A stretch of 64,000 nt of DNA, taken from assembly GCF_024500045.1 (NCBI RefSeq), contig NZ_JTEO01000004.1, positions 558,001 to 622,000 of the forward strand, written 5' to 3'. Positions 1 through 64,000 of the stretch are shown here, one piece after another. A model generated the notes under the pieces. That model was not told where the DNA came from, did no database searches, and was given only the letters and a program-made list of their open reading frames with translations. The stretch's first letter is position 1; the number at the start of each line of letters is the position of its first letter. This DNA comes from Methanolobus chelungpuianus. GTDB lineage: Archaea > Halobacteriota > Methanosarcinia > Methanosarcinales > Methanosarcinaceae. Made by a program: the position numbers and the translations under genes.

Positions 1-623
1 CCAACCTCAAGGGTCATTATGCCCGATATGAACTCTATCAGGTATGGCACATCGAAAATGAGATTGGAAGTATTTGAATCCTGTCTTGTCTGGCCATTGA
101 CCCTGGCTTTAATGGAGGCATTATCCGGATCGAATTTGGCTGCCGGTATGATGAAGGGACCTACCGGAGCAAAGGTATCAAAGCTCTTGGCCCTTGTCCA
201 CTGTCCATCCTTTCTCTGGAGGTCACGGGCGGTGACGTCATTGAAGCATGTGAAGCCCGCGATCACATCATAGGCCCTGTCGTATTTAATGCTCTTGCAC
301 TTCTTGCCGATTATCACTGCAAGCTCTGCTTCGTAATCCACTCTCTGGCTGCTTCTGGGATACAGGATCCTTCCCTCATGGCCCAGGATGGACGAGGGTG
401 GCTTTATGAAAAGTATGGGCTCATCCGGGACCTGCAGGCCGAACTCCGCGGCATGATCGTGATAGTTCAGTCCTATGCACACGATCTTCGTAGGACTGCT
501 GGGCGGAAGGGTTTCCAGTTCATCCAGTTCATAGGTCTTCCCGTCACCATCGTGGGAAGTGACAATGCCGTTATTTACCTCTCCGTAGAAGATGTCGTCA
601 AGATATCTGAAGCGTCCAAACAT
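1..623 (-). CDS. FAH-family hydrolase (partial)
   Basis: The frame runs leftward from an ATG at 623 (MFGRFRYLDDIFYGE) to the window edge, 207 codons without a stop, so the C-terminus lies outside. It shows the fumarylacetoacetate-hydrolase fold signature in order: KIVCIGLNYHDHAAE, then LFIKPPSSILG, then VDYEAELAVIIGKKCK carrying the metal-binding acidic residues, then GFTCFNDVTARDLQRKDGQW. Family members hydrolyse, decarboxylate or tautomerise 2-oxo acids or beta-diketo acids in the cytosol with a divalent metal. The substrate in a methanogen cannot be deduced. It is the first gene leftward of an AT-rich intergenic region and has no visible operon partner here. Confidence 0.9.
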   Translation of the reverse strand, partial: MFGRFRYLDDIFYGEVNNGIVTSHDGDGKTYELDELETLPPSSPTKIVCIGLNYHDHAAEFGLQVPDEPILFIKPPSSILGHEGRILYPRSSQRVDYEAELAVIIGKKCKSIKYDRAYDVIAGFTCFNDVTARDLQRKDGQWTRAKSFDTFAPVGPFIIPAAKFDPDNASIKARVNGQTRQDSNTSNLIFDVPYLIEFISGIMTLEV

Positions 624-874
624 TAGTCAAACTCTTTGCTTTCATTCTAGATAAGTATAGATGCTTTAGCTGAATGAAGGGGCTTTCCAGCTAATATCAG
701 CATCATCCCATACTCTGTCCGATCAGTGGGTATAGATTCAATTATAACTATTTATTATTTAAAATATTTATTTATATTAATACGTATATATTCTCTTCGG
801 AGATTACAATATGGGATCTCCGGAAGTGCCCTGCTAACAAGGGGGGTCATTTCCATAGCAACGTGAGGATTAGT

Positions 875-994
875 ATGCAATATACAAAAGAACACCACGA
901 GAACCTTTACGGCTTCCGCGAACGTGACAAGTTCGATTATTCCGTAGACATAGTTTTCGGGGAGTTTGACGAAACCATAGTGCTCTTGCACTGA
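875..994 (+). CDS. possible small acidic protein, 39 aa
   Basis: A short frame starts at ATG 875 (MQYTKEHHENLYGFRERDKF) and ends at TGA 992-994. A GTGAGG motif at 863-868 lies about six bases upstream, an acceptable ribosome-binding site. An AT-rich stretch at 760-792 could supply the promoter. The peptide is rich in charged and aromatic residues with no membrane segment or Cys motif. I do not recognise a family. The region between 624 and 1094 otherwise has no gene. Real coding is plausible but unproven; the opposite strand frame here looks like a shadow. Confidence 0.35.
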   Translation: MQYTKEHHENLYGFRERDKFDYSVDIVFGEFDETIVLLH

Positions 995-1094
995 ACGATA
1001 CGATCCATGAGACTGCCGGGAAACAACTGCAGTCCCATGCAGCATTTACCATCTCTGCGGCTTTACGGCCTTGCAGAGAGGAATATATTTAAGC

Positions 1095-2363
1095 ATGGTC
1101 CCTGTTCCTGACAACTTGATGACGCTGCCTGTCCTCATACTTGCAATTGTTTTTATCCTGACCGCAATAAGACAGATAGGTAACCTGAGGCTTGGCATCT
1201 GGCAGATAATGTCGCTGGGCGCTCTCGGAGTACTGCTGACAGGGCAGATATCAGTTACTGATGCCCTTAATTCTGTGAATATGGATGTCATGCTCTTCCT
1301 TTTCGGAATGTTCGCCGTGGGGCAGGCATTGGAGATGAGCGGCTATATTTCCCATATCTCCTACCGCTTTTTCAGGAGTGCGAGGACCCTTGATGCCGTA
1401 ATACTGTACATCCTGTTCGGGATGGGCCTCGCATCCGCATTCCTGATGAATGATACACTGGCAATAATCGGTACGCCTGTAATGCTGCTCCTTGCCAGGG
1501 AACATAACATCGATCCCAAGGTGCTGCTTCTGGCATTGGCCTTTGCCGTGACCACAGGAAGTGTCATCAGCCCCATAGGCAATCCCCAGAATCTCCTGAT
1601 AGCCCTGGGCGGGGGTCTTGAGGACCCTTTCGTTACCTTCGCCCGCTACCTGCTGCTTCCTACAGTGGTGAACCTGCTGATAACCTACATGCTGCTTAAG
1701 GTCTTCTACAGGAAACATTTCTCTCCTGTACCGCTTGACCATGCAGTGCCAAGGATCACTGACCACAGGCTTGCCAGGTGGTCAGGTATGTCACTTTGCC
1801 TGGTCGTCATCCTGGTGGCGGCGAAGATCGTTGTCACATCGGCAGGCATTCCCTTCGATTTCAGGCTGACCTACATTGCCCTTATTTCGGCAATCCCTGT
1901 GCTTTTGCTCAGCAGCCGGAGGAAAGAGATACTGCAAAAGATGGACTGGCATACACTTGTGTTCTTCGCTGCCATGTTCATACTGATGGAGAGTGTGTGG
2001 GATTCAGGATTCTTCCAGGGCGTCATCGGAATGACAAGCATCGATGTTAACTCGATCCCTATGATACTCGCGGTGAGCGTCCTCCTGAGCCAGTTCATCT
2101 CCAATGTTCCTTTAGTTGCACTTTACCTGCCTGTCCTGTCGCAGGCAGATATGACTGTCCTGCAGATGATGGCACTGGCAGCCGGAAGTACTATAGCAGG
2201 CAATCTTTCCATCCTTGGAGCAGCGAGCAATGTCATCATTATCCAGAACGCAGAGAAAAAAGGCAATATAAGCCTGAAATTCTCTGAGTTCGCGCTGATA
2301 GGCGTACCCCTTACGACCATACAGATATGTGTGTACTGGCTCTTCCTGTCAGGCCTGCGGTGA
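1095..2363 (+). CDS. ArsB/NhaD (SLC13-like) anion permease
   Basis: This encodes a polytopic membrane protein of about 422 aa. The helices include LPVLILAIVFILTAI, DVMLFLFGMFAVGQALEMSG, ILFGMGLASAFLMNDTLAII and two symmetrical hairpins: the first holds TTGSVISPIGNPQNLL, the second holds SNVPLVALYLPVL and AAGSTIAGNLSILGAASNVI. The paired (S/T)xGNPQN / GNLxxLGAASN motifs are typical of the arsenite/Na+-H+/dicarboxylate (IT) superfamily, in which an ion moves across the cytoplasmic membrane. The substrate is not evident. The frame is open from TTG 1071, but ATG 1095 or ATG 1119 is likelier; an AT-rich TATATTTAAG at 1084-1093 would place a transcript start near 1111 and favour 1119. It is monocistronic. 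Confidence 0.85.
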   Translation: MVPVPDNLMTLPVLILAIVFILTAIRQIGNLRLGIWQIMSLGALGVLLTGQISVTDALNSVNMDVMLFLFGMFAVGQALEMSGYISHISYRFFRSARTLDAVILYILFGMGLASAFLMNDTLAIIGTPVMLLLAREHNIDPKVLLLALAFAVTTGSVISPIGNPQNLLIALGGGLEDPFVTFARYLLLPTVVNLLITYMLLKVFYRKHFSPVPLDHAVPRITDHRLARWSGMSLCLVVILVAAKIVVTSAGIPFDFRLTYIALISAIPVLLLSSRRKEILQKMDWHTLVFFAAMFILMESVWDSGFFQGVIGMTSIDVNSIPMILAVSVLLSQFISNVPLVALYLPVLSQADMTVLQMMALAAGSTIAGNLSILGAASNVIIIQNAEKKGNISLKFSEFALIGVPLTTIQICVYWLFLSGLR

Positions 2364-2441
2364 AAATAAAATAAGGAAAAAAGGGTCTTCTTAGAGACCT
2401 GTTCCGGAACGCTTATATTCTGATGGAGCCCGGAATCCCGA

Positions 2442-3479
2442 TCATATATAGGTCGCGACCTTCAAAGCTATTATCACTGCCACAATGCCGACCGCCCAGA
2501 ACTTGAGCGTCTCGCTCATAGGTATCCTGATATCCATGATCTGCATATCCTCCTTAGTCACTGATGCAACTGTCTGTGTTTCTCTGGACTGGCCCTGCGG
2601 TCTTGTTCCTTCAGGACCTTTTGCTGGCTGTTTCACGGGCCGTTTTTTCTTTTCGTCAAGTCCTGTCTTAAGAGATCTCTCGCCTGCATTCGCAAACCGG
2701 GGCTGCGCTTCCTTTCCGCTGTCTGCAGCTTCTTCTTTCCAGAATCCCGTTCCCTCTGAACCCGACTGTACTATTCCAGTCACGGCAGCCTCTGCTTTTG
2801 CCATGGGCCCCGCATCTGCCTGCAGGGTGTTCCCGTATGCATTTTCCTCACGTGGCATAATCTCTGTCTCTTGTACCAGCTGCATATCACCGGAAGTGGA
2901 ATGGGAACTGATCATCTCTGTATCCCGGACTGCTTCCTCGTTCTCACGCCTGCCAAGATTACTGAATATGGACTCTTCGCCTACAGGGGGCTTATAGCCT
3001 GAACCGCTCCATCCCGTCTCTTCTGCCATCCGCTCCTTTCCGGCCTGTTCATGTGTTTCTCCTTCGAAGCTCTCCCCGGGCTCTTCCATGAACCCTTCAA
3101 CCGCCTCCCCTGTGAGTTCCTCTTCCAGCTCGCTTTCCATGAAAGCGTCATCTTCATTTTGGTTTTCCGGGAATACGGAACTTTCCGGGTAGTCTGCTGC
3201 GGGTTCTGCACTATACTGCTTCTTTCCGATAAGTCCCTGGTAATCAGGGTCTATCTCTGTTGCGAGGTCAAAGCATCTCTGGGCTTCTTCGAAGCTCCCC
3301 ATTGTTTCAAGGACCCTGCCTTTCCTGAACCATGCTTCCGCATTGTATGGATTGGCATCCAGTGCCTTTGTATAGTATTCAACCTGCTTTTCAGGGGTTT
3401 TGGCATTCTCAGCCAGCTTAAGCCAGTTCTGGGCGGCTTTTATTTTATTCTTGGATTTTACTTCGTTAAGCATTCCCAT
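2442..3479 (-). CDS. TPR protein with C-terminal membrane anchor
   Basis: The 345-aa product has three parts. Residues about 13-80 form two tetratricopeptide units (AQNWLKLAENAKTPEKQVEY; AEAWFRKGRVLETMGSFEEA; the end DLATEIDPDYQG is a classic TPR tail). Residues about 90-310 are a long, acidic then Lys/Gln-rich low-complexity linker without predicted fold. Residues about 327-345 (FWAVGIVAVIIALKVATYI) are one hydrophobic helix ending at the C-terminus. There is no signal peptide, so the protein should be tail-anchored with the TPR domain in the cytoplasm, where such domains bind protein partners. The ATG at 3479 lies downstream of an AT-rich region at 3538-3570. No operon partner is seen. The partner and role are unknown. 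Confidence 0.85.
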   Translation of the reverse strand: MGMLNEVKSKNKIKAAQNWLKLAENAKTPEKQVEYYTKALDANPYNAEAWFRKGRVLETMGSFEEAQRCFDLATEIDPDYQGLIGKKQYSAEPAADYPESSVFPENQNEDDAFMESELEEELTGEAVEGFMEEPGESFEGETHEQAGKERMAEETGWSGSGYKPPVGEESIFSNLGRRENEEAVRDTEMISSHSTSGDMQLVQETEIMPREENAYGNTLQADAGPMAKAEAAVTGIVQSGSEGTGFWKEEAADSGKEAQPRFANAGERSLKTGLDEKKKRPVKQPAKGPEGTRPQGQSRETQTVASVTKEDMQIMDIRIPMSETLKFWAVGIVAVIIALKVATYI

Positions 3480-3689
3480 GATAACACCTTATTGACCAGA
3501 GGAGACCATGCTCTGCAGGATACCTTGTACTGAGACTTGTATATATTTATATAAATAATTATTTTTATCTCATTTAGTTCCTTTACTTATTAATAGTTGC
3601 TTATCGCCTGTTCATCTACAATATCTCGCGCACTTGAAGCTTCGAAACGTATTTGTGCCATACAGGCAGAATTCATGGAGGGGAGAGAT

Positions 3690-4151
3690 ATGAGCGGAGA
3701 ACCTGAAGACGATCTCATTACAGAACAGGAAAGGAAGCAGCTCCTTGCCGCATTGCACACGCGCCTTTTCTGGGTAGGCAAGGAAATACCTTACAACTGT
3801 GACATAAGGGGAAAGATATGCAACCTGCATAACATTGTATGGGAACTGCTCCAGAAGGAGAGACTGGACGAGGAGGACAGGAAACTCATTAATAAGTGTA
3901 TCCTCTACATCGATGAAAAAGCAAAAGAGGATGAACTGGAGCTTTCAACGGGGCAGCTCACCCGGGAAGAGGCAGACAGGCTCTTCGATGAGACTGCCGG
4001 TCTTATGAGGACTCTCATGAACCTCAGGGATATCGAAGAAGGAAAGTCCAAAGAAAAAGAGAGACAGTTCCATGAAACCTACTCGCGTGAAAGAGTGGCC
4101 GAAGCCAGACGATGGCTTAATCTCCTACGGGATACAGGAGAACTGAAATAG
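3690..4151 (+). CDS. conserved archaeal protein, DUF5788-like
   Basis: The open frame extends upstream to 3597, but the start is placed at ATG 3690 because a strong ribosome-binding site, GGAGGGGAG at 3677-3685, sits just before it. The 153-aa product is soluble, charged and mostly helical. It begins with an ERKQLLAALHTRLFWVGKEI segment, has a central IRGKICNLHNIVWELL segment and ends with RVAEARRWLNLLRD. This order (helix, short strand region at EIP, long helices, terminal RRW) resembles the archaeal DUF5788 family as I remember it from haloarchaea and methanogens. No catalytic residues are evident. It converges with the next gene. Function unknown. Confidence 0.75.
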   Translation: MSGEPEDDLITEQERKQLLAALHTRLFWVGKEIPYNCDIRGKICNLHNIVWELLQKERLDEEDRKLINKCILYIDEKAKEDELELSTGQLTREEADRLFDETAGLMRTLMNLRDIEEGKSKEKERQFHETYSRERVAEARRWLNLLRDTGELK

Positions 4152-4161
4152 GGCACGGCTT

Positions 4162-4713
4162 TCAATCAGGACCACTTGATTCTGCGAGCTCGTACTTAAA
4201 GGACCACATCGGAAGCCCGTCGATCTCAACATGCTCCAGGTGTTCCATCTCATGTGCTGCATAGAAGGCCGAGGGACCCGTGAACGCCACAACCTTATCA
4301 GCGGCCTCGCGCACCATGATCGTTCTTTTCTCTGTGCTGATGCGCGCCACAAATATCCTCTCCGCTTTCAGGGTTATGGAATAGGGGCGTGTGAGCAGTA
4401 CCCGCTCCTCCCTGTTGCCGCATTTTTCCAGCCGGTTGACCAGTCCTTCCCTTGCGACAGTCTCAGGATTGACCAGCAGGTATATTTCCTCCAGGGTATT
4501 GCCTGTCTTCGTACTCTTATCATAGTCGGTATGGACCCTCATTACTGAAATGCTCCTGAGATGCTCGGCTGAATAGCTCCACGCCCCTCCCGTCTTCAGC
4601 GAAAGCAGCATTGGATAGAAGGCATCCCTTGGAAGGTCGAAGCTCCCGAAAACTGCTTCTTCCCTTGAGCTCATCACAAGCATGGATCTCAGGTCACTTA
4701 CTTTCATGATCAT
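4162..4713 (-). CDS. conserved hypothetical protein, 183 aa
   Basis: I do not recognise this family. The product is soluble, 183 aa, with mixed alpha/beta composition: MKVSDLRSMLVMSSREEAVF near the N-terminus, a central stretch about residues 60-110 describing a methodical strand pattern (YLLVNPETVAREGLVNRLEK), and a C-terminal FYAAHEMEHLEHVEIDGLPM with three His and several Glu that could bind a metal, although it is not a standard HExxH site. Start may be ATG 4713 or the in-frame ATG 4707 (second Met); GGGATG lies upstream. It ends 10 bases from the end of the convergent gene at 4151. The codon usage looks native. Confidence 0.7.
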   Translation of the reverse strand: MIMKVSDLRSMLVMSSREEAVFGSFDLPRDAFYPMLLSLKTGGAWSYSAEHLRSISVMRVHTDYDKSTKTGNTLEEIYLLVNPETVAREGLVNRLEKCGNREERVLLTRPYSITLKAERIFVARISTEKRTIMVREAADKVVAFTGPSAFYAAHEMEHLEHVEIDGLPMWSFKYELAESSGPD

Positions 4714-4859
4714 CCCTTTCCTGATATTCGGGAGAGGTGCTTATATATCTTGGTCCGGTCCCAGGTACTGCCCGGACTGATCAAAAAACCTAGGTTTATA
4801 TCCTTCGGCTTCCATTCATTTTAAACCTGAACCCTGAACCATGAATGAGGAGTCACTTT

Positions 4860-5087
4860 ATGAAGATAAGGCTTGTGAAATGCGGAGACATAGGAATCGC
4901 TAACTGCAATTACATGGCAATCGGCAATAATCTGGATGATGTTGAAAAGAACATGTACGATCATATAGAGGCCGAACATAAGGATCTGCTGGAAGAGATG
5001 ACCGATGATGAGATCCATCAGCTTAAGCACAGGGTCTCGACATTTCTCGGAAGAAGCTGCGGATGCGGCCATCTGCCAAAACCATGA
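4860..5087 (+). CDS. small DUF1059-like protein
   Basis: The start is ATG 4860, not the in-frame ATG 4845, because GAGGAGT at 4847-4853 is a ribosome-binding site with six-base spacing to 4860. The 75-aa product starts MKIRLVKCGDIGIANCNYMA and contains a long helix (DDVEKNMYDHIEAEHKDLLE). The C-x-D-x-G-x(3)-C start and following amphipathic helix with H-x-x-x-H pattern are like the small DUF1059 proteins common in haloarchaea and methanogens. The C-terminus adds RSCGCGHLPKP, giving two more Cys, so metal binding is possible. Function is unknown. A promoter-like TATA lies at about 4795-4800. Tandem repeats overlap its stop codon. Confidence 0.75.
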   Translation: MKIRLVKCGDIGIANCNYMAIGNNLDDVEKNMYDHIEAEHKDLLEEMTDDEIHQLKHRVSTFLGRSCGCGHLPKP

Positions 5088-5170
5088 AGTGAAGCTCTGA
5101 CCGACGCAACACCATGAAGTAAAGTCCTGGCCGATACAATACTAAGTGTAAGGCCTGCCGGCAGACATAA
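5081..5170. repeat. three imperfect 30-base tandem units
   Basis: Two units beginning ACCATGAAGTRAAG start at 5081 and 5111 and match at most positions over 30 bases; a more diverged third unit (ACTAAGTGTAAGGCCTGCCGG) starts near 5141. The first unit overlaps the last codon and stop of the DUF1059-like gene, so the rest is 3' untranslated sequence. No coding frame runs through it. Confidence 0.55.
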
Positions 5171-5176
5171 GAAACA

Positions 5177-5228
5177 GATACCTCCCGGTTCACTCGTGCT
5201 ATGTGTACACCATCGAACGGGAGGTATC
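5177..5228 (+). terminator. long hairpin in the 3' region of the DUF1059-like gene
   Basis: GATACCTCCCGGTTC at 5177-5191 pairs with GAACGGGAGGTATC at 5215-5228, a 14-bp stem with a single bulged G and a 23-base loop. It could end or protect the upstream transcript, or be a stand-alone RNA element. There is no T-run directly after it, so simple intrinsic termination is uncertain. The remaining sequence to 5435 holds no gene; CATAAAATACATATAAT near 5380-5396 is a plausible promoter for the next gene. Confidence 0.5.
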
Positions 5229-5435
5229 CACGGAAGGGGGGTGTTTTCTCTTCAAAGCACAGCTGTACACTTTAACTTAGGAACTATGAATATAAATAAA
5301 CCTAAGTATTAGGAATACTGAACATTGTTACACCGAGTCCAGAAGTCTCGGACTTGAGAGCAGATGTTCCCTGTTGCCATAAAATACATATAATCCGCGC
5401 CCAGAGTACTATGCATCAATCTGGGAGTAGGTGTT

Positions 5436-5945
5436 TTGAAAGCTTTAGTATTCGGAGCAGACGGATTTGAGGATGTGGAACTGATTTACCCTTGCCACAG
5501 GCTCAAGGAAGAGGGAGTAGAGACTCATATCGTATCCATGGAGAAAGGAAAGATAACTGGCAAGCACGGTTACTCTGTGGAGGCCGATGCAGCCTTTAAG
5601 GACATCGACCCTTCTGAGTATGGCCTGCTGGTGATATCGGGAGGGAAGGGGCCTGAGAAGATGAGACTTGACAAAAACGCACTGGACATCACCCGGCACT
5701 TCTTCTCAGAGAATAAGCCTGTCGCTGGCATCTGTCACGGTCCCCAGGTGCTCATATCAGCAGGCGTCGTCAAAGGGAGGAAGGCCACGGCATGGCCCGG
5801 GGTCATTGATGACCTGACCGCTGCAGGTGCCCGGACAGAGGACAAAGAAGTCGTTGTTGACGGGAACCTTATAACATCCCGCGGTCCTAAGGACCTCTAC
5901 GCTTTTGGCAGGGAAATGATGAAGAAAGTAAAAGAGGCAACCTGA
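5436..5945 (+). CDS. PfpI/DJ-1 family protein (intracellular protease or deglycase type)
   Basis: The 169-aa product has the usual length of PfpI proteins. The nucleophile is Cys100 in GICHGPQ, followed by His101, and Glu12 in the ADGFEDVE segment sits where family members have the acidic residue that activates the cysteine. GLLVISGGKGPEKMR marks the loop before the nucleophile elbow. The family forms oligomers in the cytosol and has been described as ATP-independent protease and as protein/nucleotide deglycase; which activity applies cannot be told. The start is TTG 5436 preceded by GGGAGTAGGTG; no ATG lies near. It has its own promoter and no operon partner. A second, more distant member lies at 15170-15799. 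Confidence 0.92.
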   Translation: MKALVFGADGFEDVELIYPCHRLKEEGVETHIVSMEKGKITGKHGYSVEADAAFKDIDPSEYGLLVISGGKGPEKMRLDKNALDITRHFFSENKPVAGICHGPQVLISAGVVKGRKATAWPGVIDDLTAAGARTEDKEVVVDGNLITSRGPKDLYAFGREMMKKVKEAT

Positions 5946-6024
5946 GCCCCTATCAGGTTAAATCTTCTCTTCGGGGATCTGCCCGTTTTCTTATTTGTGT
6001 TGCCGGTCCCATATCTGCGGACTC

Positions 6025-6897
6025 TCACCCCAGTTCGAAGGTCGTGACCCCGAAAGCCTTTTTCAGGTCAATGTCGGGCGCCTTACCTTTATACATGCGT
6101 ATCGTCCTGAAGCAAGCCGACATGCCGTACTTCTCTGCCAACATAAGGGCATCTCTGTTGGGCTGCGGAACATCAAGAAAAACAGGCTCATTCTCAGGCA
6201 CGGTGCTCCTAAGGGCAAGGAAGATCCTTTCGGCTATTGATATGTCATCTGCAAAAAGAGGACCTATCTTGTAACCTGAAACGCACTTCCTAATCACGCC
6301 GTATCCCTTAAGCTCTCCGCCTTCAAGCACTGCACAGGCGTGAGATCCGGGCTGGTTTATCCATCTTTTGAGGAAAGCATCTCTTGGGGCGGGGAACATT
6401 CTCCTGTCATACTCAAGCAGTTGGCTGAAGGGTACTTCACGCACATTTACCAGGTCATCCGGGACCTCTCCTCCGCCTTTACCCTCAAAGCGCAGGTTGC
6501 TATAAGAAGAAGTGAACTTCATGACGTCCTGGTATTTCCTCTCGTTCTCTACAACACCATCAAGCCCGATGGTCCGATCTCCCATGTGGGCCATGCATCT
6601 TTCGGTCAGCTGTGACCCTATACCTCTGTTCTGGAATTCAGTTCTGACCACATATAGCCCCAGAAAGCCGAAATTATCATCATACGCTACGGCAGAGGCA
6701 CATCCGACAGGCCTGCCTTCAAGCTCCGCAATAAAGAATCCTTCGGGGTCAGCCTCATAAAAAATATCCCCGTCATGGATCCCCGGATTCCAGCCCTCGC
6801 TTGCCGCCAGCCCAATGATAAATCCCATCTCTTCCGGAGCAGCGTTTCTTATAAGCAGTCCCGGAAACCCATAAGTTCCGCCAGCTTTTGTATCCAT
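6025..6897 (-). CDS. GNAT acetyltransferase with C-terminal YitH-like domain
   Basis: The 290-aa protein has an N-terminal GNAT domain at about residues 15-140: IRNAAPEEMGFIIGLAASEG, then FFIAELEGRPVGCASAVAYD, then the acetyl-CoA binding RTEFQNRGIGSQLTERCM (R/Q-x-x-G-x-G/A motif). The second half (about 150-285) resembles the C-terminal acetyltransferase-like domain found in YitH-type proteins, including GYGVIRKCVSGYKIGPLFAD and PVFLDVPQPNRDALMLAEKY. Such proteins transfer acetyl groups from acetyl-CoA to small amines or proteins; the acceptor is not known. It is transcribed leftward away from a helicase gene on the same strand, with 38 bases between them, so they could be co-transcribed. Confidence 0.88.
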   Translation of the reverse strand: MDTKAGGTYGFPGLLIRNAAPEEMGFIIGLAASEGWNPGIHDGDIFYEADPEGFFIAELEGRPVGCASAVAYDDNFGFLGLYVVRTEFQNRGIGSQLTERCMAHMGDRTIGLDGVVENERKYQDVMKFTSSYSNLRFEGKGGGEVPDDLVNVREVPFSQLLEYDRRMFPAPRDAFLKRWINQPGSHACAVLEGGELKGYGVIRKCVSGYKIGPLFADDISIAERIFLALRSTVPENEPVFLDVPQPNRDALMLAEKYGMSACFRTIRMYKGKAPDIDLKKAFGVTTFELG

Positions 6898-6935
6898 GGT
6901 AACACTCTTATAGATTATAACTTAGAGATTACAAT

Positions 6936-8774
6936 TTAAAGATTATAATTGAGGTGATTCCCGGTCTGTATCCCTGCGCTATCCGAAGGTAACTTCCTGG
7001 CTCCTTTTTTATATGCTGCCGGTGCCCTGTATACAGGATCGTGGCACGCATACAGCTCCCTGAAAACCTCTCCTCCGTCCGGCCTGTACGAATGGATGTA
7101 CAATTTTTCGGAGGCTCTTGTCAGGGCCACATAAATGAGCTTCTTGTTATTGATACGGTCCACGTTGAGGAGGATACATACCTTGTTCTCCAGGCCTTTT
7201 GATGAGTGATAGGTGGTGATCAGCAGTTTATCATCGTCGAAGTGCTTCGATACCTTTGATATTTTCCTGATCTTCTCGTCCAGGCTGGCGTAAAGGAACT
7301 CATTGCCATCGTGGGAAGGACCCAGGATGAGGATATCCCCGGGGCAGTAGCCCTTTTCAAGGAGATCCAGGATGAGCTTGTTAATCTGCTTATAGTTGCC
7401 TGTGAAAAAGCTAAGCGAACTGTCAGTATCGAAACTGTGGCAGATGCCTTCGCGGCCTTCGTAGAACCTCTCTACTTCCTTTCGCAGCTCGCCGTCGGAC
7501 ATAAGGTAGTTCAGTGCCAGCGATATGTGGCAGCATCCTGAACGATAGGATGTCTTGAGAAGCTTGGACCTGCCACGTATGTTGATACCAAGGCTTTTCC
7601 AGCTGTTGTCCCTCTGGTTATAGATGCTCTGCAGGCGGTCTCCTGCAAGGAAGAGATTCTCGGTCAGCTCCCCGTTCCTGTCCGGATGCTTTTTACACAC
7701 CATGAGGCAGAGCTTTATCCAGGAGTCATGGAAGTCCTGGCACTCGTCTATCAGAATGGCATCGTAAACAGGAACGGCTTTGTCCATGGCCATGTAGGGG
7801 AGGGTGACGTCCCAGAACGTTTCTTCCCGGGTGCCCATTAAATCAACACCTGCTATCTCCAGTGCAAGGGTATGGAATGTGGAAACTTCTATATTCTCAT
7901 GCCTGATGCCCATGTACTGCAGATCCTCAGCCTTTGACAGCAGTTGCTGGCTGATCTTTTTCTCAAGGGACCTGTTATATGTCAGTATCCTGATCCTCCA
8001 TCCGGGATTCTCTCTTAGCAGGTGTATGGCCCTCGCAATGAGTATCACGGTCTTGCCGCTGCCCGGAACACCGGTGATCATATAGTGCCCGCTGGGAATC
8101 CTTCTTGCGAACTGCTCCTGTTCATGGTCAAGGGCAGCAATGACCTTGTTCCCTGCCGTGACCTTCCTGTTGAACTGCCATATTTCGGTCTGTATCCTTT
8201 TTATCTGTAGCTCAGGGAACAGTTTTCCTTTTATCGTGGAGATAGTGTCACTGTCAAGAAAAGCAGTCTCGCTCCCGAACAGGGTACTGGCAGACAGTGA
8301 ATCCAACTGGTCCCCGCAGATGCATTCGGTGGCCGGCTGGCAGAGCACATCCTTTAAAGTCTCCATTTCAGATGTGCCTACATTTGTGAATATCATCTTT
8401 GAGTAAAGCCTGAACCTGAGCTCCTTTTTTGAGTTAAGCAGGAATTCCTCTTTTTTCAGGAGAGTTTTCGTAGCATTATAGTACTGCCTGGCATGATGAA
8501 CAGGATTGTGCAGTTCCTTGCCGCTGATATCTGTGACGTTAACAGGGTCAATGCTCCTTATATACGAGAGCGACCAGTCCCTGACATCTATTATGCAAAC
8601 ACCCTTATATGGATCGATGAGAATGAAATCAGGGTTATATGACATCACCAGCGGCTGCACATACAGGTAAGTATCATAGTCCCTTGCACTGTATATCCGT
8701 TTGAGCCTGGCGAGGACCTTGATTTCCCCGGCGTTCAGCTCAGGCACATCAGGCGGCATCAGTTTTAACGGCAT
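6936..8774 (-). CDS. NERD-domain SF1 (UvrD/Rep-like) helicase
   Basis: The 612-aa product combines an N-terminal NERD-like nuclease-related domain (about residues 15-130; YNPDFILIDPYKGVCIIDVR has the characteristic D...D pattern) with a superfamily 1 helicase. Walker A is GVPGSGKTVILIARA at about 230-245. Walker B is AILIDECQDFHDSW. Further SF1 motifs are FLAGDRLQSIYNQRD, LLKTSYRSG, ITTYHSSKGLENKVCILLNV and VALTRASEKLYIHSY. Such proteins act on DNA ends or stalled intermediates in repair, and NERD helicases are also seen in defence settings. It is slightly short for UvrD because the 1B/2B insertions are reduced. Upstream intergenic DNA is AT-rich and carries a promoter; downstream is the GNAT gene. 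Confidence 0.9.
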   Translation of the reverse strand: MPLKLMPPDVPELNAGEIKVLARLKRIYSARDYDTYLYVQPLVMSYNPDFILIDPYKGVCIIDVRDWSLSYIRSIDPVNVTDISGKELHNPVHHARQYYNATKTLLKKEEFLLNSKKELRFRLYSKMIFTNVGTSEMETLKDVLCQPATECICGDQLDSLSASTLFGSETAFLDSDTISTIKGKLFPELQIKRIQTEIWQFNRKVTAGNKVIAALDHEQEQFARRIPSGHYMITGVPGSGKTVILIARAIHLLRENPGWRIRILTYNRSLEKKISQQLLSKAEDLQYMGIRHENIEVSTFHTLALEIAGVDLMGTREETFWDVTLPYMAMDKAVPVYDAILIDECQDFHDSWIKLCLMVCKKHPDRNGELTENLFLAGDRLQSIYNQRDNSWKSLGINIRGRSKLLKTSYRSGCCHISLALNYLMSDGELRKEVERFYEGREGICHSFDTDSSLSFFTGNYKQINKLILDLLEKGYCPGDILILGPSHDGNEFLYASLDEKIRKISKVSKHFDDDKLLITTYHSSKGLENKVCILLNVDRINNKKLIYVALTRASEKLYIHSYRPDGGEVFRELYACHDPVYRAPAAYKKGARKLPSDSAGIQTGNHLNYNL

Positions 8775-9060
8775 TTGTGAAGTCCTCGGATCCTGTCAGG
8801 GTTCCGAATCAATAGGTTGGAAGGTCATACAAAGGATGTGGGCAACACAATATGTATGAACATAAAAATATAATATCTAATAGTATAAAAAGTTGATTTT
8901 CCGATGATTACTGCATTCATCCAGCATAATATTGTATTCTAATACTTTCACCATGCTTTCCTGAAGTTTATATGTATGGACCTGCGTTTACACAACCGCA
9001 ACATTACCTCCTGAACATCCTCAGGACGATGGATGCCTGCCACCGATAGGAGAGCTTTCA

Positions 9061-9282
9061 ATGGATAGCACAGCATATATCAGGTTCAATGCTATTTTTA
9101 AAACCGCATGTAGATGTCAGCCCTCCCGGGCGGAAGAGACTGAAGTTTTGTCCGCCACTGAAAAGATAAGGCACCTGACTCTGCGGATGCACGGGATTAT
9201 TAACATGCAGGCCGGGAAAGGGAACTGTGGGTATATTGAGCACTGCGATCCCAGCTCTTGCCAGGGCATGGAATATGTCTGA
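9061..9282 (+). CDS. possible small Cys-containing protein, 73 aa
   Basis: The frame from ATG 9061 to TGA 9282 has a good upstream site (GGAGAG at about 9049-9054) and a box-A-like TTTATATGTA at about 8969-8978. The product contains four Cys (TACRCQ; GNCG; HCDPSSCQG) and Arg/His-rich segments, with no membrane helix. I do not recognise a family, and the opposite strand also has open frames, so coding is possible but not certain. Between 8775 and 9060 I see only AT-rich promoter sequence serving the helicase leftward and this frame rightward. Confidence 0.35.
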   Translation: MDSTAYIRFNAIFKTACRCQPSRAEETEVLSATEKIRHLTLRMHGIINMQAGKGNCGYIEHCDPSSCQGMEYV

Positions 9283-9387
9283 TAATATTCCTGGCGTTCC
9301 GTCTGATATAAGGTCCGGATATCATGCCTGATAGGTCCGATAGCATGTCTGCTACTCGGCGAACCCACCCGGGATATGATAAATGCT

Positions 9388-9903
9388 TTACTTCCCCTGC
9401 TTTTTCATCTGTTCCACTTTCCTGTAGATGAACCTTATCAGTTCCTCAAAGCTTGTGATCTGCTGCTGGTAGTTCTCAAAAATGGCCAGCCTTTTCTGTT
9501 CCTCTTCCGTAGAGGCTTCTTTCCTGTACCTGTCAATGAGGGGGGATATCTTCTTTCTGGCAATGTCGAGCTCTGCCTCATACCCGTTCTTTATCTGCAG
9601 GGTAAATGCGTCAAGGAGGTTCTTTTCCATCCGGAAGTACACTTTGCGGGACCCGGGCTTCTGTATCCTTTTTATACCCCAGAAAGCCTCTATGTTCTTC
9701 ATTTTCAGGCTGATGGATGCCAGGCTATAGCCGGTCCTTCCGGCAATCTCTTCCATGCTTATATCACAAGGCTCGAAGTTGAGTATCGACAATATCCTGG
9801 CTGTGAGCTCATCAACCCCATATCCCCTGAATATCTCGATACCTGTCTCATATATCTGTGATTCTATATCGTTCATGTTCTCACTGTTATGTATTAAATT
9901 CAT
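9388..9903 (-). CDS. GbsR/MarR-type transcriptional regulator
   Basis: The product (171 aa from ATG 9903; 162 aa if ATG 9876 is used) is a winged-helix regulator of the GbsR class. It starts MNDIESQIYETGIEIFRGYG, followed by the helix-turn-helix DISMEEIAGRTGYSLASISL and the wing RIQKPGSRKVYFRME, then a C-terminal helical dimerisation region (NGYEAELDIARKKISPLIDR). GbsR-like proteins repress or sense small cationic solutes in bacteria; several methanogens have similar regulators. The gene follows an SMR exporter on the same strand with about 31 bases between, so it probably regulates that exporter or is co-regulated with it. The frame is open to TTG 9930, a less likely start. Confidence 0.85.
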   Translation of the reverse strand: MNLIHNSENMNDIESQIYETGIEIFRGYGVDELTARILSILNFEPCDISMEEIAGRTGYSLASISLKMKNIEAFWGIKRIQKPGSRKVYFRMEKNLLDAFTLQIKNGYEAELDIARKKISPLIDRYRKEASTEEEQKRLAIFENYQQQITSFEELIRFIYRKVEQMKKQGK

Positions 9904-9934
9904 GGCAGTTCTGCCGGCGGTCCAAGGCAAGGGC

Positions 9935-10255
9935 TCAGTTGACTGAGAGCACCTTCAGTCCTATGATCCCTGCAGCTATCATCACGATGCACAGGATGCG
10001 CAGCATGTTTGCGGACTCATTGAAAAGCAGTATCCCGAGTATAGTCGTACCCATTATACCAATCCCGGTCCAGACTGCGTATCCGGTACCTATGGGCAGC
10101 ACCCGCAGTGACCTTTCCAGCAGGAGCATGCTGATGACCAGGCACGTGAGCATAAAGGCCGTCGGGTAGAGCTTGCTCATCCCTTCACTGTATTTCATGC
10201 CAACAGCCCAGCCTGTCTCAAACATGCCTGCAATTATAAGATATACCCATTCCAT
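9935..10255 (-). CDS. SMR-family exporter, SugE/Gdx-like
   Basis: This is a 106-aa four-helix small multidrug resistance protein. The start is ATG 10255 because TCAGGTG lies six bases before it; a GTG three codons upstream lacks a site. The helix-1 glutamate is in IAGMFETGWAVGMKYSEGMS, and LPIGTGYAVWTGIGIMGTTI is very like the SugE/Gdx guanidinium exporter subgroup rather than EmrE. In that subgroup a dimer exchanges guanidinium for protons across the cytoplasmic membrane. The GbsR-type gene follows it in the same direction. The substrate assignment is inferred from motif resemblance. No guanidine riboswitch was recognised upstream; a box-A-like TTTTAATATT lies at about 10284-10293. Confidence 0.9.
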   Translation of the reverse strand: MEWVYLIIAGMFETGWAVGMKYSEGMSKLYPTAFMLTCLVISMLLLERSLRVLPIGTGYAVWTGIGIMGTTILGILLFNESANMLRILCIVMIAAGIIGLKVLSVN

Positions 10256-10364
10256 TGTATGCACCTGATTTTACTATTTTTAATCAATATTAAAAGCTAA
10301 AACAAAAGATCATATTTATTCCTTGTGCTCCTGAAAGGGGAAGAAGGAGCAAAGCCGTGGATGC

Positions 10365-11741
10365 TTATTCTTTGTCTTCAAGCCCACTCATAAACACTTC
10401 AGGCTGCCTCTGCTCCTCAATGACTTCACTTATATCAGAGACCTCCCTCCGGGCTGACATCTCCCCGAACCTGTTGGCAAGCCGGTAGGATATGTCGGAA
10501 AGATAAGCGGTTCCCCATGTAGCTGCGAAGACAGCTCCCAACAGGTCGAAGGACAGGTCTCTCATCGTATCATTGATCCCATGCTGCGCAAGGATCGCCT
10601 TGTACCCGAACTCTGCTGTGAGTTCGTCTGTCAGGAATTCCAGTATCTCCCACAGGACACCGGTCGCAAGCACGAAGAGAAGGATAAAAAAGAACATCAC
10701 CCTGGGAGGGATGTATATCTCGTCAGTATGGATATCGATAGCCCGGATAAGCACATATCCCGCTGCTGCTATAACGCTTGCAGAAAGGGTGTGGGTAAGA
10801 TTGTCCCAGCGTGCCACATTGTCATAGAACGCAAATGTCCCCAGCGCATCCATTAAAATTGCAAGGGTGATCCACATGGTGAGCCCGGCATCAAGAGCGA
10901 TGTTGTACCTGCGCGTGATAAGCGAAGGCACGAATGTGATCGCAAGGCCTGCTATCGCGTTCAGTGCGGTATGCAGGTCCCTTATCAGGATACTCACTAC
11001 AAGTAAAAGCAACAGTCCTCCCTGCATTATCCTTGTTGCAAGCATCTGTTTCTCCGTTGAAATACCCAGAAGTTTGCGGATAGGCATGGGTCTTTCGTGC
11101 AGGGGATACTCGTGTGTCCCTTCGGATGGACGGGAGGATGTGACTACACTTTTGAATGGCTCTGCTGAACTAAAATACCATCCGAAGACAACACCTGCCG
11201 CGATACCCGCAAGGGTAGCATATATGAACTCATGCATCACTATGGCATTGACAGCTTCCTGCGACCTGCCATCAAGGAGGAAAGCAGTGCCAAAATTGAT
11301 ATCAAGGAGCCAGTGCAGCAGGTGCCACAGGCCTGACATTGCAAGCGTGGTTATCACAACGAGGAGTACGGCGAACACGGAGTTCATGCGCACTGAGGTG
11401 AACCAGTTGATCTCTGCCGCCAGCAGCAGTGCAATGGTGGCCACAGAGAAATAGATCGGTATGCTCGTAAGGAAGAAATGGTACGCTGTCGTGCTCCCTA
11501 CGATCGGCATTATCGCTAATATGATGAAGTACCATGAAGGCATGACAGAAGGCTTGCGCATCAATAGCGCCGGAGCTATTATAATTAAGATAAGGGCTGC
11601 TATAAGTACGGACCATGTGAGCCTGCCGTCCACCAGGTTCACCACACCCAGCATCATGAGCAGTGTTATCATTGCCCAGCTGATGAATGCATTAAGGGGA
11701 GTATCTTTAAGGATCTTACTGAGCCTGTCTGTCCGTTGCAT
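10365..11741 (-). CDS. polytopic membrane protein, C-terminal half YjdF/DUF2238-like
   Basis: The 458-aa protein has about eleven hydrophobic segments and a short soluble loop near residues 205-235. The first half contains AEINWFTSVRMNSVFAVLL and HLLHWLLDINFGTAFLLDGR. The second half has FAFYDNVARWDNLTHTLSAS, GVLWEILEFLTDEL and NDTMRDLSFDLLGAVFAATW, an order of D-x-x-x-H, W-E-I-x-E and D-T-x-x-D residues like the DUF2238 (YjdF) membrane family. A tail of about 45 residues is hydrophilic and acidic. Its function is unknown; the conserved polar residues in helices suggest a ligand or metal site. It is read in the same direction as the antiporter upstream (gap 78 bases) and may share its transcript. 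Confidence 0.75.
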   Translation of the reverse strand: MQRTDRLSKILKDTPLNAFISWAMITLLMMLGVVNLVDGRLTWSVLIAALILIIIAPALLMRKPSVMPSWYFIILAIMPIVGSTTAYHFFLTSIPIYFSVATIALLLAAEINWFTSVRMNSVFAVLLVVITTLAMSGLWHLLHWLLDINFGTAFLLDGRSQEAVNAIVMHEFIYATLAGIAAGVVFGWYFSSAEPFKSVVTSSRPSEGTHEYPLHERPMPIRKLLGISTEKQMLATRIMQGGLLLLLVVSILIRDLHTALNAIAGLAITFVPSLITRRYNIALDAGLTMWITLAILMDALGTFAFYDNVARWDNLTHTLSASVIAAAGYVLIRAIDIHTDEIYIPPRVMFFFILLFVLATGVLWEILEFLTDELTAEFGYKAILAQHGINDTMRDLSFDLLGAVFAATWGTAYLSDISYRLANRFGEMSARREVSDISEVIEEQRQPEVFMSGLEDKE

Positions 11742-11819
11742 AGTATACTATTATAGGGCGTTTCATATCATTAAGCATTCTATAATATGAAGAAATCCTT
11801 CAAAAAATCCCGGGCCACA

Positions 11820-13856
11820 TTATTCGATGCCAAAGTATTCCAGGTCATCCACTCTTTCTTCCGTGGACAGGTAGGCTATGAGCAGATTGCCTTCAAAGAA
11901 AGCAGAGATGCGCTTTGGAAGGGTCTGAAGCACGGGATGCCATCCGGGAGTATCCCTCCGGGCGTTGGCACTTATGATCAGGTCATTCCGGGACCAGTCC
12001 CATGAATGCAGCATGTTGATAAGATCGCTCCAGCTGTCCTTGCTTTCAAACCTTATAGAAAGGTCAGGGACTATTTTCCTGAATATTGCCTTATATACAG
12101 CGGGATCATCCCCTACCACCAGTGCTCTTAGCTGTGCGGACGTGCCTTCGGATATGCTTCCCGCCAGCTCCACAAACGGGTACAGGCCCCTGTTGTGATC
12201 GACACCGGGAGGTATTATAAGGGTAATCTCTTTTGTATTGCACAAAGGCTTCCTTATCATCGAGACCAGTACAAGCTTCTCTGTCCCCCTGAGGAGCTGG
12301 TCGATGATGGAACCTATTACACTCTCTCTGGGAGAATGAACACCGTCCCAGCCTATCACAATAATGGATATCCTGTTATCGAGGACAGCCTTCATTATAC
12401 CGGAAGCGATGTTATAGTTGAGCCGCACATGTGTGTTTACCGGCACCTCGGCACATGCGGCGTAGGCTGTCATCTCATTAAGCATCTTTTCTGCCTCTGC
12501 GACCTTTTTCTCAGAATTACCGCCATCATGCTTGACAACGGAGAGTACATGCAGGGGCTCATCGGATCTCCTGTCCCTTATCATCAGGGCCAGGTCAAGC
12601 AGGAATTGCTTATACGCAGAATGGATCGAAAATGATACCAGTACGCGGGGAGATCTTTCGACCGGGCTGATACTTGCCTGTTCTGCAAGGGACACTCTTT
12701 TCCCGTATCGTTCAACGATATGCGGACTTATGATGCCTATGACAAGTATCATCATTACGACGGCATTGATCATGCTCTGCTCAAAGAAGCCGGCCTCATA
12801 ACCTATGAGTACAATTGCAAGGGCTGCGGCCGCCTGACCCACCGACAGGCCGAACATGCTCATCACCTGGTCTTTTCCATACCCATAGGCCCAGCCTGTC
12901 ATCCATGCTGCTGCCAGTTTTGTGACAAGCACCAGGATCACAAGCCACAGTGCCAGAGTGAGCTGCTGGCCTCCTTCTGTGAATGCTCGGATATTGACCA
13001 GCATGCCTACCGACAGCAGGAAGAAAGGTATGAAAAGTGCATTCCCAACAAACTCTATCCTGTTCATCAGCGGGCTGCTGTTTGGTATCAGGCGGTTAAG
13101 AAGAAGTCCTGCAAGGAATGCACCTATGATTGGCTCCACACCTGCAATTTCGGCAAAGTATGCTGTTACAAAGGTAACAGCCATAACGAAAATGAACTCA
13201 AAGTAACTTTCCTCGGTAAGCTTGCTGAAGAACCACCTGGAAATGCGTGGCACTATGATCCAGGTCCCCGCAAAGAATAAAAGAAGCCCGACACCCAGCC
13301 TCATCCAGAAGAACATGTCCAGGCTGCCTTCCGTGGAAGACAGCACCACAGCAAGAACCATGAGGGCCAGGGTGTCAGTAAGTATCGTACCGCCTACAGC
13401 AGCGGTAACTGCTTCATTGTTGACTATGCCAAGCCTCCTGATGACAGGATAGGCAAGCAGGGTGTGGGACGCAAAGATGGAAGCAAAGAGCAGGGAGGCA
13501 GGCAGGGAAAGGCCCAGGATGTAATATCCGGCAGCAGTGCCTGCTATCTGGGGTATTATGAACGATATGGCACCGAAGACCAGGCTTCTGTCGATCTTCT
13601 CGATGAAGTTGTTGATATTGATCTCAAGCCCGGCTATGAACATCAGGTAAACGAGACCTATTTCCCCGAGGAGTATGATAGTATCATTGCGGTCAAGTAT
13701 ATGCAGTGCATTGGGACCGATGAGTGCACCGACTATGATAATTCCTATGATCCCGGGCAGCCTGCAAAGCTTGAGAAGAAGAGGAGCAACCAGGAAAACC
13801 AGCATCGACAGCGCGAATATGAGTATGGGGTCGTTTACAGGTATTTCCGGGAGCAT
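11820..13856 (-). CDS. CPA2-type cation/proton antiporter with USP-like C-terminus
   Basis: This 678-aa protein has twelve to thirteen membrane helices in residues 1-395, typical of the monovalent cation:proton antiporter-2 family: LCRLPGIIGIIIVGALIGPN, GLVYLMFIAGLEININNFIE, SIFASHTLLAYPVIRRLGIV, EPIIGAFLAGLLLNRLIPNS and LFIPFFLLSVGMLVNIRAF. The last 270 residues are cytosolic and look like two universal-stress-protein folds: SPRVLVSFSIHSAYKQFLLD with IIVIGWDGVHSPRESVIGSI, then ITLIIPPGVDHNRGLYPFVE. USP domains are known to sense nucleotides and regulate such antiporters. The likely role is Na+ or K+/H+ exchange for pH and salt balance. A GTG or the ATG at 13856 begins the frame. It is divergent from the 14-kb region. 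Confidence 0.9.
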   Translation of the reverse strand: MLPEIPVNDPILIFALSMLVFLVAPLLLKLCRLPGIIGIIIVGALIGPNALHILDRNDTIILLGEIGLVYLMFIAGLEININNFIEKIDRSLVFGAISFIIPQIAGTAAGYYILGLSLPASLLFASIFASHTLLAYPVIRRLGIVNNEAVTAAVGGTILTDTLALMVLAVVLSSTEGSLDMFFWMRLGVGLLLFFAGTWIIVPRISRWFFSKLTEESYFEFIFVMAVTFVTAYFAEIAGVEPIIGAFLAGLLLNRLIPNSSPLMNRIEFVGNALFIPFFLLSVGMLVNIRAFTEGGQQLTLALWLVILVLVTKLAAAWMTGWAYGYGKDQVMSMFGLSVGQAAAALAIVLIGYEAGFFEQSMINAVVMMILVIGIISPHIVERYGKRVSLAEQASISPVERSPRVLVSFSIHSAYKQFLLDLALMIRDRRSDEPLHVLSVVKHDGGNSEKKVAEAEKMLNEMTAYAACAEVPVNTHVRLNYNIASGIMKAVLDNRISIIVIGWDGVHSPRESVIGSIIDQLLRGTEKLVLVSMIRKPLCNTKEITLIIPPGVDHNRGLYPFVELAGSISEGTSAQLRALVVGDDPAVYKAIFRKIVPDLSIRFESKDSWSDLINMLHSWDWSRNDLIISANARRDTPGWHPVLQTLPKRISAFFEGNLLIAYLSTEERVDDLEYFGIE

Positions 13857-14052
13857 ATCTATCTGGTAGTGTTTGATGAACCACAGTGGACGGGTTAAAT
13901 TTCTAACTGCACAGAACTTTCATGCAGAAACGTGCGTGACAAGGAATTACCTATATCTCAGATACGCTTTCAGTGTAATGCATGTTATAAAAGGGTAGTG
14001 ATTATATCCTGCTACATTGTGCCTTTACTTTAAAAAGAGTATTTTCCGGTAG

Positions 14053-14213
14053 TACAAACCCCTCAAAGTCCCAAAATCCCCAAAGAACCGGCTTTCCTAT
14101 GGTGGCTCACCAGGTAGCGAGCATCTTTGAGAAGCCGGTGAGGCCCTCAGGAGAGGATCAAGCGCTCCCCGCAAGCGTCTTAGTTTCCTTTTCGGTTTCA
14201 ACAGTGCTTTTTT
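14053..14213 (+). ncRNA. candidate structured RNA
   Basis: This stretch between the antiporter and a GNAT gene has no coding frame but has RNA-like structure. A box-A-like TTTAAAAAG at 14028-14036 would start transcripts near 14053-14060. ACCGGCTT at 14087-14094 pairs with AAGCCGGT at 14132-14139; inside it GGTG-GCT-CACC forms a small hairpin at about 14101-14111. CCTC at 14145-14148 pairs with GAGG at 14153-14156 around AGGA. A weaker CGCT/AGCG pair follows at about 14163-14177. T-rich runs at about 14188-14192 and 14208-14213 could end it. It does not match 7S RNA, RNase P RNA or a riboswitch that I know. It could also be a 5' leader of the gene at 14322. Confidence 0.35.
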
Positions 14214-14321
14214 AGAAATTGTCCATACCGTAAAGGCTTTAAATTAAAAGGCACATAACATCTTTAACGGCGTTAACACGTCTTTAGGTTGGGGTTTCTA
14301 AACTATATTCTTAATGTGGGT

Positions 14322-14981
14322 ATGACAATATCGGCAGTTATGAAAAATCTCATATGGAAGGTCCATATGTATATGAGGCAATCATTAACAGCTTCCAAGC
14401 TAATGGTTGGCAGTCTTATCACCCGGCACTGGGTCAGGATAACAGACAAAAATGTCACCAACGTTAGTGGGGAAATGCTAAACGAAGTTCTGAGACTTTA
14501 CAATGAGAATTTCACGGAGATCAATGAAAAAAGATTCACGAAATACACCCGTTTTTTCAAAAAAACTACCTATGTATATACTGAAAATAATGAAGTAAAA
14601 GGATATTGCCTGTACTATATCAAGCCATCCTTGTCCATTGAAGGATTTCAGAAAACAGCCACACTCTATTCGTTCACTGTTGACAGCAGGTGCAGGGGAC
14701 AGGGCATAGGTGCCAAGCTTCTTCAGAAAAGTCTGCTCGAGATGCGGCTGAACTCCATCACCAGTGCTAGGTTATATGTTGCAACGGACAACACTGCCGC
14801 AATAAACCTGTACAGGAAAGTGGGATTTGCAGTAAGGAGAGAAGTAATGGATATATGCGGTCCCGGAAAAGAGTGCTATGAAATGGAGATCATCCTTGAT
14901 GACAGATTCAGATGCGACGATGAATACCAAAAGAACATATTCCCGGATCCCCAATTGATAACCCTTCTGATGAATAGATGA
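14322..14981 (+). CDS. GNAT N-acetyltransferase (RimI-like)
   Basis: The product (219 aa from ATG 14322; the frame extends to TTG 14289) has a C-terminal GNAT domain: TTYVYTENNEVKGYCLYYIK, then TLYSFTVDSRCRGQGIGAKL with the acetyl-CoA R-G-Q-G-I-G loop, then ARLYVATDNTAAINLYRKVG and FAVRREVMDICGPGKECYEM, the usual RimI-type ending. The first 50 residues are extra to the domain and poorly conserved in composition, so a later start (ATG 14340) is also possible. The enzyme should acetylate an amine or protein N-terminus in the cytosol; the target is not known. Codon use is slightly more AT-rich than neighbours. It has no operon partner; the 5' region carries the candidate RNA. Confidence 0.85.
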   Translation: MTISAVMKNLIWKVHMYMRQSLTASKLMVGSLITRHWVRITDKNVTNVSGEMLNEVLRLYNENFTEINEKRFTKYTRFFKKTTYVYTENNEVKGYCLYYIKPSLSIEGFQKTATLYSFTVDSRCRGQGIGAKLLQKSLLEMRLNSITSARLYVATDNTAAINLYRKVGFAVRREVMDICGPGKECYEMEIILDDRFRCDDEYQKNIFPDPQLITLLMNR

Positions 14982-15169
14982 ACATGTCCCTTATCATTCC
15001 TGTGAGATATAGATTCTCAGAACCGCCAGTGTGAGCAGTATCAGTCCCACTGACACGCAATTGCCTTCTTTTGATATTGCCGCCCGATAATCCCGGATCC
15101 ATACATCGATATGATTGTCATCTTCATAAATAAGCGAGCCCAAGCATCTGAGACAGCACCGCATAAGGA

Positions 15170-15799
15170 TTAAATTTCCAGCGACTCCATGAGTGCATAG
15201 TAGTACTGTGCTTCATGCGTGATATACAACCAGTACCATGCATCGAGAGTCCCGGAAGAAAACACACCAAGTTCCCTCAGCACTTCGCGGGCAAAGTCAA
15301 CGGGAGCGATACCTGTTGCGGTTATAAGCCTGCCGTGTGTGACCGCAGTTTTATGGATGTAGAATGCCTCCCCTTTGTAGGTGGGGATGACCGCCTTAAG
15401 ATAGCCCAGATCGTTGCTGGTGTGAGGCCTGCTGTCGAGCATCCCTGCTTTTGCAAGTCCCGCTGTTGCGCCGCAGATGGCCGCCACAAGAACACCTGTG
15501 TTCATGAACTCCTTTGCCTTTTCCATCATGGGCATGTGAATGTCATCAAGCCAGGTGTCGCCTCCCGGGAGTATGAGCACACCCGCATCGACGGCAGCGC
15601 ACTCTTCAAGGCTTACGTCCGGTAATATACGCACTCCACCCATGGTGACAACAGGCTCTTTGGTGAGTCCCACTGTCCTTAAGATGTACCTTTCAGCATC
15701 CTTCCTGAAATAACGGCCTGAGTTCAGTTCAGCTGTAAGGAACCCCGGCTCCCAGTCGGCCATGGTGTCGAACACATAGAGATAGGCAATTCTGGTCAT
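15170..15799 (-). CDS. DJ-1/PfpI-like class I glutamine amidotransferase fold protein
   Basis: The 209-aa product starts MTRIAYLYVFDTMADWEPGF and carries the nucleophile elbow VLVAAICGATAGLAKAGML, where Cys at about position 110 is the presumed catalytic residue; the preceding DAGVLILPGGDTWLDD is the usual glycine-rich loop. The acidic residue equivalent to PfpI Glu12 could be Glu17 in DWEPG. The type resembles YdeA/AraC-associated DJ-1 domains that stand alone, with unknown substrate. It ends LMESLEI. It is transcribed leftward from an AT-rich region shared with the small membrane protein gene. The span 14982-15169 downstream holds no gene that I can support. Confidence 0.88.
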   Translation of the reverse strand: MTRIAYLYVFDTMADWEPGFLTAELNSGRYFRKDAERYILRTVGLTKEPVVTMGGVRILPDVSLEECAAVDAGVLILPGGDTWLDDIHMPMMEKAKEFMNTGVLVAAICGATAGLAKAGMLDSRPHTSNDLGYLKAVIPTYKGEAFYIHKTAVTHGRLITATGIAPVDFAREVLRELGVFSSGTLDAWYWLYITHEAQYYYALMESLEI

Positions 15800-15915
15800 G
15801 AAAACATCCTCAAACTTATAATCATAAGATAGGTGGACTGACTATTAAACTTTCCAGTCTTGGAAGAAAAGCATAAAAGATATAGGATCCAATTCTATCT
15901 AAAAAGGTGAAAAAC

Positions 15916-16032
15916 ATGGTTAAAAGGAAAGATGAATGCTCAGTCCAAAAAAGAATGTTCAGGGATGTCCTGATAGTTGCAGTTTCCTTCGTTGCATTAT
16001 TCCTTTTTGCAAGAGTAGCTGGGTTAATTTGA
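15916..16032 (+). CDS. small single-helix membrane protein, 38 aa
   Basis: A short frame begins at ATG 15916 after AGGTGA at 15906-15911, a good ribosome-binding site, and ends at TGA 16030-16032. A box-A-like CATAAAAGATATAGG lies at about 15870-15884. The peptide has a charged N-terminus (MVKRKDECSVQKRMFRD) and one hydrophobic helix (VLIVAVSFVALFLFARVAGL). It sits beside an NSS-family symporter, on the other strand. Some bacterial NSS symporters have a tiny one-helix partner (MetS type), so a partner role is possible but only inferred. The region 16033-16196 holds no other gene. Confidence 0.6.
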   Translation: MVKRKDECSVQKRMFRDVLIVAVSFVALFLFARVAGLI

Positions 16033-16196
16033 TAATGGTTTATCAGACAAAGAATCAGATTGAAAAGATATCCCCTTTTGCAGGTTCCACGGGCTAGATC
16101 ATAAGGCACGCCTTTTAGAAGGGTATTTTCAGGCCGGTCATCTGTGGGTGAGTAGATGGCGGGAGTATACTCCTGATGACTCTTTATCCCGGTGAT

Positions 16197-17597
16197 TCAG
16201 AGAGCTGCCATCCAGCCTCCCACCATTAACAAAAGTATTATCAATGGCAGAACATAGACGATATAGGGACGTATCCACCGTGGAAAACGTATTCCTTCCC
16301 CGGCATTTGCCTCCTCTGTGAACTTATCCCATCCCCAGCCAAAGTTATAAGCGCAGAACAGTACGAAGGATATAGCACCTATTGGCAGCAGGTTATTGGT
16401 GAAGATGAAATCCTCCAGGTCAAGGATACCTGTCCCGGGTCCCAAAGGCTCTATCCGGCTCAATGTCCCGAAACTCAGGGCACATGGCAGGGACAGCAGG
16501 AACACTCCTACGCCGTTGAGGAGTGCAGCCTTTTTTCGGGTCCATCCCCATTCATCAATGGTGAATGCCATTAAATTCTCAAAGATAGCTATCACAGTGG
16601 TCATTGCGGCAAGTGAGAGGAACAGGAAGAACAGTGCACCCCATAGCTGGCCTCCTACTATTTGATTGAATATGTTCGGCAATGTCACAAAAATAAGACC
16701 CGGGCCTGACCCGGCATCAATACTAAAGGCAAAGGCAGCAGGTATTATCACAAGACCTGCAAGAAGTGCTACTGATGTGTCGAGCGCAACCACATTGATC
16801 GATTCCCCTGCAAGGCGTTTCTCCCTTCCTATATAGCTTCCGAAAACAGCCATGCCGCCAATGCCTATGCTGAGGGTGAAGAATGCCTGCCCCATGGCAG
16901 CGTTGACAGTTTCCCAGCTTAGCTGGGAAAAGTCCGGATATAGGTAGAAACTGATCCCTTCCATCGACCCGGGCAGTGTAACTGAGCGCACAACAAGCAC
17001 GATCAGTATAAAGAAAAGACCAGCCATCAATGACTTGCTTATCCTCTCAACACCTTTATGGAGTCCCCTGGAGCATACCCCGAATCCCAGTGCGACGACA
17101 ATTGCCATCCAGAATACGGTCTCCGCACTGTTTCCCAGAAAAGCACCGAAGGATGCGCCAATCTCCTCAGGTCCGAGTCCCGCGAACTTCCCGGTAAGTG
17201 TGTAGTACATATAGGCGATACTCCATCCGGCAACCGTGGTATAGAACATCAGTCCTACTACGCCACCAAGTATGGCCAGATATCCGAATATGTGCCATTT
17301 GCTTCCGGGCTTCTCAAGTTTCCTCATGGCATCTGCAATATTCAGCCTTCCGGCCCTGCCAATGGAATATTCCATTACAAGGACCGGGATGCCAAGAAGT
17401 AATAGGAATACGAGGTAAACTATAACAAAAGCTCCGCCGCCATACATTCCTGTAATGAAGGGAAAACGCCATACATTACCAAGTCCTATGGCGCATCCTG
17501 CTGACACCAGCAGAAAGCCAAGTCGTGTTGCAAGTTGCTCACGTTCGGGTCGGAGGTCTTTTTCAGACATATTGCCTGTCCTGTTACCTTCTGCCAA
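16197..17597 (-). CDS. sodium-dependent amino-acid symporter (NSS/SNF family)
   Basis: The 466-aa protein matches the length of prokaryotic NSS transporters. The start region RLGFLLVSAGCAIGLGNVWR and FPFITGMYGGGAFVIVYLVF are the signature first helices, where the unwound part of helix 1 (GCAIGLGNVWRFP) binds Na+ and substrate. Eleven to twelve helices follow, with QAFFTLSIGIGGMAVFGSYI forming the helix-6 site. The family imports amino acids with sodium; LeuT is the model. It lies 44 bases downstream of a PLP decarboxylase gene on the same strand, so the pair probably imports and decarboxylates the same amino acid. The exact substrate is not evident. Confidence 0.93.
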   Translation of the reverse strand: MAEGNRTGNMSEKDLRPEREQLATRLGFLLVSAGCAIGLGNVWRFPFITGMYGGGAFVIVYLVFLLLLGIPVLVMEYSIGRAGRLNIADAMRKLEKPGSKWHIFGYLAILGGVVGLMFYTTVAGWSIAYMYYTLTGKFAGLGPEEIGASFGAFLGNSAETVFWMAIVVALGFGVCSRGLHKGVERISKSLMAGLFFILIVLVVRSVTLPGSMEGISFYLYPDFSQLSWETVNAAMGQAFFTLSIGIGGMAVFGSYIGREKRLAGESINVVALDTSVALLAGLVIIPAAFAFSIDAGSGPGLIFVTLPNIFNQIVGGQLWGALFFLFLSLAAMTTVIAIFENLMAFTIDEWGWTRKKAALLNGVGVFLLSLPCALSFGTLSRIEPLGPGTGILDLEDFIFTNNLLPIGAISFVLFCAYNFGWGWDKFTEEANAGEGIRFPRWIRPYIVYVLPLIILLLMVGGWMAAL

Positions 17598-17641
17598 CTG
17601 TTCTTCAATAATCCTTCAATAGCATATGTCTCAGGAAATGA

Positions 17642-19138
17642 TCAGGCGAGTTCATTTCCAATCCGGATCACTTCCCTCACGAGAGTATCAAAGTCACTAT
17701 ACAGGCTGCGGTGGTTTGTGATTCCTACATGCAGGTAATTCCTGTTCCTTATGCTGACAGTTGAGGTGACAGCTATACCCTGCTCCTGCAGCTCGATCTC
17801 TATCTGCTTGTTCAGGTTGTCCAGGCCCGTTTCATCCAGACCAGGCCGCATGTAACGGAAGTTGACAATGTTCAGTGACACGGGCACCGCCAACTCAAGT
17901 TCCGGAGCAGCCTCAACCAGACGGGCAAGGTAGTGTGCCTGGTCAATATTCTGCTGTATGATCCGCCCGTACCTGGCAGTGCCGTGCTCCTTGATTGTCA
18001 TCCAAGCCTTGAGTGCATGGAAGCCGCGGGAGAGCTCAAACCCGTAGTCTGAGAGCCAATTCACATCGACGCCTGTTAAGCCGCGCTCTCCTTTGCCGTG
18101 GGCAAGGTAGGTAGGTGTCAGGGAGAACGCACTGCGGTGCTCGCCGGCGTTCCTGATCAGGATGCAGCCTATCGGATACTGCAGGTACATCCACTTATGC
18201 AGATCGAACGCCAGAGAGTCCGCCCTTTCCATTCCTGCTACGAGATACTTGTAGTCGGGAGTGATAGCCGCCCAGGCGCCAAAGGCACCGTCAACATGGA
18301 ACCAGCATTTTTCCTCCGCGCATATGTCTGCAAGAGCGTTGAGATCGTCTATGGCGGCTGTATTTGTCGTCCCTGCGCATCCGATGACGCACAGCGGCAG
18401 ACAGCCATTCTCACGGTCATCCGTGATAGCCTCTTTCAGGGCTGCCAGGTCAATCCTCAGTGAATCATCTACAGGGATCAGGCGCATTGCGTCTTTTCCG
18501 AAGCCAAGCAGTTCAACGGCCTTCTGGACAGAGGAGTGGGCTTCTTCCGAACAGTAGATGGTCATCTGCTGCGGCGCATTTTGCATTCCCCTGCTGCGTA
18601 CATCGAACTCTGCCATCTTGTTTCTCGCAACAGCTAAGCCAATTAAGTTTGAAGCTGAACAGCCGCTGGTTATAAGGCCGCTTGCAGTGGAGGGATAACC
18701 AAGAAGTGTTTTGCACCATTCGATGACCTGCAGTTCGACGTAGTTATTGCTGAGGTAGGAAAAGGATCCGCTGACGGCATCCGTTGAGGAGGCGAGCAGA
18801 TCTGCAAACATGCCCATCACGGTGCCTGACCCGGCAATCCAGCCCCAGAACCTAGGATGGCTGTTACCCAGCTGGTGAGGGCGTATGTACCGTAGATACT
18901 CCTGATATACATCATCGGCAGGTTCAGGATCTTCGGGAGGCGGACCTTCAAAATGGGCTTTCACATGCGTTGGCGCATGCTCCCATATCGGACGATCCCT
19001 TAACGTTTCTAAATAGTCCAATGCGTCATCAAGGATACTGTGGCCGAGGATGCGCATGGATTTCCAGTCTTTCGGATCCAGAGTCTCTTCAGGATACTCT
19101 TCAGTCTGCTTGCTCAGAATATCACCACCTACCCACAA
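17642..19138 (-). CDS. group II PLP-dependent amino-acid decarboxylase
   Basis: The 498-aa product has the features of pyridoxal-phosphate decarboxylases of the aromatic amino acid/glutamate group. GLITSGCSASNLIGLAVARN holds the PLP phosphate region, WFHVDGAFGAWAAITPDYK holds the aspartate that contacts the pyridine nitrogen, and LAFDLHKWMYLQYPIGCIL holds the PLP lysine in the D-x-H-K-W motif. The N-terminal GNSHPRFWGWIAGSGTVMGM segment is also typical. It produces an amine and CO2. The methanogen enzyme MfnA (tyrosine decarboxylase for methanofuran) is shorter, about 380-400 aa, so this looks like the longer bacterial type. The start is unsure: the only in-frame candidate is TTG 19138, with a GGTGGTGAT just inside. 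It is followed by an NSS symporter gene. Confidence 0.92.
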   Translation of the reverse strand: MWVGGDILSKQTEEYPEETLDPKDWKSMRILGHSILDDALDYLETLRDRPIWEHAPTHVKAHFEGPPPEDPEPADDVYQEYLRYIRPHQLGNSHPRFWGWIAGSGTVMGMFADLLASSTDAVSGSFSYLSNNYVELQVIEWCKTLLGYPSTASGLITSGCSASNLIGLAVARNKMAEFDVRSRGMQNAPQQMTIYCSEEAHSSVQKAVELLGFGKDAMRLIPVDDSLRIDLAALKEAITDDRENGCLPLCVIGCAGTTNTAAIDDLNALADICAEEKCWFHVDGAFGAWAAITPDYKYLVAGMERADSLAFDLHKWMYLQYPIGCILIRNAGEHRSAFSLTPTYLAHGKGERGLTGVDVNWLSDYGFELSRGFHALKAWMTIKEHGTARYGRIIQQNIDQAHYLARLVEAAPELELAVPVSLNIVNFRYMRPGLDETGLDNLNKQIEIELQEQGIAVTSTVSIRNRNYLHVGITNHRSLYSDFDTLVREVIRIGNELA

Positions 19139-19449
19139 GGATAAAAGATCAAAGGCCCTTAGTTTTGCCTGACTTTGCCAAGTTCAAACAAAGTAAGGAC
19201 ATGTTAAGATTATTTCTTTGGGAATATATGCTTTCTTGTGTGAACTGTCATGAACAGGGCGACATAGAAAATCATTCTCCGCCAGAGTAAGTGCTACCTG
19301 ATCGGATATCGGACATTCCCGCAGAAACACTGCGCCCGAGGAGTTCGAGCTCAAGGACGGCGGCGGCGCGGGCGGTGCTGTTGATGCCGGAGAAGTGGGT
19401 GCGAGGTGGAGTTAGGGGAAGGAGACTTATGATAGAGAATATCCTATAC
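19139..19449. other. intergenic region with a GC-rich outlier segment
   Basis: No well-supported gene is present. A 29-codon frame from ATG 19201 (ending HSPPE) has a CVNCHEQG segment but a poor ribosome-binding site. The segment 19328-19420 is strikingly GC-rich and repetitive in GGC/GCG compared with its surroundings and is open in several frames, which looks like a remnant of foreign DNA rather than an expressed gene. Confidence 0.4.
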
Positions 19450-19968
19450 TCACTCAATCTCAATATCATACCCCTTCAATAGTGAGATCACCTCAGGAAC
19501 AGAAAACTTCGTCTTCTTCAGGAAGTTATTATTCGGATCAATGTCATAGTTCTTTGCATTCCTGAAGGACGTGAAGCTTAGGTTAGTGTTCCTGAAGAGG
19601 CTGTTCTTAAGATCGGCGCCTTCGAAGGTTGCGTTTTTCAGGTTAGTGTTGACGAAATCGCAGTCATATACCTGGCAGCCGGCAAAGCTTGTGTTTTCCA
19701 GATCCATGTCTGAAAATACGGAGTAAGATATGAGGGAATCCTCAAATCCGATGGCAAGAAGGAAGTCGTTGCATTTTGAAAAGTCCAGGCCCATTACTTT
19801 GCACTTTTTGAATATGACATCCTGGAGCCTCGCATTGTTCAGATTTACGTTGGATAAGTTGCAGTTATCAAAGGTGCAGTCAATGAACTTTGAGTTGCTG
19901 AAGGAGGCATCTGTAAGATCGATGTCTTTAAAGGTTTCCTCTTCGAATTCTTTGTCCCGGTATTTCAT
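19450..19968 (-). CDS. pentapeptide-repeat protein
   Basis: The product (172 aa from ATG 19968; a TTG 17 codons upstream is also in frame) is built of A(D/N)LxX units: FKDIDLTDASFSNSKFIDCT, DNCNLSNVNLNNARLQDVIF, then DMDLENTSFAGCQVYDCDF and NTNLKNATFEGADLKNSLF. This folds as a right-handed quadrilateral beta-helix. The start MKYRDKEFEEETFKDIDL resembles the N-terminus of Qnr-like pentapeptide proteins, which protect DNA gyrase from inhibitors; methanogens do have gyrase, but this role is only a guess. The end (VPEVISLLKGYDIEIE) forms the closing helix. The gene sits at the left edge of the AT-rich decayed zone before the CRISPR locus. Confidence 0.88.
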   Translation of the reverse strand: MKYRDKEFEEETFKDIDLTDASFSNSKFIDCTFDNCNLSNVNLNNARLQDVIFKKCKVMGLDFSKCNDFLLAIGFEDSLISYSVFSDMDLENTSFAGCQVYDCDFVNTNLKNATFEGADLKNSLFRNTNLSFTSFRNAKNYDIDPNNNFLKKTKFSVPEVISLLKGYDIEIE

Positions 19969-20162
19969 AATCGGGATTAACTGTTCCCAGATTATATGCC
20001 TTATGGTTTTGTTAGACAAAACTCTGTCAGAAGCAGACCGGAAAGAAAAGAGATCTCTGACTTGCCGGCTGAGAAAGCAAGGGTGCCGGATGGTAACTCA
20101 TGTTACCACCGGAACTTCCTTGAACGGAGGGAACTAACCATCGTAATGCTGACAATAACCCC

Positions 20163-20189
20163 GTACATCCCGGCATTACCGGGATGTAC
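20163..20189. repeat. perfect inverted repeat, 11-bp arms
   Basis: GTACATCCCGG at 20163-20173 and CCGGGATGTAC at 20179-20189 pair perfectly around CATTA. It lies in the gene-poor stretch 20020-20560 with no flanking T-run. It could be a terminator-like hairpin, the remains of a mobile-element end, or a protein-binding palindrome. Confidence 0.5.
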
Positions 20190-20564
20190 CCCTGATTGCA
20201 CCCGCCAGTCCCGCAAGCCACCCACCCGTGGCCCCACTGGCCGCAATTCCCCGTTGAATCGCTCATACTCCACTTTTTGCACGCTGCTGCATTAGGATAA
20301 GGGCAAAGATTTACGTTTTGGGAAGCTGAGGGGATGGATTTTGCCCTTATTCCGTTTTGCAGTTGCACTCGTTTTTCCGTTTTTCTTGCCGGGATTCCGG
20401 CTGAGTTACATATCGTACCTATATGTAAACTGGTCATTGCAGTTTCCTGCGCTGCAGGTGTTTGTACCTGCAAGCCCTAATCACATCTAATTCTATATAA
20501 ATATATCTACACTGCATAATATAATGAGTGTCATCATCATGATATCCGGGATTTGCAAAGTAAG

Positions 20565-20945
20565 AGTTCACACTAAGGGCTCTGTAGAAACCCTCATCAA
20601 ACTCTTTGCCATTTTCCTGCAGAACTCACCTTTAATCTTTTTTTCTTCCTGTTTCGTAAGGAATTATAGATATTAATCGTAACTGTTCTCTTGTTAGTGA
20701 ATGAATGGCTTCGGAATCGTATCCTTTGTCCATGAGATAGTAGTTTGATTTCCGATTTCTATGACATTGCTTTAATAATCCATTGAAGTAAACAGACTTA
20801 GTTTTTCTAGTGAATTTACTCGTAGCTTTTTGCCAATAAAAATCATAACTGGTAATTTATCTCATCCAATTTGCCTTAACAAGAAATCAATAGATCATTG
20901 AAACCCGCTTTTTGCTAAAAAGTACTCTTTTTGAAAAACCGGCTG
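20565..20945 (-). pseudogene. IS5-type transposase fossil
   Basis: Reading leftward from about 20865, an uninterrupted stretch spells ITSYDFYWQKATSKF, then SVYFNGLLKQCHRNRKSNYY, then LMDKGYDSEAIHSLTREQLR and IPYETGRKKD before a stop at 20632-20634. The Y-x-x-DKGYDSE-x-IH segment is the second acidic block of IS5-family DDE transposases. After a frameshift the sequence continues as IKGEFCRKMAK and then, after another shift, EFDEGFYRA, which is the expected following region. Upstream, KKEYFLAKSGFQ and stops occupy 20870-20945. No intact ends were found. It is an inactive remnant, AT-rich like its surroundings. Confidence 0.7.
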
Positions 20946-21358
20946 GAGATTTATACTGATAGCAGTCACTCTAAAAATCAGTTAAATCTTTATGAGTATA
21001 TACCTGTACCTGATGATAAGATAGGAATGGGAATGAATGATTAATAGACATTTCCGAATATAGAATCCTCAATCATGAAATCAATTAAAAATGAGGACTA
21101 CGTACTGGAAAATGCCAATCCAAATCAAGAACAGGTGTATTATTTCTGTGCAGAATGGGAACATACTTCTCATAAAGCAGATAATCAGTAAAAATTATGT
21201 AGCAGTATCTGCGAATTTTGTCAGAAATAAGATGATAATAATCCTCGAATAGTACTATTTGTTGTTAGTAAATATGCAAAGATTACCCCTACAGCTCCTT
21301 CCACGTATGATACTGTTGAAAAAGCTCTTTGTAAAAGATAAGTGCCAGAGGCCTAAAT

Positions 21359-21623
21359 ATGTCATATGTGAATACCAGAAGCAGAGTCAATGAAACCTCT
21401 TCAGAAATTCTTGCTCTCTTACGTCTGCTTGATATCTCCAGCAAGATGATCAAGGAGATGCTCTTGAATTAAATCTAAGCGCTTTAGGCCCACGGAGGGA
21501 GATACAGTTCAATACCTCAGTGTTCTTGTTAATGCCATACAGGCTCACAATGCTATCCTGAAGGATACCGAGCTAAATGACATGAATAGGCGCCCAGCTG
21601 ATCTGGAGGCGCTAAAGTTATGA
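21359..21623 (+). pseudogene. frameshifted small gene upstream of the 21620 gene
   Basis: Three consecutive frames look coding: from ATG 21359, MSYVNTRSRVNETSSEILAL; then, one frame on, YLQQDDQGDALELNLSALG; then GDTVQYLSVLVNAIQAHNAI and LKDTELNDMNRRPADLEALK to the stop at 21621-21623. The last stop overlaps the start of the next gene (ATGA), a typical translational coupling. This suggests one gene of about 85 codons broken by two small indels, or sequencing errors. The family is not recognised. Between 20950 and 21358 other short coding-like pieces (for example TPTAPSTYDTVEKALCKR near 21310) are broken by stops, so this whole stretch appears to be decaying. Confidence 0.5.
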
Positions 21624-21955
21624 CATTCGAGGCAATTGAAAAAAGATTATCTCTACTTGAAAGACAAAGGCAAAAGGGAAGAGCAATATTCTTTTCTACC
21701 CAATTCGATAGATATGAGGATTACCTTGTAGAAGCAAAGAAAGCAAGAAATGAATGTCCTAGTATTTCAAGCATCAGCATCGTCCCTTCTGCAGATGAAC
21801 TCAGAAAGTGCCTTGAACGAATGGTAACAGCAGATACGGATGAAGATCTTATCGAGTCTGTCAGGGAACAATTTTCCTTACGCGAGCAGCAAGAGAAGGA
21901 TTATCAAGAGCGACTAAAATGCTGCCAAGAAGCATGGGATGATGGATTTGATTAA
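21620..21955 (+). CDS. hypothetical protein, 111 aa, coiled-coil-like
   Basis: The product is acidic, helical and without membrane segments: MTFEAIEKRLSLLERQRQKG, a central QFDRYEDYLVEAKKARNECP and a C-terminal coiled-coil-like EQFSLREQQEKDYQERLKC. I do not recognise it. The start overlaps the stop of the broken gene before it (ATGA), which suggests they once formed an operon. It ends 36 bases before the end of the convergent Csa3-like gene. Its position next to CRISPR genes is noted, but nothing in the sequence links it to their function. Confidence 0.6.
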   Translation: MTFEAIEKRLSLLERQRQKGRAIFFSTQFDRYEDYLVEAKKARNECPSISSISIVPSADELRKCLERMVTADTDEDLIESVREQFSLREQQEKDYQERLKCCQEAWDDGFD

Positions 21956-21991
21956 TTTCTATGTGCAGATAGTGGGGTGAGAAAAACAATA

Positions 21992-22591
21992 TTATATCAC
22001 CGCAAGTCTGCCCGAGTCTGTTATGCTGAAGCCGTCCTCGTCGGAGATATACCCCATGTCCTTAAGCTCCCTTATGTGGTTGTAGGCCATCCCCCTGGAG
22101 ATGCCCACCTTTGCGGCAATGGCGGTGACCGCCTTCTCCCCGAGCCTTATGTGCTCGAGGATGGCCTTCTTGGTGGGCGAGATGTTGAAGCTCAGGATAG
22201 GGAACTCCAGCATGAAGTTGTCTTCCTCCGTCACGTAGACGATCCTTTTGACCATATCACTGCGCGCATAGGCCCCGAACAGCGTCCCGAACGCCTGTGG
22301 TTTCCTGCCGCCGGAGACATTCAGTATAACTTGGTTGCCCCGGTCGTGCTCCTTCTCGATTGCATCCGCCACGTCCTGTGCAATCCTCACCGGATCGTAC
22401 AGCGAGGTGATAAGCTTCTTTATTTCGATTACTTTCCCGAAGGTGGCCTCCAGTATATTCTCAGCCTGAACCTTCTTGTCCACGGCTCCGTCTTCTGTGA
22501 TGATTATCACTTTTGAAGGAGAGAGGCGCGTTATGCAGACAAGCACGGGGTCGAGGGTGTATAGAGTGGTGATGAGTGTAAGATTGGGCAT
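21992..22591 (-). CDS. csa3: Csa3-like CRISPR regulator (CARF plus winged helix)
   Basis: The 199-aa product has an N-terminal Rossmann-like CARF domain: MPNLTLITTLYTLDPVLVCI with a loop and SPSKVIIITEDGAVDK, then a glycine-rich NQVILNVSGGRKPQAFGTLF, the ligand-facing motif of CARF proteins. The C-terminal third is a winged helix-turn-helix: KKAILEHIRLGEKAVTAIAA, GISRGMAYNHIRELKDMGYI and a wing ending at FSITDSGRLAVI. Csa3 proteins in archaea activate cas genes, spacer acquisition or array transcription, and bind cyclic oligoadenylate. It is read divergently from cas3 with 209 bases between. Csa3 is usually linked to type I-A, so its presence next to I-E is unusual. Its GC content is much higher than that of the neighbouring cas3. 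Confidence 0.85.
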   Translation of the reverse strand: MPNLTLITTLYTLDPVLVCITRLSPSKVIIITEDGAVDKKVQAENILEATFGKVIEIKKLITSLYDPVRIAQDVADAIEKEHDRGNQVILNVSGGRKPQAFGTLFGAYARSDMVKRIVYVTEEDNFMLEFPILSFNISPTKKAILEHIRLGEKAVTAIAAKVGISRGMAYNHIRELKDMGYISDEDGFSITDSGRLAVI

Positions 22592-22673
22592 CAGGAAGTG
22601 ATATGTTGATGATGCTATATATTTGTGTTTGGGATATGTAGGAGTATGTAATTTAGGGGGTGTTATTGTTTAA

Positions 22674-22740
22674 TTGCTGTATAGCAAAGTATATATCAGG
22701 GGTATACAATATTGCTGTTGTTAAATATTTGATATATCAG
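22674..22740. promoter_or_regulatory. candidate operator/promoter region between csa3 and cas3
   Basis: The 209-base divergent region holds a perfect inverted repeat TTGCT-GTAT-AGCAA at 22674-22687 and a direct repeat ATATATCAG at 22691-22699 and 22732-22740 (41 bases apart). A further half site ATTGCTG lies at about 22710-22716. TATA-like tracts (GTATATATC near 22689-22697; TTTGATATATC near 22729) could be box A elements. The likely regulator is the divergent Csa3-like protein; this is inferred. Confidence 0.45.
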
Positions 22741-22800
22741 ATAATTTGGTTATTTACAGTTAAGTTTTTTCATCTTTAATTCGCAGGAAGGGAGAATACA

Positions 22801-25380
22801 TTGGAAGAAATGTACAACTACTGGGGCAAGGCTGACGAATTATCCTGGCACCCATTGCCTTACCACTCTATGGATGTTGTAGCAGTGGCCGATCAATGGT
22901 GGGCGCATAGCCCGGCCATACGTCGCAGTTTCTCCCAGGAAACAGGCTTGTCCGAAGAACAAACTTATGCGTGGGTAATGTTTTTTATTGCCTTACATGA
23001 TCTGGGTAAATTTGATGTCCGATTCCAGATAAAGAATTTGAATCTGGCAACAGAAAACTATAAAACTAGTTTGCCTGCAGGCATTAGAACTAAAGATTAT
23101 TTCCACGGCGATGAAGGATACAAGTGGTTCGTGCTAGAAAGTGAAGACTTATATTTTATAGATGTTGATTACAAAAAACAAAGGTGGCTTCAAAATTGGT
23201 TTGCTTCGGTTGCAGGACATCACGGATCAATACCTACAAACACCGAACCTAATCTTCCTCCTTTTGTTGATGAATCCATAACATCGAAAGATTGTCTTGC
23301 TCGTCAAAGCTGGATACAAGAGTTGAACCGTATTTTTCTAGAACCTGCTGGTATTACTTTTGTTGATATTCCTACAAAGAATCCACCATTGTTGCTTGCA
23401 GGATTTTGTAGCGTTTGTGATTGGCTGGGTTCCAATAGAGAGTATTTTGATTTTCAACAGAAAGAATCATCGTTGGAAAAATATTTTCTTAGCCGAGAAA
23501 GAAATGCTTTAAAAGCTTTAAATGACTTTGGCTTGTTATCTCACATAGCTACTATCGGTGGAATGGAGGCCCTTTATCCAGATTACACTCCACAGAACAC
23601 ACAGACACTAATCGATAGGTTGTCAGTAGAACAGTCTTTGATCATAATTGAAGCGAATACCGGTAGTGGAAAAACGGAAGCTTCTTTGGCTTACGCTTCC
23701 AAATTATTGGCAGCGAGCTTAGCAGACAATATAGTTTTTGCTTTGCCAACACAAGCAACCGCAAATGCAATGCTGGAGCGACTGGAAGCTGTTGCCGGTA
23801 GAATATTCGAAAGCAATGATAACATTATCCTTGCACACGGGAAGCGGGACTCAAATAAACACTTCAAAAGAATGATTGAAAAGCACAAGCAATCTATCAG
23901 TCTTCAAGGTGATTTTGAAGCCGGGGCACAGTGTAGTGAATGGTTGTCTTCCAGTAGGAAACGTGCTTTTTTAGGACAAATTGCTGTAACAACTGTGGAT
24001 CAGGTCATGCTTTCGGCAATAAGACCGTTAAGGCATTATTTTGTTCGGAGTTTTGGGATTGGAAAAGGTGTCTTGATCATTGATGAAATCCATGCCTATG
24101 ATGCTTACATGTATGGTATTTTGGAAGCAGTTATCAAACAGCAGAAACAAGCTGGAGGTAGCGTTATTCTATTATCTGCGACCCTTCCGGCATACCAAAA
24201 GCAATCATTGTGTAGTGCTTGGGGTACTGATGCAGTGATAAATGAAAAGGGATATCCATTGATACTACAGGCAACAGATGACGATGTTCATACGTTTGCA
24301 TTAGAGACTTGGGATTGTGTTCAGGAAAAAACTGTTGAAATCGAATTGTGGAAGACAAATGATTGCTCAATATCCGTTGAACAACTTAAGCGGATAGTTA
24401 AAGCAGCACAAGAGGGAGCTAAAGTCGGCATTGTTTGCAATTTAGTTGATGATGCACAAAAGTATGCGCATCGCCTCAGTGAAATGACTTCTGTTCCAGT
24501 TGATATTTTCCATTCAAGATATCGATACTGTGACAGAATGAATAAAGAAAAAGCAGTATTGGATAATTACAGCAAAAAAAGTTCAGATCGAGGTAGGATA
24601 TTGGTTGGAACTCAGGTAATAGAGCAATCATTGGATATCGATTTTGATTGGATGATTTCTTTTGTATGTCCGGTTGACCTCCTATTTCAGCGTATGGGAA
24701 GGTTGCACAGGCATTTAAAGCAACGGCCGGAGTCATATAAAAAGCCACGATGCACGATCGTAATTCCAAATATCAACGATGCAGATTTAACGGAAGATCC
24801 AAAGAAAATATACGGATTTCACAATCTCATTTATAAAAATACCAGAGTTCTTTGGCGCACTCAATACTTGTTGGAGCAAAACAATGCAATAAAGTTTCCA
24901 GAGGCATATCGTGATTTGATCGAACGTGTTTATGCTAAGGACAGATGGGAAAACGAGCCGGAATCACTGACTAAACTACATGAAGAATACGAAACCGAGG
25001 AGTGGGCGAGTAAATGGATCTCAAAAGGATTAACTCAGGCCGATACTTACTTTATGGACTCTGAAGGCAATGCAAATGCGCTCACCAGAGAAGGGAAAAT
25101 GAATCTAAGTGTGATCCCGGTGACTGAAGACGGTGGAGTTAAACACTTTTTGGATGGTATCCCTGTTCCCAAACCCAATGATAAGTTTGATCGTGAGCTG
25201 TTGAGCCAAAACAGTCTGGGAGTTCCGGACAGCAATTTTTGGAGGTCCGTACTACCTAAAAGCCAGGATAGATTACATTACTTATCTATGGTGAAAACAA
25301 ATGAAGGATGGCGTTTTGACTATGATGGTGGTTACTTACTTTATACTCAGGACAGAGGTTTGCAGAAGGTTAAAAAATGA
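22801..25380 (+). CDS. cas3: Cas3 HD nuclease-helicase (type I-E)
   Basis: This 859-aa protein is the nuclease-helicase recruited by Cascade to nick and degrade target DNA. The N-terminal HD nuclease shows His22 in PYHSMDV, His66-Asp67 in ALHDLGKFD and later AGHHGS. The SF2 helicase has Walker A NTGSGKTEAS (Lys291), motif II DEIH at 428-431, LLSATLP (motif III) and VGTQVIEQSLDIDFDWMISF (motif V), then FQRMGRLHRH (motif VI). TTG 22801 is chosen as start because GGGAG at 22790-22794 lies six bases before it; ATG 22810 is too far. The DNA is more AT-rich than the genes outside the locus. Its last bases overlap the next gene's start (ATGA). Confidence 0.96.
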   Translation: MEEMYNYWGKADELSWHPLPYHSMDVVAVADQWWAHSPAIRRSFSQETGLSEEQTYAWVMFFIALHDLGKFDVRFQIKNLNLATENYKTSLPAGIRTKDYFHGDEGYKWFVLESEDLYFIDVDYKKQRWLQNWFASVAGHHGSIPTNTEPNLPPFVDESITSKDCLARQSWIQELNRIFLEPAGITFVDIPTKNPPLLLAGFCSVCDWLGSNREYFDFQQKESSLEKYFLSRERNALKALNDFGLLSHIATIGGMEALYPDYTPQNTQTLIDRLSVEQSLIIIEANTGSGKTEASLAYASKLLAASLADNIVFALPTQATANAMLERLEAVAGRIFESNDNIILAHGKRDSNKHFKRMIEKHKQSISLQGDFEAGAQCSEWLSSSRKRAFLGQIAVTTVDQVMLSAIRPLRHYFVRSFGIGKGVLIIDEIHAYDAYMYGILEAVIKQQKQAGGSVILLSATLPAYQKQSLCSAWGTDAVINEKGYPLILQATDDDVHTFALETWDCVQEKTVEIELWKTNDCSISVEQLKRIVKAAQEGAKVGIVCNLVDDAQKYAHRLSEMTSVPVDIFHSRYRYCDRMNKEKAVLDNYSKKSSDRGRILVGTQVIEQSLDIDFDWMISFVCPVDLLFQRMGRLHRHLKQRPESYKKPRCTIVIPNINDADLTEDPKKIYGFHNLIYKNTRVLWRTQYLLEQNNAIKFPEAYRDLIERVYAKDRWENEPESLTKLHEEYETEEWASKWISKGLTQADTYFMDSEGNANALTREGKMNLSVIPVTEDGGVKHFLDGIPVPKPNDKFDRELLSQNSLGVPDSNFWRSVLPKSQDRLHYLSMVKTNEGWRFDYDGGYLLYTQDRGLQKVKK

Positions 25381-26915
25381 CGGGTTTTAATTTACTTACC
25401 GAGGAATGGATTCCAGTTCAAAAGCAAGGGCATTTTGAGACTATCAGCCTGAAACGTTTGCTTTGTAACGATGAAGAATGGCAGCTCTGTCTATCCCGCG
25501 ATGATATGGAAATGGCTGCTTTGCAACTGATAGTTTGCATTGTGCAAGTTGTCTTCATGCCAGATGATGAAGATGATTTGTTTGCTTCTTATAGCAAACC
25601 GATGAAAGAGGCGGATTATGAGAAGGGAATATTGCCATTTATGGAATGGTTCGATTTATTGCATCCTGAGTATCCATTTATGCAGTGTGCAGATGTAAAG
25701 GCTAAAGATGAGAATTCAAAAGGCAATACTCCCAAAAACTGGACATCGTTCCAGAAATTATTCGTAGGTTTACCTGAAATTACCAGTGATTCCCCTTCCT
25801 CAAAAGCATTTTTTAATACTGTGGATGAAATCAATAATACATGGTATGGGGAAGTTGCGATTGCAATTTTTCAGCAGGCTACAAATGGTTTTAGTTTAGG
25901 TGGTTCGAAATTTGCAGTCGGTTTAAAAGGCTCTATGCCATCAACCACATTGATACAAGATAGTAACTTGAGAAAATCCATTTGGGCCAATGTACTTAAC
26001 AAAGAGTTTTTGCAGCAAAATACTTCGCTTTTTGATGGAAACAAGAATAATAATCCAACGTGGGTAGTTCTTCCTTCCTTTGACAAAAATAAGCCAGAGA
26101 GTGCCCAAAGTATTGGTTTATTAAGAGGGCTCTTTTGGCAACCTGCTAAAATAAAGTTATTCGTTGATGAGAAGCAGCAATTATCTGGATTTTTAACGAA
26201 TCCTGGAATGAGTTATTTTGAAGGATTTTGGAAACATCCACATACACCAATTGATGAAATTGCTTTTAAAGAAAACAAATCCAGCAAAAAACCATTTTTG
26301 TCTTTAAGAAGAGACTATCCAGTCTGGACTGAAATGCTAAGCTACTTTTATACCAAAAATGCCGGGCAAGAAGGAGCAAGCAGGGCTTTGGTTGTATCGC
26401 ACTATGAACAAGTGATTGGTCGTGGAAAAACAATAAATTTAGTTGTGGGTGGATATGTCAAAGGTGGTTCTCAAGAAAGTCTAGCCGCCAGAAAACATGA
26501 GTTATATGGAATCTCTTCTGGTTGGGAAGCTCAGATAGCAGAAATGAATATGTTAATTTCCTATGGTTTAGATGCTCAAAAGGCACTTGATTATGCAGTT
26601 TACTCATTTGGGAAAGAATTAAACGAAATCCGGACTGTGCGAAATAGAGAACAAGACTCTAATCTAATGAAAAAATTGAAAGAGCAAACGAAAAAGCATT
26701 ATTTTGCAGGTTCAGAGTCAGTTTTCCATAGTATAATGAGAAAGTTAGATGTTAATGAAGTATCAAACTACAAAAACCATTTTACTCAATTGGCTATGGT
26801 CACATATGATACTATTTTTTTGCCCTACGAACATGACCCTAAATTGCTAAAAGCGGTTGTTGCTGGTCGTAGAACACTAACTAGGAACCTTATGAAAATC
26901 GGAGAAAATAACTAA
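25377..26915 (+). CDS. cse1: Cas8e (Cse1/CasA) large subunit of Cascade
   Basis: The 512-aa product has the typical length of Cse1. It opens MTGFNLLTEEWIPVQKQGHF, as Cse1 proteins do (NLL-x-E-x-WIPV), has the SRDDMEMAALQLIVCIVQVV helix and the central GGSKFAVGLKGSMPSTTLI loop region, and ends in a four-helix bundle (EVSNYKNHFTQLAMVTYDTI; RRTLTRNLMKIGE). Cse1 recognises the PAM, opens the target duplex and recruits Cas3. The start ATG overlaps the cas3 stop by four bases, so the two are translationally coupled. The order matches bacterial I-E operons, and the gene is AT-rich relative to the host. Confidence 0.95.
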   Translation: MTGFNLLTEEWIPVQKQGHFETISLKRLLCNDEEWQLCLSRDDMEMAALQLIVCIVQVVFMPDDEDDLFASYSKPMKEADYEKGILPFMEWFDLLHPEYPFMQCADVKAKDENSKGNTPKNWTSFQKLFVGLPEITSDSPSSKAFFNTVDEINNTWYGEVAIAIFQQATNGFSLGGSKFAVGLKGSMPSTTLIQDSNLRKSIWANVLNKEFLQQNTSLFDGNKNNNPTWVVLPSFDKNKPESAQSIGLLRGLFWQPAKIKLFVDEKQQLSGFLTNPGMSYFEGFWKHPHTPIDEIAFKENKSSKKPFLSLRRDYPVWTEMLSYFYTKNAGQEGASRALVVSHYEQVIGRGKTINLVVGGYVKGGSQESLAARKHELYGISSGWEAQIAEMNMLISYGLDAQKALDYAVYSFGKELNEIRTVRNREQDSNLMKKLKEQTKKHYFAGSESVFHSIMRKLDVNEVSNYKNHFTQLAMVTYDTIFLPYEHDPKLLKAVVAGRRTLTRNLMKIGENN

Positions 26916-26949
26916 TTGAAGAATATGAAGAAAATATGGGGTTACACAT

Positions 26950-27390
26950 ATGGAAAAGTTTACTGAACTTCATCAACGTTTCTGGGAAACGATGGATAAT
27001 GGGCAACGTACCGAAATAAGGCGTGCTTCAAATCCTGAAGACTTGGAATGTTTGCCAGCATTTTACCATCTTATAAGATATCACAATCCAGGAGAAATAA
27101 GACAGCTGGCACGCGTAGCTTTCCTTTTGCCATTTGCTGAAAAGCATAGTGAAAATACCAAGCCTTTAGGCAGGCAACTCAGTGATGCAAAAATAAGTGA
27201 AAAGCGGATTTTTCAGATTGTACGTTCGAGTTCACCAAATGATTTGATCCAATTACGTCGTGCTGTTCAACAAGCTAAGTTAAGCAGCATCGATTGGGAT
27301 GTATTTGGTAAAAGCCTGTTCTATTGGGGAGAAAAATCAAAAAAACAACTGGTTCAAAGTTTCTTTGTTTATATGAAAGAAGAGGAATAA
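26950..27390 (+). CDS. cse2: Cse2 (CasB, Cas11e) small subunit of Cascade
   Basis: The 146-aa protein is short for Cse2 (often 160-200) but has the family pattern of Arg-rich helices: FWETMDNGQRTEIRRASNPE, CLPAFYHLIRYHNPGEIRQL and SEKRIFQIVRSSSPNDLIQL, followed by LRRAVQQAKLSSIDWDVFGK. The spaced Arg residues (T-E-I-R-R; Q-L-R-R) contact the crRNA and target strand. Two copies form the belly of Cascade. It begins 34 bases after cse1 and ends four bases before the next start. A clear ribosome-binding site is not obvious, but the ATG fits the family start. Confidence 0.92.
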   Translation: MEKFTELHQRFWETMDNGQRTEIRRASNPEDLECLPAFYHLIRYHNPGEIRQLARVAFLLPFAEKHSENTKPLGRQLSDAKISEKRIFQIVRSSSPNDLIQLRRAVQQAKLSSIDWDVFGKSLFYWGEKSKKQLVQSFFVYMKEEE

Positions 27391-27393
27391 ATC

Positions 27394-28608
27394 ATGGATG
27401 AAAAGAATTACGTCAACTACCACATTTTGATTTCGCACAGTCCATCCAATCTTAACCGGGATGACATGAACATGCAAAAAACCGCTGTATTTGGCGGAGT
27501 AAAAAGAACTCGAATATCCAGTCAGAGTTTGAAGAGGGCTATGAGACATTCAGACTACTATGAAAACCACATTGGAAAGCCAAGTGATCGAACCAGGCAA
27601 TTAGGAAAATTAACAGCAAAGTACGTAAAAGCTTTGCAAGACAAATATGATGAAAACTTGGTAAAATCTGTCATGTCGCTGATTTCTGGTGAACCGGAGA
27701 TCAAAGAGAACACTCAGTCTGGTGCAGTCGCAGCATGGACTGTGTCTGAAGTGGAACAATACTGCCATTTATATCAACAATTGCAGGGACAATTCCCGGA
27801 CGAGAAGGAATTTGAAAAAGAATGGAAAAATGCAACAGATAAAAAGAAGCTTCTGGATGATAAGACAAAAGTCAAGCTGTTCCGTGAAGCATTACAAAAT
27901 GGTCAGGACATTGCCTTATCCGGAAGAATGGCTACTTCAGGGATAATGACTATTGTAGATGCTTCTCTTGCAGTTGCACATGCAATCACAACACACACAG
28001 TAGATACCGACATAGATTGGTTCACTGCAGTTGATGATCTGAACCAGGAAACTGGAGAAACCGGTTCTGCTCACTTGGATACAACCGAATTCAGCTCGGG
28101 TGTGTTCTATCGTTATGCGAGCTTAAATCTCAGACAACTTCAAGAAAATCTAGGCGATTTAGACCGCAAACAGGCATTAGATATTGCTTCACACGTCCTG
28201 CACATGCTGGCAACGGTCGTACCATCTGCCAAACAGAATGCTTTTGCAGCTTTTAATCTTGCGGACTTTGCACTTGTTAGTTTTAGTGACCAACCAATCT
28301 CACTAGCAAATGCCTTCGAAAATCCTGTTAAGGCTAAAAAAGAAGGACTCATGAAACCATCAATTGAGGCCTTATTGAATTATCATAAGTCCATTTCAAG
28401 TGCTTATGGAATACAAAATGATATACAGTCTTTTTTTAGTACGATAGATTGTGAATTGAAACATAAAAATGAAGAGGCTAAGACCGAAACAAATGAAGAG
28501 TCTAAAACCGAGACTAAAATACCAAAAATGTCTAAACTTTCGGAATTAGAAGAATGGATAAAAAATGATGGTAAAAAATTGGGAAATGAGCCATGCAAGA
28601 ATATTTGA
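27394..28608 (+). CDS. cas7: Cas7e (Cse4/CasC) backbone subunit of Cascade
   Basis: The 404-aa product starts MDEKNYVNYHILISHSPSNL and has NRDDMNMQKTAVFGGVKRTR ISSQSLKRAMR (shown in two parts), the conserved R-x-S-S-Q-x-x-KRA motif of Cas7e that contacts the crRNA. ALSGRMATSGIMTIVDASLA and AVAHAITTHTVDTDIDWFT form the fold core and the thumb. Six copies line the crRNA in Cascade. At 404 aa it is longer than E. coli CasC (363); the extra length is a Glu/Lys-rich C-terminal tail around KNEEAKTETNEESKTETKIP, which is low-complexity and repetitive. The end overlaps cas5 by 16 bases. Confidence 0.95.
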   Translation: MDEKNYVNYHILISHSPSNLNRDDMNMQKTAVFGGVKRTRISSQSLKRAMRHSDYYENHIGKPSDRTRQLGKLTAKYVKALQDKYDENLVKSVMSLISGEPEIKENTQSGAVAAWTVSEVEQYCHLYQQLQGQFPDEKEFEKEWKNATDKKKLLDDKTKVKLFREALQNGQDIALSGRMATSGIMTIVDASLAVAHAITTHTVDTDIDWFTAVDDLNQETGETGSAHLDTTEFSSGVFYRYASLNLRQLQENLGDLDRKQALDIASHVLHMLATVVPSAKQNAFAAFNLADFALVSFSDQPISLANAFENPVKAKKEGLMKPSIEALLNYHKSISSAYGIQNDIQSFFSTIDCELKHKNEEAKTETNEESKTETKIPKMSKLSELEEWIKNDGKKLGNEPCKNI

Positions 28609-29279
28609 TAATTAAGTTGCAGGGTGCAATGCAGTCATGGGGTGGGCATACTTTTGAGGATTATCGCCCAAGCCATATATTTCCGACCCGCAGTGCAGTT
28701 GTAGGTTTACTGGGAGCTTGTCTGGGTATAGACAGATCGGATATCCAAAGCCGGGCAGATTTAAACGCCAGTTTTGAGTTTATCGTAAGGGCTGACCGCC
28801 GTAAGCTCAAAACAGAACATTTTGGCCGTATTGAGGAAAAGCCATTAAGGATGCAAAAATTGACAGACTATCATACTGTCCTTGATGCCCGCAAAGTTGA
28901 TGGAAGCCCAAGGTCTGATGCAATTATTTCTTATCGCGAGTATCTATGCGATGCCGAATTTACATTAGCTTTAGGCTTTAGGGATGATGCGGTTTACATC
29001 ATGGAAAGGGTTAAGAGTGCTATTCAAAAACCACATTATACTCCAGTTCTAGGGCGTCGGTCATGTCCTATACATCGGCCTTTATTTGAGAAAATAGTGC
29101 CAGCTGAAAATATTCAGCAAGCACTTGACCAGATAGAACCAAAGCAAGGCACATTGTATAGCGAACAAAAGATAGCAGGCTCATCGCCCATGCAAATTCG
29201 CGATGTCCCTATTCAAGATCCTGTAAGGCAGTTTGCTACCAGGACAATATATATTCTAGGAGATGAACATGTACTTTAG
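28593..29279 (+). CDS. cas5: Cas5e (CasD) crRNA 5'-handle-binding subunit
   Basis: The 228-aa product begins MQEYLIIKLQGAMQSWGGHT, then EDYRPSHIFPTRSAVVGLLG, the conserved Cas5e start with the W-G and P-x-x-S-x-V-x-G-L-L-G motifs. The middle holds VLDARKVDGSPRSDAIISYR EYL (in two parts) and TLALGFRDDAVYIMERVKSA, ending with VLGRRSCPIHRP, typical of CasD. It caps the 5' handle of the crRNA in Cascade. It overlaps cas7 by 16 bases and cas6e by 17, as in compact I-E operons, so the three are translated together. Confidence 0.95.
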   Translation: MQEYLIIKLQGAMQSWGGHTFEDYRPSHIFPTRSAVVGLLGACLGIDRSDIQSRADLNASFEFIVRADRRKLKTEHFGRIEEKPLRMQKLTDYHTVLDARKVDGSPRSDAIISYREYLCDAEFTLALGFRDDAVYIMERVKSAIQKPHYTPVLGRRSCPIHRPLFEKIVPAENIQQALDQIEPKQGTLYSEQKIAGSSPMQIRDVPIQDPVRQFATRTIYILGDEHVL

Positions 29280-29877
29280 TAAGTGGTTGCTCAAATCCAA
29301 TAAACCGGTAGATCCATATCAATTGCATAAGATAATATGGCAACTGTTCCCGGATAAAGTCAATGATGAACGTTCTTTTTTATTTAGAATTGAGAGCACC
29401 AGACAAAAATGTGAGCAACACATTTTGTTGCAGTCTATCTCTCAGCCACAAGCAACATCCGGTGAACTAATTATGTTAAAAGAACCAAAGGAGGTTCATT
29501 TTGATTTAAAAGCCGGGAATAGCTATAGATTCATGTTGTGTGCGAATCCAACTAAAAAAATCAATGACAAAGATGGAAAGACCGAAAATCAAGGCAAAGT
29601 AAGGGTACCTGTGATTCATGATGACGAAATAGTAGCATGGTTAAAAAGACAGTTAGTGGGTAGTGCTGAGGTTGATTCAGTTGAGTTGATTAAAAAGGAC
29701 TTACTTCATTTTTATAAGAATAAACCTGGTGACAAGCATATTGGTAAGATTCAAACTGTAACTTTCTTAGGAACTCTTACTGTAGAAGAGCCGGAATTAT
29801 TAACCGCTAAAATCTCAAACGGAGTCGGTCCTGCTAAATCTTTTGGTTGTGGTCTTTTGACTCTTGCCAGAATTTGA
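29263..29877 (+). CDS. cas6e: Cas6e (Cse3/CasE) crRNA-processing endoribonuclease
   Basis: The 204-aa protein cuts the precursor transcript within each repeat to leave the 8-base ATGAACCG handle. It starts MNMYFSKWLLKSNKPVDPYQ and the catalytic His is in LHKIIWQLFP; if the second ATG (29269) is used this is residue 20, matching His20 of E. coli CasE. The C-terminal glycine-rich end ISNGVGPAKSFGCGLLTLAR is the usual RAMP G-loop. It overlaps cas5 by 17 bases. The gene is AT-rich, like the upstream cas genes. Confidence 0.95.
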   Translation: MNMYFSKWLLKSNKPVDPYQLHKIIWQLFPDKVNDERSFLFRIESTRQKCEQHILLQSISQPQATSGELIMLKEPKEVHFDLKAGNSYRFMLCANPTKKINDKDGKTENQGKVRVPVIHDDEIVAWLKRQLVGSAEVDSVELIKKDLLHFYKNKPGDKHIGKIQTVTFLGTLTVEEPELLTAKISNGVGPAKSFGCGLLTLARI

Positions 29878-29902
29878 TTCACATGGATAGGGTGTTAATT
29901 AA

Positions 29903-31082
<1,180 letters not shown>

Positions 31083-31209
31083 GGAGATTGCTATGCCAAC
31101 ATCGTGCATTTTTAGAGTGCTTCACTTGCTAAGTATAGTTTTTAGAATAAACTATTTGCCCAATGAAAGCAGCAACCTTTTTCCTCTTTAAAGGAATATA
31201 AGAGACACA
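31083..31209 (+). promoter_or_regulatory. CRISPR leader
   Basis: The 127 bases between cas2 and the first repeat are the leader, since the degenerate repeats are at the other end. It is AT-rich and includes a perfect inverted repeat ATAGTTT (31135-31141) / AAACTAT (31149-31155) around TTAGAAT. A TATA-like CTTTAAAGGAATATAAG lies at about 31186-31204, close to the array. It should drive the array and mark the integration end. Confidence 0.6.
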
Positions 31210-34200
31210 GAGTTCCCCACATACGTGGGGATGAACCGCAAGAGGAATACAAGAAATACATAAGAGGAGAGAGTTCCCCACATACGTGGGGATGAACCGA
31301 CAGCAGCTGTACTGGTACTCACGTACATGTGGAGTTCCCCACATACGTGGGGATGAACCGGCCATATCCTCGATGACCCAGGCCCGGAATGGGAGTTCCC
31401 CACATACGTGGGGATGAACCGATTCAGGTCTACGGTACTACCGGAGTGTATCTGAGTTCCCCACATACGTGGGGATGAACCGAGATGGCGGTGATGCTGA
31501 ATATGATGTCACATGAGTTCCCCACATACGTGGGGATGAACCGCTGGAGTCATCACATTAAACTATGAGTCTGATGAGTTCCCCACATACGTGGGGATGA
31601 ACCGGACCTTATAAACAAGATCACAACTGCGGAAGAGAGTTCCCCACATACGTGGGGATGAACCGGCCAGCCACCTCGAAAGGCGTGGATTTGGCAAGAG
31701 TTCCCCACATACGTGGGGATGAACCGTTCTGTGGTGGCGTTATTCTTTCTTCTACCAAGAGTTCCCCACATACGTGGGGATGAACCGGTAGCCGCCATGC
31801 TCGGGGGAGTAGCGGGAGGGAGTTCCCCACATACGTGGGGATGAACCGGTGTACTGGACCAATGCGCCCTCCGCAAAGATGAGTTCCCCACATACGTGGG
31901 GATGAACCGTAAGATATCGAACATTGTTATGCCCTCCCAAAGAGTTCCCCACATACGTGGGGATGAACCGGCTATGCTGACATTTCAGCTGAGATCCGGA
32001 AGGAGTTCCCCACATACGTGGGGATGAACCGAAATAAGCACCTGCGTGGAGTGTGGCGGGACAGAGTTCCCCACATACGTGGGGATGAACCGGTAATTAA
32101 AGGCACTCTTAAACCTGTTAAACGGAGTTCCCCACATACGTGGGGATGAACCGTAGGATCAATCTAGCGAAAATCGCTTAGTTGAGAGTTCCCCACATAC
32201 GTGGGGATGAACCGTTTTAGCGAATATCACGCCATATTTACGATATGAGTTCCCCACATACGTGGGGATGAACCGCTCCTTGAGGATACAGATATCATTG
32301 ACCTTTGGAGTTCCCCACATACGTGGGGATGAACCGCATCGACAGGACGAGGAACCACCGGATCGGGCGAGTTCCCCACATACGTGGGGATGAACCGGAA
32401 TCCCCCTGGCTTTGACCAGAACTTGAACCGAGTTCCCCACATACGTGGGGATGAACCGTATTTTGTAACGTTTCAATTGAAACAGAATACGAGTTCCCCA
32501 CATACGTGGGGATGAACCGTTCTTTGCAAGCACTGGCCGGATGTGCCAAAAGAGTTCCCCACATACGTGGGGATGAACCGAGCATCATCGATAACTTTGT
32601 TTCTCGGATTGTGAGTTCCCCACATACGTGGGGATGAACCGTCCGTTACGTTTACGCACTCGGCAATCTGGCAGAGTTCCCCACATACGTGGGGATGAAC
32701 CGATGTGGCCGACTCCGGTTACATCAATGTACAAGAGTTCCCCACATACGTGGGGATGAACCGAGAACAACATTATACGCACATAACGGGGGGAAGAGTT
32801 CCCCACATACGTGGGGATGAACCGAACACTTTTGCCGGAACCCTTCGCCCCCAGGAGAGTTCCCCACATACGTGGGGATGAACCGGGTAAACTTGGTATC
32901 CTGCAATGCAAGATCACGAGTTCCCCACATACGTGGGGATGAACCGAGATACTAATGTACTTCTGACGGTTGGGGAGTGAGTTCCCCACATACGTGGGGA
33001 TGAACCGAGGCCACAGCATCCAGGGCCCTGGAGAACTTAGAGTTCCCCACATACGTGGGGATGAACCGGCCGTATTATTCGATATCCTGGGGGTATTCAA
33101 GAGTTCCCCACATACGTGGGGATGAACCGTTGACAGGAGCTTCTTCTAACCCGAATGATGTGAGTTCCCCACATACGTGGGGATGAACCGGCATGCGATA
33201 CACTATCGGCACTGCGCAGAGCGAGTTCCCCACATACGTGGGGATGAACCGCTGTTCAGTTCAAACCTACCGGAGGCATGACAGAGTTCCCCACATACGT
33301 GGGGATGAACCGTCGTTAAATACCTAAAATATGACTGTATAGCCGAGTTCCCCACATACGTGGGGATGAACCGTAACCACATATTTTACATCACCGCAAT
33401 ATGTAGAGTTCCCCACATACGTGGGGATGAACCGTGTGGAGAAAATACAACGTAGGCTTTCCAAGAGAGTTCCCCACATACGTGGGGATGAACCGATTTG
33501 AATGCACTTTGTAGTTTTAGGGAGTCTGAGTTCCCCACATACGTGGGGATGAACCGGTCCGAAAGGACATAAGATGGAAGATAGACGAGAGTTCCCCACA
33601 TACGTGGGGATGAACCGCAGGCTGCGAGATCTGCAGCATATGCGAACCTGAGTTCCCCACATACGTGGGGATGAACCGAAATATGCTTTGCTGGGATTCC
33701 TGGCACTGGCGAGTTCCCCACATACGTGGGGATGAACCGAGGAGATTCCAGGGGAGAAGCCATAGACATCTGAGTTCCCCACATACGTGGGGATGAACCG
33801 GCTTTGAGAGTTTGAGGGGATAGGAGGAAAAAGAGTTCCCCACATACGTGGGGATGAACCGGAATATGTGTTCCAGTTCTCTGGACCTGTCAGGAGTTCC
33901 CCACATACGTGGGGATGAACCGCTTCAATTTGTGTTCAGATATCAATTTGAACAGAGTTCCCCACATACGTGGGGATGAACCGCGGTACTGAGTGAGCCC
34001 CAGGAGGCGGATGTAGAGTTCCCCACATACGTGGGGATGAACCGAGGATTCCTCGGTCAGAAATCAAGAGACTCGGGAGTTCCCCACATACGTGGGGATG
34101 AACCGATGCCATTCCACCAACATCATGAGACTGAATAGAGTTCCCCACATACGTGGGGATGAACCGCTGCATCTTAATCCCTCAAAAAGAATGCTTCAGA

Positions 34201-34288
34201 GTTCCCCACATACGTGGGATGAACCGGCAAAACTCAAACCGTACCAAAAAGTGCAACGGAGTTTCCCACATGTGTAGAGGATTCAACG
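31210..34288 (+). CRISPR. type I-E CRISPR array, about 51 repeats, 50 spacers
   Basis: Repeats are 29 bases, start GAGTTCCCC and end ATGAACCG, with the palindrome CCCCACATACGTGGGG inside; they closely resemble the E. coli I-E repeat and its 8-base handle. Starts follow 31210 + 61n: I checked 31210, 31271, 34138 and 34199, so spacers average 32 bases. The repeat at 34199 has lost one G; a final degenerate one lies at 34259 with several changes (GAGTTTCCCACATGTGTAG). The degenerate end is distal from cas2, so new spacers enter near 31210. Translations of the array on the minus strand are repetitive artefacts. crRNA processing is expected by Cas6e. Confidence 0.98.
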
Positions 34289-34424
34289 TACATGAGAATC
34301 GCATAGTGGCATAAGGTACTCATGTGGGTAACAGGTAACAATATTACAATTAGCATAGATAAAATGCTAAGTAAACATCAAAACACTATGAAACGGATTA
34401 GTAGACTTTAAAAAAAATTTTAAG

Positions 34425-34496
34425 AGCCTCGAGCGGGATTTGAACCCGCGGCCTCGTCCTTACCAAGGACGCGCTATACCCCTAAGCCATCGAGGC
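34425..34496 (-). tRNA. tRNA-Thr(GGT)
   Basis: The minus strand folds as a 72-base tRNA: acceptor GCCTCGA/TCGAGGC, D arm with GGGGTAT loop, anticodon stem CGTCC/GGACG around loop TTGGTAA giving anticodon GGT (complement at 34462-34464), variable AGGCC, T arm GCGGG/CCCGC around TTCAAAT, discriminator T. CCA is not encoded. The 3' end points to the CRISPR array, 137 bases away. The stretch 34288-34424 holds no gene. Confidence 0.97.
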
Positions 34497-34573
34497 ACAG
34501 AATGAGTGTTGGGGGTGCGAGCTCATAATATACAGAATCGATTAATAAGTTTTCGGTTGGGAGAGAGGGTGCT

Positions 34574-35080
34574 TTATAAGCACCAGCGGGAATCTGCAGG
34601 AAAACGCTCGTTTATCCACATGAGAACGCCATTATGATGGACGATGCGATAGGAACGGGAGAGGACCCTGGCCGCACCGAACAGCGTTTCATCATTAGTA
34701 AGCTCGATGCTCTCGAAGTCCCGGCGGGTCTCGATATTGTGGTCTCGGAGAATCCTTCCTATAGGGATATCGGCCTTCATCATATCGCAGCGCACGCCTT
34801 CGGGCATTTTTTCCAGGGGGGAGAGTGAGCGGGCGTACACGTATGGGACGTTTCCCGAGATCAGTGTCACCACGCGGTCGTTGATCTTCGAGCCAACCTT
34901 AACATCGAATATCTCCGCCATGCGCTCGTCTGCAGGGATAACATGCTGGTATTCTGTCACGACCGCGGTAAGATGCCTGGTCATGATCTCCAGCAGGAAG
35001 GTCACGGAGCCGTCTGTGCCGGCACACACTCTAAGGCATGTAGGGATATCAAAACTCTTCAGTTTTTCAATGAAATCCAT
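34574..35080 (-). CDS. DUF98-like protein, candidate chorismate lyase
   Basis: The 168-aa product has strand-rich sequence with VTEYQHVIPADERMAEIFDV, KINDRVVTLISGNVPYVYAR and MKADIPIGRILRDHNIETRR, features of the UbiC/DUF98 fold: R-x-V-x-L near the substrate pocket, P-Y-V-Y-A-R, and P-I-G-x-I/L-L. In bacteria UbiC makes 4-hydroxybenzoate from chorismate; methanogens need 4-hydroxybenzoate for the arylamine part of methanopterin, so this is a reasonable place for a DUF98 member. Catalysis is inferred from the fold. It begins at the ATG 35080 and is next to the tRNA gene. Confidence 0.7.
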   Translation of the reverse strand: MDFIEKLKSFDIPTCLRVCAGTDGSVTFLLEIMTRHLTAVVTEYQHVIPADERMAEIFDVKVGSKINDRVVTLISGNVPYVYARSLSPLEKMPEGVRCDMMKADIPIGRILRDHNIETRRDFESIELTNDETLFGAARVLSRSYRIVHHNGVLMWINERFPADSRWCL

Positions 35081-35135
35081 GTTCGACCAACCGGGAGAAA
35101 TATGAAATATGATGCCGGAAGAGGCCCGGCCCCGT

Positions 35136-35447
35136 TTACTCCGAAACTTCCTTCTTTGCCTGCTGCAGGCGTTCCTTTGCAGTATAACCGGTGGCCTTCA
35201 AAAGGAAATCCCTGAAACGCTTGTTGGAATCAAGTATAAGGTTATCGTCCCTGATCGATGTATCGGATAAGGTATCAACAGCCAGCTTCTTTCCTTCTAT
35301 CCATACTGTAAGGGTCTTCAGTATGCCGTATGAAGTAGTGAGTTTCTCGCCGTCATGTCTGATCTCGGAAGGGAATGTTTCCTTCAGGCACTCCTCTATC
35401 CTGCCAATATCGGGTGCAAATCCTCTTTTTAACTTGTATTCCTGCAT
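35136..35447 (-). CDS. conserved methanogen protein, DUF5611-like
   Basis: A 103-aa protein starting MQEYKLKRGFAPDIGRIEEC at ATG 35447; the frame is open to TTG 35456, but ATG is preceferred with GTTGATAG just before it. KLTTSYGILKTLTVWIEGKK and LAVDTLSDTSIRDDNLILDS form an alternating strand pattern, and the C-terminal KRFRDFLLKATGYTAKERLQ is helical. The set resembles the DUF5611 family of methanogens, as far as I recall. Function unknown. It lies 55 bases upstream of the DUF98 gene on the same strand, so they may be co-transcribed. Confidence 0.7.
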   Translation of the reverse strand: MQEYKLKRGFAPDIGRIEECLKETFPSEIRHDGEKLTTSYGILKTLTVWIEGKKLAVDTLSDTSIRDDNLILDSNKRFRDFLLKATGYTAKERLQQAKKEVSE

Positions 35448-35456
35448 TTCTATCAA

Positions 35457-35820
35457 CTCATATTACCGGCTTAAAGCGAATAAATGTACCGGTGGATATT
35501 TAACATTATAATCTAAGTGTCCGGGCTGTCCTTTATACAGGGGATTGGATTGCCAAAGGTATATCATTTTCGAAAGATTAATCTGGAAAGGGCAATATCT
35601 TTTTTACTAGTGGTCCCGGGGACATGGGAGTGTTTGCCGGAAGCCATTCGCGTGGTAAGGTTTATCTTCCGAAGGAGTGGGGATGAGAGCAGCATATCTG
35701 AAAAGCGGAAACCTGCCAGGGAGAGCCCGGTCATTGAAACCATTATCTCATTTATTCGTGCACTCTTTACTGCAGATTGCTGTTACAGGATTGCGTGACA
35801 TCCCCTGGAGGAGAGATCAG
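35457..35820. other. intergenic region, no supported gene
   Basis: Frames in this stretch (for example 35517-35798) lack ribosome-binding sites and show no conserved pattern. The right end holds the ribosome-binding site CTGGAGGAGAGATC for the lipoprotein at 35821. I see no clear promoter except AT-rich DNA near 35495-35515. Confidence 0.5.
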
Positions 35821-36375
35821 ATGAAAAGAAAGACATATATATGGACTTTAACTGTAGTGTGCGCCCTGCTGACCTTTTCCGTATTTACGCTCGGCTGCAC
35901 TGAAACACCCCCGGAAGAGGAGAACGACACTGGTATCGACGGAAACACGACGCCTGAAAACGGAGGCACGGGGACAGATGCCGTGATGATATCTGAGGAG
36001 AACATAGACAGCATAATCGGAACTGAATGGCAATGGGCCGAACTGAGCGGACCGATGCCTGCAGACCAGCTGCTGGTTCCTGGTCCGGAGAACTATTATC
36101 TTGTGTTCTCAGAGGACGGTATTTATTATTTCAGGGCTGACTGTAACACAGGAAGCGGCAACTATACACTTGAAGGGGAGAGCCTGACACTGGAGCCCGG
36201 CGTGATGACGCTTGTTGCATGCGGGGAAGACTCACTGGACAGCCAGTATCTCGCATCCCTTAATAATGTGACTTCAGCAGCCACTGAAGAAGGGCAGCTC
36301 ATCCTTTACCTGGAAGATCAGGAGAACCGGATGCTCTTTGACAATGGAGGGGACTTTGAACAGGATAGTGCGTAA
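35821..36375 (+). CDS. META-domain (HslJ-like) lipoprotein
   Basis: The start ATG 35821 follows a strong ribosome-binding site (GGAGGAGAGATC). The 184-aa product has a signal peptide MKRKTYIWTLTVVCALLTFS with lipobox FTLGC, so it is lipid-anchored outside the membrane. A Thr/Glu/Gly-rich linker follows. From about residue 70, IIGTEWQWAELSGPMPADQ, NYYLVFSEDGIYYFRADCNT and GSGNYTLEGESLTLEPGVMT form the META domain, with the conserved D-C-N-x-x-x-G-x-Y and a second Cys in LVACGEDS. META domains occur in heat-induced HslJ and many exported proteins; their role is not settled. It has no operon partner. Confidence 0.9.
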   Translation: MKRKTYIWTLTVVCALLTFSVFTLGCTETPPEEENDTGIDGNTTPENGGTGTDAVMISEENIDSIIGTEWQWAELSGPMPADQLLVPGPENYYLVFSEDGIYYFRADCNTGSGNYTLEGESLTLEPGVMTLVACGEDSLDSQYLASLNNVTSAATEEGQLILYLEDQENRMLFDNGGDFEQDSA

Positions 36376-36405
36376 GCATATCCTGTTTTGCATCTAAAGG
36401 GAAGA

Positions 36406-37101
36406 TCACTTTTTCATCAGGGTCTTTCCCTTTTCTCCCACAAGGCGCACCTGCGGCACTTTTTCGATCACCATATCTCCCAGTTCCTTTAACTCGGCCC
36501 ATGATGGGGTCGGCTCCTCGTGGCCCATGAAAGGCAGGTCGAAATCAGGATTGCTCATGAACTGGTAGAGCATGACTTCTGATGCTCCCTCCACATCCGG
36601 CAGGATGCGAGGTACGGTCTCTGTATTTATGAACTCGGGTATGACACGTATCCACACCCTGAGCCATTTCCCCTTCGCAATCTCCAGGGACCTGCGCAGC
36701 AGTTCCACATACTTTATACTGCGCTCCCCGGACATCCCTGTAAGCTTCATGATGCCCGGCACATCATCCAGGGGTGCCTTGATCTCAAGCACAAAGCCTT
36801 CCACGAAGGGCAGGGCACTCTCGAGCACATCCGGCTTCATGCCATTGGATTTCAGTATGACATGTTTGCCAATGCCGTGAAGGGCTTCAAGCAAAGGCAG
36901 CAGCTCTTTCTGTAATGTAGGCTCAGCCCCTCCCAGATAGACATTCTCAGTGGTCGACCTTCTTGCAAAGTCGGTTACTTCGTCAACGGACCATTCCTTG
37001 AACGGCTGGTGTATGTGCACGCAATAAGGACATTTCATATTGCAGCCTGCAAATTCCACCCGGATCTGCCCAATTGTATCAGATAGGCCTATCAATCTCA
37101 T
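36406..37101 (-). CDS. radical SAM protein (pyruvate-formate-lyase-activase-like)
   Basis: The 231-aa protein starts MRLIGLSDTIGQIRVEFAGC and has the cluster motif C-x3-C-x2-C in GCNMKCPYCVHIH; the G-G-x-E-P SAM site is in NVYLGGAEPTLQKELLPLLE. It then continues as a (beta-alpha)6 half barrel: HVILKSNGMKPDVLESALPF, FVLEIKAPLDDVPGIMKLTG and LRVWIRVIPEFINTETVPRI. It lacks the SPASM or other auxiliary Cys regions, as in PflA-type activases. No glycyl-radical partner is seen. The target is unknown. Codon use is native; it converges with the lipoprotein gene. Confidence 0.88.
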   Translation of the reverse strand: MRLIGLSDTIGQIRVEFAGCNMKCPYCVHIHQPFKEWSVDEVTDFARRSTTENVYLGGAEPTLQKELLPLLEALHGIGKHVILKSNGMKPDVLESALPFVEGFVLEIKAPLDDVPGIMKLTGMSGERSIKYVELLRRSLEIAKGKWLRVWIRVIPEFINTETVPRILPDVEGASEVMLYQFMSNPDFDLPFMGHEEPTPSWAELKELGDMVIEKVPQVRLVGEKGKTLMKK

Positions 37102-37267
37102 CAGAATCCTTCCTGATTATATGAAAGGGCACATTAAAGAAATCTCTATCTATATAGGACGGATATATCCGCTGACATGGCAGAATGGATCACAGGCAGT
37201 CTGTGATCATGCAGCGAACATTATTTATCTGCCGCATGCCATCAACCATCAGTCAAAGGTGATAACG

Positions 37268-37570
37268 TTGGTAAGAAAATTACAGATCGAAGACCTGGAA
37301 CGGATCAAAGACGAAGCTGAAGGCGATACTGAAGCAGGCGAGCTGGAAGGCCTGTACGATCTTATAATACCTCCAGGCACCCCCTCATACATAGTTTATG
37401 ACCTGGTGGAGGAGTTCGACCTTGAACCTCTCCAGAGGAAAATAAAGGTCAATATCGTCGAATGCGATGAAAGGGAACTCATAGTACTGCGCGGAACGCT
37501 TGAAGTTGTCCAGGCCGCCGAGAAGTTCCTGCATGATGAACTTGAAGCATGGGTCAACGGCGATAAATAA
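37268..37570 (+). CDS. conserved hypothetical protein, 100 aa
   Basis: The frame is open from 37040 but the start is placed at TTG 37268 because AGGTGAT at 37257-37263 lies five bases upstream. The product LVRKLQIEDLERIKDEAEGD has an acidic N-terminus, then LYDLIIPPGTPSYIVYDLVE and LIVLRGTLEVVQAAEKFLHD, an alternating strand/helix pattern ending in an acidic helix. I do not recognise a family, though methanogens have several small proteins of this type. A box-A-like CTATATAGG lies at 37149-37157. It converges with the marker gene at 37613. Confidence 0.65.
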   Translation: MVRKLQIEDLERIKDEAEGDTEAGELEGLYDLIIPPGTPSYIVYDLVEEFDLEPLQRKIKVNIVECDERELIVLRGTLEVVQAAEKFLHDELEAWVNGDK

Positions 37571-37612
37571 GTATGCTTCCTTTTTTTTATCCATTGACCT
37601 TCGGGCAGTAAT

Positions 37613-38590
37613 TCATATATCAATTCCTGTTATTTCATCCTTCATGAAATCAAAGACTGTTGCCCTGCAGTCGCCGTTGAGGATATCCAGTTTACGCGTG
37701 GCTTCGATTGTCCCGATGACTGAAGCCCTGATGCCTGCTTTTTCGAACACGCGGATACATTCTCCGGCATTCTCCGGTCTTGCTGTCAGGATGTAACCTG
37801 TAGCCGGATATATTTTGAGCCATTGCTCAAAGTCCACATTCTCAGGACATGGGATGCTGTTCAGGTCCACGGATGCTCCTACCTTGCTGACCTCGCAGAG
37901 CATACCCAGGGTGCCTATGGTTCCAGGGTTGCTGATATCCTTTCCTGCAGTGGCCAGCTTTTTCTCACCGATCTCCTGCATCACCATGAACCTTTCACGC
38001 ACTATGGCAGGCTCCTTGAAGGAGGTCGTATCCCAGCTGTAGGGAGAGTTCTTCCCAACCCTGCCGTCCATATCATAAGCTGCAATAATGACGTCGTCCG
38101 GCCTTGCAGTGTCGCTGCGTATCACGCTATCCTTTTTCGCAATACCTATGATGGCCACAGCAAGGGAATCATATGGGGTGTCGGGGTGCATGTGTCCTCC
38201 CACCATGGGTACGCCGAACTTCTTTATCCCGTCCCGGATGCCCTCCATGATCTCCCTGGTGGACTGCATATCGCCTGAAGACATGACATTGACCATTGCC
38301 AGAGGCCTCCCGCCCATGGCCGAGATATCATTGACATTGACCACAACGGAAGTATAGCCCGCCCACCACGGGCTCTTGTTGATGATCCTGCCCCAGATGC
38401 CATCGGCTGCGAACAGGATGACATCATCCGTGCCGATGTCAATGACTGCGGCATCGTCACCGAAGTCAACAACGGACCCCTCATATTCGCTGCGTACGGC
38501 CTCAAAGATACGCACGATATCTGCGATTGGTTTCTTGCGGGTCACACCTTCAAAGGTCCTGATGCTCTGTGCTAGTTTTTCCAGATCCAA
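37613..38590 (-). CDS. methanogenesis marker protein 2 (AIR synthase/selenophosphate-synthase-like)
   Basis: The start is placed at TTG 38590 (325 aa) since AGGTG precedes it at the usual spacing; the open frame runs 22 codons further but the family begins near LDLEKLAQSIRTFEG. The ATP-binding signature of the PurM/SelD fold is present: VVDFGDDAAVIDIGTDDVIL, then FAADGIWGRIINKSPWWAGY and VVNVNDISAMGGRPLAMVNV, with GVPMVGGHMHPDTPYDSLAV forming the second nucleotide region. This is marker 2 (Mmp2), found in essentially all methanogens and thought to modify or assemble methyl-coenzyme M reductase or a related system; its exact role is unsettled. It is the last gene of the leftward run from queC, 74 bases after nifB. 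Confidence 0.85.
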   Translation of the reverse strand: MDLEKLAQSIRTFEGVTRKKPIADIVRIFEAVRSEYEGSVVDFGDDAAVIDIGTDDVILFAADGIWGRIINKSPWWAGYTSVVVNVNDISAMGGRPLAMVNVMSSGDMQSTREIMEGIRDGIKKFGVPMVGGHMHPDTPYDSLAVAIIGIAKKDSVIRSDTARPDDVIIAAYDMDGRVGKNSPYSWDTTSFKEPAIVRERFMVMQEIGEKKLATAGKDISNPGTIGTLGMLCEVSKVGASVDLNSIPCPENVDFEQWLKIYPATGYILTARPENAGECIRVFEKAGIRASVIGTIEATRKLDILNGDCRATVFDFMKDEITGIDI

Positions 38591-38664
38591 CTGAACACCT
38601 GCAGCGATAAAAACAGCTTGATCAATACTTTGATCTAATCTCTGTCTGGGATACATGTCGGGAA

Positions 38665-39600
38665 TTATTCCTTTCCTGACACTTCGCCCTTCTTCATCTC
38701 CATCTTTATGAGGTTCCTGCGTTCCTCGCTCATCTGGGAAAGGTCCTTTCCGAGAAGCCCGAAAGCATCAGACCTGCACTGGCGGCAGTGTCTCATCTGC
38801 TGCACATATGGCTCGCAGGAGTTCTGAACCTCCTGCCTGTAGGCAGGGGAAGGTGGTTCCATGTCTGCGAACCTTGCCTGGCAGATCAGCGGCATGACAT
38901 TCATGATGTAAACTCCAAGCTCGTTCATCTTCTTTGCAACTTCCACCACATGCCTGTCATTGATGCCCGGTATCAGCACGGTATTTATCTTGATGACAAG
39001 CCCTGCACCCACTGCTGCCCTGATACCTTCAAGCTGGTTCCTTACCATGATCTCAGCTGCTTCAAGACCCCTGTAGACCTTGCCTTGATAGCGGATATGA
39101 TCCACTATCTTCGCCTGGATCTCCGGGTCGATGGCATTGAGGGTCACTGTAAGGGTTGTGACGCCGGACTTGATGATATCAGGAAGCTTTTCCGGAAGCA
39201 CGAGCCCGTTTGTGCTCAGACATAATGTCACATCAGGGAACTCTTCCTTTATGAGGCTCAGTGTCTCAAAGGTCTCGTCGTTTGCCAGCGGGTCGCCCGG
39301 GCCTGCCACGGCCACTACCTTGATGAAAGGATACTCCTTAAGCACCTGCCTGGTCTTCTCAAGGGCTTCCTGCGGACTGAGCACCTCGCTTGTGACACCA
39401 GGCCGGCTCTCATTGACACAATCGAACTTACGGTCGCAATAGTTGCACTGGATATTACATTTTGGAGCTACTGCAAGGTGAATTCTTCCATACTTATGCT
39501 GTGCATCCTTGGAATAACAGGGATGCTCGGCGATGATCCTCTTCATATCCTCGCCCTTTGAGACTTGTATGTCGCATGTATCCGAATCTGTATCATTCAT
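38665..39600 (-). CDS. nifB: NifB radical SAM (NifB-co synthesis)
   Basis: The 311-aa protein has archaeal NifB features: HPCYSKDAQHKYGRIHLAVA, then APKCNIQCNYCDRKFDCVNE (the C-x3-C-x2-C cluster and the extra Cys), VAVAGPGDPLANDETFETLS and the C-terminal HCRQCRSDAFGLLGKDLSQM with two more cluster Cys. NifB fuses two 4Fe-4S clusters into the NifB-co precursor of nitrogenase cofactors. It lacks the C-terminal NifX-like domain seen in many bacterial NifB proteins. No other nif gene is in the window. It lies between queD (94 bases upstream) and the marker 2 gene; the shared direction suggests a common unit. Confidence 0.93.
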   Translation of the reverse strand: MNDTDSDTCDIQVSKGEDMKRIIAEHPCYSKDAQHKYGRIHLAVAPKCNIQCNYCDRKFDCVNESRPGVTSEVLSPQEALEKTRQVLKEYPFIKVVAVAGPGDPLANDETFETLSLIKEEFPDVTLCLSTNGLVLPEKLPDIIKSGVTTLTVTLNAIDPEIQAKIVDHIRYQGKVYRGLEAAEIMVRNQLEGIRAAVGAGLVIKINTVLIPGINDRHVVEVAKKMNELGVYIMNVMPLICQARFADMEPPSPAYRQEVQNSCEPYVQQMRHCRQCRSDAFGLLGKDLSQMSEERRNLIKMEMKKGEVSGKE

Positions 39601-39693
39601 ATTTACAGCTCCTTGGCAGCTCCTGTAAATTCATGTCAGTTTAAGCATAAACCCATTGATAAAGTTTTGTATCGGCACAGTTAAAATCCGATC

Positions 39694-40035
39694 TCAGGGA
39701 CTTATCTCGCACCACTTGCCCTGGCCTTCCCATATCTTAAGTGAGACTGGGTACGGGAGCCTTGTGGACAGGCGTGCATGCACGTGCTCACACATGTTCT
39801 CCACACTAGGGAAGTCCAGTATGTCGTTGAGCAGCACATGATCGTATTCTGCCAGGACCTCTTTAACTGTCTTTTTGATATCATAGAAGTCCATGACCAT
39901 CCCGTTCTCTGTTTTCTCACCTTCGATCACGACCTCCACCTTGTAGGTGTGTCCGTGCACTTTTCCGCACTTCCCGTGTCCCGGCAGGTAGTGGGCACTG
40001 TCAATATAGTCAACGATTCCTAATCTCATCTTCAT
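39694..40035 (-). CDS. queD: QueD, 6-carboxy-tetrahydropterin synthase
   Basis: The start is ATG 40035, sharing bases with the queE stop (TAATG), with GGGGGTG upstream; a longer frame to 40050 has no site. The 113-aa product MKMRLGIVDYIDSAHYLPGH has the zinc ligands and catalytic residues of the 6-PTPS fold: AHYL with GHGKCGKVHGHTYKVEVVIE (three His and the nucleophilic Cys), then MVMDFYDIKKTVKEVLAEYD, HVLLNDILDFPSVENMCEHV and LKIWEGQGKWCEI. It converts dihydroneopterin triphosphate to 6-carboxy-tetrahydropterin in preQ0 synthesis for archaeosine in tRNA. It is co-transcribed with queE. Confidence 0.93.
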   Translation of the reverse strand: MKMRLGIVDYIDSAHYLPGHGKCGKVHGHTYKVEVVIEGEKTENGMVMDFYDIKKTVKEVLAEYDHVLLNDILDFPSVENMCEHVHARLSTRLPYPVSLKIWEGQGKWCEISP

Positions 40036-40790
40036 TAAAGGCACCCCCACATTTTATGGGTCTGGGGTATTATTCTTGTATTAACATGATCGAGCATTCT
40101 TTCCTGCAGGCCTAGCAGGTAGCCCGGCTCCGGAAGAAGCTCTTTTTGTGAAACAGGCTGGAGCACCGCACAGGATATATATCCTGCGATGGCACCGATC
40201 ATGCCTTCCACATCATCGGCTGCCGTGTCCTTTGTCACAACCACCTTGCAGAAGCAGTCCCTGTCCCTGGTGGCTTTCAAGGTCCTGAAGCATTCTATCG
40301 TATTCTCGAGGTGCAGGTCCATGTCGTCCACAGCCGAAGGAGGCAGCAGCTTTACGTCCCCTGCCACATAGGAGACCTTATCCTTGATCCTCTTAGCCAT
40401 CTGAGGCAGAGTCATATTGGATTCCAGGTAGAGAGGGCTTGCAAGTTCGAGCCCGGATATGAAACCCGCATGCATTAAGGGCTCGCCTCCGGTGAGGGAT
40501 ACCGAATGTATCTTCCCGTATGAACTCACCATCCTGGCAATGTCGGTGACAGATAAGGGATTATCCGGCTGGCTGAATACTCCTGAACCCGGGATCTCCT
40601 CAAATCTGCACGATTCTTCTTTCCCGACAGGCGTATCACAGTAAGAACATCTGAGATTGCATCCTGTGAAGCGCACGAAAGCCTGCCTTACTCCTACATA
40701 TGGCCCCTCCCCCTGCACGGAACAGAACACTTCGCTGACATTTGCATCGATATCAGCAGTCGTACTTGCGGTCAGCGGGCCGGCATTCAT
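40035..40790 (-). CDS. queE: QueE, 7-carboxy-7-deazaguanine synthase
   Basis: The 251-aa radical SAM enzyme carries the cluster in RFTGCNLRCSYCDTPVGKEE (C-x3-C-x2-C), preceded by FCSVQGEGPYVGVRQAFVRF, the QueE hallmark S-x-Q-G-E-G. SLTGGEPLMHAGFISGLELA is the SAM region. It makes 7-carboxy-7-deazaguanine from carboxy-tetrahydropterin. The start at 40790 overlaps the DUF366 stop (ATGA). An insertion near residues 130-160 (LPPSAVDDMDLHLENTIECF) is typical of the archaeal form. It precedes queD with overlapping stop and start. Confidence 0.93.
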   Translation of the reverse strand: MNAGPLTASTTADIDANVSEVFCSVQGEGPYVGVRQAFVRFTGCNLRCSYCDTPVGKEESCRFEEIPGSGVFSQPDNPLSVTDIARMVSSYGKIHSVSLTGGEPLMHAGFISGLELASPLYLESNMTLPQMAKRIKDKVSYVAGDVKLLPPSAVDDMDLHLENTIECFRTLKATRDRDCFCKVVVTKDTAADDVEGMIGAIAGYISCAVLQPVSQKELLPEPGYLLGLQERMLDHVNTRIIPQTHKMWGCL

Positions 40791-41347
40791 CTGATCACAT
40801 CCAGGGGCCTGGACTTGCGCAGGTCCTTCTCTATGTCATCGAACTCACGCACGTAGGCCTCCGCGATCTCCCGCAGCACCGTTGCCACTCCTTCCCCTGA
40901 GATGCCAATATCCTCAAGGCTTCCGTAATAGTCGTGCACCACGTTTATCCCGAAGTGTATCTTCTGGGATACTGCCGACGTGCTGGCTATTGAAATAGTG
41001 AGCTTTTTTGTGCCGATGAAAAGATCGTCCCCGTTGCGGGTGATTCCCGAATGCCTGCCGGAGAGCACTTCCCGGACTATCGATGTGAACAGCCGCTGTC
41101 TTGCATAAACCAGTTTCAGGTCCGCGGAATCGAAATGCTCGATAATGAAATGGAGCATGTCGGTGGAGACTATAATATCTCCCTGCTTCTTATCTTCAAG
41201 GTCTATCATGTGCTCTGTTCTGACGTCGCAGGCTCCCCTGAAAGCAATAATGGAGTCTGCCTGCACATCTGCCAGGTTGTAGGCCCACAGGGAGGAAATC
41301 TGGCTTCCGTCATAATCCAGTCTCTTGTCAAGTACTATACATTCCAT
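40787..41347 (-). CDS. DUF366 protein in the preQ0 cluster
   Basis: The start is placed at ATG 41347 (MECIVLDKRLDYDGSQISSL) though the frame is open to 41362. The 186-aa product contains SIIAFRGACDVRTEHMIDLE, DIIVSTDMLHFIIEHFDSAD, LKLVYARQRLFTSIVREVLS and GKKLTISIASTSAVSQKIHF GIN (last part split), typical of DUF366. The family is widespread in archaea and often lies with queC-queE-queD, so it likely takes part in archaeosine synthesis or its regulation; its chemistry has not been assigned to my knowledge. It overlaps queE by four bases and lies 47 bases after queC. Confidence 0.85.
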   Translation of the reverse strand: MECIVLDKRLDYDGSQISSLWAYNLADVQADSIIAFRGACDVRTEHMIDLEDKKQGDIIVSTDMLHFIIEHFDSADLKLVYARQRLFTSIVREVLSGRHSGITRNGDDLFIGTKKLTISIASTSAVSQKIHFGINVVHDYYGSLEDIGISGEGVATVLREIAEAYVREFDDIEKDLRKSRPLDVIR

Positions 41348-41393
41348 TATATCACTGATCAATTGTTACAGGGTATCTGTAAGACCTTTTCAA

Positions 41394-42128
41394 TTACCTG
41401 TTCTTCTGGCCCCGGTTAACGCCAAGCTTCACAAGCAAAGGGTCTGCAATACCGGCCTCATCGAAGGCGCGTTGCCTTCTGACGCAGCTCTCACATACGC
41501 CACATGGCACTTCTCCGCCATGATAACAGCTCCAGCTGTACTCCAGAGGAGCCCTGGATTCGATTGCTTTCCGGACTATGCCCTTTTTATCCAGGCCAAT
41601 GAGCGGAGCCAGGACTTTTACTTTATTAAGGGTAGAGTATGAAAGCGAGTTATTGATAGCCTCGATGAAGTCCGTGGAGTTGTCTGGGAAGGTTGCTGCC
41701 TCTTCCCTGTTAAAGCCTACAATAACGTGATCGCATCCCATGCTCTCTGCAAAGCTGGCTGCGATATTTATCAATGCACCATTGCGGTTAGGCACCCATA
41801 CGTTCTTTGCAGATTCGAGGGTTATTGAAGGATCGGCATCATCAGATATCTTCTCAGGAGACATCACTGGAACATCGCTGGCGGTATTGACAAGGGAAGT
41901 CTTCGTGACCCCTGCCAGCCAGGGAAGGTCGATGACCTTTAGAAATATCCCGAAGTGATCGCATATCTTTCCTGCATACTCTATCTCGCGTTTTGCAGAA
42001 CGCTGGCCGTAGTCGAATACGAGTGCAAGCTTCACTTGTGTGTGTTCTCTGGCTAGTGATACGGCTGTTACAGAGTCCAGTCCGCTGCTTAAAAGGGCAA
42101 TAGAAGTACTGATAGTGATATCCTCCAT
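41394..42128 (-). CDS. queC: QueC, 7-cyano-7-deazaguanine (preQ0) synthase
   Basis: The 244-aa product starts [20 protein letters not shown], with the PP-loop motif in [26 protein letters not shown] binds [23 protein letters not shown] and [20 protein letters not shown] form the active site, and the zinc site has four Cys in [15 protein letters not shown]. It converts the carboxylate to a nitrile using ATP and ammonia, giving preQ0. It is the first gene of the leftward run; AATATATTTTTCC at 42184-42196 carries a box-A-like sequence on the minus strand. Confidence 0.95.
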
Positions 42129-42182
42129 GGATCGATCTGAAGTGTTGTAGCAGGTAAGATATTCCTGAGGTAATACTAGAAG

Positions 42183-42196
42183 AATATATTTTTCCT
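42183..42196 (-). promoter_or_regulatory. box-A-like promoter for the queC run
   Basis: On the minus strand AAAAATATATT lies about 55-68 bases before the queC ATG. It matches the archaeal box A pattern and would start transcripts near 42160, leaving a short leader. It is the best promoter-like element for queC and its followers. Confidence 0.5.
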
Positions 42197-42258
42197 ATAT
42201 GAAGGCATCGCTGAGGAGAGCACTATTTATCAATATACGGGAATCATGATAATATTCG

Positions 42259-42753
42259 ATGATATCAAGTGCCTGCTATTATAGATAAGAAAGTCCTTGC
42301 TTCCCTTATGCAACGAATGTATTGGATAGAGCGATAGATGGAGCAACTGGATACCCGGGAAGGGCGTATCGAGCTGATGGACGAGAATCTCGAGGCGCTT
42401 GAAATACTTTCTCATGATTCGGATTTTCACGGATCGCTCATGGAAAAATGGCTCATAAGAGCAAACATGGAAGTTTCCATGAACATACCAAAAAGGGCTC
42501 ACAAGTCATATATTTGATTTTGAGAGCCTGTCAGCGCCTCAGATGTTCAACAGTATCATGAAATACAAAAAACTTGCTCTGAAATCTTATCGATATAATG
42601 AACGTCGATGCTGTCGTCATGGAATAACTGTTGACTGACGGGAATGACAGAGCAGAGTTCACGAAAGATTTGGAAGGGCTCATCAGGGATGAAGAAAAGC
42701 ATGCCAATATATGCAAGAAGCAGGTCCAGGGCTTTGCAAAAGTGATGTACTGA
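42259..42753 (+). pseudogene. broken ferritin-like gene
   Basis: Coding-like pieces occur in order in different frames. From about 42274: AIIDKKVLASLMQRMYWIER then a stop, then at ATG 42338 MEQLDTREGRIELMDENLEA and LEILSHDSDFHGSLMEKWLI to a stop near 42517; next frame FESLSAPQMFNSIMKYKKLA LKSYRYNE (split here); then DGNDRAEFTKDLEGLIRDEE and KHANICKKQVQGFAKVMY to TGA 42751-42753. The set reads as a four-helix protein with E-x-x-H-like pairs in the last part (EEKHAN), as in ferritin-like or rubrerythrin-like families. At least two frameshifts and one stop break it, or the sequence has errors. The family call is tentative. Confidence 0.5.
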
Positions 42754-42774
42754 AAGTCAGATGTTGACTTTCAG
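42750..42774 (+). terminator. hairpin after the broken ferritin-like gene
   Basis: CTGAAAGTCA (42750-42759) and TGACTTTCAG (42765-42774) form a perfect 10-bp stem with loop GATGT. It starts on the stop codon of the broken gene and probably ended its transcript. No T-run follows directly. Confidence 0.5.
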
Positions 42775-42828
42775 TTGCCATCCGTGCAGACACAACATTT
42801 GAAGACAAAATAAGGAATATAAAAAATA

Positions 42829-43191
42829 TTAGTTCTCCACTTTTATATAGTATATCTTACTTTCAGTATCTTCCGTAGTATCCTCTTTGGTATCATCGAT
42901 GGTGCTTGTATCCGTCGAAGGAGTAGTAACAGTTTTAGTTGCCGACATACCGCCGCCGCCCATGCCACCCACACTGCCACCAAGATTGGGATTTGTCTCA
43001 TTTTCTACAACTGATTCATTCAGGTCAGTGTCATTCATGTCTGCAGATTGGTAGATTATCTCCGGTTCTTCCGTAACCATTTCTTCCATCTCTGCCGGAA
43101 CGTCGTCGTTTGAGAAATTCAGTGCACCGCTTAGCAGGACTGCAATTCCTATGACAATAACAACAGGTATTATTAGTAAACGCCTATCCAT
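42829..43191 (-). CDS. small membrane-anchored acidic protein
   Basis: The 120-aa product begins MDRRLLIIPVVIVIGIAVLL, one hydrophobic helix that may be a signal anchor, followed by an acidic exported part (EMEEMVTEEPEIIYQSADMN) with GGSVGGMGGGGM and a Thr/Ser/Asp-rich stretch (TTPSTDTSTIDDTKEDTTED). It ends SKIYYIKVEN. I do not recognise it; it resembles the many short surface-exposed proteins of methanogens. A box-A-like stretch lies at about 43210-43225 on the minus strand. No neighbours in the same direction. Confidence 0.7.
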   Translation of the reverse strand: MDRRLLIIPVVIVIGIAVLLSGALNFSNDDVPAEMEEMVTEEPEIIYQSADMNDTDLNESVVENETNPNLGGSVGGMGGGGMSATKTVTTPSTDTSTIDDTKEDTTEDTESKIYYIKVEN

Positions 43192-43293
43192 GTTTTACCC
43201 CGCATATCGTTTTTAAATTATAGGACCACTTTTTAGAAGGTCAATTGGTAATGCATGCTCCTAACTATTTAAACCTAGTGACTATGGAAATTT

Positions 43294-43308
43294 TCATCAT
43301 TATGATGA
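43294..43308. promoter_or_regulatory. palindrome upstream of the YyaL-type gene
   Basis: TCATCAT and ATGATGA flank a central T. The palindrome lies about 36 bases upstream of the box-A-like GCATATATAAATA at 43341-43353, a position suited to a transcription factor. Confidence 0.4.
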
Positions 43309-43463
43309 TGAACCGGCTGCCTGCAAGGACCGGCACCCAGGCATATATAAATAAGAACAGGCCAGATAGTAAATATGAGTGGGATATCCAGTTGGTCTGA
43401 GAGGCATCTTTGAGTAACTGGCCTTAGCGCTTATACTGATAGCTCGCATAAGAGGTGGAACAA

Positions 43464-45575
43464 TTGCAGGAACAAAAGCCTGATAGCAGGGAACAGAAGA
43501 CCAACCGGCTGGCAGCTGAGAAAAGCCCTTACCTTCTTCAGCACGCACACAATCCCGTTGACTGGTATCCGTGGGGAGAAGAGGCCTTCAATAAGGCAAA
43601 AGAGGATGATAAGCCCATATTCCTTTCCATAGGCTACTCCACGTGCCACTGGTGCCATGTGATGGAGAGGGAATCCTTTGAGGACCCGCAGGTTGCGGAG
43701 CTGATGAATGAAGCGTTCATTCCGGTCAAGGTTGACAGGGAGGAAAGACCGGACATCGACAGCATATACATGTCTGTCTGCCAGGCAGTTACCGGGCGCG
43801 GGGGATGGCCTCTTTCCATCATTATGACACCTGACAGGAAACCTTTCATGGCGGCAACCTACATACCCAAGGAAAGCAGGTACGGAATGGCTGGCATGCT
43901 CGACCTGGTGCCCGCAGTCAGCAGCATGTGGAACAAAAAAAGGGAAGAACTCCTGGCCAATGCAGATGATATAGTATCTGCAATATCCGGCAGCATGCGT
44001 GAGAGTACCGGGGGTCCGGGGCTTGATGAGAATACCCTTGAGAGGGCCTACCAGATGCTCCGCAACAGTTTTGACCCTGCAAATGCCGGTTTTGGTACTG
44101 CCCCTAAGTTTCCTACACCCCATCACCTGACATTCCTGTTACGCTACTGGAAGAGGTCCGAAGAGCCCATGGCACTGGAAATGGTGAAGAGTACACTCAG
44201 GGCGATGCGCATGGGTGGCATATATGATCATGTCGGCTTCGGCTTTCACCGTTATTCCACGGATTCGCGGTGGCTGTTGCCTCACTTTGAGAAAATGCTT
44301 TATGACCAGGCGCTTATAGCAATCGCTCTTGTGGAAACCTATCAGGTCACACGTGACCCTCTCTACAGGGAGAACGCTGAAGAGATCTTCAGCTACGTGT
44401 TGAGGGATATGCGCTCTCCGGAAGGCGGCTTTTATTCTGCCGAGGATGCAGACAGCGAGGGTGAGGAAGGCAAATTCTACCTCTGGACCGAAGAGGAACT
44501 GGAAGAGGTGCTTGGCGAGATCGATGCCAAGCTGATAAGGGAGATATTCATGACAAGTCCTGAAGGTAATTTCCTTGACGAGTCAAGCAGGACCCGCAAC
44601 GGCAGGAATATCCTCCACCTGAAGGAAAGCCTGCGGGAGACCGCAGTCCGGAGGGGAGATAATTATGAGGTGCTCAGGCGGTCCTACGAGGATTCGCGCA
44701 GGAAACTCTTCGAGCACAGGGAAAGGCGCGTGCATCCGGCCAAGGATGACAAGGTAATGACCGACTGGAACGGCCTGATGATAGCAGCACTCGCCAAGGC
44801 TGCCAGGGCGTTCGAAGAACCGGCCTATGCACGGGAAGCAGTCACCACCGCAGATTTCCTACTTTCAAGGATGCTGGGTCCTGAAGGGAAACTGTTCCAC
44901 AGGTTCCGCGAGGGTGAAGTGGCAGTGGAAGCTTTCCTTGATGACTATGCATTCATGATATGGGGCCTTACGGAACTATACCAGGCTACCTTCAATACTG
45001 AGTATCTTAAGAATGCACTGTATCTGAATGACCAGCTCCTGGCACGCTTCAGGGACAACGTGCACGGAGGTTTCTTCCACACCGCCGAGGACTCTGAAAA
45101 ACTCATCCTGCGCAGCAAGGAGATATACGACGGAGCTATCCCTTCCGGCAATTCGGTATGTGCCCTCAACCTGCTCCAGCTTGGACGTATCACCGGGAAC
45201 ATCAACCTTGAGAACAAAGCGTATGAGATAATGCAACTCTTCTCCGGGCAGGTGTCGAGAATGCCCATCGGCTACACCCAGCTTCTATGCGCCCTTGACT
45301 TCTCCGTTGGTCCTTCCAGGGAGATCGTAGTTGTGGGGAACCCGGAGAGTATTGAAACAGAGGGGATAATATCAGATATCAATAAGGAGTTCATACCCAA
45401 CAAGGTAGTGATCCTGAAGCCTGCAGGCACGGAAGAAGAAATATCTTCGATAGCTGAGTACGTCTCTGACATGAGCATGAAGGATGGCAGGACAACAGTT
45501 CACATCTGCCAGAACTACAACTGTAACCTGCCTTCCAGCGACAGGGAAGAGATACTCAGGCAGCTGAAGGACTGA
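43464..45575 (+). CDS. YyaL-type thioredoxin-domain protein (DUF255)
   Basis: The start is TTG 43464 because AGAGGTG at 43451-43457 precedes it by six bases; GTG 43455 is part of that site. The 703-aa product has an N-terminal thioredoxin-like domain: [40 protein letters not shown] and [20 protein letters not shown], with the C-H-W-C-H motif, then [20 protein letters not shown]. Residues about 190-650 form an (alpha/alpha) barrel related to cellobiose epimerases ([40 protein letters not shown]). The family is related to human SPATA20; its activity is not known. It is followed by the F390 synthetase-like gene after 43 bases. Confidence 0.93.
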
Positions 45576-45618
45576 TCCTGGACCCAATTATGGATGGAAT
45601 GATGAGGCGGACTTAAAA

Positions 45619-46977
45619 ATGGAGTTGAAAACGGACTACTACAACCCTGCGATAGAAACCATGGACAGGGGAGAGCTTGATGCTCTTGTGGATGAGAGGA
45701 TAAGATACACCGTCAGATATGCGGCTGAGAACTCCCTGTTCTATAAAAAATGGTTCAGGGAGCACAACATCAGTCCCTCGGATATCAGGTCGCATGAGGA
45801 CCTCCTGGAACTTCCCATTATCTCCGGCAGGACCATCCGTGAGAACCAGCCGCCTGAGACCAGTGACTTCGGTTTCAGGGCAGTTGACTGGAAGGATGTC
45901 TTCACGGTCCACGAGACCAGCGGAACCAGCGGTACTCCCAAGTCATTTTTCCTCACATGGGAGGATTGGGAGAGATATGCCGAGAAATACGCCCGGAGCT
46001 TTGTCTCACAGGGCTTCGGTCCCGGGGACAGGGTCATTGTGTGCGCTTCCTACGGCATGAATGTGGGAGCCAACACCATGACACTTGCAGCCAGGAACAT
46101 AGGGATGACCATCATACCTATCGGGAAATGCAATTTCCCTCCGAGGGTCATGGATTCCTACAGGCCGACCTCCGTTGTTGGAAGCGTGTTCAAGCTCATA
46201 CACCTTGCAAAAAGAATGAAGGCCCAGGGGATGGACCCCGCCGAATCCAGTATCAAGCGCCTGGTGGTGGGAGGCGAGAGTTTCCCGGAAGAGTCACGCA
46301 ATTACGTTGCAGAGCTCTGGGGATGTGATGTTTTCAATACCTATGGAAGTACCGAAGGCAGCATGTGCGGTGAATGCTCATATATAAAAGGGCTTCATGT
46401 GCCTGAAGACCTTGTACATATGGATGTTTACGACCCGGACATGCAGGACTTTGTGAAGGACGGGGAATGCGGCAGGATAGTGTTCACGACCCTGCTGCCT
46501 GTGGGAGCCAAATGCGGTAACGTGCTTCTCAATTACGATACCGATGACACGACAGTTGTGCTTGACCGCAGGAAATGCGACTGCGGGAGGACACACATGA
46601 GGATCATGAACCCCCAGAGAGAGGCAGAGACCTTCTGGGTCTTCGAGACCCCTTTCAACCGGGTTGATATCGAGAAGGGAGTGTTCCAGAGAGAGAACAT
46701 GGAATACCTCACAGGAGAGTACGAGGCATTCCTTTACGGTGGCGAGGATGAGGGAGAGGTCACTTTAAGGGTAAGCCTGGAGTGCGAGGATATGGAGAAT
46801 TGCGACAGGGAACTGGTCGAATCCAATTTCCTGGCTTCCTTCTTCAGGCTCAGGAAGTCCCTTGAGGACGCTTACATCCAGGGCAGCCTGAACATCATAT
46901 TCAATTATGTCGGGCCGGGACAGCTGGAGTTCTACCATATCAAGGGCCGTCCCAAAAGAGTTATTGACAGGCGATGA
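45619..46977 (+). CDS. coenzyme F390 synthetase / phenylacetate-CoA-ligase-like AMP-forming enzyme
   Basis: The 452-aa product is an adenylate-forming enzyme. It has the glycine-rich loop ETSGTSGTPKSFFLTWEDWE, VIVCASYGMNVGANTMTLAA, the central FNTYGSTEGSMCGECSYIKG and the end FASFFRLRKS-like region (LASFFRLRKSLEDAYIQGSL). Cys-rich RRKCDCGRTHMRIMNP matches the phenylacetate-CoA ligase branch. In methanogens such proteins form F390 by adenylating coenzyme F420 under oxidative stress; members of the same branch activate aryl acids, so the substrate is not fixed. It follows the YyaL-type gene, possibly in one unit. Confidence 0.85.
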   Translation: MELKTDYYNPAIETMDRGELDALVDERIRYTVRYAAENSLFYKKWFREHNISPSDIRSHEDLLELPIISGRTIRENQPPETSDFGFRAVDWKDVFTVHETSGTSGTPKSFFLTWEDWERYAEKYARSFVSQGFGPGDRVIVCASYGMNVGANTMTLAARNIGMTIIPIGKCNFPPRVMDSYRPTSVVGSVFKLIHLAKRMKAQGMDPAESSIKRLVVGGESFPEESRNYVAELWGCDVFNTYGSTEGSMCGECSYIKGLHVPEDLVHMDVYDPDMQDFVKDGECGRIVFTTLLPVGAKCGNVLLNYDTDDTTVVLDRRKCDCGRTHMRIMNPQREAETFWVFETPFNRVDIEKGVFQRENMEYLTGEYEAFLYGGEDEGEVTLRVSLECEDMENCDRELVESNFLASFFRLRKSLEDAYIQGSLNIIFNYVGPGQLEFYHIKGRPKRVIDRR

Positions 46978-47010
46978 GCAGGGAAAAAGCAGAACTGTCC
47001 GCAGGAGGCC

Positions 47011-47709
47011 TCAGAAACTGCCTTTGTACACTTTCAGGCCATTCTCCGATACTGTAAGAATCCATGGCTCCATGCTGTGGGAGGCAGCACGCATCTTACG
47101 CACGCGCAAGTACCTGTTGGCCACATTTCCCTTGAGGTGCAGTCCCAGTTCTATTATGCCATCAGCCAGGTAGCCTTCGCCAGCCGTTGAGGGATCATTG
47201 ATGCCGGAGCACCTGTCATCCTCAAATATGATAAAGGTGGTAAGCCCCTCGCGCCGGAAAGTTTCAAGCAGCCGGTATATCCTTTTGCGCAGGTCCTTTG
47301 CTTCCATATCGAGCAGCGAATAAAGAGCGCCAAGGGAATCTATTGCAAGACAGGTGCAACTGCCGCCGGTCTCCTGCCTGAAGTCCAGGATGTTCTTCTC
47401 AAGTATCTCGAGCGGGTCTCCCGGGAAATCACCATAGAGGACCCTGTAGTCACTGAAATCGGATATGTGCAGTTTCTTTGAGACTGCTATACCCATACTG
47501 TTCATGTTGTTCAGATGGTTCTCCCTGCTCTGCTCGAGCGTGATATAGAGCCCGGACTCATTCGTCTTCTCCAAGTAGCCGGAAATAAGCTGGAATGTGA
47601 AGCCGGATTTTAAGGTACCTGCGGCTCCTGTCACAAGCACGACACTTCCCCTGGGAATATCGGTCCCGAATACCTCGTTCAGGCCCTGTATGGTATCTGT
47701 GAACCTCAT
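47011..47709 (-). CDS. KaiC/RAD55-like ATPase
   Basis: The start is ATG 47709 (232 aa); GAGGACGATC lies just before it. The RecA-fold has Walker A in VTGAAGTLKSGFTFQLISGY (K-S), then GLYITLEQSRENHLNNMNSM, the Walker B aspartate in CTCLAIDSLGALYSLLDMEA and RLLETFRREGLTTFIIFEDD. Single-domain KaiC-like proteins are common in methanogens as partners of sensory proteins. It begins 22 bases after the stop of the response-regulator gene and lies downstream on the same strand, so the two proteins probably act together in a signalling path. Confidence 0.9.
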   Translation of the reverse strand: MRFTDTIQGLNEVFGTDIPRGSVVLVTGAAGTLKSGFTFQLISGYLEKTNESGLYITLEQSRENHLNNMNSMGIAVSKKLHISDFSDYRVLYGDFPGDPLEILEKNILDFRQETGGSCTCLAIDSLGALYSLLDMEAKDLRKRIYRLLETFRREGLTTFIIFEDDRCSGINDPSTAGEGYLADGIIELGLHLKGNVANRYLRVRKMRAASHSMEPWILTVSENGLKVYKGSF

Positions 47710-47731
47710 AGATGATCGTCCTCTTCTCACT

Positions 47732-49402
47732 TCAATTGTCGCACCGGGGTTCCTCAGGACTTTTCAGTGGCTTCATCCACCTTTTGAGCAGGTGGAAGTC
47801 CTTCCTGTCAAGCGTATCGGGGTCCAGCTGCACTATAAGTCTGGAGTCCGATGCCATCACAGTATCGTTTGTCTGCTCCATGAGCCTTATCACCGACATG
47901 GGATCATTATCCAGAAGCAGGTATTCCAGGCCATCCACAAGTATTATCCCGTTACTTACCTTGTTAAGGAAATCATGTATGGTGGGGTGGAGCTTGAACA
48001 GTTCCGAGGGGTCCAGTGTCTGCTGGCCGGTGTTCTTGTTCCGGGTCAGCCACACAAGGGGTGTCTTTGGCAGGCCATACATGAGTCTGACCTTTTCCGG
48101 ATTCCTCCTGGTAATGCACAGGCCCGGCTTTCCCTGTTTTACAAGCCCCGAGAAGGCAAGGTATCCTTCCTCCCGCCTGCTGCAGTCCGCCATATAGATA
48201 AAGCCCGGCTCGAGTTCATCCTGCGGGCCTGCACCCGCATTATCTGCATTTCCTGCCGTGTCCTCTGTCAGCGGTGTGATGAAAAGACCCCTGAGTTTTG
48301 ACAGTTCCTGCAGGGTGATAATAAGGCCCATGGTACCTTCCTTATCCTTTATCCGGGAAGTTGAGACGTTCATAGGGACCCTGTCTCCATTACCTCTTAT
48401 GAAAATCACTTCGCAGTCCCTGATATCGCTGAAATCTGAAAATGCGTCGCTCTCCACTAAAGACTTGATCGGGCGCCCCACAAGATCTTCCGTTCCCATG
48501 CAAAGCAGATCGGCTGCATTCTTGTTGGCAGTGATGACATTTGCACTGCTGTCGATCGAGAGGGTTGCGATTGGAGAGGCCTCGAGGAGATTGCCCAGGT
48601 ACTCGTTGCCCTGCCTTATCTTCTCATCCGCCTCCTTCCTTTCCGTGATATCCGTTCCTGAAATGAGCAGCCCCCTCAGGTTCCCTGGTTCTTTCATCCG
48701 GACAACGGCATTCCAGCCTATTGTCCTCTCCTTGCCGCTTTTTGTAAGCAGCGGGCTCTCGAAATATCCCTGAAAGTCGTTCTCTTCCAGAAAGAAACTC
48801 ATGAACACTCTTCTTGACCGCTCCCGGGATGATCCAGGGACACATTTATCGAACCAGTCTGCCCCGATCAGCTCACCCTGGGAATATCCCAGCATGTTGG
48901 AGGTCTTTTTACTGAGGAGCTTCACGCTGCCCTCTTCATTTACTACCACGAGCACGACTGCAGCAAGGTCAAGATACATATTGGCCTGGTCACGTTCTTT
49001 TATAAGTTCGTCCTGCAGGTGCTTAATGCGAAGGAGGGAACTGACCCTGGTGCCTATCTCTATCCTGTCAAGTGGTTTTGTAAAAAAGTCATCCGCACCT
49101 GCCTGTACCCCTCTTACACGGTCTTCAGGACCCGAGAGGGAAGTAACCATCACAATAGGAATGAACCTGGTCTTTTCTGATTTCTTCAGTATCTCGCATA
49201 CTTCATAACCAGTGATGTCAGGCATCATTATATCAAGCAGGATTATATCAGGGTCATGCTTCCTGGCCATGTGAAGGGCTTCAATTCCATTATTTGCGGA
49301 TATTGTTTCATAGCTGTCGCTCAGGTAAGCCTCCAGAAGCGAGATATTTACCTGCTCATCGTCAACTATGAGCACTTTCCCTTTTTTTGTTTCACCCATC
49401 AA
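47732..49402 (-). CDS. response regulator-PAS-PAS-DUF835 protein
   Basis: The 556-aa protein has a receiver domain at residues 8-125: KVLIVDDEQVNISLLEAYLS with the phospho-acceptor Asp in DIILLDIMMPDITGYEVCEI, and the conserved Lys in DDFFTKPLDRIEI. Two PAS domains follow (about 145-255 and 275-385; AAVVLVVVNEEGSVKLLSKK and NLLEASPIATLSIDSSANVI). The end from about 405 is DUF835: GFIYMADCSRREEGYLAFSG, LVWLTRNKNTGQQTLDPSEL and GIILVDGLEYLLLDNDPMSV, an inactive RecA-like fold. No kinase domain is present, so phosphate would come from elsewhere. The KaiC-like gene follows it. Confidence 0.92.
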   Translation of the reverse strand: MMGETKKGKVLIVDDEQVNISLLEAYLSDSYETISANNGIEALHMARKHDPDIILLDIMMPDITGYEVCEILKKSEKTRFIPIVMVTSLSGPEDRVRGVQAGADDFFTKPLDRIEIGTRVSSLLRIKHLQDELIKERDQANMYLDLAAVVLVVVNEEGSVKLLSKKTSNMLGYSQGELIGADWFDKCVPGSSRERSRRVFMSFFLEENDFQGYFESPLLTKSGKERTIGWNAVVRMKEPGNLRGLLISGTDITERKEADEKIRQGNEYLGNLLEASPIATLSIDSSANVITANKNAADLLCMGTEDLVGRPIKSLVESDAFSDFSDIRDCEVIFIRGNGDRVPMNVSTSRIKDKEGTMGLIITLQELSKLRGLFITPLTEDTAGNADNAGAGPQDELEPGFIYMADCSRREEGYLAFSGLVKQGKPGLCITRRNPEKVRLMYGLPKTPLVWLTRNKNTGQQTLDPSELFKLHPTIHDFLNKVSNGIILVDGLEYLLLDNDPMSVIRLMEQTNDTVMASDSRLIVQLDPDTLDRKDFHLLKRWMKPLKSPEEPRCDN

Positions 49403-49603
49403 ATCACTCGCTGTTCAACAGAACCCTTTCACTTTCCGCAGGTACCGGAGTCCTCTCCGGGACCGGATGACCTGCACTCTGTCAATACTTTACCGTTCAG
49501 GACATAGGATATATATTTAAGCCATATAAATATTATAGTGTATCTAAGAAGATGACAACCGGGTCGCTCAATATAAGTTCCTGCCACCGGCAGCGGTCCC
49601 GTC

Positions 49604-50347
49604 ATGACATCCGGGGACCGGGACAAGATCATGTGTTTTAATATGAAATATCCCGAGGAAGGCCTGCTTCTGGCTGCAAGGGATATCAGATACCTGCTTG
49701 GCCGGGGATACCCGAAGAGCAGTGCCATCAGGTTCGTAGCTGATCATTACGGCCTTGAGAAAAGCCGCAGGTACATACTATCACGCAATGTGCTTGCGCC
49801 GAACATAGCCTCTGCCCGCAACAGGAAGAGAGTTCCCTGCACATGCATAAGTGACCGGCCTGTCCTCATCGACGGGTATAATGTACTGATAACCCTTGAA
49901 AGCTACCTGAAAGGTGAGGAAATGTGGATGGGAGATGACGGCTTCATCAGGGACAACCGGGGAGTTTTCAGGAGCCATGTAAATGACAATGAGACCTTCA
50001 GGTCAGTAGGGATGATGCTGTCATTTCTCAGAACGAATGCAGCCGGAGAGGTCACAGTGGTCCTGGACAGGCAGATGAGCATGAGCGGACAGCTTGCGCT
50101 CACCATAAGACAATGCATGGCTGGAACAGGCATGGCAGGACAGGTCATCAATTCCGGAAGTGCGGACCATGACCTGAAGAAGGCACGAAGTCATGACATC
50201 GTGGCAAGCGCGGACGGAGTTATAATAGATGCAGTGGCGGAGGTCATCGATATCCCTGCCTGTATCATCAGTGGCGATCATCACAGCCGGAAATCGCTTT
50301 ATTCATTGGGTGCTGTACAGCCAGATCAAGAAAATATAGAAATCTAA
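49604..50347 (+). CDS. DUF434 protein with PIN-like domain
   Basis: The product (247 aa from ATG 49604; ATG 49631 or 49643 may be the true start) has the DUF434 N-terminus: LLLAARDIRYLLGRGYPKSS AIRFVADHYGL (split) and then KSRRYILSRNVLAPNIASAR. The rest is PIN-like: PVLIDGYNVLITLESYLKGE with the first Asp, FIRDNRGVFRSHVNDNETFR, EVTVVLDRQMSMSGQLA with the second Asp, and AVAEVIDIPACIISGDHHSR. The family occurs in archaea and could be a nuclease of RNA, but this is unproven. It lies 15 bases before the ATP-grasp ligase gene in the same direction. Confidence 0.85.
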   Translation: MTSGDRDKIMCFNMKYPEEGLLLAARDIRYLLGRGYPKSSAIRFVADHYGLEKSRRYILSRNVLAPNIASARNRKRVPCTCISDRPVLIDGYNVLITLESYLKGEEMWMGDDGFIRDNRGVFRSHVNDNETFRSVGMMLSFLRTNAAGEVTVVLDRQMSMSGQLALTIRQCMAGTGMAGQVINSGSADHDLKKARSHDIVASADGVIIDAVAEVIDIPACIISGDHHSRKSLYSLGAVQPDQENIEI

Positions 50348-50362
50348 AGGACATACGGACAA

Positions 50363-51271
50363 ATGAAAAAGATAGGTATTGCCATCACGGATGCCAGTGA
50401 CTGGACTGCGGTAGCCCTGGCAGACAGCCTCAGGAAAAAGGGAATCGAACCTTGTGTTCTCAATCTCTGCCATGCAGAGGCCGGTATCGCTAACGGGACC
50501 GAGTACCGGGTAAACGGCACAGACCTTGCAGGGCTTGATGCTATCATCGTGCGCGACATGGGTGCGGGGAAGAATGAAGCAGTCACATTCCGTTTTGACA
50601 TATTGCGACAGCTTGAGAATGAAGGGGTGCTGGTAGCCAATCCACCTGCTGCGATACAGAATGCTGCAAACAAATATCACTCTTCATACCTTTTCTCAAA
50701 GGCCGGACTGCCTGCTCCCCGGACAAAGGCTGTCCAGGATACGGACAGTGCCATGAAGGTACTGGCTTCCTTCGGAGATGCTGTGCTGAAACCGGTCTTC
50801 GGGTACAAGGGTATCGGGATAGTCCGTATCAGGAACGGGAATATCATCAGGCCCGATGGAACAAAGGACCCTGGCAGCGCTCCGGAACTGGTTTCCTCCC
50901 TGCTGGAGGAGAAGGGCATGCTGTATATCCAGGAGTTCGTGGAGAACACGGGAAAGGATACAAGGGCTTTCGTAGTCGACGGGGAGGTTGTGGGTGCCAT
51001 CTATCGCAAAGCCGCACCCGGCTGGTGGCTGAATAACCTGAGCCAGGGAGGCAGTGCCCACAGGTGCACCCTTACACCCGAACAGAGTGGCATGTGTGAA
51101 AAAGCAGCAGAGGCAATAGGTGCGGTCTATGCCGGCGTAGACCTCATAGAAGGGCCCGGAGGAAGCATGCTGCTGGAAATAAACGGCACTCCTTCAGGTG
51201 CAGGTATTTACAGGGCATGGGGCATCAATGTGGCTGACCACATAGTAAAAGCTGTCATGGAACGCCTTTGA
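50363..51271 (+). CDS. mptN: RimK-type ATP-grasp glutamate ligase (MptN/CofF type)
   Basis: The 302-aa product is an ATP-grasp ligase: LVANPPAAIQNAANKYHSSY, FGDAVLKPVFGYKGIGIVRI with the ATP-binding Lys, LYIQEFVENTGKDTRAFVVD and LLEINGTPSGAGIYRAWGIN with the metal-binding E-x-N. Two methanogen ligases have this build: MptN, which adds glutamate to tetrahydromethanopterin to make tetrahydrosarcinapterin, and CofF, which caps F420 with an alpha-linked glutamate. The sequence alone does not separate them firmly, though Methanosarcinales contain sarcinapterin. It is in one operon with the DUF434 gene (gap 15 bases). Confidence 0.8.
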   Translation: MKKIGIAITDASDWTAVALADSLRKKGIEPCVLNLCHAEAGIANGTEYRVNGTDLAGLDAIIVRDMGAGKNEAVTFRFDILRQLENEGVLVANPPAAIQNAANKYHSSYLFSKAGLPAPRTKAVQDTDSAMKVLASFGDAVLKPVFGYKGIGIVRIRNGNIIRPDGTKDPGSAPELVSSLLEEKGMLYIQEFVENTGKDTRAFVVDGEVVGAIYRKAAPGWWLNNLSQGGSAHRCTLTPEQSGMCEKAAEAIGAVYAGVDLIEGPGGSMLLEINGTPSGAGIYRAWGINVADHIVKAVMERL

Positions 51272-51303
51272 GGGCTCTCAGGGTGTGCCGTTTAAGCAAA
51301 TAA

Positions 51304-51312
51304 CTTATAAAG
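51304..51312 (+). promoter_or_regulatory. box A for pth2, probably leaderless mRNA
   Basis: CTTATAAAG lies 27-35 bases before the pth2 ATG at 51339, so transcription should start within a few bases of the start codon. No ribosome-binding site lies between, consistent with a leaderless transcript. Confidence 0.55.
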
Positions 51313-51338
51313 GCTGATTGTAAAAGGTTGTAGTACAG

Positions 51339-51686
51339 ATGACAGAATATAAGCAGTGTATCATAGTGAGGGATGACCTGAAGTTGTCCCCCGGGAAACT
51401 TGCGGTCCAGGTGGCCCATGCCGCAGTATCCTCCGCAGAGTGGGCTGACAGGTCCACGCTGGAAAAGTGGAAGGAGGGTGGCCAGAAGAAGGTAGTTTTG
51501 CGCGTGGCCAACACCCAGGCTCTTTTTGAGCTGAAGGAAATCGCAAGAAAGCAGAATATACCCACTGCCCTTATCCAGGATGCAGGGCTCACTGAGATCA
51601 AGCCGGGAACCATAACGGTGCTTGGTATCGGGCCTGCAAAAGAGGAAGAGCTTAACAAGATCACAGGAAACCTGAAACTGCTGTAG
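51339..51686 (+). CDS. pth2: Pth2, archaeal-type peptidyl-tRNA hydrolase
   Basis: The 115-aa protein has the archaeal/eukaryal Pth2 pattern: KQCIIVRDDLKLSPGKLAVQ, VAHAAVSSAEWADRSTLEKW, KEGGQKKVVLRVANTQALFE and PTALIQDAGLTEIKPGTITV, LGIGPAKEEELNKITGNLKL. Catalytic residues are the Lys in SPGKLAVQVAHA and the Asp in QDAGLTEI. It frees tRNA from dropped-off peptides in the cytosol. The start has a promoter at the right place for a leaderless mRNA. A DUF434-mptN unit precedes it and a lipoprotein gene follows. Confidence 0.97.
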   Translation: MTEYKQCIIVRDDLKLSPGKLAVQVAHAAVSSAEWADRSTLEKWKEGGQKKVVLRVANTQALFELKEIARKQNIPTALIQDAGLTEIKPGTITVLGIGPAKEEELNKITGNLKLL

Positions 51687-51746
51687 TAACTTCCGTACTG
51701 ACTGCTGTACTGACAGATACCTGACAATGGATATCCCCGGGATACA

Positions 51747-52934
51747 ATGAACAGACTGGAAAAATCATGTCGTTTACTAGTGCTCCTTGCGCTCGTCACA
51801 GGTTCTGTGATATCTCTCGGATGCATTTCCGAACCCGTGCAGAAACTAAGTGCATACCTTTCTCCTTCCTCCACCACCTTGCTGCAGGACGGGAAGGTCT
51901 ATGATCCCGATCCATCAAGGCTGACCGTGCCGATGATACCGGCGCAGGCTCCTTTCAGGTACGAGGGCAAGCCAGATGCAGGAGAGAAGAGATCCTCTCC
52001 CGGATACCAGCTTGCGAGCAGTTACTATTACACTGCATTCTATGAAGGCAGTGACGGAGTGACAGGCATCTATATTGAGAATATGGGGGATTACACCATA
52101 TTCGCTTACGAATTCGGCCTGCTTGACGTAAGCACCGGCAACTGGTACGGACGGGAAACCGGTACTACTATTATCCCGGGAGAGAAAAAGAAGCTGGGAA
52201 ATGTGGCCGTGCATGTGCCGGCAGGCTCAGAAGATATAAGATTGAAACTGGGCCTGTCAATACTTGCTAAGACGCAATCTGGCCAATGGTATGATTACGG
52301 CAGGCAGTACTTCGAGGAATTCACTATCGATGCACAGCAGCAACCCACGATGGAAAGCCCGGAATACCTTTCCAATCCTAGAAGTTCCTTCTATCTGATA
52401 AATGATAAGGTGGACCCATATAACACGGAAGTCCGCAAAATGGCAGCAGTCTCCGCGAAAAAGTATCCCGGGCCTTACAGTGTTTACCAGTTGTGTTCCC
52501 TTTTTGATGATACGAAGAACAGGATCGATTATATCAATGATCCGAGGGGGAGGGATATGTGGTCCCCTCCGGGAGACACATTGCTTATAGGGGCCGGCGA
52601 CTGTGACGATTATGCAATATTGCTGGCCTCGCTGGTGGAATCCATCGGAGGCACTGCAAGGATATATCTTACTGACACACATGCCTTTGCAGCCGTGTAT
52701 ATCGGGGATGAAGACAACACCCGGTCAGTGGTTGAAGGTGTACGCCAGTATTACGGTGACCTGCCCGTATACTACACAACAGATGAGTACGGGTCCTGGC
52801 TTCTTATGGATCCGACCTCAAGCGTTTATGCGGGAGGTCTTCCCGCGGGCGCAGCGCCTGTTAACGGGGGATGGACATTCCAGAATACCTCGCAGGTTAT
52901 CGCAATAGATATCGCGCCCAATGATCAGGAGTAA
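51747..52934 (+). CDS. transglutaminase-like lipoprotein
   Basis: The 395-aa product begins MNRLEKSCRLLVLLALVTGS and has lipobox ISLGC, so it is exported and lipid-anchored. Residues about 40-190 form a beta-rich region (YYYTAFYEGSDGVTGIYIEN; AYEFGLLDVSTGNWYGRETG). The C-terminal part is a transglutaminase-like domain with the triad Cys in LIGAGDCDDYAILLASLVES, His in IYLTDTHAFAAVYIGDEDN and Asp in GSWLLMDPTSSVYAGGLP. Such domains act as peptidases or cross-linkers on the cell surface. It lies 3 bases before truD and probably shares its transcript, though the functions look unrelated. Confidence 0.9.
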   Translation: MNRLEKSCRLLVLLALVTGSVISLGCISEPVQKLSAYLSPSSTTLLQDGKVYDPDPSRLTVPMIPAQAPFRYEGKPDAGEKRSSPGYQLASSYYYTAFYEGSDGVTGIYIENMGDYTIFAYEFGLLDVSTGNWYGRETGTTIIPGEKKKLGNVAVHVPAGSEDIRLKLGLSILAKTQSGQWYDYGRQYFEEFTIDAQQQPTMESPEYLSNPRSSFYLINDKVDPYNTEVRKMAAVSAKKYPGPYSVYQLCSLFDDTKNRIDYINDPRGRDMWSPPGDTLLIGAGDCDDYAILLASLVESIGGTARIYLTDTHAFAAVYIGDEDNTRSVVEGVRQYYGDLPVYYTTDEYGSWLLMDPTSSVYAGGLPAGAAPVNGGWTFQNTSQVIAIDIAPNDQE

Positions 52935-52937
52935 ATC

Positions 52938-54254
52938 ATGAACATACCACCTGTAGAAAAACAGATAGGCATAGAACTGTACTCTACAACCCTGCCGGGA
53001 ATCGGCGGGGAGCTGAGGCAGGAGATCGAGGATTTCATAGTAACAGAAATAAGTAACCGTGAGGAGGGCAGTTCCGGAAAACAGCTCATCCTTGAGCTTA
53101 CCAAAAGCAACTGGGACATGCATCACCTGGTCAGGGACATGTCCCGGAAACTGGGCATCAGCCAGAAGCGCATCAGCTTTGCCGGTACAAAGGACAAGAG
53201 GGCAAAGACCACACAGAAGATCAGCATATATGACCTGAAGGAGGAAGAGATAGGAAATTTCTACCTAAAGGATGTGGAGCTGAAGGTGATCGGCAGGTCC
53301 CCCAGGTCCGTTGAGCTTGGCGACCTTTTCGGGAACGAGTTCGTGATCACAGTAAGGGATATAGGATACGGGACAGAGGAACTGAAAACAATCCTTGACG
53401 GGATAACAGCGCAGATAAAGGACTCCGGAGGGGTTCCCAACTTTTTCGGCATACAGCGGTTCGGAGCCGCCAGACCCGTGACGCATCTTGTGGGCAGGGA
53501 GATACTGCAGGGGGATTTCGAAAAGGCTGCACTGACCTACATAGCCAGGTCTTTCCCTGATGAGCAGGAGGATGCGCGGGAGGTGCGTGACCGTGTGTGG
53601 GATACTCATGACTTTGCAGAAGGGCTGAAAATGTACCCACTGCGTCTCAGGCACGAGAGGGCGATGATGCATTATCTTGCTGAGAACCCCGGGGACTATG
53701 CCGGCTCCTTCACTGTACTTGCCCAGAACATCAGCAAGATGTTCGTGCATGCCTGGCAGTCATATATGTTCAACCGCATCATCTGCAGGCGCATAGAAGA
53801 AGGTCTCCCGCTTGACGCTGCAGTGCCTGGAGACATTGTATGTTTCAAGAACAAGGAAGGGCTTCCTGATGTAAGTAAAACCCAGCAGGTCACAGAGGAG
53901 AACCTTGAGGGCATGAACAACCTCGTTAAAAGGAGGAGAGCCTTTGTGACAGCACCCCTTATCGGCTACGATACTCCCCTTGCATCAGGTGTCCAGGGGA
54001 AGATCGAAAGGGAGATATTCGAGGAAGCAGGCATCCATGCAGAAAGTTTCAGGGTGAAGGGGCTGCCGGAGCTGGCTTCGGCCGGACTGCGCAGAGAGAT
54101 GCTGCTACACTGTGAGCCCTCCTTTGAAACATCGGAAGATGAGCTCAATCCGGGAAAGACCAAGGCTGTCCTGAGCTTCATGCTTCCCAAGGGGAGCTAT
54201 GCAACAACCGTCCTTCGTGAATACATGAAGGTCGAGCCGATGAAAATGAGTTGA
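52938..54254 (+). CDS. truD: TruD, tRNA pseudouridine(13) synthase
   Basis: The 438-aa protein is the archaeal-length TruD. It has the start GIELYSTTLPGIGGELRQEI, then EDFIVTEIS, and the catalytic Asp in SFAGTKDKRAKTTQKISIYD; VPNFFGIQRFGAARPVTHLV marks the TRUD-domain insertion, and KMFVHAWQSYMFNRIICRRI and VLREYMKVEP close the fold. It makes pseudouridine at position 13 of some tRNAs. AGGAGTAAATC overlaps the upstream stop and lies before ATG 52938, so it is coupled to the lipoprotein gene. Length and motifs are all regular. Confidence 0.97.
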   Translation: MNIPPVEKQIGIELYSTTLPGIGGELRQEIEDFIVTEISNREEGSSGKQLILELTKSNWDMHHLVRDMSRKLGISQKRISFAGTKDKRAKTTQKISIYDLKEEEIGNFYLKDVELKVIGRSPRSVELGDLFGNEFVITVRDIGYGTEELKTILDGITAQIKDSGGVPNFFGIQRFGAARPVTHLVGREILQGDFEKAALTYIARSFPDEQEDAREVRDRVWDTHDFAEGLKMYPLRLRHERAMMHYLAENPGDYAGSFTVLAQNISKMFVHAWQSYMFNRIICRRIEEGLPLDAAVPGDIVCFKNKEGLPDVSKTQQVTEENLEGMNNLVKRRRAFVTAPLIGYDTPLASGVQGKIEREIFEEAGIHAESFRVKGLPELASAGLRREMLLHCEPSFETSEDELNPGKTKAVLSFMLPKGSYATTVLREYMKVEPMKMS

Positions 54255-54305
54255 AGGGAGAGATCCCTTCCGGCATTTATTGAAAAGCCAGTACCCTTTG
54301 TTCTT

Positions 54306-55886
54306 TCAGGATATCATTGACTCAATGAATGCCCTGAAAGGCGGGGAGGGCCTGCCGGGCCTGGACTTGAACTCCGGGTGGAACTGGGATCCGAAGAAAA
54401 ATTTCTTCCCGGGGATCTCCGCAATTTCCATCCTGTTCCTGTTCCTGCCTGAGAACACCATGCCCTTTTCCTCTATCCTGTCCACGAAGTTGGGATTGAC
54501 CTCATACCTGTGCCTGTGGCGCTCTATTACCTTTGAACAGCCATAGACACATTCTGCGAGGGAGCCTGCTTTTAGGTCGGCTTCGTAATCCCCGAGCCTC
54601 ATCGTGGCGCCCATGTCAACCACATTCTCCTGTTCAGGAAGTATGTCAATTACCGGGTAGGGGGTATTCTCATCGAACTCCGTGCTGTTGGCATTCTCCA
54701 TCCCAACCACGTGCCTTGCAAACTCAACAACGGAAAGCTGCATTCCGAGACACAGTCCGAGATAGGGGATGTCATTCTCGCGGGCGTACCTGATGGCCAT
54801 TATCTTGCCTTCGACACCACGTTCGCCAAAACCTCCTGGAACCAGTATCCCGTCGTACTTTGACAGGGTGGCCACCAGGGACGGGTCCTTTTCGAACGAT
54901 TCGGCGTTGATCCAGGTAGCACAGTAGTTAACTCCGCATGCGATCGCTGCATGCTTGATGGAGGCACTGATGCTGAGATAGGAATCCTCAAGGTGGGTAT
55001 ATTTTCCCACGATCCCGATGTTGACCTTGCCCCTGAGATTATGCATCCTGTCCACCATCTCCACCCAGGAGCTGTCCTGGATGTCCGACTGGAGGTTCAT
55101 GAACTTCATCAGGTAGTCTGTCAGCCCTTCCTTTTCCATCATGAGAGGGACCTCGTAGATATCCTTTGCATCATGGGCGCTTATGACAGCCTCTTCAGGC
55201 ACATCACAGAAGAGTGCTATCTTCGAGATAGTGCTGTCAAGCAAAGGTTCCTTGCACCTGGTCACAATGACGTTGGGTGTCAGTCCGAGCTCCCTGAGCT
55301 CCTTCACGGAGTGCTGGGTGGGCTTTGTCTTCTGGTCTCCCTGAGGGTCCAGGGGCACGAGGGTAACGTGGACGAATGCCAGATCGCCCTTAGGCTCTTC
55401 CCTGTGCATCTGCCTGACCGCTTCCAGGAAAGGCATGCTCTCGATGTCACCGACAGTACCGCCCACTTCTACAAGGCACACATCGGCGCCGCTCTTTGCA
55501 GCAACCTTCCTTATGCGGTCCTTGATCTCGTTGGTTATATGGGGGATTATCTGCACGGTCTTGCCAAGGTATTCGCCACGTCGCTCCTTTGAGATGACTG
55601 CCTGGTAGACCTTACCCGTTGTCAGGTTGTGCTCCCTGGTAAGCTCGGTATCAAGGAAACGCTCGTAATTACCAAGATCAAGATCGACCTCGCCGCCGTC
55701 CTTCAGCACAAAGACCTCTCCGTGCTGGAAAGGGCTCATGGTGCCTGCATCGATATTGATGTAAGGATCTATCTTGATGGCCGTTACCTTGTAGCCCCTG
55801 TTCTTCAGGTTGCGCCCGATAGAAGCGGTGGTTATTCCCTTACCGAGCCCGCTCATTACTCCGCCGGTCACTATAATATACTTCAT
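54306..55886 (-). CDS. pyrG: CTP synthase
   Basis: The 526-aa product (from ATG 55886; three extra in-frame codons are upstream) makes CTP from UTP, ATP and glutamine. The synthase domain has [20 protein letters not shown] and [40 protein letters not shown]; the class I glutaminase at about residue 290 on has [20 protein letters not shown] and the nucleophile Cys in [20 protein letters not shown], with the His and Glu in [20 protein letters not shown]. It is the last gene of a leftward unit with the DUF7524-like and Trm112-like genes, 17 bases after the former. Confidence 0.97.
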
Positions 55887-55903
55887 GTGATGCATCGCCT
55901 TTT

Positions 55904-56599
55904 TTATTTGAATATAGGAAGTCTGATCAACAGATATGCCATTAGGAAGGTCAGGAGGATCGAATAGAGGACTGAAGGATAGAACCCGAAGAAAGGCTCG
56001 AAGTCTATGGAAAGCAATATCATTGCCACGATCACTACAGCCATCAGGAACACAACAGCTGCTGCCAGGTACACGGACCTGGAGGATGTCAGGTCAAGGA
56101 CCGACCTTAGCAATTGCAATGAGATGTCCGGAATCTGCGCGCTCCAGTTTTCCCTCTTATCCCTGCGTGCTTCTTTGCGCGTATCCTTACCTGAGCCTGA
56201 AGAAGACTTACGCGGGACGGACAATGAACTGTCCACGTCGACTGTGAAATTAGCGTCATCCGGGCCCGGCAGTCCTATATTGAGGTCAAAGCCCGCCTTC
56301 TTCGAGCCATAGCCCACTGTCACGAACAGCTGGCCTCTGTTGTAGAGCCTTCCTGCATAGGGTATCCTTGCTATTATCGGGATGTACTCCTCATGCCGGA
56401 CATAAGGGTTATCTTCAAGGATAGTGAGGTTCTCACGCAGGGAATCGCTGACTGACAGATTCACATGGGTGGGAGCACCATAGTTGATGATCACAAGCTC
56501 AAAGCTTCGTTCCTCGCCCTGGGACAAAGGCAGCTCAACCATAATTGATTCAAATTCAATAGAGTTGACTCCAAGCCTGTTTATGTGCACTTGTTGCAA
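55904..56599 (-). CDS. DUF7524-like membrane protein
   Basis: The 231-aa product has an N-terminal immunoglobulin-like beta region ([40 protein letters not shown]), a basic low-complexity stretch ([20 protein letters not shown]), then two or three membrane helices ([40 protein letters not shown]). The beta part, with E-x-x-I/V-P-I-x-A-R-I-P-Y, resembles the haloarchaeal DUF7524 family as I remember it. Start may be TTG 56599 or GTG 56590. It lies between the Trm112-like gene (17 bases upstream) and pyrG. Function is unknown; the position next to pyrG is worth comparing in related genomes. Confidence 0.7.
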
Positions 56600-56616
56600 T
56601 TGTATGTCCCCGCCGC

Positions 56617-56799
56617 TTATTCCCTGAGCTCAGGAGGAAGCATGTTCGGAATGCCCTCTTCAATGGGATAGTATTCGTTACATCTCGGACAGTAAAGAGT
56701 CCCGGAAATAACCTCGTTCCCGTCCTCTTTCTCAATATTGAGGATAAGGTCGCCTTTGCATACAGGGCAGGCAAGAATTTCCATAAGGTCCTTTTTCAT
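56617..56799 (-). CDS. Trm112-like zinc protein
   Basis: The 60-aa product MKKDLMEILACPVCKGDLIL has four zinc-binding Cys in two pairs (CPVC; CPRC in GTLYCPRCNEYYPIEEGIPN), ending MLPPELRE. It matches the Trm112 family (PF03966), whose eukaryotic and archaeal members bind and activate several methyltransferases that modify tRNA, rRNA and release factor. The same pattern also occurs in bacterial YcaR proteins. It is the first gene of the leftward unit ending in pyrG. Confidence 0.92.
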   Translation of the reverse strand: MKKDLMEILACPVCKGDLILNIEKEDGNEVISGTLYCPRCNEYYPIEEGIPNMLPPELRE

Positions 56800-56902
56800 G
56801 TCGATCAGTACCTACCAATATATTACAATGATATAAGTTTTTGCAGGCGGGATTTCCTCCGGATAGATATCTTAATTAGGCTCCTGCCTTCTACCATATG
56901 GC

Positions 56903-57841
56903 ATGCCCTCCATTCTCATCAGTGCCCTGGATTTCGCTATCCCTGTACTCATAGTGATATTTATAGGCCTGTTCGGGACCGCCGTCCTTATAGAACTGGG
57001 CCTGATGCAGAGATTGTCCCGTTTCGCAAGCCCTATATTCAGGTTCACGAACCTTCCCGATACCTGTGCCTCCTCCTTTGTGGTATCCATGGGCTCCACG
57101 GTCGCAGCCAATACCATGGTGGTCAATTTCAGGGACAGCGGATGCATAAATAACAGGGAGGCAGTGCTGTGTGCCGTGATGAACAGCACGCCTGCTTATG
57201 TAAGGGAGATATTCACATATCAGATCCCTATAGTACTGCCTGCCCTCGGGCCTGTGGTGGGTGGTTTCTACGTCATGGTGTTCATAGTGACAGCCATCGT
57301 GAAGGTGGTGACAGTGGTTGTTCTAAGCAAACTGCTCCTGAAGAAGAATCCATGTAAGTTCGAGGAAACCGTCACTGAGAAAAAGGTGACTCTCAGGGAA
57401 GCTGTCGTAAGGTCGCTCAGGAAGAACAAAAAACTGTTCATAAAAATATCCATGGTCTACCTTGCAATGACAACGCTGGTGTTCTACCTTCGGGACAGGG
57501 GTGCCTTTGAGGTTTTCAGCGTACTTCCCCTGGCAGACATTTTCGGCATCCCGCCTGAGAGCATAGTGCCCCTCACAAGTTTCGTTGCAAGCCCCATCCT
57601 CGGGATATCCCTGCTGGGACCCATGCTCAGCGATAACGGTATCTCTCCGCTGCAGGCAATGATAGTGCTAATGCTTGGAAGCATGTTCATGCTCCCCATA
57701 TTCAGCATCAGGACACTGCTTCCCAGATACATCTCCATATTCGGCGCACGGACAGGTACAGGGATCGTGACATTTTCCACCGGCATAAGCGTGCTTGTGA
57801 GATTTGTCATACTTCTGGTCCTTCTGTCAATGGCAGATTAG
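56903..57841 (+). CDS. nucleoside-recognition (Gate) domain membrane protein
   Basis: The 312-aa protein has eight or nine helices and the Gate-domain pattern: IPVLIVIFIGLFGTAVLIEL, SSFVVSMGSTVAANTMVVNF, TPAYVREIFTYQIPIVLPAL and SFVASPILGISLLGPMLSDN. Gate domains occur in nucleoside transporters, in FeoB partners and in sporulation proteins SpmA/B. Here the gene is alone and no FeoB is in view, so the transported ligand is not known. The start has no strong ribosome-binding site; GATATCTTAATTAGG upstream may give a leaderless mRNA. A hairpin with T-run follows it. Confidence 0.85.
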   Translation: MPSILISALDFAIPVLIVIFIGLFGTAVLIELGLMQRLSRFASPIFRFTNLPDTCASSFVVSMGSTVAANTMVVNFRDSGCINNREAVLCAVMNSTPAYVREIFTYQIPIVLPALGPVVGGFYVMVFIVTAIVKVVTVVVLSKLLLKKNPCKFEETVTEKKVTLREAVVRSLRKNKKLFIKISMVYLAMTTLVFYLRDRGAFEVFSVLPLADIFGIPPESIVPLTSFVASPILGISLLGPMLSDNGISPLQAMIVLMLGSMFMLPIFSIRTLLPRYISIFGARTGTGIVTFSTGISVLVRFVILLVLLSMAD

Positions 57842-57877
57842 GCGCTCATCAAAGTTCTGTAGGCATTGGGAAGCATT

Positions 57878-57905
57878 CTGCATGAAATTTGCAGGAGCTT
57901 TTTTT
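57878..57905 (+). terminator. hairpin plus T-run after the Gate-domain gene
   Basis: CTGCA (57878-57882) and TGCAG (57890-57894) pair around TGAAATT, followed by GAGC and seven T at 57899-57905. It is the clearest intrinsic terminator of the window. Confidence 0.6.
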
Positions 57906-57956
57906 GAACCGCTGTTGCCAATTCAGTTACCGTGTGAGTTTACCGGCAGCAGGTGA

Positions 57957-58092
57957 CTTTCTTTTTTATTAACATATATACAATAAATTAATATATTATA
58001 TAATCGTCTATATATTAACATGGCAATTTAAGCCATATAATATTTATGAATGTGTGATTCTGCACAGATAATAAAAAGGGAGATCAGACAAA
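57957..58092 (+). promoter_or_regulatory. AT-rich promoter region of the chemotaxis operon
   Basis: An AT tract spans 57960-58022 with several TATA-like repeats (ACATATATACAATAAATTAA; TATATTAACA). A box-A-like CATATAATATTTATG at 58034-58048 lies about 45-60 bases before the cheY ATG, and GGGAG at 58079-58083 is the ribosome-binding site. More than one promoter is possible. Confidence 0.5.
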
Positions 58093-58449
58093 ATGGCAAA
58101 AGTAATGATTGTGGACGACGCCGCATTTATGCGCATGGTCATCAAGGATATTCTGAAGAAGAATGGTCATGAGGTCGTGGCTGAATGTGTTGACGGACTT
58201 GACGCTGTCCAGAAGTATCCCCAGTTCAAACCGGATCTTGTCTTCATGGACATCGTTATGCCTAACATGGAAGGAACGGATGCGTTAAAGAAGATAATGC
58301 AAATGGATCCCTCTGCAAGGGTTGTTATGTGCTCATCCATAGGGCAGCAGTCTGTCGTCACTGACGCTCTCAAGAGCGGAGCCCTTGATTTCATAGTGAA
58401 GCCATTCGATGCCGCAAAGGTCCTGGAAGTTATCGGAAAAGTAATGTAA
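58093..58449 (+). CDS. cheY: CheY, chemotaxis response regulator
   Basis: The 118-aa single-domain receiver has the acidic pair Asp8-Asp9 in VMIVDDAAFMRMVIKDILKK, the phospho-acceptor Asp53 in PDLVFMDIVMPNMEGTDALK, the Ser/Thr in VVMCSSIGQQSVVTDALKSG and the Lys in DFIVKPFD. Phospho-CheY in archaea signals to the archaellum through CheF-type adaptors; none is in this window. It is the first gene of the operon and its stop abuts the cheB start. Confidence 0.95.
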   Translation: MAKVMIVDDAAFMRMVIKDILKKNGHEVVAECVDGLDAVQKYPQFKPDLVFMDIVMPNMEGTDALKKIMQMDPSARVVMCSSIGQQSVVTDALKSGALDFIVKPFDAAKVLEVIGKVM

Positions 58450-59544
58450 ATGACGATCAATGTCCTTGTAGTCGATGACTCGGCGCTGATGCGTAAAGTG
58501 ATCTCTGATATCCTCTCTGAAGATCAGGAAATAAGAGTAGTGGGAACCGCAAGGAACGGCCTTGACGCTGTGGAGAAGGTCGAAAGGCTCAAGCCGGATG
58601 TGGTCACTCTCGATGTGGAGATGCCTGCACTTGACGGGCTGCATGCGCTCGGATATATTATGAGCGAGTGCCCCACACCCGTGGTAATGCTTACGGCTGT
58701 CGACCCCAAGTCCGCTGAGAGAACCCTGAACGCTTTTGAATACGGGGCTGTGGACTTCATCCAGAAACCTTCCGGCAATATCAGCCTGAACATAATGGAC
58801 ATTGCTAACGATATCCGCTTAAAGGTAAAGATAGCGTCCAGGGTGGACCTGAAAAAGCTGGGTTTTATGGAAGAGCATGTGAACTCCCGTGAGAACGCTG
58901 AGAAGAAACAGCACGTTCCAGCTGCAAAGGCTCCTGAGGACACAAGGAAGAAGCACTTTTCAAATCAGAAGATACTGGCAATAGCTTCCTCCACAGGAGG
59001 TCCGCGGGCACTTGAGCAAGTGATCCCAAAGTTACCGGGCAATCTGAAGGTGCCGGTGGTTATAGTGCAGCATATGCCTGCAGGTTTCACGGCCTCACTC
59101 GCACAGAGGCTGGATATGCAGTCACAGCTTAGGGTTTGCGAGGCCAGGGATGGTGATGTGCTTGAGCCGGGCATAGTATACATTGCTCCAGGCAATTATC
59201 ACATGGAGATAGTGCAGAAGAACATCAACGGGCGAACATCGGAGGTCGTTTCGCTCAACCAGAATCCCCGTGAGCAGGGTGTGAGGCCCTGTGCTAACAT
59301 TCTTTTCAAATCGCTGGTCCCGCTCTACGGTCAGAATATACTGGCTGTGATCCTGACCGGCATGGGCGCTGACGGGGCTGACGGGGCCGAGGAGATCAAG
59401 AAAGCCGGCGGCAAAGTGATAGCCGAAGATGAGAGGTCCTGTGTGGTCTACGGTATGCCAAAAGCAGTTGTCCAGCGCGGCCTGTCGGATAGTGTCGTCA
59501 CTCTGGAAAAGGTCTCTGAAGAGATAGTTCAGATGCTAAGATAA
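58450..59544 (+). CDS. cheB: CheB, receptor methylesterase
   Basis: The 364-aa protein has a receiver domain (VLVVDDSALMRKVISDILSE; phospho-acceptor Asp55 in PDVVTLDVEMPALDGLHALG) and a methylesterase domain with Ser in AIASSTGGPRALEQVIPKLP, His in VVIVQHMPAGFTASLAQRLD and Asp in VILTGMGADGADGAEEIKKA. It removes methyl groups from receptors in adaptation. A basic linker of about 40 residues joins the domains. It begins immediately at the cheY stop, so translation is coupled. Confidence 0.97.
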   Translation: MTINVLVVDDSALMRKVISDILSEDQEIRVVGTARNGLDAVEKVERLKPDVVTLDVEMPALDGLHALGYIMSECPTPVVMLTAVDPKSAERTLNAFEYGAVDFIQKPSGNISLNIMDIANDIRLKVKIASRVDLKKLGFMEEHVNSRENAEKKQHVPAAKAPEDTRKKHFSNQKILAIASSTGGPRALEQVIPKLPGNLKVPVVIVQHMPAGFTASLAQRLDMQSQLRVCEARDGDVLEPGIVYIAPGNYHMEIVQKNINGRTSEVVSLNQNPREQGVRPCANILFKSLVPLYGQNILAVILTGMGADGADGAEEIKKAGGKVIAEDERSCVVYGMPKAVVQRGLSDSVVTLEKVSEEIVQMLR

Positions 59545-59604
59545 ATGGTGATCAAATATGGTGACTTACATGATTACAATGACATTGAGAGGGGTGTGAA
59601 AGAC

Positions 59605-61641
59605 ATGGACATGTCTGAATACAAGGATATCTTCAAAGCAGAGTCCGAGGAACACCTGCAGCAATTGAATGAGTCGCTTCTGGGGCTTGAACAGAACCCG
59701 AAAGAGATCGAGTACATCAATACTATGTTCCGCTCCGCACACACCCTGAAAGGAATGTCGGCAACCATGGGATTCAGCACCATTGCGGAACTGACCCATG
59801 AGATGGAGAACCTGATGGACATGGTGCGCAAATGCCAGGTAGTTGTCAGCAACTCCCTTATTGATATCCTCTTTGAATGCCTTGATACCCTGGAAGCCCT
59901 TGTGGAAAGCGTGGACAGCGGTGAAGAGGTTAATATCTCCCATCTCCAGGCCACACTTGCACAGGCCATGGAAGGTACCCTGTGCGCTATTGAGGATACG
60001 GGTGCCGGCATAAGTGAACTTGCAGCAACGATTCCGGCAGCCATGGAAGTACCATTGGCTCCCGTCCCTGTGGCAGGAGCACATATCAAGTTCTCCGAGG
60101 CTGAGACCGCGGGCATTGAACATGCACTCCAGGAAGAGTGCAGGGTCCTTGAACTGAAGGTCATGCTTGACACCTCATGCGTACTGAAGTCCGCAAGATC
60201 CACATTGGTGCTGATAAACCTGTCCAGGATAGGAAAGATCATCAAATGCGTGCCTTCTGAGGCAGATCTTGAGGATGAGAAGTTCGATCTCGATTTTACG
60301 GTTGTCCTTGCAAGCAAAGAGAGTGACGCTGCCATAAATGGTATCATCAGGAAGATCTCTGAGGTCAGGGACGTGAATATCACGCCCCTGTATGAATATG
60401 AGGGTACCGATCATGAAGCGGCTGAGAAGGAGGAGGAGACCGGCGAATCCCGTCAATGCTCCTCAGCGGTCAAGAGATCGGAGTCCGTGAAAAGCATCCA
60501 GAGCGTCAGGGTCAACATTGAGCGGCTTGACAATCTCATGAACCTGGTGGGAGAGCTGATCATCAATAAGATACGTCTGAACCAGCTTGCTTCCGATCTT
60601 AACGCCAAGAGCCTGGACGAGTCTCTTGCAAACCTGGACCGCCTTACCAATGAGATACAGAACGAAGTAATGGAAGCCAGGATGGTGCCCATCGACCAGG
60701 TCTTCAGCAGGTTCCCCCGTATGGTGAGGGATCTTGCAAAATCCGAAGGGAAGCAGGTGAACCTTGTAATCGAGGGAAAAGAGATCGAGCTTGACAGGAC
60801 CGTGCTTGACGAGATAGGAGACCCGCTTGTCCATCTCCTGCGCAATGCGGTGGATCATGGGATCGAGCCCACTGAAGAGCGTATAAGGCTTGGCAAGCCT
60901 GAGGCAGGCTTTGTAGGCCTTTCCGCCTCAAGGCAGAGGAACAGTGTCATTATCGAGGTAGAGGATGACGGAAAAGGCATGGACCCGGCACATCTCAGGG
61001 ACATTGCTGTCAAAAAAGGCATTATGACCCGTGAAGAAGTAGACAAGCTATCTGATACGGATGCCCTGAACCTAATATTCGTGGCTGGTTTCAGTGGTGC
61101 AAAGGTCGTTACGGATGTTTCCGGCAGGGGAGTCGGCATGGACGCCGTCAAGGCGAAGATAGAGGCCCTCGGAGGTACCGTAAAGGTAAGCTCGGTGCCT
61201 GGACAGGGAAGCTCCATCAAGCTGCAGCTGCCTCTCACCGTTGCCATCATCCAGTCCCTGATGGTCACCATCGCAGGCGAGACATACGCCATACCCCTTG
61301 CAAACGTGGTAAGGGATGTGGGTATCAAGGCCAGCGATATCAAGACCATCGAAGGAAAAGAGGTCATCCTGCTGCGAGGGGAAGTGCTGCCCCTGCTGAG
61401 GCTGCGCGATGTGCTCGAATGTCCTGGAGAGGCTGAGAAGAAAGAGAACCTGATAGTTGTGGTCGTGGAGCGCATGGGCAGCAACATCGGATTCGTAGTG
61501 GATCAGCTTCTGGGACAGCAGGAAGTGATCATAAAAACGCTTGACAACAAACTCTTGAAGAACACAAAAGGATTTGCAGGCGCCACCATCCTGGGGGACG
61601 GAAGCGTTGCGCTGATCCTTGACATTGCTACTATGATATGA
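59605..61641 (+). CDS. cheA: CheA, chemotaxis histidine kinase
   Basis: The start is ATG 59605, because GAGGGGTGTG at 59589-59598 precedes it; the frame is open to 59545 without a site. The 678-aa protein has the Hpt domain with the phosphorylated His46 in FRSAHTLKGMSATMGFSTIA, then a linker with a P2-like region, the dimerisation helices (VRVNIERLDNLMNLVGELII), the kinase with HLLRNAVDHGIEPTEERIRL, VEDDGKGMDPAHLRDIAVKK and DVSGRGVGMDAVKAKIEALG, and the CheW-like end (GETYAIPLANVVRDVGIKAS; GSNIGFVVDQLLGQQEVIIK). It reads receptor state and phosphorylates CheY and CheB. Confidence 0.97.
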   Translation: MDMSEYKDIFKAESEEHLQQLNESLLGLEQNPKEIEYINTMFRSAHTLKGMSATMGFSTIAELTHEMENLMDMVRKCQVVVSNSLIDILFECLDTLEALVESVDSGEEVNISHLQATLAQAMEGTLCAIEDTGAGISELAATIPAAMEVPLAPVPVAGAHIKFSEAETAGIEHALQEECRVLELKVMLDTSCVLKSARSTLVLINLSRIGKIIKCVPSEADLEDEKFDLDFTVVLASKESDAAINGIIRKISEVRDVNITPLYEYEGTDHEAAEKEEETGESRQCSSAVKRSESVKSIQSVRVNIERLDNLMNLVGELIINKIRLNQLASDLNAKSLDESLANLDRLTNEIQNEVMEARMVPIDQVFSRFPRMVRDLAKSEGKQVNLVIEGKEIELDRTVLDEIGDPLVHLLRNAVDHGIEPTEERIRLGKPEAGFVGLSASRQRNSVIIEVEDDGKGMDPAHLRDIAVKKGIMTREEVDKLSDTDALNLIFVAGFSGAKVVTDVSGRGVGMDAVKAKIEALGGTVKVSSVPGQGSSIKLQLPLTVAIIQSLMVTIAGETYAIPLANVVRDVGIKASDIKTIEGKEVILLRGEVLPLLRLRDVLECPGEAEKKENLIVVVVERMGSNIGFVVDQLLGQQEVIIKTLDNKLLKNTKGFAGATILGDGSVALILDIATMI

Positions 61642-61658
61642 TAATATGAGGGTATAAT

Positions 61659-62273
61659 ATGGCAGAAATGGACGAAATGACAAAAGGAGCATTCCAGGAA
61701 GCAGGGAACATCGGAATGGGTCACCTGGCAACCTCTCTTTCGAAGATGGTGAACAGAGAGGTAAAGATCGACATACCTGTAGTGGAGATGCTTTCACTCG
61801 ATGAGATAATATCCAGGGCCTCTAATGGAAAGCAGAAGAGCGTTGTAGGGATACACCTGAACATCTCAGGGGATGTGACGGGAGGAACCCTGATACTTCT
61901 ACCCAAATTCTCCGCACTTTCATTCTCAGACCTGCTTCTGAAGAAATCCATAGGGACCACAACCAAGATAGAGGAGCTTGAGACCCGCAAACTCCGTGAG
62001 ATGGGAGTGCGCCTGTGCAGTTCCTACATGCGTGTGGTCAATGAGTTCCTCGGGATCAATCTTTCCATCGGTGACCCCACGATGGATGTCAACATGGAGG
62101 GAGTATCCGATTTCATAAAGAAGGAGATAGGCCAGCTGGCTGACGAGTTCATAGTCGTCAAGGGGGAATGCTATATCCCATCCACCAACTCCAGGAACGA
62201 ATTCAACATGCTCTTCGAGCCTGAGGCCAGTGACATCATTATGGCTGCTATCATGAAAAAAATGATGGGATGA
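61659..62273 (+). CDS. cheC: CheC-type CheY-P phosphatase
   Basis: The 204-aa product has the phosphatase motif E-x-x-N in FQEAGNIGMGHLATSLSKMV, then EVKIDIPVVEMLSLDEIISR. The second half (LETRKLREMGVRLCSSYMRV VNEFLG, split here) has Glu and Asn in positions like the second motif but less clear. CheC proteins lower CheY-P and often pair with CheD; no CheD is in this window. It begins 17 bases after cheA. The name is a family call; it could be a CheX-like variant. Confidence 0.88.
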   Translation: MAEMDEMTKGAFQEAGNIGMGHLATSLSKMVNREVKIDIPVVEMLSLDEIISRASNGKQKSVVGIHLNISGDVTGGTLILLPKFSALSFSDLLLKKSIGTTTKIEELETRKLREMGVRLCSSYMRVVNEFLGINLSIGDPTMDVNMEGVSDFIKKEIGQLADEFIVVKGECYIPSTNSRNEFNMLFEPEASDIIMAAIMKKMMG

Positions 62274-62274
62274 A

Positions 62275-64000
62275 ATGAACGGTTCCCACTTTGCCCTGGA
62301 CATAGGTACCAGGACCGTTGTGGGGCTCATTGTCGAAGGAGAGCCTCTGGAAGTAAAAGCCGCATGCATCTGTGAACATGATGAACGCAGCATGCATGAC
62401 GGACAGATCCATGATGTTGAGAAAGTCGCAGAGGTAGTCGGTAAAGTAAAGTCAGAGCTTGAGAAACAGCTCGGATACAAGCTCACGAAGGCCAGCGTGG
62501 CTGTTGCCGGCAGGGCATTGAGAACCTCCAGGGCAAAGGTCGCCATCGAACTCCCATACCGTGAGATCACTGAAAAGGAAGTGTCTGAGATCGAGTTTGA
62601 AGCAGTTGCAAGGGCCAGCAGTAAGATCGATGGCGATGAGCGCTTCAGCTGCGTAGGTTATTCGGTCATCGGGTACGAACTTGACGGACAGGGGATCTCC
62701 AATATCATAGGGCACAGTGGAACTTCGATATCCGTGGAAGTTCTTGCAACCTTTCTGCCGGAAGCTGTGGTTAACAGCATGTTCGCGGTACTCGCCAGGT
62801 GTGGCATGGAGATCGCGGGTATCACCCTGGAGCCCATCGCCGCCCTGAGCGTTGCCATCCCCGTGGATATGCGCAAGCTCAACCTGGCGCTTGTGGACAT
62901 TGGTGCAGGCACCTCCGATATAGCAGTGACGAGTGACGGAACTGTCATAGGGTACGGCATGGTTGCGGAGGCGGGGGACGAGATCACTGATTTCATATGC
63001 GACCATTACCTGGTCGACTTCAAAAAGGGAGAGGAGATAAAGCAGAAGCTGTCTGCCTGTGAGAAGGTGGAGATACAGGACTTCTTCGGCAATGTGACAG
63101 AAATACAGGCTGCTGAAGTCATTTCTGCCATAGGGGAAGAAGTGGACAGGCTAGCCCGGCACATAGCCGACGAGATACTTGCAATAAACGGCAAGCCACC
63201 CCGGGCAGTGGTGCTTGTGGGAGGCGGGTCCCAGACTGTCACACTGAAGGAACGGCTCTCAGTACATCTGGGAGTACCTGTGCAGCGCATAGGAGCCCGT
63301 CTTCCTGCCATGATAGAGCAGTTCAGGGACAATACCGGCAAGGTCACAGGCGCCGACATGATCACACCACTTGGCATAGCCCTGGCATCCATACGGAAAA
63401 CAGGCATCGGGTTTACAGAGCTAACTGTTAACGGTGCAGCTGTTCATCTCATGGCATTGAACAGCCTTACGGTAATGGATGCCCTGGTAGCCGCGCACAT
63501 AAAAAGGATATATCCGCGTCCGGGGCTGGCCCTTACGCTAAAGGTGAACTCGCAGTTCATGACCGTTGAAGGAGATGCAGGCAAACATGCCGGTATCCTC
63601 CTGGGCGGGAAGAAGGCGACCCTTGGGGATCCGGTCGGCAACGGGTCCGTGATAGAGTTCGAACCGCCCGTAGACGGCAGTAATGCAAGCATAACTGTCA
63701 GGGAACTTGCATCCAGAACCGGAACCCCACTGCTCACCGGCATAATCATCAACGACCAGGGAGCAGAACAAATGACCCCTGTCCTTGTGAACGGGAAGAA
63801 GGCATCACCCGGGGACAGTATACCTGACAGGTCAGAGGTATCGATACAGGCAGCCACGCTTCTGGATGTAGTGCTCGGCAGAGCAGGCAGTGGCCCACAG
63901 GACAGGATACAGGTCACCGTCAACAAGAGGCCAAAGGTCCTCTACAGGATGCGATTTGATGTCACGCTTAACGGGAGCCCTGTAGATGCGGGGAAACTTT
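62275..64000 (+). CDS. FtsA-like actin-fold ATPase with C-terminal extension (partial)
   Basis: The frame starts at ATG 62275, two bases after the cheC stop, and runs past the window edge (575 codons visible). The actin fold shows phosphate-1 SHFALDIGTRTVVGLIVEGE, a SHS2-like region as in FtsA (about residues 75-175; LTKASVAVAGRALRTSRAKV, and VEVLATFLPEAVVNSMFAVL), phosphate-2 LALVDIGAGTSDIAVTSDGT and the adenosine loop RAVVLVGGGSQTVTLKERLS. From about residue 380 an extension follows (TELTVNGAAVHLMALNSLTV; VIEFEPPVDGSNASITVREL) made of beta-rich, ubiquitin-like units. FtsA anchors FtsZ in bacteria; archaea normally use SepF. The closest architecture that I recall is in Firmicutes, so transfer is possible. 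Confidence 0.85.
   Translation, partial: MNGSHFALDIGTRTVVGLIVEGEPLEVKAACICEHDERSMHDGQIHDVEKVAEVVGKVKSELEKQLGYKLTKASVAVAGRALRTSRAKVAIELPYREITEKEVSEIEFEAVARASSKIDGDERFSCVGYSVIGYELDGQGISNIIGHSGTSISVEVLATFLPEAVVNSMFAVLARCGMEIAGITLEPIAALSVAIPVDMRKLNLALVDIGAGTSDIAVTSDGTVIGYGMVAEAGDEITDFICDHYLVDFKKGEEIKQKLSACEKVEIQDFFGNVTEIQAAEVISAIGEEVDRLARHIADEILAINGKPPRAVVLVGGGSQTVTLKERLSVHLGVPVQRIGARLPAMIEQFRDNTGKVTGADMITPLGIALASIRKTGIGFTELTVNGAAVHLMALNSLTVMDALVAAHIKRIYPRPGLALTLKVNSQFMTVEGDAGKHAGILLGGKKATLGDPVGNGSVIEFEPPVDGSNASITVRELASRTGTPLLTGIIINDQGAEQMTPVLVNGKKASPGDSIPDRSEVSIQAATLLDVVLGRAGSGPQDRIQVTVNKRPKVLYRMRFDVTLNGSPVDAGKL

Follow-up and report, generated by a model that had tools for sequence, protein, structure and literature searches.

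A Csa3-family regulator and its promoter face exchangeable type I-E effector modules in Methanolobus and related methanogens

In the usual view, Csa3 connects type III signals to the control of type I systems. The I-E operon of E. coli, like the one proposed here, is controlled transcriptionally at its promoter, by H-NS and LeuO, unrelated proteins that have no ligand-binding CARF domain and are not part of the I-E locus. CRISPR loci in general are known to exchange modules. MM_0565 of M. mazei Go1 fronts a I-B operon, and the same genome also has a III-C system; its gene flanks cas8b on the opposite strand and is leaderless, and the dimeric protein binds its own promoter (KD 285 nM) and CRISPR leaders, no binding motif having been found in that study, in which a clean deletion of the gene did not succeed either (PMC7465815). 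Over-expression of HFX_2341, a CARF-HTH protein of Haloferax mediterranei encoded away from the cas locus, represses cas genes, and the protein is regarded as a global regulator (PMC11434293). Many genomes with Csa3 were reported to be without Cas10, which raises the question of their ligand, and the systems listed were I-A, I-B, I-D and III, not I-E (PMC8699464). Csa3/I-E neighbours are not listed in this or the other studies cited here; published CARF classifications may already list such pairs.

We analyzed a stretch of 64,000 nucleotides from Methanolobus chelungpuianus (the window). It contains a complete I-E locus, in which cas3, cse1, cse2, cas7, cas5, cas6e, cas1e and cas2e are intact, in order and accompanied by an array, and a csa3 gene faces this operon. 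The features are as follows.

21992–22591, minus strand: csa3, 199 aa, MM_0565-type; CARF domain at about residues 1–132 and winged helix at about 138–199
22592–22800: divergent intergenic region, 209 bp, whose sequence tracks csa3 and not the effector cassette
22614–22624, minus strand: probable csa3 TATA box, AAATATATAG, with the start codon about 27 bp away, read from the sequence
22684–22697, plus strand: probable BRE/TATA of the cas operon, GCAAAGTATATATC, assigned by sequence and conserved at all Methanolobus loci
22688–22707: conserved 20-bp element, AGTATATATCAGGGGTATAC, with the dyad GTATA-N9-TATAC, overlapping the cas TATA box; proposed Csa3 operator
22801–25380, plus strand: cas3, type I-E, effector variant A (NF007248, 928 bits)
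25377–26915, plus strand: cse1/casA (family profile match)
26950–27390, plus strand: cse2/casB (family profile match)
27394–28608, plus strand: cas7/cse4 (TIGR01869, 324 bits)
28593–29279, plus strand: cas5e (family profile match)
29263–29877, plus strand: cas6e, final gene of the exchanged effector module (profile match and sister-pair comparison)
29903–30814, plus strand: cas1e, in the constant part co-inherited with csa3 (profile match, sister pairs and trees)
30741–31082, plus strand: cas2e, matching its family from residue 19; the true start is probably near 30795
31083–31209: probable leader, from cas2 to the first repeat
31210–34227, plus strand: CRISPR array of 50 repeats like GAGTTCCCCACATACGTGGGGATGAACCG and 49 spacers, all of 32 nt

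The window gene is a Methanosarcinales (MM_0565-type) Csa3, an archaeal CARF-winged-helix protein. It matched the NCBIfam Csa3 family TIGR01884 with 115.4 bits (cut-off, 60.2), its CARF half passed Pfam HFX_2341_N, and the winged helix in its C-terminal half passed Pfam HTH_5. An AlphaFold2 model built from 19 natural relatives (mean pLDDT 88) revealed, in line with HTH_5, a CARF fold followed by a winged helix, without a catalytic domain. The closest PDB folds were 6wxq (Csa3 with cA4) and 2wte (apo-Csa3), with E 4e-8, and CARF ring nucleases ranked next. Sequence-only PDB searches (phmmer and profile) gave no Csa3 match, and it was the fold comparison alone that recovered Csa3. Pfam Csa3_N (PF22662) was absent among the families matching the protein at E 0.1, where HFX_2341_N was found instead. 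A clearer HFX_2341-type gene is located elsewhere in the same genome (L002). The original prediction had described a Csa3-like CARF and winged-helix regulator facing cas3 across 209 bases, had called for a structure model and had named the lack of a CARF fold as evidence against it. The family, Pfam and fold matches bear out this description, the CARF fold is present in the model, and the coordinates agree exactly (csa3 occupies 21992–22591 and cas3 begins at 22801).

In architecture, predicted fold, size, divergent position before a cas operon and promoter, the window gene looks like an orthologue of MM_0565 (PMC7465815), and Methanosarcina-type family members are about 63–67% identical to the window protein. 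With about 27 bp between TATA box and start codon, the csa3 transcript is probably leaderless, like that of MM_0565. The two differ in that the cassette facing the window gene is I-E and its genome has no Cas10. With Csa3a of Saccharolobus solfataricus (2WTE, 6WXQ, 6W11; I-A), the window protein shares the fold, CARF motif 2 and the acidic loop, but identity is only about 15%, cA4 motif 1 (G9, F14) is missing, Pfam Csa3_N does not match and the cassette differs. With HFX_2341 it has the CARF-HTH architecture and the Pfam HFX_2341_N match in common (PMC11434293).

We surveyed 186 Methanosarcinales-type genomes of the order, detecting Csa3 by the family cut-off and I-E by Cse4. Csa3 exceeded the cut-off in 63 genomes and I-E was found in 25. 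Csa3 was present in 19 of the 25 I-E genomes vs 44 of the 161 others (Fisher p 4e-6, which is indicative since the genomes are related). Divergent csa3/I-E pairs among the retrieved loci numbered 18, from several genera, two of them cut by contig ends. Six I-E loci with readable upstream DNA were without csa3, no substitute regulator being seen upstream of cas3 in them, and a further three were not judgeable. Outside the order, none of 19 I-E genomes of the phylum had an adjacent Csa3; only one of them exceeds the Csa3 cut-off at all, with a gene about 0.9 Mb distant. With 18 pairs in the order and no adjacent one in the I-E genomes elsewhere, the csa3/I-E pairing is a feature of this archaeal lineage; its recurrence and the enrichment of Csa3 in I-E genomes also speak against chance.

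Members of the same Csa3 family lie opposite I-B operons in Methanosarcina-type genomes, as well as in the sister genome of M. psychrotolerans (G118), where the protein is near-identical to that of the window. In seven loci a Csa3 that forms a sister clade faces a UvrD-PDDEXK helicase-nuclease operon, in four related loci type III-A genes lie beside the same family, and csa3 also occurs without cas genes. Csa3 was found in one plasmid record, from Methanomethylovorans, and in no phage record. On the Csa3 tree the cassette labels were scattered, the proteins following host lineage and not cassette, with 5 label changes for I-E-A and at least 8 for I-E-B on supported branches. The I-B and I-E Csa3 copies of two genomes (G150, G159) grouped together, not with full support. 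The regulator is therefore not I-E-specific, and the arrangement is one of a regulator plus an interchangeable cassette. It had been predicted that an archaeal regulator has taken over a bacterial-type cassette, with a survey of other archaea as a check and unrelated neighbours in I-E-less sister genomes as contrary evidence. The survey revealed that Csa3 does recurrently front I-E; the contrary evidence was found in part, as the gene faces I-B or helicase-nuclease operons in sister genomes.

Two I-E effector variants, A (that of the window) and B, were distinguished, which are about 20–37% identical. We compared four sister pairs in which one locus carries A and the other B (G000, the window genome, with G123a; G133 with G113; G136 with G134; G044 with G046). 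Identity was 91–97% for csa3, 96–99% for cas1 and 86–96% for cas2, and only 20–37% for cas3, cse1, cse2, cas7, cas5 and cas6. The G133 and G134 assemblies consist of one or two contigs. The intergenic DNA was 85–88% identical between A/B sisters vs 71–79% between same-cassette pairs, on a scale on which shuffled intergenic sequence gives 74–76% under the same gapped alignment. The A/B label changed once on the cas7 and cas3 trees, 6 times on the cas1 tree, all forced by supported branches, and at least 5 times on that of csa3. Conserved csa3, intergenic DNA and cas1-cas2 around divergent effectors show that the module cas3–cas6e has been replaced repeatedly between the csa3-promoter and cas1-cas2 flanks, with at least five or six exchanges between A and B. 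Bacterial-type I-E cassettes thus move in and out behind the archaeal Csa3, which supports the prediction that such a regulator has taken over a bacterial-type cassette. None of the studies cited here describes repeated exchange behind a single Csa3 unit.

These identities bear on a Csa3b-like co-repression, in which Csa3 and crRNA-loaded Cascade would sit together on the cas promoter and target DNA would remove Cascade and release the operon. Such a mechanism was shown in Sulfolobus for the Csa3b of type I-A (He et al. 2017, summarised in PMC10013973); it needs no second messenger and would explain Csa3 without Cas10. However, a Csa3 that is 91–97% identical beside Cascades of about 20–37% identity is unlikely to keep a conserved contact with them, and the invariance of the CARF pocket would be left without a reason. 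We consider co-repression quite improbable here.

The intergenic region was profiled on an alignment of eight Methanolobus loci, whose cassettes are of the A, B and I-B types. Identity between pairs was 0.83–0.85 at 22680–22710, equal to that of the csa3 coding part, and about 0.3 beyond 22720. Motif discovery on 43 intergenic regions from all contexts, run without any symmetry requirement, returned the 20-mer at 22688–22707 with a score of 306 vs 86–115 for shuffled sequences, and matching between its arms exceeded that of arms dealt among loci (2 of 2000 shuffles); these shuffle tests overstate significance, as the loci are related and the TATA box is built into the element. The best dyad axis of the 20-mer had a complementarity of 0.59, other axes reaching at most 0.37, and the dyad was imperfect in many loci. 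No palindrome was found with a spacer of 8 bases; the fitting spacer is 9. The strict form GTATA-N9-TATAC had a single occurrence in the window and two sites genome-wide, and was not found in the CRISPR leader (31083–31209). The Methanolobus element contains the TATA box, so its conservation is in part that of a promoter. In Methanosarcina and helicase loci the element sits about 20 bases farther along, close to the expected start site, and its arms resemble GTGAAC/GTTCAC. Loci with I-E (A or B), I-B or helicase-operon neighbours share one promoter-plus-dyad element. We propose it as a candidate Csa3 operator; its position, the sole ground here for choosing between repressor and activator, indicates that it probably serves a repressor.

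If csa3 were a mere passenger without effect on the I-E operon, the six loci that lack both it and a substitute, and the csa3 genes without cas genes, would be readily understood. Against this, the divergent arrangement has been kept in 18 loci of several genera through repeated cassette exchange, and csa3 loci share the conserved promoter element; we regard a passenger as very improbable.

Our preferred reading, to which we give slightly better than an even chance, is that the window Csa3 acts locally as a ligand-gated front end for transcription, which interchangeable defence cassettes reuse. A Csa3 dimer would bind the dyad at 22688–22707, overlapping the cas TATA box, would block TBP/TFB or polymerase and would so keep the cas3–cas2 operon low. 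This binding would be altered by a ligand in the pocket of the CARF dimer. Because Csa3 would act on DNA at the promoter, a cassette recombined in behind it would be regulated in the same way, no fit between Csa3 and the new proteins being needed, and the conserved flanks (csa3-promoter and cas1-cas2) may act as homology arms for the exchange. Counting against simple repression by apo-Csa3, purified MM_0565 did not bind a cas8b promoter fragment and overproduced MM_0565 left cas mRNA unchanged (PMC7465815). By analogy, these results form the strongest evidence against simple apo-repression and would leave room for a role in adaptation; a missing ligand may account for these null results.

In such a role, Csa3 would bind the CRISPR leader and control cas1/cas2 or spacer integration instead of the effector operon promoter. 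The co-inheritance of csa3 with cas1-cas2 rather than the effector genes would fit, as would the leader binding and the activation of a cas1 gene by MM_0565 (PMC7465815) and the activation of cas1/cas2 by Sulfolobus Csa3a (review PMC10013973). However, cas1-cas2 lie downstream of the effector genes, the conserved element is at the operon promoter and its strict dyad is absent from the leader, and I-B and helicase loci keep csa3 in place without cas1e. We therefore judge an adaptation role rather unlikely.

CARF motif 2, (D/N)x(S/T)x3(R/K), is present as N91-V-S-G-G-R-K97; across contexts (19 members) N91-V-S-G-x-R-K97 and E122-E-D124 were invariant and G95 near-invariant, which makes some ligand for the pocket likely. 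The Sulfolobus cA4 motif 1, T-x-G9-F10-(D/N)-E, which defines the cA4-binding type and not the TIGR01884 family, is replaced by TTLYTLDPV. Gly9 of this motif is invariant in ten homologues (PMC8844856); the window protein has no glycine in residues 1–34, so this residue cannot be conserved. The window genome gave no match to the Cas10 profiles TIGR02578, TIGR02577 or PF22335, positive controls being found, and no match to CD-NTase. Csm1, Cmr2 and the Cas10 palm were likewise not found, while controls were, in the five congeners that carry the pair, of which two are assembled in one or two contigs. Weak Csm1 matches in Methanolobus look like HD-domain proteins and not Cas10 (model positions 5–77, frames of about 220 aa). 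CD-NTase was also rejected as a ligand source among kin, where matches were weak and fell on frames of about 460 aa, which, by size only, we take to be CCA-adding enzymes. Across the order, Cas10 was clear in 12 of the 63 Csa3 genomes (p 0.06). Without Cas10, CD-NTase and motif 1, a cyclic oligoadenylate made in the same cell is unlikely as the ligand here.

The prediction that a second messenger of this kind could tune the I-E system is accordingly weak at this locus, although CARF motif 2 is invariant. In its specific form, Csa3 would bind cA4 from a type III system and tune the I-E operon. Sulfolobus Csa3 does bind cA4 (PMC8844856, PMC8699464), the window protein keeps both motif 2 and the acidic loop at E122, and four loci place the same family beside III-A; the scarcity of Cas10 among Csa3 genomes, its absence from the window genome and the five congeners and the lack of Gly9 make this cross-talk improbable. 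A diadenylate cyclase was found in the window genome and in all tested Methanolobus genomes with the pair, and, Cas10 being absent, cyclic di-AMP is one candidate. A tentative further claim, possible though doubtful, is that Csa3, no longer coupled to signalling by type III systems, is a portable front end gated by another host-made nucleotide, e.g. cyclic di-AMP, which its invariant pocket senses; the one csa3-promoter unit would be reused before both I-E variants, I-B, III-A and a helicase-nuclease operon, with cassettes swapped behind it.

Csa3 itself was known; what is new is that, in methanogens without Cas10, such a unit stands before exchangeable I-E modules. Here Csa3 is kept, pocket included, in species that have no type III system. 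The regulator and its promoter behave as a fixed socket into which different effector modules fit, and the locus provides a natural experiment in regulation that survives cassette exchange. The long-standing question of what Csa3 senses without Cas10 becomes testable in cultured methanogens.

Pairwise comparison of cassette A, the type I-E effector variant found in the window, revealed that Cse1 (window 25377-26915) was 86% identical to that of the related genome G136, but only 48% identical to those of G133 and of G123b, the A-type locus of G123. In the same comparisons, most genes neighboring cse1 exceeded 80% identity. Distinct cse1 variants exist within cassette A, apparently representing an additional exchange of the PAM-reading subunit.

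Both I-E variants were observed in a single genome, Methanolobus sp. Soudan_28 (G123; loci L079 and L080), with a separate Csa3 for each. The two Cas1 proteins of these loci were 99% identical, hinting that the flanks may have undergone gene conversion or recent duplication.

Two features of the window and one from elsewhere in the same genome were annotated as follows.

Window 30741-31082: cas2e; the given start is probably too far upstream, with the true start near 30795, because the family match starts only at residue 19.
Window 34424-34496, minus strand: tRNA-Thr(GGT) gene, beyond the far end of the CRISPR array.
Locus L002, 1462-2184, contig C6: second CARF-HTH gene, HFX_2341/DUF6293 type, outside the window.

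The last repeat at the far end of the array was degenerate, and the tRNA gene past it is a possible integration landmark (region 34228-34496).

A further I-B cassette behind a Csa3 of the Methanolobus type was seen in a different Methanolobus bin, where a close relative of Csa3, broken across two frames, faces a Cas8b gene (L132:1388-2123). At seven loci (L094, L097, L104, L110, L114, L117, and L118), a Csa3 of the window's family was divergent from an AddA/RecB-like UvrD helicase of approximately 1020 aa with a C-terminal PD-(D/E)XK nuclease, followed in some of them by genes for TPR, DdmD-like, or PbeA-like proteins. One copy was carried by plasmid NC_019972 of Methanomethylovorans hollandica. 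The Csa3-linked helicase-nuclease operon is possibly an undescribed defence operon.
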